Below are positions 1-41,218 of a stretch of 41,218 bases of DNA, in pieces. The position numbers were made by a program, and so were the translations under genes. The stretch's first letter is position 1, and every line of letters starts with the position of its first letter. The DNA comes from Natrialba taiwanensis DSM 12281. GTDB lineage: Archaea > Halobacteriota > Halobacteria > Halobacteriales > Natrialbaceae. The notes under the pieces are model-generated. The model had not been told where the DNA came from and searched no databases. It was given only the letters and a program-made list of their open reading frames with translations. The stretch covers positions 51,174 through 92,391 of the forward strand of contig NZ_AOIL01000032.1 in assembly GCF_000337595.1 (NCBI RefSeq), given 5' to 3'.

Positions 1-6
1 CATCAG

Positions 7-25
7 AGATGTGTATAAGAGACAG
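7..25 (+). other. Tn5/Nextera mosaic-end adapter (artefact)
   Basis: The 19 bases AGATGTGTATAAGAGACAG are exactly the mosaic end used in Illumina Nextera transposase libraries. Translated in frame with the following gene they give the N-terminus MCIRDS, a known adapter artefact in protein databases. The six bases before it (CATCAG) are probably also not genomic. The contig therefore starts with untrimmed adapter, and genomic sequence begins about position 26. Confidence 0.97.
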
Positions 26-326
26 TCAGGAAGGCGAGTACTCGATGCGCGATCTTCGCGGTGGCACGTTCACCGTCTCGAATCTCGGCGTCTTTGGCGT
101 TGACTCGTTCACGCCGATCATTAATCCGCCGGAGATTGCGATTCTCGGCGTCAACCGGATCCGCGAGCGCGCACAGCGTGGGTCTGACGGCGTCGTGTTC
201 CGCAATCAGTTGCCCGTCGACCTGAGTTTCGACCACCGGCTCGTCGACGGCGCAGACGCGGCTCGATTCCTCGAAACGTTTGCGGAGCACGTGGAAAACT
301 CGGATCGATTCGTGCCTGCGGGCTGA
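26..326 (+). CDS. 2-oxoacid dehydrogenase E2 (dihydrolipoamide acyltransferase), C-terminal fragment
   Basis: This is the last ~100 residues of the acyltransferase (E2) core of a pyruvate or branched-chain 2-oxoacid dehydrogenase complex, which moves acyl groups from lipoamide to CoA. The sequence shows the E2 segment GGTFTVSNLG, then PPEIAILGVNRI, then the catalytic histidine motif SFDHRLVDGADAARF (HxxxDG). An intact E2 is over 400 residues with lipoyl and E3-binding domains upstream; these are missing because the contig begins here. The open frame extends through the adapter at 7-25, but those residues are artefactual. The substrate of the complex (pyruvate or branched-chain) cannot be told from this fragment. 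Confidence 0.93.
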
Positions 327-405
327 TCGTCGGGTGACCGTGTTCTTTCGAACGATGTTTGGGACGACCCACGATGCTTAGGATGGCCGAGGTGAGAGGA
401 GTGCC

Positions 406-972
406 TTAAAATACCGTAATGAGCCACCCAACGAAGCCAGCCGTGACGAGCAGCCGCCCGAGGCTTCCCAGAAATGTCGCGATAGCGAACCGCACGTAGT
501 TCGTTTCGAGCGCGGCGAACGCGTATATCGATATCGTATCGGGAAATAAAGGCACGGACAGCGCAATCGCGAGCCCGGCGTACCCGTACTGTTGTGCGAG
601 TTGTACTGAGCGTTTCTCTGACCACTCTAGTATGTTCCATCTGGATCGGCGTAACCACCGAATAAGCGGCCCGGCTTGTTTGGCTTCCTGTCCGATATGG
701 AACGCGAAAATGCTTCCTGCAGCCTTTCCGGTCGCACTTACGATCATAATACTCCCGAGCTGTCCCCACGCGGGGAGACCGAGATCAAGTGGGACGCCGA
801 GAACGACCTCGCTGGGGCCTGGGAGGGCAAATGCGATGAGAAACGAGTAGATGAAGATAATCCCCATTCCTGGCCAGCCTGTCACCGATTCAACGAACGC
901 CTCGATACCACCACCGCTAAGAAAGAGGACCAATGGGGCGGATACTGCCATTGCGAAATTCTTCAGTAGCAA
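406..972 (-). CDS. YqaA/DedA-like VTT-domain membrane protein
   Basis: The 188-residue protein is predicted to lie in the membrane, with about five hydrophobic segments. It carries the look of the SNARE-associated/VTT (DedA, YqaA, TMEM41/64) family: a re-entrant segment near LPGPSEVVLGVPL, a conserved small-residue stretch (SATGKAAGSIFAFHIG), a basic linker (RWLRRSRWNILEW), and a second helical pair with VPLFPDTISIYAFA. Family members are linked to membrane-lipid scrambling or ion homeostasis; the exact role in haloarchaea is unknown. It converges with the E2 gene, leaving about 80 bases between the stops. Several starts are possible, but the ATG at 972 directly precedes the first hydrophobic helix. 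Confidence 0.8.
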   Translation of the reverse strand: MLLKNFAMAVSAPLVLFLSGGGIEAFVESVTGWPGMGIIFIYSFLIAFALPGPSEVVLGVPLDLGLPAWGQLGSIMIVSATGKAAGSIFAFHIGQEAKQAGPLIRWLRRSRWNILEWSEKRSVQLAQQYGYAGLAIALSVPLFPDTISIYAFAALETNYVRFAIATFLGSLGRLLVTAGFVGWLITVF

Positions 973-1149
973 TCACTATGATCATTTTCATCTAGCGAGT
1001 ATCCGCATATCGTCTCGTCTTCGTCGATCTACCGCAGCTTTCCTTCCACGAGAACGAGGCTGCTACCAGCACTCTCGGGCTTCTACGGGGCTGATCCGAG
1101 CTGGTTTCCAGACAAGCGGTGGCTCCGCAAGCAAGCATAGATAATCGCG

Positions 1150-1488
1150 TTAGAAATCCTGTCGTTCGATCTCTACTGATCGAGGCTCGTTCGAGAGCGA
1201 TAGCCGCGTCCAGACGACACGTCCGCTAATCGCGCCGATCGAGGTGATAATCAGCAGCGAACAGAAGTACCACGGCTTGGCCTGAACCACCGTAAGCCCT
1301 CTCGTCGAAGCGGGAACGATACCCAGCGCCAGCAAATAGAACAGGGTGAGGAGACAAATCGAGGACTGGCGGTACCCGTGCCAATAGAGCACGCCGACGA
1401 GGACACCCGCGAGCAATCCGAGTTGGCCCGAATGAAGTTCGGGAATAGTGCTGAAAAGTGACGAGAGGACCGTTTCAACGGTTGCCAT
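1150..1488 (-). CDS. small integral membrane protein, unknown function
   Basis: I do not recognise this 112-residue protein. It has three likely membrane helices: GQLGLLAGVLVGVLYWHG, a segment around ICLLTLFYLLALGIV, and FCSLLIITSIGAISGRVV, followed by a short polar tail ending EIERQDF. Codon use matches neighbouring genes and the ATG at 1488 is the first in the frame. It stands alone on its strand, 178 bases from the VTT gene. The function is unknown. Confidence 0.6.
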   Translation of the reverse strand: MATVETVLSSLFSTIPELHSGQLGLLAGVLVGVLYWHGYRQSSICLLTLFYLLALGIVPASTRGLTVVQAKPWYFCSLLIITSIGAISGRVVWTRLSLSNEPRSVEIERQDF

Positions 1489-1796
1489 GAGTACGTTGCT
1501 CTAGTCGGGACCCGTTCTATGCGTTGACCTGCAATTCGACAGGCCATATAACGAGTCACGCTGGGCCGATATCAGCGGCCACCTGAAGTGCAGGAGACCG
1601 CAGTCAGCGGCTCGCTGACAGAACCCGGCTCTCGCTCTCTACGCGAGTGCTCGCCAGAGCCGAACTCGTGCCCATAGCGGGTACCGGTCGTTGTTCCCCG
1701 ATAACCGTGGAGTTAGTTCGTTGAGAAGAGGAAAGATGGGCGGCGGAAACCAGCTACTATGGCCTCTTGGGCGAGACTTCGCGTATACGCTCTTCA
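1489..1796. other. intergenic region without a recognisable gene
   Basis: About 300 bases separate the divergent small membrane protein and the MFS transporter. I see no coding frame with family resemblance, no RNA gene and no clear repeat. Promoters for both flanking genes presumably lie here. Confidence 0.5.
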
Positions 1797-3008
1797 ATGA
1801 ATGTTCGGACTATCTTTAAACGAGAAGTGACGGCATTGTGGGGTAACGGAAAAGGAATCTCGCTTGCCGGAGTTGCTGTCGGCTGGGGGCTCTTAAATGG
1901 GACGCGGATGGTCTACCCTATTATTATTCCTGATCTCGAGATCGCATACGGGCTGAGCCTCGCGGTTTCCGGCCTGTTGGTGAGTGTTCTGTGGTTCTTT
2001 GCGGCGATCGGCCAGTTACCCGGGGGAATGCTCGCCGATAGATACAACGAGCGCGCACTCATGGCGACGAGTACGGTTATCGTCGCAGCGGCGCTCGGTC
2101 TCGTGATTACGTCCTCCTCAGCAGTGGTACTGTTTCTCGCCACTGCAATCTGGGGACTCGGTCACTCGCTGTACCCGATCGCCAGGATCACGTTTCTCTC
2201 GAACCTGTACTCCGGGCGGCTCGGAAGCGCCCTCGGTGTGACGATGGCGACCGGTGATATTGGACAAACGGTACTTCCACCGATTGCAAGCACGCTCGCT
2301 GCAGCGGTTGCCTGGCAGGCCGGGATCGGGTTTGTGACACCGTTTCTTCTTCTGGCTGGCATCGTTATCGCTGCGACGTCTGCTCCACAGTCGACACGGG
2401 CGAGGGCATCCACATCGCAATCGATCAGTGACACACTCGGGGTGTTCACAGAGCTTCGAACGCCGTCGATAGGGCTTATGACCGGAATTTTGTTCCTCTA
2501 TATGTTCATTTGGCAGTCGTTCACGGCGTTCTACCCAACGTATCTCATTCGGGTCAAGGGACTTTCTTCGTCGACCGCGAGCGTCCTCTTCGGGTTCTTT
2601 TTCGCCGTCGGTGTGCTCGTCAAGCCAGCAGCAGGCGCAGCGTACGATCGCATCGGAATGCGAAAATCGCTCGTCGGAATCCTGTTGCCGGCAGTTGCGG
2701 GGTTCTTCCTCCTTCCGCTCCTCGATACCGTCTGGTTCCTCGTCGGAATCACCGCGCTCATCAGCACGATGCTCGGGACCGGCGCGGTGACCCAATCGTT
2801 TCTCGCAGATTCGTTCTCCGACGAAATGCAGGGGGCAGGACTCGGCGTCGTCCGAACGGTGTCAGCGTCGCTCGCTGCTAGCGGCCCGGTCATTTTTGGG
2901 ATAATCGCCGATCACGGATACTTCGATCAGGGATATCTCGCCTTAGCCGTGATCATGGCGGTCGTCATCGGTCTGACGGTTTGGATGCCGGACGTAGCGC
3001 ACTCATAG
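1797..3008 (+). CDS. MFS transporter
   Basis: This is a 403-residue major facilitator superfamily carrier with twelve hydrophobic segments. The loop between helices 2 and 3 has the MFS signature (QLPGGMLADRYNERA), and the equivalent loop in the second half reads KPAAGAAYDRIGMRK. The frame opens earlier at a TTG (1767), but the ATG at 1797 gives MNVRTIFKREV just before the first helix and is the better start. The gene lies 103 bases before a Tat-exported amidohydrolase on the same strand, so it may carry that enzyme's substrate or product; this is inference from position. The substrate cannot be read from the sequence. Confidence 0.9.
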   Translation: MNVRTIFKREVTALWGNGKGISLAGVAVGWGLLNGTRMVYPIIIPDLEIAYGLSLAVSGLLVSVLWFFAAIGQLPGGMLADRYNERALMATSTVIVAAALGLVITSSSAVVLFLATAIWGLGHSLYPIARITFLSNLYSGRLGSALGVTMATGDIGQTVLPPIASTLAAAVAWQAGIGFVTPFLLLAGIVIAATSAPQSTRARASTSQSISDTLGVFTELRTPSIGLMTGILFLYMFIWQSFTAFYPTYLIRVKGLSSSTASVLFGFFFAVGVLVKPAAGAAYDRIGMRKSLVGILLPAVAGFFLLPLLDTVWFLVGITALISTMLGTGAVTQSFLADSFSDEMQGAGLGVVRTVSASLAASGPVIFGIIADHGYFDQGYLALAVIMAVVIGLTVWMPDVAHS

Positions 3009-3111
3009 GGCCTAGTTTTCTCTTCGTAATCTATCGTGTTTTCGAGTTCATTTGAGATATCCCAACTGAACTACTATTCTGTCCGCGCCTAAACTCGAGT
3101 TCTGCAAGCCC

Positions 3112-4590
3112 ATGAACAAGCAGAACGACACTGAACGCCACGGTATCTCGCGCCGAAACTACCTCAAATTCGGGAGTGCAACGGCACTTTCGATCGGCGC
3201 TATCGACAGCGCAACTGCGACAGCACGGCCGGAGAGTTCCGATCAGCACCGGGGGAACCCCGACCGGATCGTGATCAAAAACGGGACGCTCGTTACGGTT
3301 GATCCCGACCTCGGTATTCTCCGCGATACGGACCTGCTTATCGCGGACGGAGCGATCGAACGGATCGACGAGTCGATCGACGAGCCGAGCGCTGCCCACC
3401 TCGACGCCGAGGATGCGATCGTCCTTCCCGGATTCGTCAATTCGCACCTGCACACGTGGCAAGCCGGCGTTCGCGGAATCGCGGGGAACTGGTCGTTCTC
3501 CGAGTATCTCGAAACGATGCTCGGAGAGATCAGTCGTCACTACCGACCCGCCGATGCGTACCTCGGGAACCTCTTCGGTGCCGTCGACCAACTCAACGCC
3601 GGAACGACGACGATTCTCGACTGGTTTCATATCGCGAACTCGCCGTCACACACCGATCGTGCGATAGACGGTCTCGAAGACGCCGGCATCCGCGCAGTCT
3701 TCGCTCACGGACCGCCCGGGGACGACAGCGCGACGTGGTGGGAAGACAGTACGGAACCGCATCCGGACGATATCCGCCGGCTTCACCGCGAGCGCTTTCC
3801 CTCGCCCGACGGACGACTCACGCTGGCGATGGGGATCCGTGGCCCGGATTACTCGACTGACGAAATCGTCACGCACGACATCGAACTCGCCCGGGAACTC
3901 GGAATTCCCGCCTCGATGCACATCGGCTCGCTCGGTCCCGGCGGCGTCGCGACGCTAGACGAACTCGGACTCCTTGGCGACGACCTCAACTACGTTCACG
4001 CGAATCGGCTGACGCAAGCGGAGTTCGATCGTATCGGCGACTCCGGCGGTTCGGTATCGACGACTCCCGAGGTCGAAATGCAGATGGGCATGGGAATGCC
4101 GGCACTCCGGGAAACTATCGATGGAGGCGCGACACCTGCCGTCGGCGTCGACATCGTCTCGAACGTCAGCAGCGACCTGTTCACGCAGACGCGAACGGCG
4201 CTGCAGGTCCAGCGCGCCCTCGATGCCCAGCCGACCGTCGAGCAAAACGAACAGATCGAAACGGTCTCGCTATCCGCCAGACGCGCGCTCGAACTCGCGA
4301 CGATCGACGGCGCTCGAGCACTCGGACTCGACGACACGATCGGCTCGCTGACGCCCGGCAAGCGAGCGGATATCACGTTCGTTCGGACGACCGATATCAA
4401 TACGACGCCGGTCCACGATCCGGTCGAAACGGTCGTCTTTCAGGCGGGCGTTGCGAATATCGATACGGTCCTGGTCGACGGACGGATCGTCAAGAAAGAC
4501 GGCGTCCTGTACAACGATCCCGCGAGCAAACACCGCGATCAGCTCGTGCAGTCGGGACGGCGGATCCTTCGAGAAAGCGATCTCCACTGA
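3112..4590 (+). CDS. Tat-exported amidohydrolase (cytosine deaminase/SsnA/atrazine chlorohydrolase-like)
   Basis: The 492-residue protein is a metal-dependent hydrolase of the amidohydrolase superfamily, closest in layout to cytosine deaminase, 8-oxoguanine deaminase, SsnA and TrzN/AtzA enzymes. The N-terminus has a twin-arginine signal (SRRNYLKFGSATAL, about residues 14-27), so it should be folded before export. The mature part starts with a small beta-sandwich (VIKNGTLVTVDPDLGIL) followed by the TIM-barrel metal ligands: HxH at 112/114 in NSHLHTWQ, His270 in SMHIGS, His296 in YVHANR and Asp347 in VGVDIVSN. The C-terminal part (GSLTPGKRADI) completes the sandwich. Export of this family is uncommon outside haloarchaea. 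The substrate, probably a heterocyclic amine or halide, is unknown. Confidence 0.88.
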   Translation: MNKQNDTERHGISRRNYLKFGSATALSIGAIDSATATARPESSDQHRGNPDRIVIKNGTLVTVDPDLGILRDTDLLIADGAIERIDESIDEPSAAHLDAEDAIVLPGFVNSHLHTWQAGVRGIAGNWSFSEYLETMLGEISRHYRPADAYLGNLFGAVDQLNAGTTTILDWFHIANSPSHTDRAIDGLEDAGIRAVFAHGPPGDDSATWWEDSTEPHPDDIRRLHRERFPSPDGRLTLAMGIRGPDYSTDEIVTHDIELARELGIPASMHIGSLGPGGVATLDELGLLGDDLNYVHANRLTQAEFDRIGDSGGSVSTTPEVEMQMGMGMPALRETIDGGATPAVGVDIVSNVSSDLFTQTRTALQVQRALDAQPTVEQNEQIETVSLSARRALELATIDGARALGLDDTIGSLTPGKRADITFVRTTDINTTPVHDPVETVVFQAGVANIDTVLVDGRIVKKDGVLYNDPASKHRDQLVQSGRRILRESDLH

Positions 4591-4736
4591 GGGCTTTCGA
4601 CCTGCCGAACTCGTCGGTAGGTGCCGACCCAGAGCGTCCATCGCTTCTCGCAGGGAATATTTCCTGTTAACCGGAGTAGCGGCAGTGGCTTCGGTAAGAG
4701 GGGAAGTTAACCCGGTAGCCTTCCTGAAGTCCGATA

Positions 4737-5129
4737 ATGTCCGAGACCGACGCGACAGACAATGGGACACCGTCTCGATTCGGCCGACTCCTCTTTGCGG
4801 GTGGGCTCGCAATACTCGCGATTCGAAACCTGACCGATCTGGAGGGGCGTATCGCCTATGCGGATGCCAAGGGGGTCCCGTCTGCGGACAGGCTTGTTCC
4901 GGCGGCGAGCGGGCTCCTCCTCGGTGGCAGTCTGGGTATCGGCACCTGGAAATTCCCGAAACTTTCCGCAGGAAGCGTTGCGGCGTTCCTTGCGGGAGTG
5001 ACACCGGTTATGCACGACTTTTGGGCCGTCGATTCGGAATCACGCGATGAGGAACTCACGTCCTTCCTCCAAAATCTAACGCTGCTCGGTGCCGCTATCG
5101 TCTTCTTCAGACGAGCGAGCGAGAACTAA
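4737..5129 (+). CDS. DoxX-like integral membrane protein
   Basis: This 130-residue protein has four hydrophobic segments and resembles the DoxX/DoxD group: a first helix with RFGRLLFAGGLAILAIRNL, then YADAKGVPSADRLVPAASGLLLGG, then a segment with AGVTPVMHDFW and a last helix with NLTLLGAAIVFFRRA. The GVP and MHDFW motifs are typical of haloarchaeal DoxX-like proteins. DoxX proteins are associated with quinone or thiol redox functions, but no specific reaction can be assigned. It is preceded by about 150 non-coding bases and starts at an ATG with no visible Shine-Dalgarno sequence. Confidence 0.82.
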   Translation: MSETDATDNGTPSRFGRLLFAGGLAILAIRNLTDLEGRIAYADAKGVPSADRLVPAASGLLLGGSLGIGTWKFPKLSAGSVAAFLAGVTPVMHDFWAVDSESRDEELTSFLQNLTLLGAAIVFFRRASEN

Positions 5130-5275
5130 CGGAACTCCCCATCACCACTCCGACGACCGGCTTCTCTCCGAGTAACGGGACGAGTTCATGCACACGTTCT
5201 CTCCGCACACCGGAACTCGTCTTTCTCTTCAGTATCTCCGACAGGTTTTATCGTTGGGTCACTAATGAGACGCGT

Positions 5276-6238
5276 ATGAGCCACTCCGACCGGACTGTCG
5301 ATTCCAGTGCGGAATCAGGGACGGACGCTGACCGGAATCGGACACTCGAGTCAGCGTCCAGCGCCCGAACTGAATCCCAGCTGCTCCCTGCGGAAGTATT
5401 CTCGATTCTCGGCAATGATACACGAGTTGCCATCCTCCGGGCGCTCCTCGAACTCGGCGCGGACGACGCTCCCGTCAGCTTCACGGCTCTCTTCGAAGAA
5501 GTCGATATGCAGGACAGTGCGAACTTCAGCTACCATCTCAACCAACTCACCGGCCATTTCATCACGCAGAGCGACGGCGGATACGAGTTCCGCCATCCGG
5601 GACGGAAAGTCGTCAGTTCGATCTTCAGCGGCACACTCACCGATCGTGCGAAGCTGGGCTTTTTCCCCGTTGATGGGTCGTGTTATGCTTGTGATGGGTC
5701 ACTTCACGGCTGGTATGTCGATGATACGCTTACCATCGGCTGTACCGACTGCGGGACGATTCAGGTGCAGTATCCGTTCCCGACCGGCGGCCTCGACGAC
5801 CGATCGCCCGACGAGTTCCTCCAGGCGTTTCACCACTACGTCCGCCACCACTACTGCCTCGCCGCCGACGGGGTCTGTCCCGAATGCACCGGCGCGGTCG
5901 AGACCAGTCTCGTTCGCGATCCGGAATCCGATGACCGCGAGGTCGCCGTCACCCACGTCTGTCAACGCTGTGGCTACCAACTCCAATCGACCGTCGGGCT
6001 CACCCTGCTCGACAACGCCGAGGTGCTCGTTTTCCATTCCAAGCGCGGCGTCGACCTGAACACCGACCCGTTCTGGCAATTCGACTGGTGCGTAAGCGAC
6101 ACGCAGACGACGATCGTTTCGGACGACCCGCTTCGCGTTCAACTGACGCTTCCCTGCGCGGGAGACGAACTCGTGGTACGGCTCGACGAGACGGTTTCGG
6201 TAATCGAAACGACTGTTGGTGAACAGGCCTCCCAGTGA
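5276..6238 (+). CDS. ArsR-like winged-helix regulator with two zinc-ribbon modules
   Basis: The 320-residue protein begins with a disordered acidic stretch, then a winged helix-turn-helix of the ArsR/DUF-type found in haloarchaea (AEVFSILGNDTRVAILRALLEL, with SYHLNQLTGHFI as the recognition region, residues ~38-105). The C-terminal two thirds contain cysteine pairs that look like zinc ribbons: CYACDG with CTDCG, and CPECTG with CQRCG. It is probably a DNA-binding transcription factor. A TATA-like GTTTTATCG lies about 25-30 bases before the ATG, consistent with a leaderless transcript. The regulated gene is unknown; the superoxide dismutase gene is convergent with it. Confidence 0.82.
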   Translation: MSHSDRTVDSSAESGTDADRNRTLESASSARTESQLLPAEVFSILGNDTRVAILRALLELGADDAPVSFTALFEEVDMQDSANFSYHLNQLTGHFITQSDGGYEFRHPGRKVVSSIFSGTLTDRAKLGFFPVDGSCYACDGSLHGWYVDDTLTIGCTDCGTIQVQYPFPTGGLDDRSPDEFLQAFHHYVRHHYCLAADGVCPECTGAVETSLVRDPESDDREVAVTHVCQRCGYQLQSTVGLTLLDNAEVLVFHSKRGVDLNTDPFWQFDWCVSDTQTTIVSDDPLRVQLTLPCAGDELVVRLDETVSVIETTVGEQASQ

Positions 6239-6332
6239 TGGCTCTGCCTATCGAGTAGCGTGTTGCAACGTAATTGCTGCTGAAAACTGAAAAACGAAGA
6301 AATAACGACCGGAACGATGCCCACGTACCGGT

Positions 6333-6935
6333 TTACTCGAAGTGTTCGACGGCCTGCTCGTAGCGGGTCGATGGCTCGTCCCAGTCGACGACCTCGAAGA
6401 AGTTATCGACGAAGTCGCCGCGGTCGGGGCCGTAATCGTGGTAGTAGGAGTGCTCCCAGACGTCGAGGGCCAGAATCGGGTGGCTGCCCCAGAGAGCGCC
6501 CTGGTCGTGCTTGTCGACGACGATATTGCGAAGCTGGTTGCTAAAGGAGTCGTAGACGAGGAGCGCCCAGCCGCCCGCAGCGGAGGCAGCGGCCTCGAAC
6601 TCTCCCTTCCAGGCGTCGTAGGAGCCAAAGTCTTCCTCGATGCGAGCCGCGAGGTCGCCCGTCGGCTCTGCGCCGCCTTCCGGGCTCATCGACTGCCAGA
6701 AGAGGTCGTGGAGGACGTGGCCGGAGCCGTTGTGCGTTACGTTCCGGATTGCTCCCGCTGACGAGGAGAAGTCGCCTTCTTCGCGGTTTGCTTCGAGGGT
6801 TTCTTCGGCGCTGTTCCAGCCGTTGACGTAGCCCTGATGGTGCGTATCGTGGTGCCAGTTCAGAACCTGTTCGCTGATGTGTGGTTCGAGTGCGTCGTAG
6901 TCGTACGGAAGCGGTGGTAGTTCGTAATTGCTCAT
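6333..6935 (-). CDS. sod: superoxide dismutase (Fe/Mn family)
   Basis: The enzyme converts superoxide to oxygen and hydrogen peroxide in the cytoplasm. The 200-residue length matches haloarchaeal Mn superoxide dismutases. The N-terminal alpha-hairpin (LPPLPYDYDALEPHISEQVL) is followed by NWHHDTHHQGYVNG with metal-ligand and active-site histidines, a second ligand region around NGSGHVLHDLFWQSM, and the C-terminal signature DVWEHSYYHDYG, which supplies the last Asp and His ligands. The frame stays open for 20 more codons upstream, but the ATG at 6935 gives MSNYELPPLPYDYDAL, the usual start of the family. It stands alone, convergent with the regulator to its left. Confidence 0.97.
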   Translation of the reverse strand: MSNYELPPLPYDYDALEPHISEQVLNWHHDTHHQGYVNGWNSAEETLEANREEGDFSSSAGAIRNVTHNGSGHVLHDLFWQSMSPEGGAEPTGDLAARIEEDFGSYDAWKGEFEAAASAAGGWALLVYDSFSNQLRNIVVDKHDQGALWGSHPILALDVWEHSYYHDYGPDRGDFVDNFFEVVDWDEPSTRYEQAVEHFE

Positions 6936-7278
6936 GTTTCTCGCATACTCGACTATACGCGGAACGGATATGAATGTTCGCTGTACTGCATTCAAGTAAC
7001 CTTAATGTCATATCTACCTGGGGCGGAAACACGATCATCTGCTCCGAAATCGGGAATAGATGCGATATATATCAGTAATGTGGGGTCTGCTGTGTTTTGG
7101 ATGCTTTCTATTGCCCTCAGTTATCTCTCTGCGGCGGGGCACGGCTGCTATACTTTTGAAGTCAATCATTGCTGGAGGGCTCCGTCGATTGCGAGTAATG
7201 GGCTTGCGAGAATAGCGTGCGATAGCCGGCATCTCACCAGCAATGACCGAGTATCCACTGTGCTTGTCCTGAGTGGTC
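6936..7278. other. intergenic region upstream of sod
   Basis: About 340 bases lie between the sod start and the end of the DUF2270 gene. The part next to sod should hold its promoter. A moderately AT-rich patch (around 7060-7085, with GATATATATCAG) is present. Open frames here show no family resemblance, and I see no RNA gene. Confidence 0.4.
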
Positions 7279-7995
7279 TCATCGCTTGCGAAGGTCTTTC
7301 GATCGGAGTTCACCTCTCGCGTGCCACGTTCGAGGGCGAAGTGCGATGACCGCCGCCCCGAGATAGAACACTGCAACGACCGCGATGACGACTCCGCCGG
7401 GTATCATCCCGATCGCTGCGCTGGTCGTCCACGACCCGGAAGCGAATGCGGTAATTCGGACGAGCCAGGCAGCGAGCAACACGGTGAAAAGCGGCAGATA
7501 CACCCGTCTGAGACGGTGCGCCATCGCTTCTTCCATCGTAATCTTGAGCGTTGGCGTCCGGTAGTCCCGGCTCAACTGTCGCCGCCAGGTCGGGTTTGGC
7601 ACTTCAGCGGACGGATCCAGTCCGTAGGCAAAGACGTTCTTCTGGAGCGTTCTGACCCTGCTCCGCCAGATATCGTATCCTCGGTACCGTCGCGCCTCGA
7701 TCACCAGAAACACCGTCAGTGTCGCAACACCGATGAGGAGTATGTACTGCGGGGTATCCGGTCTGGAAAACGCCCACGTGAGAATTGCCGAAATCACGAG
7801 TACCGCCCAGTTGGTCGTCCGATCGAGGCGCTCCCGCCAGAATTTCATGCGATGGATCTCACCGCGATAGAGGTGGGCCATCGCTGAACTCGGGCCCATG
7901 TCCCCCTCCAGTAGCCCGGCTCCCACCTCACTGTGCGCTTCGTCGATCGGGTCTTTCTCTTTGGCTGATGAATCTGTCATTGTTCTGGCTGTCAT
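7279..7995 (-). CDS. DUF2270 integral membrane protein
   Basis: This 238-residue protein has the features of the DUF2270 family: a soluble N-terminal part with YRGEIHRMKFWRERLDRTTNWA, two helices (AVLVISAILTWAFS and ILLIGVATLTVFLVIEARRYR), the basic segment RGYDIWRSRVRTLQKN, then two more helices near the C-terminus. The ATG at 7995 and another at 7980 (MTDSSAKEKD) are both plausible. It starts nine bases after the DsrE-like gene ends and is probably its co-transcribed partner, third in a TusA-DsrE-DUF2270 operon. No function has been assigned to the family. Confidence 0.85.
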   Translation of the reverse strand: MTARTMTDSSAKEKDPIDEAHSEVGAGLLEGDMGPSSAMAHLYRGEIHRMKFWRERLDRTTNWAVLVISAILTWAFSRPDTPQYILLIGVATLTVFLVIEARRYRGYDIWRSRVRTLQKNVFAYGLDPSAEVPNPTWRRQLSRDYRTPTLKITMEEAMAHRLRRVYLPLFTVLLAAWLVRITAFASGSWTTSAAIGMIPGGVVIAVVAVFYLGAAVIALRPRTWHARGELRSKDLRKR

Positions 7996-8004
7996 TCGGT
8001 CCGA

Positions 8005-8652
8005 TCAGACCAACAGTTGAACGTCGGCGTCCGCCATGTCTTGAACCGCCGACGCGGCACCGACGCCCACAGTGACACCTTCGTAGAAATCCGCTTCGTC
8101 GTAACCCATGAGGTCCATCGTCATCTGACAGGCCTGGAACTCGACGTTCATCTCCAGGGCCGTCTCGATGAGTTCGTCGATGGTGGCAGTGTCGTTGTCC
8201 TCGATTCGTTTTTTCATCATTTTCGTCGTCATGCGATCCATTCCTGGAAGCGTAGCGATCGCATTCGGTACCGGCATGGTGGGATTCCCAACCGAACTTA
8301 GCCCCAACGTCTTGGAGTTCTCTTCGTGGAGGATATCGAGCCCCCAGAAGGTGTGAAACACCGTAACATCGTACCCGAAGGCTGCAGCGGTGCTGGCGAG
8401 GATCAGCGGCGGGTAAGCCATATCGAGCGTGCCCTTGGTTGCGATGATGGACAGTTTTGGTGGTCCCTCGTCGTCGAGTTCAGCCTCCATCTCGGCGACT
8501 CGGGCTTCGAGTTCAGCGACGTGAGTCCGGGGTTCGCTGTAACTCGGTGACTCGTCGGTGTCGGCGCTGCGTTCGTTCCCGTCGGCCGCGTCGATTTCGC
8601 TGGCAGCCCTGTCGTTGTCGACGGCAGCTGGTTGTGTGGGTTCCGTACACAT
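8005..8652 (-). CDS. DsrE/DsrF/DrsH-like sulfur-carrier family protein
   Basis: The 215-residue protein is a DsrE-superfamily member, a group that carries or relays persulfide sulfur. After an acidic low-complexity N-terminus and a short coiled coil (VAELEARVAEMEAELDDE), the Rossmann-like core runs KLSIIATKGTLDMAYPP...ASTAAAFGYDVTVFHTFWG, and the likely reactive cysteine lies in VEFQACQMTMDLMG. A long methionine-rich insert (PGMDRMTTKMMKKRI) is typical of the DrsH-like subgroup. It begins four bases after the TusA gene and is followed nine bases later by DUF2270, so the three form one operon. The physiological donor and acceptor are not visible; it may feed thio-modification or persulfide detoxification. 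Confidence 0.9.
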   Translation of the reverse strand: MCTEPTQPAAVDNDRAASEIDAADGNERSADTDESPSYSEPRTHVAELEARVAEMEAELDDEGPPKLSIIATKGTLDMAYPPLILASTAAAFGYDVTVFHTFWGLDILHEENSKTLGLSSVGNPTMPVPNAIATLPGMDRMTTKMMKKRIEDNDTATIDELIETALEMNVEFQACQMTMDLMGYDEADFYEGVTVGVGAASAVQDMADADVQLLV

Positions 8653-8656
8653 CGTA

Positions 8657-8899
8657 TTACTCCGTTTTGCGGACGTAGTGAGTGAAGACCGTCTCTCCGT
8701 CCTCTTGAGCGACGAGTTCGACGCCGTCGGTCGTCTCGGCCCAACCGGCGATGTCGTTCATGCTTCCGGGATCCGTTGCAAGAACCTCGAGAACGTCGCC
8801 GTCGTCGAGTCGGTCGACGGTTTGTTTCGTCTTCACGACCGGCATCGGGCAGTTCTGTCCCGTTACGTCGAGCGTTTCGGTGCTATCGTGGTCAGTCAT
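8657..8899 (-). CDS. TusA-family sulfur carrier
   Basis: This 80-residue protein is a TusA/SirA-like sulfur carrier. The key cysteine is Cys17 in the motif TGQNCPMPVVKTKQ, followed by the beta-alpha-beta fold with DGDVLEVLATDPGSMNDIAGW. The frame is open upstream, but the ATG at 8899 matches the family length. It leads the operon TusA-DsrE-DUF2270. Together with the divergent YeeE/YedE genes it makes a sulfur uptake and relay module: membrane import of a reduced sulfur species and handover through cysteine persulfides. Confidence 0.93.
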   Translation of the reverse strand: MTDHDSTETLDVTGQNCPMPVVKTKQTVDRLDDGDVLEVLATDPGSMNDIAGWAETTDGVELVAQEDGETVFTHYVRKTE

Positions 8900-9059
8900 G
8901 ATAGTGATTTCACTGCACAATACTCCAGCCACTACTAAAAGCGTGTCGACAGTAGTGCAAACTATATACATGGCGGCATCTATATTTTATCTATTCGGTT
9001 AGCTACCGGTCCTTATGCCCTCTAAATGGATATCCATATTGTGCTATCGAGGGAATACT
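8900..9059. promoter_or_regulatory. bidirectional promoter region of the sulfur cluster
   Basis: About 160 AT-rich bases separate the divergent TusA and YeeE/YedE operons. TATA-like stretches are visible: CTTTTAGTAG on the minus strand about 35-45 bases before the TusA start, and a run around 8966-8994 (AACTATATACATG, TATATTTTATC). Shared control of the two operons is plausible but is inference. Confidence 0.5.
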
Positions 9060-9194
9060 ATGAAAATCCTTATTGGCGCGCCGACTAGAGCTGGTCGTAC
9101 TGATGATGCTCACTCCGTCGTTGCTCTCGAGACCACAGTCGAGGTCAGTTCGGATGACCGGCTACCTGCCGCGAACGCGACCGAACTGAAATGA
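9060..9194 (+). CDS. 44-residue ORF translationally coupled to YeeE/YedE
   Basis: An ATG at 9060 opens a 44-codon frame beginning MKILIGAPTRAGRTDDAHS and ending in TGA at 9192-9194. The TGA overlaps the ATG of the next gene at 9191 (ATGA), the arrangement seen in coupled haloarchaeal operons. I find no family match. It may be a real leader peptide, a small protein, or the remnant of a larger gene lost between the divergent operons. Confidence 0.35.
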   Translation: MKILIGAPTRAGRTDDAHSVVALETTVEVSSDDRLPAANATELK

Positions 9195-9685
9195 CCGACT
9201 TCGTCCCGCTCTTCGCACTCGGTGAACTCTTTCCGCGGGGAATCATACCGTATCTCCTCGGCGGCGTCCTCGTCGGGCTCGGTGCCGCAGTTATCTACCT
9301 CGCGACTGGGATCATCGCGGGCGCGAGCACGTTCCTCGAGTCGACGCTGTCGTACGTCTCGGACGTCCCGCGATTCAATCGCCTTACGTACGTCCAATCA
9401 CGGGACTGGCGGCTCGTATTCACGGCGGGGATCGTCAGCGGCGCTGCCGCGTACGCAGTCTTATTCCAGGGCGATCTTTGGACGACGGAAGTACAGTGGT
9501 GGCGACTGCTCGGCGGGGGCTTCCTCGTCGGCGTTGGAACACGCCTCGGAAAGGGCTGTACGTCGGGCCACGGCGTTTGCGGAATCGGCTCGCTGTCGAA
9601 TACGTCGGTCGTGAACGTGGCGACGTTTCTCGCGTTTGCGATCGGGACCGCCCAACTGGTGCAGGCACTGGGGGTGACGCCGTGA
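9191..9685 (+). CDS. YeeE/YedE-family sulfur transporter, first half
   Basis: The 164-residue membrane protein belongs to the YeeE/YedE (DUF395, Sulf_transp) family, which imports thiosulfate or a related sulfur species. It has four to five hydrophobic segments and the signature GKGCTSGHGVCGIGSLS, in which the two cysteines line the transport path. Full-length YeeE proteins hold two such halves; here the second half is a separate gene. The stop TGA overlaps the GTG start of that gene by four bases (GTGA at 9682-9685), so they are probably made together and form a two-subunit transporter. Confidence 0.92.
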   Translation: MTDFVPLFALGELFPRGIIPYLLGGVLVGLGAAVIYLATGIIAGASTFLESTLSYVSDVPRFNRLTYVQSRDWRLVFTAGIVSGAAAYAVLFQGDLWTTEVQWWRLLGGGFLVGVGTRLGKGCTSGHGVCGIGSLSNTSVVNVATFLAFAIGTAQLVQALGVTP

Positions 9686-10215
9686 GCACCGAACTTGCTC
9701 GGCGGGACCCTGCGGAGCGCGCGAGCGATGACCGTTCTGGCAGTGACACTGCCGATAATCGCAGTCCGCTGGTCGTCCCGGTTATCTACATCGGTGGATT
9801 GCTCTTCGGGTTCGGACTGGCGATCAGTGGCATGGCCCGTCCGGAGGTCGTACTCGACTTTCTGCAGTTCGAGGACTTCGGGCTGTTGTTCGTCATGGGC
9901 GGGGCTGCCGTCGTGACCGGCATCACGTTCACCGTCGCAACGCGATTCCTCCACCGTGCGCCGTTGACCGCCACCGGGTACACGCGCCGACTGAAATCGT
10001 TCGACCGGAACGTCGTTATCGGTGGCACGATCTTCGGCATCGGGTGGGGAATCTCCGGCATCTGTCCGGGCGCTGCCTACGCGAGTGTCGGCATCGGCAA
10101 CTATCCGATCCTGTGGGCGGTCGCCGGAATGTTCCTCGGCGCGTACGCACAGGGCTACTGGCGAACTCGTCGTTCACTCGGTACCGAGAGCACTCCCGAG
10201 ACAGCGTCTAGCTAA
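9682..10215 (+). CDS. YeeE/YedE-family sulfur transporter, second half
   Basis: This 177-residue membrane protein starts at a GTG that overlaps the stop of the first YeeE/YedE gene. A polar N-terminus (about 30 residues) precedes four hydrophobic segments: VVPVIYIGGLLFGFGLAISG, LLFVMGGAAVVTGITFTVA, VIGGTIFGIGWGISGICPG and ILWAVAGMFLGAYAQG. The ISGICPGAAY motif carries the one conserved cysteine of this half. It probably pairs with the preceding protein to move a reduced sulfur compound that is then taken up by the TusA/DsrE relay. Confidence 0.92.
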   Translation: MSTELARRDPAERASDDRSGSDTADNRSPLVVPVIYIGGLLFGFGLAISGMARPEVVLDFLQFEDFGLLFVMGGAAVVTGITFTVATRFLHRAPLTATGYTRRLKSFDRNVVIGGTIFGIGWGISGICPGAAYASVGIGNYPILWAVAGMFLGAYAQGYWRTRRSLGTESTPETASS

Positions 10216-10323
10216 CTCCGTCGATCGATCGGCTCCGTTCAACCCGTGAGGAGCTACAAGTTCGGTCAGTAGTGGAACCGAATGCAGACTCCCGAAATCA
10301 CGGTTGCTTCGATTCGTAGAGAC

Positions 10324-11130
10324 TCACCAACCCATCCCCGGGTCATCGGCGGCCTGCCGGACCCAGGAAGCGACCTGCTCCTCGTCCAGTGTGTCCGCTT
10401 CCTTCAGGTCCAGAGCCTGTCTATCCGGACCCGTCCCGCTGGGTGGCTCCGGCTCAAGGTACGTTTCACACACGAATGTCAGTTTCACGTGTTTCGAGAA
10501 CGCACTGAATGACGCGAACCATCCTCGGTCCTCGACGCCATAGAACGGCTGGTGATACTTCACGGCGCGACGCACATGGGGCACTTCCTGTTGAATGATC
10601 TCGTCGAATTGTGCCGCAACTTCACGCTTCCAACCCGGCAGCGCTGCAATGTACGCCTTCACCGCTGCCGATCCATCGGTATCATCCTTCCGCCGCGCCG
10701 CCTGGTATTGTTTCCGTTTCTCCTCCCATTCTTCCTCCGTCGGAACCTTGTCTGACAGTTCGATTTCCCCGATGTCCTCGTCCACGATGGTTTTCTCTCC
10801 CTCTCGACCTGATATCGCGGTCACGACCAAGATTTCGTCTGGCTCTTCGGGAGCAGAAAACAGGTCGAAGTCCAGCCGCAACGTCCCTCCTCGCCAGTGG
10901 CGAGCGAAGCCCACCCAACCGTCGGGGTGGTCGTCCCGGGCGTCTTGTTCGACCCGGAAAAGGCCCATCAAGGCTGGAATGGCGTCGGCACCCCACTGAA
11001 GCCCCCGTTCCAGATCCGTGAAACGAACCCCCTCGTCGTGGTCGGCGCGGTAGTTGGGTGCTCTGATTGCCCGATTCGCCATCACGAGTTCGGAGACCCG
11101 CTGGGTCGTAAGTGAGTCAGACACACTCAT
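10324..11130 (-). CDS. DUF1801 domain protein with an additional N-terminal domain
   Basis: The 268-residue protein has two parts. The C-terminal ~115 residues match DUF1801 (YdhG-like, related to the frataxin-like fold): LPGWKREVAAQFDEIIQQEVP, then RRAVKYHQPFYGVEDRGWFASFSAFSKHVKLTFV. The N-terminal ~130 residues, including RFTDLERGLQWGADAIPALMGL and HWRGGTLRLDFDLF, are unknown to me. The ATG at 11130 is used; a GTG two codons upstream is also in frame. The function is unknown. It converges with the YeeE operon. Confidence 0.75.
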   Translation of the reverse strand: MSVSDSLTTQRVSELVMANRAIRAPNYRADHDEGVRFTDLERGLQWGADAIPALMGLFRVEQDARDDHPDGWVGFARHWRGGTLRLDFDLFSAPEEPDEILVVTAISGREGEKTIVDEDIGEIELSDKVPTEEEWEEKRKQYQAARRKDDTDGSAAVKAYIAALPGWKREVAAQFDEIIQQEVPHVRRAVKYHQPFYGVEDRGWFASFSAFSKHVKLTFVCETYLEPEPPSGTGPDRQALDLKEADTLDEEQVASWVRQAADDPGMGW

Positions 11131-11454
11131 GGTCACTCACCTACATGTGGTAGTGGCTTATCAATATTCCCCGGTTCTGGGGGAGCGGAGAGTCGTATTC
11201 CTCCTGGTGGGACAGAAAAGCGGACTTCACGGGAGTACAATCTCCAAGCGATCCTTGCCACCGGGGCCGTAGATCGTCACGACTCGCCTTATAAGGAGGA
11301 GGATTTCAACAGAACCGATCGATTCTGTCCCTGCCATAGCACAACGGGCGAGTGAACCTGGCCCGCTATCTCGCCTGCTCTCGTCGCTCTACTGCCAGTA
11401 TTGTGCTCTTTATGCGAATACTTTTGAGCGCCGCGATCCTAGTACGGATAACAG
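11131..11454. other. intergenic region before the TrmB-like regulator
   Basis: About 320 bases with no recognisable gene. Near the right end, TTTATGCGAATACTTTT (around 11411) lies 30-45 bases before the ATG at 11455 and may be the promoter of the regulator. CTTATAAGGAGGAGG near 11289 is an isolated TATA-like patch. Confidence 0.4.
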
Positions 11455-11907
11455 ATGGCTGACTCAATGAGTGAAATGCTCCGTCAGGACATGCAGTGTG
11501 AGGGGCTGCTGGAGTGTTTCCACGACCTCAAGGAGATTGACAAAGAGGTATTCCAATTGCTCAGCGACGAACCGGAGCCGCTGACGGTCGACGAAATCGG
11601 TGACCACATCGATCGTGAGCGCTCGACAGCCTATCGCTCCGTCAACCGCTTGCTGCAGGCTGGTTTCCTCCAGAAAGAGCAGATCAACTACGACCAGGGC
11701 GGATACTATCATGTCTATCACCCGCGAGATGCCGAGGACATCTCTCAGGAGATGCAACGGCTGCTCAACGACTGGTACGCGAAAATGGGCCAGTTGATCG
11801 CCGAGTTCAGCGAGACGTACGCCGTTGAACCGGAACCGGAACCGGAACCGGAACCGGAGTCAGAGTCGGACTCGGAATCTGAACCGGTTGCGTCTCCCGA
11901 CCAGTAG
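11455..11907 (+). CDS. TrmB-like winged-helix transcription regulator
   Basis: The 150-residue protein contains a TrmB/MarR-type winged helix: EGLLECFHDLKEIDKEVFQLL, then EPLTVDEIGDHIDRERSTAYRSVNRLLQAGFL as the recognition unit, then a wing (EQINYDQGGYYHVYHP). A helical segment follows, then an acidic tail with a GAACCG tandem repeat that encodes alternating Glu-Pro. In haloarchaea I recall similar regulators near TusA/YeeE genes, so it may control the sulfur cluster 1.2 kb away; that is inference. A second in-frame ATG four codons later is also possible. Confidence 0.85.
   Translation: MADSMSEMLRQDMQCEGLLECFHDLKEIDKEVFQLLSDEPEPLTVDEIGDHIDRERSTAYRSVNRLLQAGFLQKEQINYDQGGYYHVYHPRDAEDISQEMQRLLNDWYAKMGQLIAEFSETYAVEPEPEPEPEPESESDSESEPVASPDQ
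11827..11856 (+). repeat. GAACCG tandem repeat (five units)
   Basis: Five perfect copies of the hexamer GAACCG encode a Glu-Pro run in the tail of the TrmB-like regulator, followed by degenerate Glu/Ser/Asp repeats. Because the unit is six bases, gain or loss of copies would change tail length without breaking the frame. Confidence 0.9.
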
Positions 11908-12065
11908 CTGTCGTGCTCGCTGTCCTCACTACTATCACCCGGTACTCCCCATCTCCGGGATATCCGCACGGCGGTCTCCGAATGCTGTCCTCTCCGTGGA
12001 TGATCGCCTGTGAAGTCGAGACGGTCCCCGTTAGCCGCCATGAGTAACACTACTCACGGTCGACG

Positions 12066-12950
12066 CTACTCGCCCTGATCGGATCGGTCGGACGTATCGG
12101 ACTGGCCGAGTCCGCCGCCAGTCCCCGGTAACGTCGTCTGCGTACCTCGCTGGAAGCGTCCCGTCTCCTCGATCTCGTAATTCATCACCAGTCGCTCCGT
12201 CGCCGCCGTCGACCGACTCGCGTCGTCGTGTTGCTTGTTCATAAACTGCGGGCGGTCCTGTTCGACGACCGTATACTCCTCCAGACGCTCCGGCAACCGC
12301 TGATACGACACTGCCCACCGCCCTTCGAGTTCACGGAGCGTCTCGACGAATCGCTCGTGATCGAACTCGCCGTGGCGATACAGGATATCGCCCTCGTCGA
12401 CGTACGGCGGATCGGCGTAGAAGAACGTCTGCTCCCCGTCGTACTGGGTCATGAAATCGGCGTAATCGAGGTTCTCGATCTGCACGTTCTGAAAGCGCTC
12501 GGCGAACTCGTGGAGGTGCTCGGTCGCGTTGCGGAACTTGCGGGCCTTGTTTCGCTGGTTGGCGGCGGCGAAGCCGGACGCGGTTCGGTACTTGGCGGCG
12601 TACTGGGAGTATCGGAGATAGAAGAAGCGCCCGGCGCGCTCGATGGGGTCGTCAGGTCGCTCGCCGTCGTAAAACGCCCGTTTCCACGCTTCGTGTTGTT
12701 CGCGGGCGTAGGGCGTTTGCTGGAGCCACTCGACGAGTTCGTCCTCGCGCTCGCGGAGGGTGGTAAAGAACTGGACCAGATCGCCGTCACGGTCGTTGTA
12801 GACTTCGATGTGGCTCTCGTCTTTGGTGACGAGAACGGCTGCGCTGCCGCCGAAGACCTCGACGTAGCACCTGTGGGACGGAATGTGGTCGATAATCCAC
12901 GGGGCGAGGTAGGATTTGCCGCCGGGATACGGGAATACCGACGTAGTCAC
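12066..12950 (-). CDS. D12-class DNA adenine N6-methyltransferase (Dam-like)
   Basis: The 294-residue enzyme methylates adenine in DNA using S-adenosylmethionine. The order of motifs is that of D12 (Dam/M.DpnII) enzymes: motif X FPYPGGKSYLAPWI at residues 6-19, motif I VEVFGGSAAV at about 30-39, and the catalytic DPPY at 180-183 in FYADPPYVDEGDILY. A longer frame runs back to 13235, but the GTG at 12950 places the conserved N-terminus correctly and has a TATA box (TTATAA) 24-29 bases upstream, as expected for leaderless haloarchaeal mRNA. No restriction endonuclease is adjacent, so it is an orphan methylase. The recognition sequence is unknown. Confidence 0.92.
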   Translation of the reverse strand: MTTSVFPYPGGKSYLAPWIIDHIPSHRCYVEVFGGSAAVLVTKDESHIEVYNDRDGDLVQFFTTLREREDELVEWLQQTPYAREQHEAWKRAFYDGERPDDPIERAGRFFYLRYSQYAAKYRTASGFAAANQRNKARKFRNATEHLHEFAERFQNVQIENLDYADFMTQYDGEQTFFYADPPYVDEGDILYRHGEFDHERFVETLRELEGRWAVSYQRLPERLEEYTVVEQDRPQFMNKQHDDASRSTAATERLVMNYEIEETGRFQRGTQTTLPGTGGGLGQSDTSDRSDQGE

Positions 12951-12973
12951 AGCGGTTTGTTTCGGCCCTGCCG

Positions 12974-12979
12974 TTATAA
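12974..12979 (-). promoter_or_regulatory. TATA box of the adenine methylase gene
   Basis: TTATAA sits 24-29 bases before the GTG at 12950. This spacing matches the haloarchaeal promoter position for a leaderless transcript and supports the GTG over upstream starts. Confidence 0.6.
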
Positions 12980-13229
12980 TCCCTCTCTTCGACTCTTCGC
13001 ACGTCTTCGGTAACGTCTCCCGATGCGCCTCGTGTTCGATGTCGTGTTCGGGACTCTTGTTCGATGTCGTATTCGAGGGACTCTCGTTCGGATCCGGGAC
13101 GACGACCGGAAGACGCGGTTTGACGCTTGCAGGGAATACTACTATCCCGAGAGGGAGAATACGTTTCCGTACGTGTCCGTCTTCTGGACGGACCCATCTT
13201 CGACGCCGCTTGATGTGAGATTTGCTCGC

Positions 13230-14510
13230 ATGCAAGACCTCAACATCGCGCTCGTCACGATCGGTGGACTCACGTTGCTACTGAGCCTCGTCGCCGGGCT
13301 GATGCGAAACAAGATTTACGTTCTCTCGGAACCGATGGTGGCGGTGATTCTGGGGGTCGTGATCGGTCCCTTCGGAGCGGATCTACTCGCGCTTGCGGAG
13401 TGGGGCGACCCGTTTCTGATTGTAGAACAGTTCGCCCGCCTCACGGTCGGGTTGGCCGTTATGGCCGCGGCGCTTCGGCTTCCCCAGCGATACTTCAGAG
13501 AGCGCGTCCGTTCGATGGCGATTGTCCTCCTCCCCGGAATGATCGTGATGTGGCTCGTGAGCGGACTCCTCGTCTTTTTCTTTCTGGGGGTTTCACTCTG
13601 GACTGCACTGCTTATCGGGGCGATCATTACGCCGACGGATCCGGTCCTCGCCGGAACGATCGTGATTGGATCCCTCGCGGAGCGGGATATCCCGGCGTCG
13701 GTCCGAAATCTCCTCAGCGGCGAAGCGGGCGCGAACGACGGGCTCGCGTATCCGATCGTCTTTCTCCCGCTTCTCGTCCTCCAGCATTCTTCCGAGCGAG
13801 CGATTACCGAGTGGCTGCTCTCGACGGTACTCTGGGAAATCGGGACGGCCGTGGTGATCGGGGCTGCCGTCGGGGCGGCCGCCGGCTGGATCGAACGCAA
13901 ATCCCACGAACACGATTTTCTCGAGGAGACCTCGTTGCTCAGCGTGACCGTTGCCTTCACGTTTGCCGTGTTAGGCGGGGTCAAACTCCTCGGAAGCGAC
14001 GGCATCCTCGCGGCGTTCGTGGCCGGATTGCTGTTCAACCGGTTCGCAGACGCCAGTGACGAGGCTGACGAGCAGAAAGTTCAGGAGACGGTGCTTCGGC
14101 TGTTCACGTTCCCAGTTTTCGTCTTCTTCGGCATGGCGATCCCGATATCCGAGTGGTTCGCGCTGGGGTGGGCCGGGATCACCCTCGCGGCGAGCGTCTT
14201 GCTCCTGCGCCGACTGCCGATGATGCTCCTGTTCCACCGGTTCATCCGGCCGATCAACGACGGTCGAGATGCGCTTTTTGCGGGCTGGTTCGGCCCGATC
14301 GGCATCGCGGCGCTCTTTTACGCCACGGTGGCCCACCGAATCCTCGGTATTGAACTCGTCTGGAGCGCGTCCACTCTCATTATCGCGAGTTCGGTGCTGG
14401 TTCACGGCGTTACGGCGACGCCGTTTACGAAATTGTACGGGCAGGTGATCGACCGCGATCATCCGCAGGCGGCCGACGACGACCAATCGTCGGCGTTCGT
14501 GGAGGGATAA
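13230..14510 (+). CDS. cation:proton antiporter (CPA1, NhaP-like)
   Basis: This 426-residue carrier exchanges Na+ (or K+) for H+ across the cell membrane. It has about twelve hydrophobic segments and the conserved CPA1 ion-binding elements: Asp137 in IITPTDPVLAGTI, and Asn169-Asp170 in SGEAGANDGLAYPIV, the ND pair. The frame is open back to 13023, but the ATG at 13230 (MQDLNIALVTIGGL) begins directly at the first helix and is preferred; the upstream residues are arginine-rich and unlike the family. A decayed TrkH potassium-transporter gene follows immediately, so the locus probably once linked Na+ export to K+ uptake. Confidence 0.92.
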   Translation: MQDLNIALVTIGGLTLLLSLVAGLMRNKIYVLSEPMVAVILGVVIGPFGADLLALAEWGDPFLIVEQFARLTVGLAVMAAALRLPQRYFRERVRSMAIVLLPGMIVMWLVSGLLVFFFLGVSLWTALLIGAIITPTDPVLAGTIVIGSLAERDIPASVRNLLSGEAGANDGLAYPIVFLPLLVLQHSSERAITEWLLSTVLWEIGTAVVIGAAVGAAAGWIERKSHEHDFLEETSLLSVTVAFTFAVLGGVKLLGSDGILAAFVAGLLFNRFADASDEADEQKVQETVLRLFTFPVFVFFGMAIPISEWFALGWAGITLAASVLLLRRLPMMLLFHRFIRPINDGRDALFAGWFGPIGIAALFYATVAHRILGIELVWSASTLIIASSVLVHGVTATPFTKLYGQVIDRDHPQAADDDQSSAFVEG

Positions 14511-14529
14511 TGCACTTGGGAGAACGGAT

Positions 14530-16008
14530 ATGGATATCGACGATTCTCAGAGACGGTGGTACGATCCGATCGTGCGAACTCTTGATGTGGTTCTAACCAG
14601 GTTCGCCGCCGTCGTTTTGAGTCTCGTTGTGGTCTCAGTCATCAGGGACGAGTACTACGCGATTCCGGCCGAGTTGCTCTCAGCGACGGTCGTCTTCGGC
14701 GTCGGTAGGGTACTCCGCTACGGTACGTCAGGCACTGAGGAGACGTCCTCTGCGCAAGCGTTTGCGTCCACGGCACTCGTCTGGTGCCGTGGGGTTGCTC
14801 AGTGCACTCCCGTTCGCGCTTATCGCCCTCACCATCGCTCTCGACCCGGGTGGCGTCACACCGCCCCCGATGAATCCGACGATGCGCGCGTTTCTCTCTC
14901 CGACTAACCGTTGTTCGAGGGTTTCAACGGGATCACGGGACCGGGACTGTCGGTGACGCGGAGTGCGACCGACTGCCGGCAACGCTGCAGTGGTGGCGGT
15001 CGCTCACTGAATGGCTCGGCGGAATTGGCGTCACCGTCCTGATCCTCACGGTCGTTCGACGGTCCGACGGCGGGGTGCTTGACCAGTACTACGAGGAGCG
15101 CTTACCGCTGGGCCGATCCGGGGACGAAATCCCCGATCCGACGGCGATGGTGGGGCGTTTACCGTCTTCACGCTACTCGCAATTATTCTTCTCCGGGTAG
15201 CCGGAATGCCGCCGTGGGACGCCATCAACCACGGAATGACCGGCCTATCGACCGGCGGGTTCGCCGTCACCGATAACAGTATCGCGACGTATGGGAGCCG
15301 CAGAATTCAGGTCGCTCTTTTACCGATCTACTACCTCTTGCTTCGGGGTCGCCTCGAAGGATTCGCGAGGGACCGGCAGACGCAGTGGCTGCTGCTCGTT
15401 ATCGCGTGCGGGACGACGCTGGCCCCTCTCATTATGTTTACGACGGATTCTCTTCGCTCGACGGCTCACGACGCGATTACGGTGACGTTCCAATTCGTTT
15501 CCGCGATCACCTGCACCGACTTCTCGACGACGAATCTGGGTTCGATGTGGTCCCGGGGGCGGTGCTGTTGCTAACTGTCGAGATGATCGTGGGCGGTTCG
15601 GAGGGATCGACCGTCAGCGGCGTCAAGATCGTCCGCGTCGTGAGTCTCGAAGCGGGAGTAATCGAACGCATCGGGGAACCGTTTCCGGGGATCGATTCGT
15701 CCAGAGATATCGAGATCAGTGGCGAACATGTCTCGGCAAATTTCTACAACGTGTCGGTCGTTCTGGTGCTCTGGTTGCTATTCCTGCTTGGTGGGATGAT
15801 TGCTCTGTTCGTGTTGCTTCCGCCCGAAAACGAATCATTTCAGCACGTCGTCTTCGAGGTTGCAAGCGCACAGAGGAACGTCGGTCTCTCGAGCGGTCTT
15901 ACTTCCCCGGGTCGATCTCGGGCCGTGAAATTAGTTCTCAGCGGGAATATGTGGGTCGAACGGCTGACGATCCTTCCCGTTCTCGTACTGCTCCGGGGTT
16001 CGGTATGA
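14530..16008 (+). pseudogene. TrkH-type potassium uptake protein, multiply frameshifted
   Basis: Pieces of a TrkH-like K+ transporter follow each other in order but in changing frames. They run: the N-terminus (MDIDDSQRRWYDPIVRTL) in frame 1; LLSALPFALIALTIALDPGG in frame 2; LFEGFNGITGPGLSVT in frame 1, the first selectivity loop; LPATLQWWRSLTEWLGG in frame 3; FTVFTLLAIILLRVAGMPPW with HGMTGLSTGGFAVTD in frame 2, the second loop; and VEMIVGGSEGSTVSGVKIVR in frame 1 to the end. That makes at least five frame changes. The stretch after 15300 also seems to lack residues. So many lesions argue for a dead gene rather than sequencing error. Confidence 0.88.
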
Positions 16009-16097
16009 TTTGAAACCACTTGTGTTCGGGTACGGACCGAAACCGCATGACAGAGGGCTAACCTAGGGTGTTCTTTCGGACGGTTGAGTGAGAATGA

Positions 16098-16427
16098 GTG
16101 AACGAACCTCTCTCCGGATACAGCCAGTACTCTGTTGACTTCGCCGTTTCCCCCGAGATAATTGACGTCCTTACCCGCAAGTGCGAAGTCGTCAAGCGTG
16201 ATCGGAGAATCGATCTTCGAATGCTGATCTGGACGCGTAGGCTATACCGAAGAGCAAGGCGACGACCACACGCTCTCGAAAGAACGGTGGAAGAGACGCC
16301 CTTCCGGTCGTACGCCCAGTTGGTTCTCATGAAACTGGCTGAACTCTACGAGTATTCTCCGTCAAATATCCTTGAATTTCTGAATAAAGACACTATGCAA
16401 CCTCTCCGGCGGGAATGGCATTCTTAG
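16098..16427 (+). CDS. hypothetical protein or gene remnant
   Basis: An open frame of 109 residues lies between the TrkH pseudogene and the carboxypeptidase. It has a basic central region (RRLYRRARRRPHALERTVEE) and a more ordered end (YAQLVLMKLAELYEYSPSNILEFLN). I recognise no family. It may be a short orphan gene or the tail of a lost gene. Confidence is low. Confidence 0.3.
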   Translation: MNEPLSGYSQYSVDFAVSPEIIDVLTRKCEVVKRDRRIDLRMLIWTRRLYRRARRRPHALERTVEETPFRSYAQLVLMKLAELYEYSPSNILEFLNKDTMQPLRREWHS

Positions 16428-16561
16428 AGGTGGTGTGCCGATCTCTATTGCTGTTCTGAAGCTTAACCGGTGGTAGATCGCCATTATTTGATGGAGATAA
16501 TTTACATCAATTTGTAATGGTGGTGTTTACTAACTATGTCGCCGCGGTTGACTTTCGCGGA

Positions 16562-17869
16562 ATGGCAGATACAATCAGTACTGAACTCGACCGACGAAGA
16601 TTTCTTCGTGGGACGGCTGTGGCGGGTCTCACGGGTGCAGTAGGGGTGAGTGGTATCACAAGCGGAGCCGAGGATGGAACTTCGATAACTGCGACCACGG
16701 ACTTCGATTCAGGCGGTGGCGTCGAGATCGATCAAGAAAACGGTCGCATAGAATTAACCAATATCGACGACGCGGGGTATAGTTTCCTCGGGTATATGCA
16801 TTTCAGGCTCGAGGGAGCAGCGAATACGGATGTTTCGTTTAACATCACAAATCTCGACGAGTCGAGAATGCCTGCGAACTACAGGCTTCTGTATACATCG
16901 AGCCTCGAATCCGGAGACTGGACCCGGATGGACGATGAGGTCAAGGACGACTTTTCCCAGACATTCGACTCCGATGAGGTGTATATCTCGGGCTACAGAG
17001 CCTATCCGTATCAGCAGACGGTGCAGCGAGTGACCGAACTCGAGCGTAGATATCCGAAATTTGTGGAAACGGAAGTGATCGGCCAGAGTGCGAATGGACG
17101 GGATATGCACGCGGTTCGTATCACTAATCCGGATGTCCCCGACGAAGAGAAGGAGGATATCATTTCTATCACGAGACAACACCCCGGAGAAGTGGAGGGC
17201 TCGTGGCATATGGATGCCGCGATCGACTACGTGCTCGAAACCCTCTGTGATGCAGAGGCTGCATTCGAAGACGAGTTCTGCTTCCACTTCATTCCGAATG
17301 CGAATCCAGACGGGATGTACGAGGGACATCACAGACACACTCCACAAGGATCCGATTTGAACCGTGAGTGGAATACGGAGTCACCGGTTGAAATCGAGAA
17401 CATGATGTCTTACATGCGGGAGAATCTGGACGATGTCTATTGGGGATTCGACTTCCATTCGACAACGAACTCCGACTGGGACGCCGTAGTCTACGGTGAG
17501 GATGCTGTCGATGGCGACGATCTCGATACGATCGACGCGATTGCGTCTCATTCACTCTCGTATCCAGATACGACACGGTCGAGCACCACAGATGGTACCG
17601 CGTACGCGTTCATCAACGACGAGTTTGATGCTGTGATGGTCGTGACCGAAGCGTGGACGTACCGCGAGTACGCGGCCGCAGAATTAGCAGCGGAAGGACG
17701 AAACTTCTTCAGCGAGGTCGCTCCACGGGAGGACTCCCCATCGGGTGGTCGTCGATCGCCGAAAAACACCTGTCCATCAGGTTCCTATGGTGAGCATCCG
17801 TATCCGGTTGAACTGCCCAGTAGTCTTCCTTGGGGAAAGAATTTCGACCCGATGGAGTATCTCCTCTGA
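16562..17869 (+). CDS. Tat-exported zinc carboxypeptidase (peptidase family M14)
   Basis: The 435-residue enzyme removes C-terminal residues from peptides outside the cell. Its N-terminus is a twin-arginine signal (RRRFLRGTAVAGLTGAVG). The M14 zinc site is visible: His207 and Glu210 in RQHPGEVEGSW, His299 in FDFHSTTNSD, and the catalytic Glu363 in VVTEAWTYREY. The substrate-binding stretch NPDGMYEGHHRHTPQGSDLNREWN is also typical. The N-terminal third resembles the beta-domain that precedes the catalytic domain in cytosolic-carboxypeptidase-like M14 proteins. The frame opens at 16517, but the ATG at 16562 gives a proper Tat signal. It may act with the large secreted protease downstream. Confidence 0.92.
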   Translation: MADTISTELDRRRFLRGTAVAGLTGAVGVSGITSGAEDGTSITATTDFDSGGGVEIDQENGRIELTNIDDAGYSFLGYMHFRLEGAANTDVSFNITNLDESRMPANYRLLYTSSLESGDWTRMDDEVKDDFSQTFDSDEVYISGYRAYPYQQTVQRVTELERRYPKFVETEVIGQSANGRDMHAVRITNPDVPDEEKEDIISITRQHPGEVEGSWHMDAAIDYVLETLCDAEAAFEDEFCFHFIPNANPDGMYEGHHRHTPQGSDLNREWNTESPVEIENMMSYMRENLDDVYWGFDFHSTTNSDWDAVVYGEDAVDGDDLDTIDAIASHSLSYPDTTRSSTTDGTAYAFINDEFDAVMVVTEAWTYREYAAAELAAEGRNFFSEVAPREDSPSGGRRSPKNTCPSGSYGEHPYPVELPSSLPWGKNFDPMEYLL

Positions 17870-18054
17870 TATAAGAACTCGTGAAAACGCTACGCACTAC
17901 GGATCAGGTGGGTAACAGAGTAATGTGTCCTGATTGGTCGTTCAATGCGGACCATTCAACCCAATCTCTCGGCTGAACGTGCGGGGATGACCGGTTCGCT
18001 CCCGAATTCTGTTGGATGATGTCTCACTATATCTATATATATGGAACAAGAGTC

Positions 18055-18062
18055 AACTATAT
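18055..18062 (+). promoter_or_regulatory. TATA box of the aminotransferase gene
   Basis: ACTATATG lies 26-33 bases before the ATG at 18088, the spacing of a haloarchaeal leaderless promoter. A second AT-rich run (TATATCTATATATATGG, about 18029-18044) lies just upstream. Confidence 0.5.
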
Positions 18063-18087
18063 GTGGGATGCGTGAGATAGTTTTGAT

Positions 18088-19461
18088 ATGCCTATCGGTC
18101 CAGCAATCGACGACCTACACTTCAGTGACGAACCCACTGTCGACGACGTTCCCGGTCCTCGATCAACCGACCTGTTGGAGCGCCAGCGCGAGGTCGATAG
18201 CAATGCCGTTGCGTATCCGCGCCGGATCCCCATCGCACTGGATGAAGCACGCGGTGCGACGGTCCGTGACGCCGACGGGAATACGTTCCTCGACTTCTTC
18301 GCCGGCATCGGCGTATTGAACGTCGGCCACTCCAACCCCTACGTTCTCGATGGCGTCAAAGACCAGTTGGACGCCGTCACCCACACGATCGACTTTCCGA
18401 CGGAAGCGCGGGTTGACCTCATCGATAAACTGCGCGAAATCGCCCCCGGTGGACTTCAGGGGTCGAGCAACGTCGTCTTCGGCGGCCCGAGCGGGAGCGA
18501 CGCCATCGAGGGCTCGATCAAACTCGCAAAACAGCACACCGGTCGCCACGGCTTGCTGGCGTTCGAAGGGGCCTACCACGGGACGACTGCCGGCGCGCTC
18601 AGCCTCACCGCCGCCAGGAAGTACAAGACCGACTACAGCCCGTTGCTCGCCGATGCCGTTCACGTGCCCTACCCGGACACGGCTACCGGGACGGACGGCG
18701 ATAGCGAGGCCGTCTCCTGTTCCCGGGCACTCGACGCCGTCAAACGGAAATTCGAGGACCCGTACGGCGGTCACGAATCCCCCGCCGGCATCTGGGTCGA
18801 ACCGATCCAGGGCGAGGGCGGTATCAACGTCCCCCCGGCCGAGTTCTTGGGCGGCCTCCGGGACATCGCCGACGACAACGATGCGCTGTTGATCGTCGAC
18901 GAAATCCAGACCGGGCTCGGGCGCACCGGCGAGTGGTTCGCGTCCGACCATTTCGACGTCACCCCCGACGCGATCACGATGGCCAAGGCCCTCGGTGGCT
19001 CCGGACTCCCGATCGGTGCGATGCTCTATCACGAAGACTTCGACACGTGGGGCCCCGGCGGCCACGTCGGTACCTTCCGCGGTAACGCGCCCGCGATGGT
19101 CGGCGGTATTCGCGCCATCGAATACATTCAGGAACACGATCTCCTCTCGCACGCGACCGATCTCGGCGAGTTCATCCGCGGCCGATTCGCGGAACTCGCC
19201 GAGACGACGCCCGAAATTGCCGCCGTTCGCGGGAAGGGTCTGTTCATCGGCGTCGAACTCGTCGACGACGATGGCAGTCCCGCCGATGAACTCGTCAAAG
19301 CGGTCCAGACGAACTGTTACGAGAACGGCGTACTGGTGTGGAGTGCGGGGCGTCACGGGAACGTTTTGCGATTGATTCCGCCGCTGGTGCTCACCCGGCG
19401 ACAGGCCGAGGTCGGAACGGAGATCATCTGTGAGGCGATCGAGGAATGCACCCGAGGATAG
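18088..19461 (+). CDS. class-III pyridoxal-phosphate aminotransferase
   Basis: The 457-residue enzyme moves an amino group from an omega-amino acid or diamine to a keto acid. It carries the class-III features: DGNTFLDFFAGIGVLNVGHSN, the PLP-phosphate site GPSGSDAIEGSIKLAK, AYHGTTAGALSL, EPIQGEGGINVPP, VDEIQTGLGRTGEWF, and the Schiff-base lysine Lys300 in TMAKALGGSGLPIGA. The family includes acetylornithine, 4-aminobutyrate, lysine and diaminobutyrate aminotransferases. It has no ectoine or arginine genes beside it, so the substrate cannot be fixed. The ATG at 18088 has a TATA box about 30 bases upstream. An SDR gene follows 59 bases later on the same strand. Confidence 0.93.
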   Translation: MPIGPAIDDLHFSDEPTVDDVPGPRSTDLLERQREVDSNAVAYPRRIPIALDEARGATVRDADGNTFLDFFAGIGVLNVGHSNPYVLDGVKDQLDAVTHTIDFPTEARVDLIDKLREIAPGGLQGSSNVVFGGPSGSDAIEGSIKLAKQHTGRHGLLAFEGAYHGTTAGALSLTAARKYKTDYSPLLADAVHVPYPDTATGTDGDSEAVSCSRALDAVKRKFEDPYGGHESPAGIWVEPIQGEGGINVPPAEFLGGLRDIADDNDALLIVDEIQTGLGRTGEWFASDHFDVTPDAITMAKALGGSGLPIGAMLYHEDFDTWGPGGHVGTFRGNAPAMVGGIRAIEYIQEHDLLSHATDLGEFIRGRFAELAETTPEIAAVRGKGLFIGVELVDDDGSPADELVKAVQTNCYENGVLVWSAGRHGNVLRLIPPLVLTRRQAEVGTEIICEAIEECTRG

Positions 19462-19520
19462 CGTACATTCATCACCACCGGTAGAATAGTTATCCCGGAC
19501 GCGAAACGGACGGGATACAA

Positions 19521-20279
19521 TTGTCTGAGAGTAATAGAGTCGTTGTCGTTACCGGTGCGAACGAGGGTATTGGCTATCACATGCTCACGTCGCTGGTCGC
19601 CGACGGCTACCGGGTCGCTGGGCTGGACAGTACCGTTGCAAATCTCGAATCGCTCCAGGAAACCGAACCGAAGCGCGTCCGGTACTACGAATGTGACGTG
19701 ACGAACCTGGACGACGTACAGGACGCCGTTTCCGGCGTCATCGAGACGTGGGATCGAATCGATATTCTCGTAAACAACGCCGGGATCTCCAACTTTGCTC
19801 CGTTTGGCGAGCTGGCGATGGAGCAGACGCGCCGTGAATTCGAGGTGAACTTCTTCGGATACATGCGGATGATTCGGGCGGTACTCCCACATATGCGGGA
19901 TCGCGGTGACGGTATCATCCACAACATGGGGTCCGGGACGGGCGATGTCGGTCATCCCGGGCTGTCCGGATATGCCGCCACGAAGGGAGCGATCAAGGCG
20001 TTCGTTCGTTCACTACGGCTTGAACTGCACCACACCGGCGTCTCGTGTACCCTGATGGTGCCACCGACGACGAATACGCAGATGGTGGCCGGGCTTGAAT
20101 ACCCGTTGTGGATGACGTCCGAACCCGAGGCGGTCGGTCGCAAGTTGGCCAGTCACGTCGAATCGACGCAACCGGTGATCACGCCCGACCGAAAAACAAG
20201 GCTCGGCCTCACACTCATCGACTGGTTCCCATCACTCTGGCGAAAGATCACGGACCGATTCGTTGAGTCCCCTGACTAG
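19521..20279 (+). CDS. short-chain dehydrogenase/reductase
   Basis: The 252-residue NAD(P)-dependent oxidoreductase has a Rossmann fold with VVVVTGANEGIGYHM at residues 7-21, the NNAG motif (ILVNNAGISNF), and the catalytic pair Tyr151/Lys155 in SGYAATKGAIKAF, with serine in GSGTGDVG before it. It appears to start at a TTG (19521), since the glycine-rich motif begins almost at once and no ATG precedes it. The aminotransferase ends 59 bases upstream, so the two may be co-transcribed. The substrate is unknown. Confidence 0.9.
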   Translation: MSESNRVVVVTGANEGIGYHMLTSLVADGYRVAGLDSTVANLESLQETEPKRVRYYECDVTNLDDVQDAVSGVIETWDRIDILVNNAGISNFAPFGELAMEQTRREFEVNFFGYMRMIRAVLPHMRDRGDGIIHNMGSGTGDVGHPGLSGYAATKGAIKAFVRSLRLELHHTGVSCTLMVPPTTNTQMVAGLEYPLWMTSEPEAVGRKLASHVESTQPVITPDRKTRLGLTLIDWFPSLWRKITDRFVESPD

Positions 20280-20579
20280 CTATTTTTCTGTCTCTTTCGG
20301 CCTGGTTTCCACGCCAGGGGTGTGACTCCGCTCTTCTCCTGCGTTGTGGGGTGTGTGATTTCACCCTCCATCCGATCACGGAACGTCGACGATTGGATAC
20401 CAATGGGCATATCTAGACAAAATTGGTAATTCAAATATCCGTTAATTATATCACTCCGTTCGTGATTCCCTCCGAGTGTGATCACGCAGTGTGAAATAAC
20501 ACCAAGAAATCAATAAAATCCGGAGAGACGTGAGATCCGCGTTGTGTGGCAATTACTGGGGTTCAAGAGACACATCTAC
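20280..20579. other. intergenic region upstream of the large protease
   Basis: About 300 bases without a recognisable gene. The right half is AT-rich (AAATTGGTAATTCAAATATCCGTTAATTATATCAC region, around 20420-20455, and AAATCAATAAAATCC near 20505) and should contain the promoter of the protease gene. Confidence 0.45.
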
Positions 20580-23500
20580 ATGACAGACATACGAGAACGG
20601 TTCATGGCTGTGCTGCTCTCCGTGCTGCTGGTGCTTTCGCTCGTCGCGATCGCCGGTGCCGGACTGGCAGGCAGTGCAGTCGCAACAGAGGGAATCGAAA
20701 CGCAATCAACCGATACATCGGCCGCCCCTGCAACGGTCGATCCCGCACTCGACAATGCAGAGGGGACCGAGGAAGTCTACATCATCCTCGATCAGTACGA
20801 CGGTGAACTCGGCGACGACCGCGAGCAGGCGATCGCCCGCCTCAAGGAGTTCGCGGCGGAGTCACAGGCCACCGTGACGGCGGATTTAGACACTCTGTCC
20901 GGCGTCGAGGTGATAAACACCTACTGGATCACGAACGCCGTCCGCGCCGAAGTCGATACGACCGCCGTCGACACGGCTGAACTCGCGTCGATCGAGGGCG
21001 TGCGGACGATTCAGCTCAAGCCGGAATACCAGGTGACGGAGCCGGTTAACCAGTCCGCCGCCGACGCAACTCCCGACGCGGACGAGTTCACCTACGGCCT
21101 CGAGCAGGTCAATGCGTCCGAGACGTGGAACGACTTCGGCACGCAGGGCGAGGATGTCAAGGTCGCAGTGCTCGACACTGGCTTCGATGTCAGTCACCCG
21201 GACCTCGACCTCTATACCGAGGATGCGGACGATCCGACGTATCCGGGCGGCTGGGTCGAGATCGGCCCGGACGGTGAGCCGGTCGAGGGCTCCGAGCCGC
21301 ATGATACGCACTATCACGGAACGCACGTCGGCGGTACGGTCGGTGCCGATGCGCCGACCGACGGCGAGACGCCCGCGTACGGCGTCGCTCCGAACGTCGA
21401 CTTGCAGCACGCACTCGTGTTGCCCGGCGGGTCGGGAGCCGACTCGGACACGCTCGCCGGCTTCGAGTACGTCATCGAAGACATGGACACCGACGTCGTC
21501 AGCATGAGCTTCGGCGCGGGCTGTGGCCTCTTCGGTCCGGTCTACGACGACGCCTGGATTCCGGCGATTCAGAACGCTAACGACGCCGGCGTCGTGGCGG
21601 TTACCTCGGCCGGCAACTCCGGCGAGGGCTGTGTCGGTTCGCCAGCGAACATCTACGACTCGTTCGGTATTGGTGCCTCCGACGAGGACGGCAACATCGC
21701 CGACTTCTCGAGCGGCGACACGATCGCGGGCGACAACTGGGACGAACCGGATCCGGAGTGGCCCGACGAGTGGATCAAACCGGACGTCTCCGCACCCGGT
21801 GCGGACGTGCTGAGCGCCGCACCCGGCGGCGAGTACGACACGCTCTCGGGCACGTCGATGGCCGCCCCGCACACGTCGGGCGTCATCGCGCTCATGCTCG
21901 GGGCAAACGACGATCTCACCGCCGAGGAGGTTCAGTCGACGCTCGAAGAAACCGCCTGGAAACCCGACGACGCACCCGACGAGAAAGACGTTCGCTACGG
22001 CCACGGCATCATCGACGCCCATGCGGCCGTCGACGAGGTCGCCGCAGGCGCGCTCGAGTACGAACTCGGCGACGTCGACCAGGACGAGTCACTCACCGTG
22101 CAGGACGTGCAGCTGACACAGCAGTACCTGCAGGATATGGAGCCCGAGCCGTTCGCCCAGGGACTCGCTGATTTGGACCGTGACGGCGAGGTCACCACGA
22201 CCGACCTGAACCTGCTCCAGCAGAAGGTTCAGGGCACTCTCACAGAGGGTGAGATCACGATTTCCGGCCTCGACGTTCCCGACGAGGTCGACCAGGGCGA
22301 GACACTCGAGGTCACCGTCGACCTCGAAAACCCCGGCGACGAAGGGGCAGTACAGGAACTCAACCTCTCCCTGAACGACACGAGTGATGAACCGGTCGCA
22401 ACCGAAGTCGTCGACATGGCCGCACCCGGCGTCGACGATCCGATCGACCACCCGGCCGAGACGACGATCACGGTCGAACTCGACACCGCGGCCATGGACG
22501 GCGATACATACACCCTTACGGTCACGAGCGAGGACGACGACGCGTCCGCCGAGTTCACCGTCCGGGCCTCGAACTTCGAGGTCACGTCCCTCGACGCGCC
22601 GGCCGAAGCCGACCGCGGCGAGGAGATTACCGTCAACGCGACGGTCGAAAACACGGGGAACGTCGATGATACCCAATCCGTCGAGTACCGGTTCGACGAC
22701 CTGGACGACGCGCTCCTCGCACAGAACGTCACGCTCGCGCCCGGCGACGACGCGACGGTCTCCTTCGAAGCCGACACGGCGAACGTTTCGGCGGGGACCT
22801 ACGAGCACGGCGTCTTCACCGAGGATGACGCGGCGACGGACACGATCGATATCCACGAAGCGTTCTTCAGCGTCGACATCACCGACGCGCCGGCCGAACT
22901 CGCGCCCGGCGAGTCCTACAACGTCAGCGCCGTCGTCGAGAACACCGGCGGCGCACCGGGCGACCAGGAGGTCGTCTACGAACTCGGCGAGGGCGACGTC
23001 GCTGTCGTCGACGTTGCTGCGGATACCTCGCAGGGCGAGGCTGTCGCTAGCGTGTTAGACGACCGGCTCAACAACGACACCTACACGGTCGATGTCGTCA
23101 CTGCGGATACGCTGCTCGACGCGATGGACGACTACGATACGTTCGTCATCCAGCGCTTCGGCAGCGACACGATCGCGTCGGACTTCCTCGACGAACTCGA
23201 GGAGACCCAGAGCGCGGTCTACCTCGACTCGCACCAGGGCGGCACGGCGGAGACCTACGCTGACGGCGTCTTCCGTCTCAACAACGTCCGCGAAGATCCC
23301 GCGGAGCGCGACTCCGAGGGACTCGGCACGTCGAGCGATCCCGTCACGATCGACATCGACCAGGATCACGCCGTCTTCGCCGGCGTCGGCGAGCCCGGTG
23401 ACACCGTCGAGATGTACACCGGGACCACGACCTGGGGAAGCTGGTTCGACAACTACAGCGGCACGACGCTCGCGACCGCCGACTATGGCGGCGACTACGC

Positions 23501-25634
23501 CGGTCCGTCTGTCGCCGTCAGCGACGACGGCAGCGAAGTCTTGCTCACCGCCACCGGTCGCGACTACTTCACCAACGAACCGGACTTCACCGACGAGGCG
23601 AACCAGTTGCTGACAAACGCCGTCGAGTTCGCCACGACCGGCGGCGTGACGGCCGAGGCCGAGACGGTCGACAATACGACCCTCGTCTCCCTGGAGCCGG
23701 GAGAGAGCGAGCAGGTACCGTTCTCGGATACCGTGCCCGCTGACGCCGAGGCGGGCGATGCGAGCCACATCGTGGCCAGCGCGGACGAACAGGACTTCGT
23801 CTCGGTCACGATCGACGACGGCCCGAACTGGGCCGTCAAGGGAACGGTCGCCGACGCTGCGACCGACGAGCCGATCGCAAACGCCAGCGTCGAACTCGAA
23901 GCTGGAAACGAGACCTACACGAACGTGACCGACGCCGACGGACAGTACGGGCTCGCAAACGTCCCCGCGGGCGAACACGAGCTCACGGTCACGGCCGAGA
24001 ACTACACAGATCGGACCGTCTCCGTCGACGTACCGGAAAACGAGACGGTCACGAAAGACATCGCCCTCGACACGCTGTCGGGAACGATCAGCGGCGAGGT
24101 CACGGCGAGTGACGACGGCAAACCCGTCGAAAACGTCACGGTCGTCGCCGAGAACGGCGACGGCGAGGTCTATGAGACGACGACCGACGAGAACGGCACG
24201 TACGAACTCGACGGCGTCTCGGCCGGCACGTACGTCGTCGATGTCGCCGACACGCCGCCGGGCTTCGAACCTGAGGAGGTCATCACCGTTGCGCCTGGCG
24301 AGCACGTCGACGGCGTCGACTTCGAGATCGACCGCACCGCCGGCTCGATCGAGGGCTACGTCACGAACGCCGCCGGTATTCCGATCGCAGAAGCGAACGT
24401 CGTCGACGCCGACAACGGCGCGTTCAACGCGACCACGAACGAGAGCGGCTACTACGAAATCACGAACGTCACGCCCGGCACGAACGCGCTCCGAGCGACC
24501 GCCGACGGCTACGACGACTCGAACGTCGAGTTCGTCGAGGTCGAGACCGGCGAGACGACGATCGCCAACCTCACCCTCGGCACCTACTTCGAGGTCGGCG
24601 ACCTCGCAGCACCCGACACCGCCGCGCCTGGTGAAAATATCACCGTCAACGCGACGGTCACCAACACCGGCGACCAGACGGACACCCGTACGGTGTTCTA
24701 CTTCCCGCCGGGCACCGACTTCGGTCCCGACGTGATCGACACCCAGAACGGACTGTCCGAGACGGTCACGCTCAACGGCGGCGAATCGACGACGGTCGAG
24801 TTCACCTACGAGATTCCTGCCGGCGACGAGCCGGGCGAGTACGAACACGGCATCTCGGCCGACGAGGTCGAGTCGACGACGATTACGATCGACGGCGACG
24901 ACGGCGGCGACGCAACCTTCGACGTGAGTGAACTCGACGCGCCCGCGACGGCCGGTCCGGGCGAGACCGTGTCGGCCAATGCCACGGTCGAGAACACGGG
25001 CGACGCCGCCGGTACGCAGAACGTGACGTACGCATTCGACAACGAAACCGTCGCCGAGACGACCGTCTCGCTCGACGCGAACGAGACGGCGATGCTCGAG
25101 TTCACCGCCGACCTTCCAGACGCCGAGGGAACGTACGAGCACGTCGTCGCCTCGGCAAACGCGTCGGCGACCGCACAGACGACCGTCGAGAACGACAGCG
25201 AGCCGGACCCGGCGTACTTCGAAGTCACCGAACTCGCCGGGCCGGATGTCGTCGACTCCGGCGACGAACTGACGATCAACGCGACGATCACCAACACCGG
25301 CGACGAACTCGACGAACAGGACGTGTTCCTGTTCTGGGACACCACGGCGGCCGAGATCGATCTCGAAGACGGCGATCGATCGGCCGACGAACGCCGCGAG
25401 GCCGGCGTCGACTCGATGGCGACGATTGAACTCGACGGCGGCGAATCGGAAACGGTGTCGCTCACCTACGCGGTCGAGAACGACACCGAACCGGGTACCT
25501 ACCAGTACACGGTCTCAACGCTGCAGGAGATGGTCGACGGCGAGGTTACTGTGGAAGCGTCCGATGATGTCTCGATCCTGCCGGTCCGCGGCGGGCACGG
25601 AATGCAGTCCGTTGGAACCGCGCTGCTCGGCTGA
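20580..25634 (+). CDS. large secreted subtilisin-like serine protease with dockerin-like, CARDB and carboxypeptidase-regulatory domains
   Basis: This 1,684-residue exported protease begins with a hydrophobic signal (MAVLLSVLLVLSLVAIAGAG). An inhibitor-I9-like propeptide follows (~55-145), then a peptidase S8 domain with Asp199 (VAVLDTGFDVSH), His249 (HGTHVGG), Asn346 (SAGNSGEG) and Ser426 (SGTSMAAPH). A dockerin-like pair of calcium loops (GDVDQDESLTVQDVQ and LADLDRDGEVTTTDL, ~497-554) comes next. The tail has two CARDB domains, a third CARDB split by a ~215-residue insert (about 805-1020), three carboxypeptidase-regulatory repeats (~1083-1334) and three more CARDB domains. The C-terminus ends GMQSVGTALLG with no PGF sorting motif or anchor helix. 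A GTG at 20544 is also in frame; the ATG at 20580 is chosen for the signal peptide. Confidence 0.93.
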   Translation: MTDIRERFMAVLLSVLLVLSLVAIAGAGLAGSAVATEGIETQSTDTSAAPATVDPALDNAEGTEEVYIILDQYDGELGDDREQAIARLKEFAAESQATVTADLDTLSGVEVINTYWITNAVRAEVDTTAVDTAELASIEGVRTIQLKPEYQVTEPVNQSAADATPDADEFTYGLEQVNASETWNDFGTQGEDVKVAVLDTGFDVSHPDLDLYTEDADDPTYPGGWVEIGPDGEPVEGSEPHDTHYHGTHVGGTVGADAPTDGETPAYGVAPNVDLQHALVLPGGSGADSDTLAGFEYVIEDMDTDVVSMSFGAGCGLFGPVYDDAWIPAIQNANDAGVVAVTSAGNSGEGCVGSPANIYDSFGIGASDEDGNIADFSSGDTIAGDNWDEPDPEWPDEWIKPDVSAPGADVLSAAPGGEYDTLSGTSMAAPHTSGVIALMLGANDDLTAEEVQSTLEETAWKPDDAPDEKDVRYGHGIIDAHAAVDEVAAGALEYELGDVDQDESLTVQDVQLTQQYLQDMEPEPFAQGLADLDRDGEVTTTDLNLLQQKVQGTLTEGEITISGLDVPDEVDQGETLEVTVDLENPGDEGAVQELNLSLNDTSDEPVATEVVDMAAPGVDDPIDHPAETTITVELDTAAMDGDTYTLTVTSEDDDASAEFTVRASNFEVTSLDAPAEADRGEEITVNATVENTGNVDDTQSVEYRFDDLDDALLAQNVTLAPGDDATVSFEADTANVSAGTYEHGVFTEDDAATDTIDIHEAFFSVDITDAPAELAPGESYNVSAVVENTGGAPGDQEVVYELGEGDVAVVDVAADTSQGEAVASVLDDRLNNDTYTVDVVTADTLLDAMDDYDTFVIQRFGSDTIASDFLDELEETQSAVYLDSHQGGTAETYADGVFRLNNVREDPAERDSEGLGTSSDPVTIDIDQDHAVFAGVGEPGDTVEMYTGTTTWGSWFDNYSGTTLATADYGGDYAGPSVAVSDDGSEVLLTATGRDYFTNEPDFTDEANQLLTNAVEFATTGGVTAEAETVDNTTLVSLEPGESEQVPFSDTVPADAEAGDASHIVASADEQDFVSVTIDDGPNWAVKGTVADAATDEPIANASVELEAGNETYTNVTDADGQYGLANVPAGEHELTVTAENYTDRTVSVDVPENETVTKDIALDTLSGTISGEVTASDDGKPVENVTVVAENGDGEVYETTTDENGTYELDGVSAGTYVVDVADTPPGFEPEEVITVAPGEHVDGVDFEIDRTAGSIEGYVTNAAGIPIAEANVVDADNGAFNATTNESGYYEITNVTPGTNALRATADGYDDSNVEFVEVETGETTIANLTLGTYFEVGDLAAPDTAAPGENITVNATVTNTGDQTDTRTVFYFPPGTDFGPDVIDTQNGLSETVTLNGGESTTVEFTYEIPAGDEPGEYEHGISADEVESTTITIDGDDGGDATFDVSELDAPATAGPGETVSANATVENTGDAAGTQNVTYAFDNETVAETTVSLDANETAMLEFTADLPDAEGTYEHVVASANASATAQTTVENDSEPDPAYFEVTELAGPDVVDSGDELTINATITNTGDELDEQDVFLFWDTTAAEIDLEDGDRSADERREAGVDSMATIELDGGESETVSLTYAVENDTEPGTYQYTVSTLQEMVDGEVTVEASDDVSILPVRGGHGMQSVGTALLG

Positions 25635-26128
25635 GCGGTTCTGATACACCACTCACGACGCCGATTTTTTCGAGGGGTATGGCGGATCGGTAGCTCCATC
25701 CGGCTGTGAAACACCGTTCGTATGGGCGATTCCGTTCAAAATCTGCATACTGCAGCCGTGCATTCGTCTTTAGCTACGAGAAGAACCGCAGTACAGCAGT
25801 AGCTCATCGCGTATTCTTCTCGAGAGAAATGGGGTGGGAATAGATGTGTCCAACAGTGACTCCATTTATGAATAATTAATAATGTGTTGTGGGTAGTGTG
25901 AAACGGGTGCATGCTGTGCCCAATCCTCTTGAGATATCTTCTTCACCGTGACTGTATGGATTTCTTGTTAATTGTATAATTGGAGACATTCACTATATAT
26001 AGTAATTAACTACTAGATGATAGTCGATATTTTTGTTATTTCACTATTTTAGGAGTATAATAATGCATTTTGTTATAAAGATTTAAGTCTCATAGCAGTT
26101 GACCTATTCTTGGAATGAATCTCCGCCG
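25635..26128. other. AT-rich intergenic region before the poly-gamma-glutamate operon
   Basis: About 490 bases with no gene I can support. A six-T run at 25665-25670 after the protease stop could be its terminator. From about 25860 the base composition drops sharply in GC (ATAATTAATAATG, TATATATAGTAATTAAC), ending in TTATAAAGATTTAAG at 26072-26086, a likely promoter. The change in composition marks the edge of a lower-GC block. Confidence 0.55.
26072..26086 (+). promoter_or_regulatory. probable promoter of the poly-gamma-glutamate operon
   Basis: TTATAAAGATTTAAG lies about 27 bases before the TTG at 26099 and 43-57 bases before the ATG at 26129. It is the best TATA-like sequence ahead of the operon. 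Confidence 0.45.
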
Positions 26129-27319
26129 ATGCAGCAAATGCAGATTTTGGAAGGTGACCGAGTTATGATTGCTGCCGCATTAGTCATGATCGTTGGTCTC
26201 GCCATCGGGGCTGTCGTAACTCATATGACTGGACTTCGGTTAGGTGGTGTGATTGTAGCACCGCTACTCGCAGTCTACTCTCTTTACTCCTTTGTTGCAC
26301 TCCCGATGTTTCTCATTAGCGGGGCCATCGCGTACTGTCTCGTTGGGATCATACGAGCACGCACGCTTATCTACGGGCGGCAGTTGCTACTCACAAGTCT
26401 TGTCGTTGGAGCAATCACGCCAATCACTGCCCACGTGATCATTAGCTCGTGGTCTCTCGGAATTTCAGAGATGGCGTTCTTCGGCGCGGTTCTCCCCGGT
26501 ATCACGGCCTACAACTACCACAAACTCGAGCCGGAAGACCGCTGGTCTGACCTGGCATTGAGCGGTGGATTGGTTGCCGGTCTCATCGTCTTCGGTGCGG
26601 CGATTGTGAATCCTACGGTCGCCACGCAATTGGGGTCGGGATTAACCTCTGTGCTGTTCACTCCTGGATCAGACATTGCAGCGTTCCGCAACGCTATCCA
26701 GGGAGTTCCGTCGTCAGGGGGCGTTGTCGGCCAGATATGGCTGATCGTTCTACTCGGGTTTGGCCTACTGATCTCCGAGGCAGCGCACTCTCGGTGGGGC
26801 GTTCGGCTGGGTGGGTTAGTTGCTGTCCCACTCCTCGCCACCATGGCACTCACGAACGCGTGGACCGTCGGAGTGTACGTAATTGTGCTGTCAGCCACCT
26901 TTACAGCCATCACGGCCATCAACAGACTCACACTCATCTACGGCCGGGCGCTGTTGAACCTCGGACTTATCGTTTCGATGATGTCCGGGATACTCATCGC
27001 GTCAGCCACAACTACGGTTTCAGGATTCACGTTATTCTTCGTGGTTCTGCTCTCCGGGGTTGGGGCCTATAATTTTCACCGAGTCGCACCTGCCGAACGA
27101 TTCGAATCGCTCAGTCTGTCGGCAGGACTATTCGCGAGTCTACTGGTCGGTGTTAGACTATTCATCGACCCGACAGCTGATGGCCTCTTAGCTGATCCAT
27201 CAGTACCTGAAATCTCAGTAATCGTCAGCGTACTCGTGCTCGCAGCCTATTGCGTATGGACGCTTGAACAGCGCCGTATGACCGTTGCGAAACACCACGC
27301 TAGGGGGGTATCTGCATGA
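26129..27319 (+). CDS. PgsC/CapC-like poly-gamma-glutamate synthesis membrane protein (duplicated)
   Basis: The protein (396 residues) resembles PgsC/CapC, the membrane subunit of poly-gamma-glutamate synthase. Characteristic stretches are LRLGGVIVAPLLAVYSL and ARTLIYGRQLLL. Both recur in the second half as VRLGGLVAVPLLATMAL and NRLTLIYGRALLNL. PgsC of Bacillus is about 150 residues, so this looks like two PgsC units fused, each with its own conserved AYN(Y/F)H(K/R) loop (TAYNYHKLEPEDRW and GAYNFHRVAPAERF). There are roughly ten to twelve membrane helices. A TTG at 26099 and the ATG at 26165 are alternative starts. The stop overlaps the PgsB start by four bases (ATGA). Confidence 0.75.
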   Translation: MQQMQILEGDRVMIAAALVMIVGLAIGAVVTHMTGLRLGGVIVAPLLAVYSLYSFVALPMFLISGAIAYCLVGIIRARTLIYGRQLLLTSLVVGAITPITAHVIISSWSLGISEMAFFGAVLPGITAYNYHKLEPEDRWSDLALSGGLVAGLIVFGAAIVNPTVATQLGSGLTSVLFTPGSDIAAFRNAIQGVPSSGGVVGQIWLIVLLGFGLLISEAAHSRWGVRLGGLVAVPLLATMALTNAWTVGVYVIVLSATFTAITAINRLTLIYGRALLNLGLIVSMMSGILIASATTTVSGFTLFFVVLLSGVGAYNFHRVAPAERFESLSLSAGLFASLLVGVRLFIDPTADGLLADPSVPEISVIVSVLVLAAYCVWTLEQRRMTVAKHHARGVSA

Positions 27320-28524
27320 GCGGAAAACAATACTCAACCCAAGACATCACTAACGGTGTCAGCAACTCTATCAAACACACCGCTCGAGCGCTCTTCCGTG
27401 GGATAACTCATAAACGTCGGCTCGACGGTATCGATGCCAAGATCGTTATCTCCGGCACCCGGGGGAAGTCGTCTCTCACGAAGTGGACACACGATATTCT
27501 CTATGACCGGGAGTACGACGTCATGGCGAAGATTACTGGCAATAACCCGATTACGGTCCACAACACTGTCAAGAAGCCTATCTTACGCGGATCCCGAGTC
27601 CGGTTATACGAAAACGCGAGAGAACTCTCGCAGCACACGCCGAAGGACGTGATGATCCTCGAGAATCAAGCGATTAGTCCCTACACCACGCGGATGTTCA
27701 ACAGTGTGTTTTCCCATCCCGACGTGGTCGTCTTGAGTAACATCCGCGAAGACCATCTATCAACGTTGGGTGCTGACAGATACAAAGTAGCTCGAGGATT
27801 GGTCAGAGCAATTCCAGAGGGGACCCATGTCGTCAACGCGGAACAGGATCCGAACTTACAGGAGTACATCGAGACTGAGGTAGAGCGGCGTGGCGCGACC
27901 GTAAGTCACGTCTCTGTCCCTGATAAGTACGCCAACATCCCCGGTATCGAATCAGTTTATGCACTCAATGAGATACTTCGGGCGATCGGGCTGAATCCGC
28001 TATCAGACGACAAACTCGCAGTATACCGGAAGAAGATGTCCGTTGAGTGGACTCGTCTCTCCAACGGAAGGATCCACAATGCGGCCGAGGTCAACGACGT
28101 CCAAAGTACCGAGATGATCCGACAGGCACTGGTCTCAAAGGACCCCTCCATCGGTAAGATTACACCGTTTGTCTATCTTCGAGGTGATCGACGTGGACGG
28201 ACAGTGTCCTTCTTACACTATCTTACAGAACTCTATGAGGATGGTGCCATCGACGACGTCCACATCGCCGGTGAGACGACGAAAGCGTTCAGTCAAAAGG
28301 CTGATTTCCCAGTCATTATCCACGACGATACGAAGGATCCTGCGGACGAGGTACTTGGCTCGCTGCTCGCTGAGGAACGCCCTGTGATCATTATGGGCAA
28401 CACAGTTGCTGACTGGATGCGCGACCTTGAGCGTGCGATCGACGCTCGAACGGTCGATACTGACCAATTGGTCGGCCTCACTCGTGGGGAAAAATCCGAG
28501 CAACAGCCGGTTGTGACCAGATAG
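27316..28524 (+). CDS. PgsB/CapB-like poly-gamma-glutamate synthase ligase
   Basis: This 402-residue enzyme belongs to the Mur-ligase-like PgsB/CapB family, which uses ATP to join glutamate through its gamma-carboxylate. The P-loop GTRGKSS is at residues 47-53, as in PgsB. Other family marks are AKITGNNPITV, MILENQAISPYTTRMF and the strongly conserved VVLSNIREDHLSTLG. The C-terminal half has VYLRGDRRGRT and IIMGNTVADW, matching the region where PgsB binds the growing chain. Its ATG overlaps the PgsC-like stop, so the two are translated together. GC content is lower than in the flanking genes. Confidence 0.9.
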   Translation: MSGKQYSTQDITNGVSNSIKHTARALFRGITHKRRLDGIDAKIVISGTRGKSSLTKWTHDILYDREYDVMAKITGNNPITVHNTVKKPILRGSRVRLYENARELSQHTPKDVMILENQAISPYTTRMFNSVFSHPDVVVLSNIREDHLSTLGADRYKVARGLVRAIPEGTHVVNAEQDPNLQEYIETEVERRGATVSHVSVPDKYANIPGIESVYALNEILRAIGLNPLSDDKLAVYRKKMSVEWTRLSNGRIHNAAEVNDVQSTEMIRQALVSKDPSIGKITPFVYLRGDRRGRTVSFLHYLTELYEDGAIDDVHIAGETTKAFSQKADFPVIIHDDTKDPADEVLGSLLAEERPVIIMGNTVADWMRDLERAIDARTVDTDQLVGLTRGEKSEQQPVVTR

Positions 28525-28632
28525 CACACCCCCTCGAACCGCCGTCTTCCCCCTTTGTATATAGATATTTCTATACTAATATTTTTAGGACAGAAACGGT
28601 ATTTTTAATAGGTATCGGTAATATGTAATACC

Positions 28633-29745
28633 ATGGCTGAAAAACAGTCTGGTAATACAACACGGCGCGCATTGATGGGCGGACTAGTAAGTACCCCTCT
28701 TCTGGTCGGTGGGGCCGTTGCTGGATACGAGGCAACCTCACGAAGGAACACCATCGAATCTGTTAACCAGAAGGCAGTTGACCGAGACGGCGAACTCACG
28801 CAAACGACGCTTGGAAAGACCGACTCCGGATCAACGGGTGATGGTGACGCTTTCACGTATCTGAGCGCAACGTCTGACCTACTGAACAACGTTGGTCGAA
28901 CGGTCGGCGAACAGGTCCGCGTCCAACGGAATGATGATGAGGTCGCCGTCTACACGATCCAGGGTGAACTCTCCGGAGACGGGCCGGGGGTTGCTGGTAA
29001 CGCTCTCTCGCGGGCGCGCCTTGACCTCAACAATAGTAACTGGGAAGTCAACAATAGCGACCAGGAAAATCTCGGAGACTGCCGCCTGGCCTGTCCACGA
29101 CCAGAGGCGTCTGTCCCGATCAACGATGACGACGAAGTCGATGTCGATGTTAATCCAATGGTCGTCAACCCGGACCTGAGCGTCGAGGAAGCTCAGGAAT
29201 CGGACGATTACGTTGAGGTGAGCAAGCAAACAGACTCGGATGTTATCGTGCTCTCGCCCCACGGCGGAGACGTGCAGCCACATACTGGCGAGCAAGCTGA
29301 GACAGTTGTCGATGAACTGAATGGCGACGTCGATCACTGGGGCACCCGTGGATATCGTAACGGCAGTGGTGCGTTCGTCAGATGGTACGTCCCGTCCTAC
29401 AATATGTCCGAGGCATCGTATCCCGAACTTGCGGAGGTTAGCGAGAATGAATACGAGTACGCAATTGCGTTCCACGGTACCTGCGACCCCACGATCCAGA
29501 TTGGGGGTCAGGCACCCCAGTCGTTCCGCGAAGAGGTTCGTGATGCAATTAACGATGCGCTCGAGGGAACGGACCTGAACGCAGTGCTGGGAACTGACGA
29601 GTACCGTGTCGATGGAGACAATACGCTAGTGAACCGTCTCGCCATGCGCTGTGCGATCTGGATCGGCCAAGACGAAGAGTCGCGAGAGCAGTACGGTATG
29701 GAGATTGCTGAAGCCGTCGCTGGCGTCCTTGAATCGCGCGTATAA
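28633..29745 (+). CDS. Tat-exported poly-gamma-glutamate hydrolase (PF05908-like)
   Basis: The 370-residue protein has a twin-arginine-type N-terminus (NTTRRALMGGLVSTPLLVGGAVAG), so it is exported, though whether it is cleaved or stays anchored is unclear. The C-terminal half matches the poly-gamma-glutamate hydrolase family (PghP-like): His210 in VLSPHGGDVQPHTGEQ, Glu220 in the same stretch, and His281 in AIAFHGTCDPTI, consistent with a zinc site; TRGYRNGSGAFVRWYVPS and IGGQAPQSFREEV also fit. It lies 108 bases after the PgsB gene. In bacteria the third partner of PgsBC is the PgsA/CapA exporter-factor, which is absent here. This protein may cut, release or remodel the polymer. Confidence 0.83.
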   Translation: MAEKQSGNTTRRALMGGLVSTPLLVGGAVAGYEATSRRNTIESVNQKAVDRDGELTQTTLGKTDSGSTGDGDAFTYLSATSDLLNNVGRTVGEQVRVQRNDDEVAVYTIQGELSGDGPGVAGNALSRARLDLNNSNWEVNNSDQENLGDCRLACPRPEASVPINDDDEVDVDVNPMVVNPDLSVEEAQESDDYVEVSKQTDSDVIVLSPHGGDVQPHTGEQAETVVDELNGDVDHWGTRGYRNGSGAFVRWYVPSYNMSEASYPELAEVSENEYEYAIAFHGTCDPTIQIGGQAPQSFREEVRDAINDALEGTDLNAVLGTDEYRVDGDNTLVNRLAMRCAIWIGQDEESREQYGMEIAEAVAGVLESRV

Positions 29746-29924
29746 CTGAAGTACTGAATAGAAGAACAGACTCGCTCCTCGGTGACCGTCCAACAGAAAC
29801 AGTACGCGGTCGCCGAATCGTGGGCGAACTCTACCACGTACTCTCTTCTATTGTGAGGCGCTGTCTAGTTACTTGACTTCGTACGTTATGCTGCTGGAGT
29901 GTGTAGAGAGCGTGTGAACCGAAG

Positions 29925-30377
29925 ATGTTGCCGATTACGTCTTTCTTGTCGTGTACTGAGCCAATCGATCAGTTAGTGTGTTTCTCGAAGAGGCAGACAT
30001 ATCACGCGAAAACGTGCGTCACGAGAAGTAGCTGGAGCGAAGTTCCACCTACTCCACACCGTCACCGACCAGACGGTCGAACACTTCAGCGTCACAGACG
30101 AGAAAACGCACGACAGTACAGAGTTTGAGACAGGATTGTGGCTGGAAGGACGGTTAGCGATCTTCGATCTCGCCTCCTTCAAGTATCGGCGGTTCGCGCC
30201 TTCCCTTGGAAGGCAAGATAATCTTCGACATCGTAGACGAACTCTCCCGCAAGTACATCGACGTGGAAGTCGAGGTTGAACTCGACCGGAGAGAGTACGC
30301 GGGACGCAGTCACGAGAAACGGTTTCGCGTCGTCGGCGTTATCGTTACGGACGCCGATGACTACCATCTGTACATCA
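29925..30377 (+). pseudogene. ISH8-like IS4-family transposase, left part (interrupted and decayed)
   Basis: The N-terminus MLPITSFLSCTEPIDQLVCF reads in one frame, then LEEADISRENVRHEK in another, ending at a stop. After a missing stretch comes VAGAKFHLLHTVTDQTVEHF and KTHDSTEFETGLWLEGRLAIFDLASFKYRRF, then after a second deletion LEGKIIFDIVDELSRKYIDV to DDYHLYIT. These blocks have the order of an ISH8-type IS4 transposase, with the first catalytic Asp region lost. The coding sequence breaks at YHLYIT and continues in frame after 39252 (TLSREEF), showing that a later element split it. Confidence 0.85.
30370..30377 (+). repeat. target-site duplication GTACATCA (left copy)
   Basis: This 8-bp word is immediately left of the inserted block and is repeated exactly at 39244-39251. 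Removing one copy plus the block restores the transposase frame from YHLYIT to TLSREEF. Confidence 0.85.
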
Positions 30378-30391
30378 CTGAAGTCGGCTAG
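30378..30391 (+). repeat. outer terminal inverted repeat, left
   Basis: CTGAAGTCGGCTAG starts the element directly after the target duplication; its partner is at 39230-39243 in reverse orientation. Confidence 0.8.
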
Positions 30392-30639
30392 CTTGATTTG
30401 TCATGCATAGTCCCATGTGAAATTTATATCCGATTGATTCCAATGTCCATCGTGCATGAGAACAGCATCTGCCTGACTTCAGCTCTGAAGAGTTCAGATG
30501 AGAGTTCACGACTCAACAAATAGAGCGCTTTAGTGGACCCCAAAAATCAATTAGAAGCTTTAAACAAGCAATGGCAATACCCCATCGGTTCTTCCGCAGA
30601 CAGAACACCTAAACGAGAAAATGCCGAAACTAGGCTGTA

Positions 30640-30915
30640 ATGGAGTTCTTAGTCCGTGTCGATGGGGCTGACGTCTACGACCTCCCAGACGATGAGGCAA
30701 CCGCATTAATCGAAAAAGAGCGCGAGCGCGGCCGCGAGTTGATGGAAGATGGGATAATACAGGATTTTTGGCGCATACCAGGTAAACCAGTCAATATTGG
30801 CATTTGGTCTGCTTCAGACGTGGACGCTTTGGAAGAAGCTCTGACGAGCCTACCAGTCTGGTCCTACGCAGATATTGACGTCACTCCACTCGCAAGTCAT
30901 CCGATGACCGAATAA
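30640..30915 (+). CDS. muconolactone delta-isomerase-like protein
   Basis: The 91-residue protein matches the muconolactone isomerase (MIase) family in full length: MEFLVRVDG at the start, EKERERGRELMEDGIIQDFWRIPGKPVNIGIWSA in the middle, and LEEALTSLPVW...IDVTPLASHP at the end. The bacterial enzyme acts in the beta-ketoadipate pathway of aromatic degradation and forms a decamer. Many archaeal members are of unproven function. It lies inside the inserted element between two copies of its terminal motif, with no other aromatic-degradation genes nearby, so it is probably cargo. Confidence 0.85.
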   Translation: MEFLVRVDGADVYDLPDDEATALIEKERERGRELMEDGIIQDFWRIPGKPVNIGIWSASDVDALEEALTSLPVWSYADIDVTPLASHPMTE

Positions 30916-30928
30916 GCCTCCCACCTCC

Positions 30929-31037
30929 CTGAAGTCGGGCAGGTAGATTGCTCATGTACGACTGGTCTCGAAATCGATACCGGTAGTCTAAATTTCGCAG
31001 ATAGCTGTGCATGATGAACCGACCTACTTGACTTCTG
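30929..31037. repeat. 109-bp palindromic pair of internal element ends
   Basis: A left-type terminal motif begins at 30929 (CTGAAGTCGGGCAGG) and a reverse copy ends at 31037 (reverse complement CAGAAGTCAAGTAGG). The two face each other with only about 20 bases between, so the stretch can fold on itself imperfectly. The reverse copy holds a 23-bp block (30992-31014) that is a perfect inverted match of 33806-33828. It may be a MITE-like solo element or two fused IS ends. Confidence 0.65.
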
Positions 31038-31390
31038 GTTGAGTGGAAGCACGATACGGGACTCGGGCCGCAGGTCGTTCGGCGGAACGACGACAACCTG
31101 CTCTCAGTCGCCACTGACAAGGGATTTCAGGGGTAAATGAGCAAGTTCGAGTTCTATACGCTTGACGTCGATCCGCTCGCTCTCGAACGCGGACATCACC
31201 AGAAACAGTCGGTCACAACGCCCTGATCCGGGATTGTGGCTACTCTCAGTGGTGGATGGCTGGAACGTCGTATTCCTCGACCAAGCGCTCGCTCGGCTCC
31301 GCCGTGCGAGCACGATTCTGATATCGTGAGTTCCGTGAGATCGTCCTGATGTTCACTATCTTGAACATTGAATATCTCTGTAAGTCATTA
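31038..31390 (+). pseudogene. IS5-family (ISH1-like) transposase, C-terminal remnant
   Basis: Broken frames on the plus strand give the C-terminal half of an IS5-type DDE transposase: DNLLSVATDKGF (the second Asp region), then HNALIRDCGYSQWWM, TKRSLGSAVRARF, and YREFREIVLMFTILNIEYLCK. Several stops and frame changes interrupt it, and the expected catalytic Glu after QWWM appears as Gly. The N-terminal half is missing; the remnant starts at the outer edge of the palindromic ends at 31037. Confidence 0.7.
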
Positions 31391-31455
31391 TGATCTCCGT
31401 GCCATCCTGCGATTCAACACGGCAGGGTGTAACTATGCAGGCCAGTTAATCGTCA

Positions 31456-32115
31456 TCACTTAGAGGAATCATCATCGGTGTAATCGGTCCGAACCGTTTC
31501 TGATCTGCCTTCAATCGAGTTCAGGAGATCGTCACCTCCAATGAGGTCATGTTTGAACAGATGGACGAGTTCATCGTTGGTGAGTGATTCACCTGTCTCA
31601 AACATATCGAGCAACTCGTCATCCGAGACATCCCGCTGAGTTTCGATTGTGAGGTCGAACTCGTCCAAGAGACAGTTTTGGTTCTCGATGACTTGCCGGA
31701 TGCCTCCTTCGACCAGCGAGGCGAACACTTCTTGCCCCAACAGCGGTGGTTCTTCGACTCCGCTGTAGATTAACGCAAGCCAGCCTTCGAGTGCTTTTTT
31801 CATCCGCGACCATTCCTCTTCGGTGTATTCGTCCGCATACGCCATGCCCCTGCTCACGCTTTCGTCGTCTTCGTCTTCGACCAGTCGCGGTTGATGGCGA
31901 GGGTCGAAAATTTGCCAGCAGTCCCTACTATCTAGCGCGGTGAACAAGTAGTGGCCGTCGAGGAGCGAGTGATAGATACGCTCACGAATCCGCCGCCGAG
32001 CGTTGATCTCGCTCTGACTGTACTCATAGTCGGTTTCTCCGGCAAGATAGGCGCGGTCCTCGGGCGTGAGAACTCCCCGTGGACGGTCGCCATTACCGGC
32101 AGTTTTTTCTCCCAT
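31456..32115 (-). CDS. haloarchaeal hypothetical protein
   Basis: The 219-residue acidic protein begins MGEKTAGNGDRPRGVLTPEDRAYLAGE and continues ARRRIRERIYHSLLDGHYLFTALDSRD, a pattern I recall in many haloarchaeal proteins of unknown function. The remainder is helical and acidic, with no membrane segment or catalytic motif I can see. It is divergent from the MFS transporter with only 70 bases between the starts, so they may share control. It lies inside the inserted element. No function is assigned. Confidence 0.7.
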   Translation of the reverse strand: MGEKTAGNGDRPRGVLTPEDRAYLAGETDYEYSQSEINARRRIRERIYHSLLDGHYLFTALDSRDCWQIFDPRHQPRLVEDEDDESVSRGMAYADEYTEEEWSRMKKALEGWLALIYSGVEEPPLLGQEVFASLVEGGIRQVIENQNCLLDEFDLTIETQRDVSDDELLDMFETGESLTNDELVHLFKHDLIGGDDLLNSIEGRSETVRTDYTDDDSSK

Positions 32116-32185
32116 GTTTCGGATACCGACTTGTAGATAAGCTATCGCTGAAACTTATAACTGTCGGGCCCAACATCCAATCCAG

Positions 32186-33406
32186 ATGGTGAAGACCGAC
32201 CATAGCGAGTGGAATCAGACAAGCATTGTTGCTCGACTAATTTCGAGGGAAGCACTCCTCCTTGTGGGTATCGTTCTTGTCGGGTTGAATCTACGTCTAG
32301 CGGTCACGTCGGTTTCACCTGTGCTTGGACAGATACGGACGAGTCTGGGATTGAGTTACGCTACTGTAAGTCTTCTAACGACGATTCCAACGCTCTGCAT
32401 AGGTATTTTTGCATTCGCTGCTCCTCGGATCGCTCGCCGACTCGGCCGTGAGCGCGCTATCCTCTGGGCGACAATTCTCACGGGCGGAGCGACAGTCGGC
32501 CGACTGTTAGGTGGATATGTCTTTGTGCTGTTCGGGACGACCATAGCGATTGGCGTCGGTATCGGAATCATCCAAACACTGCTTCCAGAACTCGTGAGTG
32601 AGTATTTCCCCGACCGCGCTGCCTTCGCAACCGGGCTGTACACTGCGAGTTTGGTCGGTGGCGCGGGTCTCGCATCTGGACTCACCGTCCCAATCGAAAC
32701 CCTCACCGGGTCGTGGCAGGCTGCGCTCGCCATGTGGGCGGTTCCTGCGGCGGCCGCAGTTCTCGTTTGGCTTCCAGTGACACACGAGACGCAATCGTTC
32801 TCCGATCATGAGAGAGAGAACTCCTCACATGGGATACCGTGGCGACAGCCGTGGGCGTGGGCTCTAACACTCCTCGTGATGGTGATTGTCTTCATGTATT
32901 TCGTGGAATTGACGTGGATCGTACCCTACTATACGGGACTTGGCTGGAGTGCCAAACGCGCTGGATACTTGTTGACGGTCTCCATCGGGGGGCAAGTCGT
33001 CGGTGCCCTCGTGATTAGTGGGCTGGCCGACCGACTGCATGACCGCCGCCCTGCACTCGTCGTACTTTCCGGGTTGAGTATCGTTGGGTTAGCCGCTGTC
33101 GCGCTGGTTCCGCGTCTGAGCCCGTGGCTCTGGGTGGTGATAATGGGATTGGGGGTTGGCGGAGCGTCGGTGTTGTCGCTAACATTGCCAATCGATTACG
33201 CGCCGAATGCGGACGCGGCGGGACGATTGAGCGCAATGGTGATTGGAATCGGGTATTCCATCGGTGCATTCGGGCCATTCATCACGGGGTGGCTGCGAGG
33301 CCTCTTCGGTGGGTATCGACTGACATTTCTGGGATTTGCAGGACTCGGTGTTCTCATGCTTGTGCTTTCGGTGATGTTGAAACCAGGTAGAACGATTGAA
33401 GCGTAA
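32186..33406 (+). CDS. CynX/NimT-family MFS transporter
   Basis: This 406-residue carrier has twelve hydrophobic segments and resembles the CynX/NimT (cyanate or 2-nitroimidazole transporter) branch: LVGLNLRLAVTSVSPVLGQIRTSLGLSYATVSLLTTIPTLCIGIFAF at the N-terminus, then APRIARRLGRERAI in the loop between helices 2 and 3. Its second half has ISGLADRLHDRRPALVVLSG in the equivalent loop. It starts 70 bases from a divergent hypothetical gene. As part of the mobile block it could be an efflux or uptake function for small toxic molecules; the substrate is unknown. Confidence 0.9.
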   Translation: MVKTDHSEWNQTSIVARLISREALLLVGIVLVGLNLRLAVTSVSPVLGQIRTSLGLSYATVSLLTTIPTLCIGIFAFAAPRIARRLGRERAILWATILTGGATVGRLLGGYVFVLFGTTIAIGVGIGIIQTLLPELVSEYFPDRAAFATGLYTASLVGGAGLASGLTVPIETLTGSWQAALAMWAVPAAAAVLVWLPVTHETQSFSDHERENSSHGIPWRQPWAWALTLLVMVIVFMYFVELTWIVPYYTGLGWSAKRAGYLLTVSIGGQVVGALVISGLADRLHDRRPALVVLSGLSIVGLAAVALVPRLSPWLWVVIMGLGVGGASVLSLTLPIDYAPNADAAGRLSAMVIGIGYSIGAFGPFITGWLRGLFGGYRLTFLGFAGLGVLMLVLSVMLKPGRTIEA

Positions 33407-33630
33407 TGTCCTTCCAAAATCGCGTGAATGGCCCCATGACGAGAGTCGCGGTCTGGTGTCAGGGTTAGTGGAAACTACGACACGTTCACTTCACTCGGTC
33501 GTATCTCAGTCCCTTCCCCGCCGATTCTCGCAAGAGGTCGGGTAGCACTACTTCTGGGGTTTAACACCGATTTCGGCTTGGTTTGCGTCCAAGGGTTAAA
33601 TTACGGTGAGGTTACAGTGAATCCATACTG
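33407..33630. other. non-coding stretch after the MFS gene
   Basis: About 220 bases with no gene I can support. It precedes the truncated minus-strand fragment that abuts the internal terminal motif. Confidence 0.4.
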
Positions 33631-33783
33631 TCATTCAGTTTCCTGACCTTCTTCGATTTGTAGCTGGTGATACATACTTTCGGTCGTGATTTCCTCGATT
33701 ATTTCCGTCTGTAATTCGGTGGATTGGGAGGCACAACTCCCGATCAGCGCGGAAATGTTGAGGTAAGCACGTCCGGTAGTGTC
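33631..33783 (-). pseudogene. C-terminal gene fragment cut by an internal element end
   Basis: The minus strand reads TTGRAYLNISALIGSCASQS, then TELQTEIIEEITTESMYHQL, then QIEEGQETE and a stop at 33631-33633. The frame runs into the terminal motif that begins at 33783, so the upstream part of the gene is missing. The peptide looks like a real protein end (helical, acidic), but I do not recognise its family. Confidence 0.45.
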
Positions 33784-33828
33784 AGAGGTCGGCTAGGTCG
33801 ATTCGTCATGCACAGCTATCTGCGAAAT
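33783..33828 (+). repeat. internal copy of the element terminal motif
   Basis: This copy begins CAGAGGTCGGCTAGG and continues TCATGCACAGCTATCTGCG. It resembles the outer left end at 30378 and shares a perfect 23-bp inverted match (33806-33828) with 30992-31014. Its inner side faces right, toward the HxlR gene. Confidence 0.75.
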
Positions 33829-34011
33829 GTAGATTGCCGAGATTTGTTTCGGTGTCATCGAGAATGAAAAATCCACCTAGCCCCCTTCAGGAATGGTTGA
33901 ATTATATTCCGACACCCACAATAGTACATGTCTCGTCTCTTTGCTCAGCGTATGTCTCACTCGAATACGTCGACCGATGGTTCAGAACGAACTCGCCCAG
34001 TACGTCGTGAC

Positions 34012-34323
34012 ATGCAATGTACGGATATGGCAACTAAAAGTACATTATTCGAACTTATGGGAAAAGCACACACGATTGCCATTCTTCATGAGTTCGCGGT
34101 TGAACCTGAGCCATGGCGATTCAACGAACTCAAAGACCGGTTGAATATTTCTCCGAATACGCTCTCCGAGCGACTGAGTGAACTTGTTGATGCCGAGTTG
34201 GTTGCTCGCCACCCGTACAATGAAATCCCGCCACGGGTGGAATACGAAGCCACTCCCAAAGCGCGAGAACTCGAGTCCGTCTTCGAGGATTTCCACGACT
34301 GGATGCTGCGTCACGAACACTGA
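34012..34323 (+). CDS. HxlR-family transcription regulator
   Basis: The protein (about 103 residues from ATG 34012) is a winged-helix regulator of the HxlR family: STLFELMGKAHTIAILHEFA, then RFNELKDRLNISPNTLSERLSELVDAELVARHPYNEIPPRVEYEATPKARELE, with the usual wing and the final helix VFEDFHDWML. HxlR proteins often sense aldehydes or redox stress and control adjacent oxidoreductases. The frame stays open to 33928; ATGs at 34012 and 34027 are both plausible starts. It converges with the aldo/keto reductase gene, whose promoter contains an inverted repeat that could be its operator. Confidence 0.87.
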   Translation: MQCTDMATKSTLFELMGKAHTIAILHEFAVEPEPWRFNELKDRLNISPNTLSERLSELVDAELVARHPYNEIPPRVEYEATPKARELESVFEDFHDWMLRHEH

Positions 34324-34400
34324 GGGCTTCGTCCGTACCATCCGAGGGATCCGGCTGTGGAAGGCCAAGCGTTCATCATCAGTCAGCCTGGAAAACCAGC

Positions 34401-35354
34401 CTACGAATCCGCGACGGCTCCATACGGAAGGACATCCTCAATTCGGTCGAGAGTTGTTTCGTCGAGTTCGATATCCGCAGCCGCGAGGTTACTCTTCAGA
34501 TGGTCAGCGCTCCTTGTTCCTGGAATCGGAACAACATGGTCGCCCTGATGGAGCAGCCAGGACAATGCCAGCTGGGGCAGGCTCACACCGACATCCGTTG
34601 CGACTTCTTTTGCCTGTGCTGCGAGTTCGAGATTGCGCTCTAGGTTTTCATCTTGGAATCGGGGGAGTGACTGGCGGAAACCATCGGTCACTTCGAGATC
34701 CAAGTTCCCTGTGAGGAGTCCACGACCGAGCGGCGAAAACGGGACGAAGCCAACGCCAAGTTCGCGGCATACAGGAAGGATATCCCGTTCGGGGTCACGG
34801 TGAAACAGCGAATATTCACTTTGAACCGCCGTGATAGGATGGATATCGTTGGCACGTCTGAGTTCGTCGCCACTGACTTCTGAGAGAGCGATGTGCTTAA
34901 CCTTCCCCTCGTCGACGAGCTCCGCCATTGCCTGAACTGTCTCTTCGAGAGGCGTTGCCGGGTCAACCCGGTGGAGATAGTAGAGGTCAATCTGATCAAC
35001 ACCGAGTCTATCGAGACTCGCATCGATGGACTCACGAACGTACTCAGGAGTGCCGTTGCGGCTCATCTGAACGTCGCCAGCGGCTTCGCCTTCAAGCACC
35101 ATCCCGAATTTCGTCGCAACAACGAGATCGTCCCGGTGGTCTTGAAGGACTTGGCTGAGAAGGCGCTCGTTATGACCGTCACCGTAAATATCGGCAGTAT
35201 CGAGAAATGTGAGCCCGCTCTCGATTCCGGCTTGAAGCGTTCGACGTGACTGAGCATCATCGACCTCATCGTAAACACCTGGCGAGAGCACCATTCCTCC
35301 GAACCCGATCGCTGAGACTGTCGGTCCTCCTTCGCCCAAGTTTCTGTACTGCAT
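34401..35354 (-). CDS. aldo/keto reductase
   Basis: The 317-residue NADPH-dependent oxidoreductase has the catalytic tetrad of the family: Asp52 and Tyr57 in FLDTADIYGDG, Lys82 in VVATKFG, and His128 in LYYLHRVDP. The nucleotide-binding end (IPGTRSADHLKSNLAAADIEL) is also present. It probably reduces aldehydes or ketones in the cytoplasm. It is convergent with the HxlR regulator, and an inverted repeat overlaps its presumed TATA region (35383-35413). A regulator of the HxlR type beside an aldo/keto reductase suggests an aldehyde-stress response carried as cargo. Confidence 0.93.
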   Translation of the reverse strand: MQYRNLGEGGPTVSAIGFGGMVLSPGVYDEVDDAQSRRTLQAGIESGLTFLDTADIYGDGHNERLLSQVLQDHRDDLVVATKFGMVLEGEAAGDVQMSRNGTPEYVRESIDASLDRLGVDQIDLYYLHRVDPATPLEETVQAMAELVDEGKVKHIALSEVSGDELRRANDIHPITAVQSEYSLFHRDPERDILPVCRELGVGFVPFSPLGRGLLTGNLDLEVTDGFRQSLPRFQDENLERNLELAAQAKEVATDVGVSLPQLALSWLLHQGDHVVPIPGTRSADHLKSNLAAADIELDETTLDRIEDVLPYGAVADS

Positions 35355-35382
35355 GTTGCAGATACCAATTCGTCAGGGAGAT

Positions 35383-35413
35383 GGTTAAACCATCAAGTTA
35401 GTGATGGCTAACC
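35383..35413. promoter_or_regulatory. inverted-repeat operator candidate upstream of the aldo/keto reductase
   Basis: GGTTAAACCATCA (35383-35395) and TGATGGCTAACC (35402-35413) form an imperfect inverted repeat 29 bases upstream of the reductase ATG. On the minus strand the near arm contains GTTTAACC, which sits where a TATA box would be. A dimeric winged-helix protein such as the HxlR regulator could bind here. Confidence 0.5.
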
Positions 35414-35445
35414 GAGTTCGTTCTATAGGACTTAGTTCAAGATTC

Positions 35446-35833
35446 GTACTAAAGGGAGCGTCCGCAACACAATAGAGCAGATTACCACGGGGTCGCTCGA
35501 TGAACTCTCTGAGGAAACCGGCTACGCGAAAGCCACGGTGAGCACCGCGATGAGTTCCTTAGAACGGCTGCACTTCGTCCACCAACGGTCGATGCCGAGC
35601 AATGGGAAGAAGGTCTGCTTCGAGGTCGAAATCGACTGTTGGTACGTCATTCAGGAAGTCCTGGATCGGGAAGCCATGCAAGAATTCCGGATCATGAACC
35701 GGGCACTCGATTCGGTAGCCGAGATGTTCGAGAACGCCGAATCAGCGAGATCTGAGCGCAACTTTGAAAGTTCAAAAACTCCAGCGGGTGTTTGACCGAA
35801 GCAAGCAGTTGGTTGACCTGCTGACTGGCTAGT
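35446..35833 (+). pseudogene. GbsR/MarR-type regulator, truncated and frameshifted
   Basis: A MarR/GbsR-like winged helix is recognisable: SLDELSEETGYAKATVSTAMSSLERLHFVHQRSMPSNGKK, then CFEVEIDCWYVIQEVLDREAM and EFRIMNRALDSVAEMFENAE. The first helices are missing upstream. After about 35760 the coding sense shifts: LKVQKLQRVFDRSKQLVDLLTG continues in another frame to TAG near 35832. An intact member would be about 170-180 residues. It is probably a dead regulator. Confidence 0.75.
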
Positions 35834-36029
35834 CAATAACCGACTCGTCTCGGTGTTGAAGCGGGTGCGCGCGACCGACGCCAACTGACAGTGTAGGGAG
35901 CACCGCTTCAGCTTCGGTCACACGACTTTCGGCAATGACTGACTCTCCCGACGCTGCCCGGTTGGATCTCGGTAGCGACGTTACTGTTCTGGCGAAGGAC
36001 TGTGTTTAGCCAGTACAGAAAACACCAGT

Positions 36030-36049
36030 TTTTCGTATCGATACGAAAA
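36030..36049. repeat. perfect 20-bp palindrome upstream of the serine recombinase
   Basis: TTTTCGTATCGATACGAAAA is its own reverse complement. It lies just before a TATA-like TTTATATG (36059-36066) and 54 bases before the recombinase ATG. It could be the crossover or binding site of the recombinase, or an autoregulatory operator. Confidence 0.85.
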
Positions 36050-36102
36050 CTCCCGTTCTTTATATGCTGATTTCCGGTACGATTAGGGTATCCGAACACC
36101 CC

Positions 36103-36858
36103 ATGCACATCGCCGCCTACGTCCGCGTCTCGACCGGCGATCAGAACGAACAGCGACAGATGCGCGTGATCCGACAGAAGTACAGCGGGGGGGAGAACCA
36201 GATCGAGTGGTTCTGCGACCTCGGCGAGAGCGGGGCCTCGACCTCGCGGCGCGAGTATCAGCGCCTCCGCGAACATGTCGACGAGTACAACGTGGTGGTT
36301 GCCCACGAACTCGATCGACTCGGACGGCCGTTCGCCGACCTCGCCGGGTTCGTCGAGGACCTCCGCGAGAAAAGCGTCGGCATCGACCTCGTGAACCAAC
36401 CCATCGGCACGGTCGGCGAGGACGACTGGATGGCTGAGATGATGTTGAACATGATGATGGTCTTCGCTGATGCCGAGCGCAAGATGATTCATTCGCGCGT
36501 CCAGGAGGGGATCGACGCCGCCATCGCCGACGGTAAGCGAGTTGGTCGACCACCGTTCGGCTACACCGTCGAGGACGGCTTCCTCCAACAGATACCCGCC
36601 GAGTACGTCCGCGCCCAGACCTTCATCCGCGAGGTGCGCAAGGGCCGTGAGAAACACGCCACCGCCACGTTCTTCGAGATTCCCGACTCCGCGATCCAGA
36701 GCATCCTCGCACGGGCCGAGGCGAACTACGACGTCCCGTTCGATAACGACCAATGGCGTCTCGAACGCGCAAAGGTCGACGCCGGCGAGAAAGACCTCCC
36801 ACCGCTCGATGCTCAGAGCGGACACCCACTCGCACCGACGAGAGGCACAGAGCAGTAG
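36103..36858 (+). CDS. serine site-specific recombinase (resolvase/invertase family)
   Basis: The 251-residue recombinase has the N-terminal catalytic domain of serine resolvases: nucleophile Ser10 in AAYVRVSTGDQ, HELDRLGRPFADLAGFV, and the long helix E with MMLNMMMVFADAERKMIHSRVQEGI. The domain ends with VGRPPFGY, the usual junction to DNA binding. The C-terminal ~80 residues are unusual and lack a clear helix-turn-helix beyond FFEIPDSAIQSIL. The ATG at 36103 starts right at the domain; an in-frame ATG at 36064 overlaps the TATA-like sequence. It precedes the large transposase by about 200 bases, suggesting a transposase-recombinase pair. Confidence 0.9.
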   Translation: MHIAAYVRVSTGDQNEQRQMRVIRQKYSGGENQIEWFCDLGESGASTSRREYQRLREHVDEYNVVVAHELDRLGRPFADLAGFVEDLREKSVGIDLVNQPIGTVGEDDWMAEMMLNMMMVFADAERKMIHSRVQEGIDAAIADGKRVGRPPFGYTVEDGFLQQIPAEYVRAQTFIREVRKGREKHATATFFEIPDSAIQSILARAEANYDVPFDNDQWRLERAKVDAGEKDLPPLDAQSGHPLAPTRGTEQ

Positions 36859-37062
36859 CAATTCGCCGTGAAGCGAGCGTTCGGAGCCATCGGTGCGCTT
36901 GAGCGAACCGACGTGACCATGACCCGGTGACAAGACGACCGTCATACTCGACAGAAACCGATGGGACAACACTCACCGCAGTACGGCAGCCGCGTGTAAG
37001 CAGCAAGCCCTCCGCTCAGTGTTCGTCTGCCGGACGACGTGTGGTACGGTTAGATATACGAT

Positions 37063-39056
37063 ATGGGGACGAAGCCAACACCAGAGTCGGACTCACCCGA
37101 CACCGATTCACGTATCAACGCGAAATCACCCGCCACGACCCCGCTGAACGACACTGTGGAGATGGTGGCAGCGGCTCTCGTCGCCGACACCACCGGCCAT
37201 CACGGCCGGTCTCGGTTTTTCGAGGACGATTCCGACGGGGGTGGTGACGTTCTCGACGGATTCGTTGGGGATGTCACGACCATCGCGCAGTCACAGTGCG
37301 AGCGGTGGGAGAGCTACGCCGACATCGAGACGCTGATCTCCCATCTCCCGATCGATCATCTCACGTTCGCCGCACACGATGCGTCTGCTCCGTACACGGG
37401 ACCGTACCCGATGGCGATCCACGTTCGAGCCAGCTTGCTCAAGAAGATCAACGGTTGGGACGAAACCGCGCTCCACGACCACCTGCAAGCCCGTCCGTCG
37501 CTCCGTCTGAATCTCGGCTTCGAGACGCTCCCGAATCAATCGACGTTCTGGCGCGCATGGAACGAACGCTTCAGCGAGAAACTCCGCGATGCCGTACAGG
37601 AGTGTGCTGACGCGATTGTGATGGCCGCGCATGCCTGCGAGGTTCCGCTTCCCGATCGGATCAGCACCGGCGAAGCAGATGAGTCGGACGCCAATGACAC
37701 TCCCGAACACCAGCTCGTCGCCGAGAAAACCGATGAGGTGTGGCAGCAGGCCAAGCCGTTCGTGACCGATGCGTTCGCGCTCGATCGCGGATCGAACTGG
37801 CAGATCCACGAGAACGCCTTCTTCGAGCACCACGCCTACATGGGGATGCGCGAGGACATGTACGCGCGGAGTGGCCCGGCATCGTTCTCGCTCGATACCA
37901 CGCGGAAGCGAATCCCAACTGGATCGACCCACCGCTACCAGATCGGCAAGCTCTCGGTTGCCGACATCCGCTCGATGCTTCGCACTACGACGCGAATGAT
38001 CATCGCACGTGCTCGTCAGCACGGCGAACTCACCGGGAAACTCTGGGCCGCTATCGACGTAACCAAGGGATTCCCGTTTACCGGCGACACTGAAGACCAC
38101 GAGGACGACATCCTCGGGTACAAGGACGGCAACGAGTACTACCAGTGGGCAGTGCTCAAGATTGTCGGGATGGACGTGCCGCTCGTTCTCGATGCTATCC
38201 CGCGCGTGCGCGGACAGTCGAAAGACGAGATCGTTGAGAAGCTCCTGTCGCAAGCGACCGAGATGGTCGACATCGATCTCGTGATGACGGACCGCGAGTT
38301 CGATAGCGAGCCGGTGAAGGACACCTGTGAGAAGCACGGCGTTCACTACCTCAACCCGACGCGGATCTTCGAGCGCAGCGACGAGACTGAGACCATCGCG
38401 TGGATGTACCGCAACGGCAAACGCTTCCACGTCACCGAAGAGGAGACCGACGACAGCACGCCCACGCGCAAGCCGCTCTATCTGCCGAAGCAGTCGAACA
38501 CGGACGACGATGATGACGACGAGAGTCTCTCGGAAGCGTGGACGGAGATGTGCGGCGAGTGGGACTTCGCTGACGAGGACACCAAGCCGAGCGAGGGGCT
38601 GTCGTTCTCACGACTCATCGCGGATATCCAGCGCGAGGAAGCCGTCGAAGAGCGCAAACAAAAAGCACAGAACGGAGAGGCGGACACCGCTGAAACGGTC
38701 GTGTTCGAGACCAACCATCCGTACGTGACCGCCAATGACGCCGACGGAGAACAGATGGACGCGAAGACATTCATCCACATGATCGAGCGGATGATTCGGT
38801 GGTATCGTCACAGGTGGGTATCGAGAATGGCTTCAAGAAGCAAAAGCACTTCATGGTCCGAACGACCTCGACCGAGCGTGACTATCGGTTCTTCAACTTC
38901 GCGTTCGCGTGCGTGCTGTATAACGTCTGGCGGCTGGTCGATCTGCTGGTGAAGCTCGCCATCGACGGCGAGAATCGGTCGTACGCACCGCGAGTGGACG
39001 CGAACCAGTTTCTGACCGTCGCCAAGCAGTTCTACGGTCTCGATCCGCCTGACTGA
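37063..39056 (+). pseudogene. large IS4-superfamily DDE transposase, one-base frameshift
   Basis: The N-terminal ~585 residues are in one frame, including the likely catalytic Asp332 (WAAIDVTKGFPF) and Asp410 (DLVMTDREFDS) and an acidic insert (NTDDDDDDESLSEAW). The frame then changes at the GGG run 38816-38818. Read with one more G, the sequence gives WYRHRW|GIENGFKKQKHFMV, which is exactly the Y(2)R(3)E(6)K signature of IS4-type transposases, and continues to FYGLDPPD at 39056. Without it the protein ends at 38952 and lacks the catalytic Glu. This may be a homopolymer sequencing error, a real inactivating mutation or a -1 programmed shift. Confidence 0.85.
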
Positions 39057-39229
39057 GACCCGACAGCCCTGTGACCGCCCGTTCGTGAGCGGCAGTGCTG
39101 TCAGATAGCTGTTTATCTCATGCGCTGCAAGCCCGATTCTGAGACCACGACCCAATACTATCGCTGGCTTCTTCGGTACATCGAAAAAGTAATCGGAATG
39201 AATAGGCAGTCCGCGCATTGGCTGGTCAC

Positions 39230-39243
39230 CTAGTCGACTTCAG
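39230..39243 (-). repeat. outer terminal inverted repeat, right
   Basis: Reverse complement CTGAAGTCGACTAG, matching the left end at 30378-30391 in 13 of 14 bases. It directly precedes the second GTACATCA copy. Confidence 0.8.
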
Positions 39244-39251
39244 GTACATCA
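39244..39251 (+). repeat. target-site duplication GTACATCA (right copy)
   Basis: Exact copy of 30370-30377 immediately right of the inserted block. Confidence 0.85.
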
Positions 39252-39657
39252 CGACCCTCTCTCGGGAGGAGTTTCACCCGGCTAATCTAGCGACGATCTA
39301 CCGGTGCCGGTGGGGTGGAGTTGCTGTTCCGGGAACTCAAAATGCAGTACAAGCTGGATGAGTTCGATACGACAAAGAAGCACATTGTAGAGATTCTGCT
39401 GTACGCAGTGTTGTTATCTTTGGTCGTGAGTCGTGATTTACTCGGTCTGGTCATAGAACATGCTGATGATGGTGTCGTGTTGCGCCGGAACGCTGGGCAG
39501 CAACTTCCGGTTGCACGCCAAGCTCATCCTCCGCGAACTGAGGGAATATTTCGCCACCGCCACTGCTAGAGCGACTGATCGAAGACGCTCAGAAGATCCA
39601 CAAGCAACGACCGATCCTTCAAGAATAGCTCGCTACTACCATCCAACCGACTGCTGA
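39252..39657 (+). pseudogene. ISH8-like IS4-family transposase, right part
   Basis: The interrupted transposase continues as TLSREEFHPANLATIYRCRW, then after a two-base loss as VELLFRELKMQYKLDEF and HIVEILLYAVLLSLVVSRDLLGLVIEHADDG. Together these form the Y(2)R(3)E(6)K region of an IS4 transposase, with the frameshift inside the signature. Further frame changes give PPPLLERLIEDAQKIH and QRPILQE near the C-terminus, where a stop is present. A degenerate match to the left IS edge (GGCTTATCTAAAGACC, 39658-39673) may be the right terminus. The element was dead before or after being split. Confidence 0.83.
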
Positions 39658-39744
39658 GGCTTATCTAAAGACCAATGCTGTAGCCGTGTCGTGTGGAGTT
39701 GTGCACCGGCCAATTTTATCTTCGCTCCCGCGAAAACTGCCCTC

Positions 39745-40359
39745 ATGAACTTCGAAGACAGAGAGCGAGTTTACGGGCGAGAAGAGTATTATTGGGGCAC
39801 TGAAGCGAACGAGATGGCGGCACAAACGCTCGAGTTCGCTCCGGAAACGGCCGATTCGATAACGGCGATCGATCTCGGTGCCGGCGAAGGACGGGATGCC
39901 GTGTTCTTCGCCGAACAGGGCTGGGACGTCTGTGCGGTGGACGTTTCCCCGAACGGCCTCCGGAAGGCTCAGCGACTCGCCGACCGGCGGGGCGTGACGG
40001 TTCAGCCGATCCAGGCCGATGCGAACGACGTTTCGATCTCGGGTCCGGTCGACGTGATCTATTCGGCGGGTGCGATCCAGTATATCGTCCCGGAAAATCG
40101 TCCCCAACAGTTCGCTCATCTCAAACGGAACACGGCCGAAAACGGAATCCACGCGATGTTCGCGTTCGTCGACCACCCCGACGTGCCGACGCCGCCGGAC
40201 TGGACCGACAACGAGTTCTTCTACGCACCGGGCGAGTTGGTGGAGTACTACGACGGGTGGATCGTCCTCGAGACGGACCGTCTCATCTTCGACGATGATT
40301 CCGGGGCTGAACCCCACCAACACGCGGCTGAACTCGTGTTTGCACGGAACTCGAACTGA
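39745..40359 (+). CDS. SAM-dependent methyltransferase (TehB-like class I)
   Basis: The 204-residue class-I methyltransferase has the SAM-binding motif I AIDLGAGEGRDAVFFAEQGWDVCAVDVS, then QADANDVSISGPVDVIYSAGAIQYI as motifs II-IV. This layout resembles TehB-like and related small-molecule methyltransferases. The start YGREEYYWGTEANE is also characteristic. Target specificity cannot be read off. The frame is open further upstream, but the ATG at 39745 has a TATA-like TTTTAT about 25-30 bases before it, consistent with a leaderless transcript. It lies outside the split IS. Confidence 0.88.
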   Translation: MNFEDRERVYGREEYYWGTEANEMAAQTLEFAPETADSITAIDLGAGEGRDAVFFAEQGWDVCAVDVSPNGLRKAQRLADRRGVTVQPIQADANDVSISGPVDVIYSAGAIQYIVPENRPQQFAHLKRNTAENGIHAMFAFVDHPDVPTPPDWTDNEFFYAPGELVEYYDGWIVLETDRLIFDDDSGAEPHQHAAELVFARNSN

Positions 40360-40437
40360 CCGACCCTGTTGAACCTCTTGGAGAGTTACAAGTTAGACCA
40401 GTCGGTTAACTGAATACAGTCCCGGCCGGCAGATGCG

Positions 40438-40722
40438 TTATCTACGTCTGATTTTGAGGAGATACCGATAGGGCGTGAACAATACAGACTGGAGGCGGCC
40501 GCGGAGTCCTGTTTCACTGGCATACACAAGTACCGGGAAATCAACGTGAGACGACTGTTGAACGACCCGGTCAGCGTTGCTTCCGAAGACGAATCGACGA
40601 AATACTCGGTTTCGAGACGCACCAACGAGCAATGGCCCGCCAACGTTGGTCGCCACGTCAATTAATGCGTCGGCGATAGTCTCCCCGTCAACTGTATGCA
40701 CCTCGATTTGATCACCAGGGTG
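40438..40722 (-). pseudogene. universal stress protein (UspA) domain, C-terminal fragment
   Basis: The minus strand encodes PGDQIEVHTVDGETIADALI, then VGGPLLVGASRNRVFRRFVFGSNADRVV and HVDFPVLVYAS, the C-terminal half of a UspA domain with the ATP-binding pattern G-x-S-x-x-R-x-x-x-x-x-x-F-G-S. It ends with a basic tail (FTPYRYLLKIRRR) like that of transporter-fused Usp proteins. An in-frame stop directly upstream (about 40723) shows that the N-terminal half is gone. A GTG at 40701 could start translation, but a functional protein is unlikely. Confidence 0.65.
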
Positions 40723-40865
40723 TCATAGAACAGTTCCCATATCCTCTCTCTGTGACTATCCGACAAACGGTAAGTACAGTGGATTCATTGAACAGCCAAT
40801 ATTAGTATTATCTCGTATCTTTCTCCCCCAAATATTTATCACCAGTCATATTTTATCGGTAATCA

Positions 40866-41102
40866 ATGGGTCAAATATGGTCTTCGTTTCAGCGGTTCTG
40901 GAAAACACTTAACGAACCCCCACTGACAGTAGACTCCGTCTGGATAAGGGGGATTATCGGTGGACTCTCTGCCTTTTTGGGGGTATTGGTAGCGAATGCA
41001 GTTACTCAATCGTTCACTCTTCAACTAGCCATTGTAGTTTTCTTTACCTTTATATATTCAGTAACGCTTTCATATCTAACCAACTACATTATACATAACT
41101 AA
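40866..41102 (+). CDS. small two-helix membrane protein, unknown function
   Basis: A 78-residue protein with two hydrophobic helices (IIGGLSAFLGVLVANAVTQ and LQLAIVVFFTFIYSVTLSYL), starting at an ATG with AT-rich TATA-like sequence upstream (ATATTTATC near 40832 and TATTTTATCGG near 40850). Codon use is more AT-rich than most of the window. I recognise no family. The end of the window (41103-41218) shows nothing further. Confidence 0.6.
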   Translation: MGQIWSSFQRFWKTLNEPPLTVDSVWIRGIIGGLSAFLGVLVANAVTQSFTLQLAIVVFFTFIYSVTLSYLTNYIIHN

Positions 41103-41218
41103 CCATCTCTGAATTGTCCAAACTATTTGGAACACTAAACGCTCAGTTAGCAAGTGTAGTGAACGGATAGTTCGCTCCAGATAGGGTGAAAAGAGCGCCA
41201 TGCGGGTCGTTCTATGAC

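Follow-up and report, generated by a model that had tools for sequence, protein, structure and literature searches.

Among described systems for poly-gamma-glutamate (PGA) synthesis, the closest are the PgsBCA/CapBCA systems of B. subtilis and B. anthracis, in which a Mur-ligase-type PgsB and a membrane PgsC are encoded together. An earlier sequence-only reading of the DNA studied here held that known bacterial systems need PgsA for assembly or export. This is too strong, as B. subtilis pgsBC overproduces PGA without pgsA, the polymer then being L-rich (PMC6029982). In archaea, capC and capB genes occur together in Haloquadratum walsbyi, for which a complex of the bacterial CapBCA type was proposed; a hydrolase-like third gene goes unmentioned in the available part of that report (PMC1544339). 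Archaeal PGA consists of L-glutamate alone and reaches very high mass, and Natrialba aegyptiaca (N. aegyptia hereafter) is reported to make L-PGA of >1000 kDa (PMC3815933).

PGA is cleaved by the gamma-PGA hydrolases PghP and PghL (YndL), members of PF05908 and MEROPS family M86. In PghL, the zinc ligands are His41, Glu46 and His102, the catalytic Glu165 is the counterpart of carboxypeptidase Glu270, and PGA contacts include His77, Asn151 and Arg171; in PghP, alanine changes at His40, Glu45, His78, His103 or Glu165 are deleterious (PMC6506827).

The window analysed here is a stretch of 41,218 bases (G000:C32:51174-92391) from a Natrialba-like genome of 70 contigs. It carries a + strand trio at 26165-29745 that differs from PgsBCA/CapBCA in having a tandem-duplicated PgsC, the gene order C-B, no adjoining PgsA/CapA and, as third gene, a PF05908 pseudo-hydrolase.

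Organisation of the locus

The features of the operon and its 5' region are listed below with their basis.

25860..26164, + strand: AT-rich intergenic stretch 5' of pgsC, probable promoter/leader (sequence read)
26165..27319, + strand: pgsC-like gene, two tandem CapC units, membrane protein (PF14102; half-to-half alignment; conserved Met start)
27316..28524, + strand: pgsB-like gene, ATP-dependent Mur-ligase-type poly-gamma-glutamate synthase (TIGR04012; invariant motifs; AlphaFold2 fold)
28633..29745, + strand: operon-type PF05908 pseudo-hydrolase, 370 aa, twin-arginine signal, PghP/PghL fold (PF05908; AlphaFold2; Foldseek; residue table)

The three genes of the sequence-only reading are real: profile search bore out the PgsC-like (PF14102) and PF05908-like assignments, and the PgsB-like one has a TIGR04012 match below its cut-off together with the expected fold and motifs. 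The low-GC block that it described is likewise real, GC being ~0.52-0.53 at the operon versus ~0.57-0.66 across most of 2-25 kb. Its description of the trio as one tight operon suits pgsC and pgsB, which overlap by 4 bases, and is less apt for the third gene, which follows pgsB after 108 AT-rich bases (-8 to 227 in relatives). A separate promoter for the third gene could lie inside this gap.

Directly 5' of the operon, 20544-25634 encodes a secreted subtilase of 1696 aa that carries dockerin-like, carboxypeptidase-regulatory and CARDB domains. Transposase-like gene remnants lie just 3' of the operon at 29880-30400, both here and in N. aegyptia. The same genome has a second pgsC-pgsB pair on contig C67 (8381-10839; L033) that lacks the third gene; upstream of this pair, a 311-aa protein that matches no Pfam family and an acidic coiled-coil protein of 698 aa are encoded.

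PgsC and PgsB

PgsC matches PF14102 in two stretches (E 3.4e-31), its 108.6 bits passing the gathering score of 27. The protein is a tandem duplication of the CapC domain: its two halves are 34% identical when aligned (E 4e-20), and profiles built from the two half families align to each other at 99.7% probability. Most haloarchaeal PgsC proteins share this duplicated build and are ~390-400 aa long, whereas bacterial PgsC has a single domain, the bacterial model TIGR04011 spanning ~130 positions. A sequence search of the PDB turned up no relative of PgsC. The start previously placed at 26072 is untenable, stops intervening between that position and the gene; the likeliest start is the ATG at 26165, where Met occupies the aligned column in 74 of 75 homologues, with 26129 and 26099 as upstream alternatives.

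PgsB matches TIGR04012 over residues 26-198 (E 8.3e-30) with 103.8 bits against an equivalog cut-off of 222.7, a cut-off that no pgsB copy reached in the 391 Halobacteria searched. The P-loop (G47-R49-G50-K51-S52) and the N-x-R-x-D-H motif (N142-R144-D146-H147) are invariant in 25 PgsB homologues, and the AlphaFold2 model (pLDDT 86) displays a complete Mur-ligase/FPGS fold matching FolC, FPGS and Mur ligases. Both fold and motifs thus uphold the earlier assignment of a PgsB-like protein with a P-loop.

Of the 391 Halobacteria, 74 carry a pgsB-type gene. The stretches around these genes, comprising 82 pgsB calls (one a 96-aa piece) and 80 called pgsC genes, were classed by their neighbours. A PF05908 gene lies directly 3' of pgsB on the same strand at 22 loci in 21 haloarchaeal genomes, the order pgsC-pgsB-PF05908 without an adjoining PgsA being kept in all 22, and 19 of these loci have no CapA within three genes. 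Among the 81 full pgsB loci, a hydrolase-like gene alone was found at 19, CapA alone at 11, both at 3 and neither at 48; because these last 48 have neither gene, a third subunit may be optional. At the pgsC-pgsB-capA loci L042-L044 and L058, which share the duplicated PgsC and PgsB, a gene for CapA (~704 aa) occupies the slot taken here by the pseudo-hydrolase, with an overlap of 4-8 bases with pgsB. In the pgsB tree, most hydrolase-linked genes cluster as a single group, which also includes the second Natrialba pgsB without a third gene.

A response-regulator-like protein (~123-137 aa) is encoded directly before pgsC at L068-L070, L075, L077, L079, L083, L085, L088, L094 and L102-L104, often with an adjoining sensor-kinase-like gene. 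This suggests that PGA synthesis is regulated in loci of this kind.

The third protein has the PghL fold and an altered active site

The third protein passes the PF05908 gathering score of 22 with 38.1 bits (E 1.4e-9). Its AlphaFold2 model (pLDDT 82, core >90) has PghL, the phage PM1 hydrolase and PghP as best solved-structure matches (Foldseek top matches PghL 5onj, 21dc and PghP 3a9l; probability 1.00). Compared with PghP and PghL, it is encoded beside synthase genes and has an extra N-terminal domain and a predicted Tat signal. The twin-arginine motif of the window copy reads TRRALMGG, and all 22 operon-type homologues have the RR pair, in keeping with the export predicted earlier from the sequence.

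Key alignment columns were anchored on four PDB sequences (3a9l, 5onj, 5onl and 21dc). The corresponding features of the window copy are as follows.

28660..28734, + strand: predicted twin-arginine (Tat) signal region TRRALMGGLVSTPLLVGGAVAGYEA, the window copy lacking a lipobox Cys (sequence; RR in 22/22)
29260..29277, + strand: HGGDVQ motif, residues 210-215; His41 retained, Gln in place of zinc ligand Glu46 (residue comparison)
29386..29388, + strand: codon 252, Tyr; substrate His77 equivalent changed (residue comparison)
29665..29667, + strand: codon 345, Gly; catalytic Glu165 equivalent lost (residue comparison)
29683..29685, + strand: codon 351, Arg; gamma-PGA-anchoring Arg171 equivalent kept (residue comparison)

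Across the 22 operon proteins, Glu165 and Asn151 are kept in none, Glu46 in 6, His77 in 8, His102 in 10, His41 in 21 and Arg171 in all. Each of these positions is kept in 33 of 33 PF05908 proteins from outside the operon, twelve of which are encoded close to a pgsB locus. Beyond family and fold, equivalents of His41 and Arg171 are shared with PghP and PghL, while the window copy differs from the enzymes in Glu46 and His77 as well as in Glu165 and Asn151. Its zinc-ligand set reads His, Gln, His in place of His41, Glu46, His102, which is not that of the enzyme. No new conserved acidic residue was seen among the 22 members of the clade. Four operon copies (L056, L072, L086 and L107) keep the His, Glu, His ligand set and the His77 equivalent, and from their sequences these could bind zinc. 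Elsewhere in the window's genome there are three intact PF05908 enzymes; an intact paralogue lies on contig C52.

The invariant loss of the catalytic residue together with the invariant substrate arginine leads us to predict binding without cleavage; PGA binding is not assured, since the contact residue Asn151 is lost in 22 of 22.

The third gene is maintained with pgsBC

The operon proteins form one clade (100/98; present in all bootstrap trees). Their genes are under purifying selection, with dN/dS of 0.05-0.27, similar to pgsB and pgsC. An operon-type profile searched against 391 genomes gave 22 matches at 402-526 bits, every one directly after pgsB. The next match, at 228 bits, is a stop-containing copy in G201, and intact-type proteins score no higher than 198 bits. 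The third gene is associated with pgsB among genomes (Fisher p 5e-17, a value not corrected for species relatedness), full-length operon-type copies occurring only together with pgsB. At one G201 locus (L136), a frameshifted pgsC and an intact pgsB are followed only by a C-terminal stub of the third gene, and G047 and G226, which have no pgsB, retain only C-terminal operon-type fragments. The third gene is intact where pgsBC is intact and decayed where it is not, and is therefore maintained with pgsBC. G201 also has a second operon-type copy, with two stops, sited elsewhere (L135). The full operon-type protein was not found in plasmid and phage records.

CapA is unlinked in this genome and not recognisable in a reported producer

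The PgsA/CapA (PF09587) gene of PgsBCA operons is lacking at the window's locus. The earlier statement that the system is without PgsA/CapA is correct for the locus, there being no PF09587 match on the window's contig. It does not extend to the genome, which encodes one unlinked CapA homologue of 704 aa (E 2.3e-64; contig C64). In this stretch of C64 (2855-5453; L034), the gene has as neighbours remnants of transposases and a PGA hydrolase gene of the intact type that is truncated and frameshifted; lying among such remnants on another contig, it was ruled out as part of the operon locus.

A close-homologue scan of genome contigs found N. aegyptia alone. N. aegyptia DSM 13077 (G350; 18,001 bases identical to NZ_AOIP01000040.1) likewise carries the operon, along with a second pgsCB pair, and its PgsB is 97% identical to the window PgsB. 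In this genome no PF09587 match was better than E 0.17, and the C64 protein's CapA domain had no match. As N. aegyptia has no recognisable CapA, haloarchaeal PGA export would proceed either without CapA or with one too divergent to detect. More widely, 27 of 72 pgsB genomes, and 9 of the 21 genomes with the operon, have no recognisable CapA. A test for mutual exclusion between CapA and the pseudo-hydrolase gave p 0.75 by locus and 0.60 by genome, and exclusion was rejected.

Proposed role of the third protein

We consider it likely that the Tat-exported pseudo-hydrolase is a non-catalytic, polymer-handling subunit of a synthase formed by PgsB and the duplicated PgsC. PgsB would use ATP to join glutamate to the chain, and the tandem-duplicated PgsC would constitute the membrane part of the synthase. 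The third protein, predicted to be exported by Tat and presumably having lost the ability to cleave PGA within a PghP/PghL fold, would be located on the outer membrane face, where it may receive, hold or protect the emerging chain. We infer a surface protein that lacks catalysis, binds PGA and acts as partner to PgsBC; its task is probably to hold or guide the polymer, not to degrade it.

Another possible role, also raised in the sequence-only reading, is functional replacement of PgsA/CapA, the third protein then being the essential extracellular partner of PgsBC. Its export signal, its loss together with pgsBC, its adjacency to pgsCB (22 loci, with no CapA nearby at 19) and the nine operon genomes without CapA, the reported producer N. 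aegyptia included, all point this way. However, there is no statistical exclusion with CapA, neither gene is found at many haloarchaeal pgsCB loci, and B. subtilis PgsBC makes PGA without PgsA (PMC6029982). We regard essential replacement as possible but doubtful and, because CapA and pseudo-hydrolase adjacency are not exclusive, do not claim it on exclusion grounds. The third protein may take over work done elsewhere by PgsA/CapA, the data showing that CapA is often absent. The sequence-only reading took the product of the third gene to degrade or process PGA. A hydrolase or transferase still active through an altered site, which might release PGA or set its chain length, would be in line with PF05908 membership, the fold match to PghL/PghP and the His41/Glu46/His102 zinc-ligand residues kept in some members. 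It is nevertheless decidedly unlikely, given that Glu165 occurs in 0 of 22 proteins with no new conserved acid, that the window copy is without Glu46 and His77, that alanine at PghP Glu45, His78 or Glu165 harms activity (PMC6506827), and that intact paralogues exist in the same genome. The degrading-enzyme idea is accordingly disfavoured.

The fold held in common with hydrolases and the conserved Arg171 would also suit a decoy or shield that binds PGA and guards it against hydrolases, including those borne by haloviruses: gp129 of halovirus HCTV-1 has a PF05908 domain with aligned catalytic residues intact, and many operon loci have an intact-type hydrolase gene beside or near the operon. This proposal is reached by inference, and the strict pgsB dependence and operon position fit a synthase subunit equally well; we judge a shield to be unlikely. 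Decay is highly improbable as an explanation. The lost active-site residues, and the broken copies in three genomes, might indicate a pseudogene hitch-hiking behind pgsB, but reading frames are intact in 22 of 22 across deep divergence, and decayed copies are confined to genomes whose pgsBC is itself lost or broken. The dN/dS of 0.05-0.27 led us to reject the pseudogene reading.

The non-catalytic subunit that we favour provides a concrete reading for the unclear third component of a PGA system. We tentatively propose, at somewhat short of even chances, that a PGA hydrolase was recruited as a dead, chain-guiding synthase subunit, giving an architecture of PgsB, duplicated PgsC and pseudo-hydrolase without PgsA/CapA. 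Among open-access PMC papers, no report of such a dead hydrolase or of the operon was found. Given the pure-L composition and very high mass of archaeal PGA, and the L-rich PGA of PgsA-less B. subtilis, the operon bears on how PGA stereochemistry and length are set. Operon-type genes should not be annotated as PGA hydrolases.

The PF05908 domain of HCTV-1 gp129 (L141, NC_021330.1) perhaps serves to breach haloarchaeal PGA capsules.
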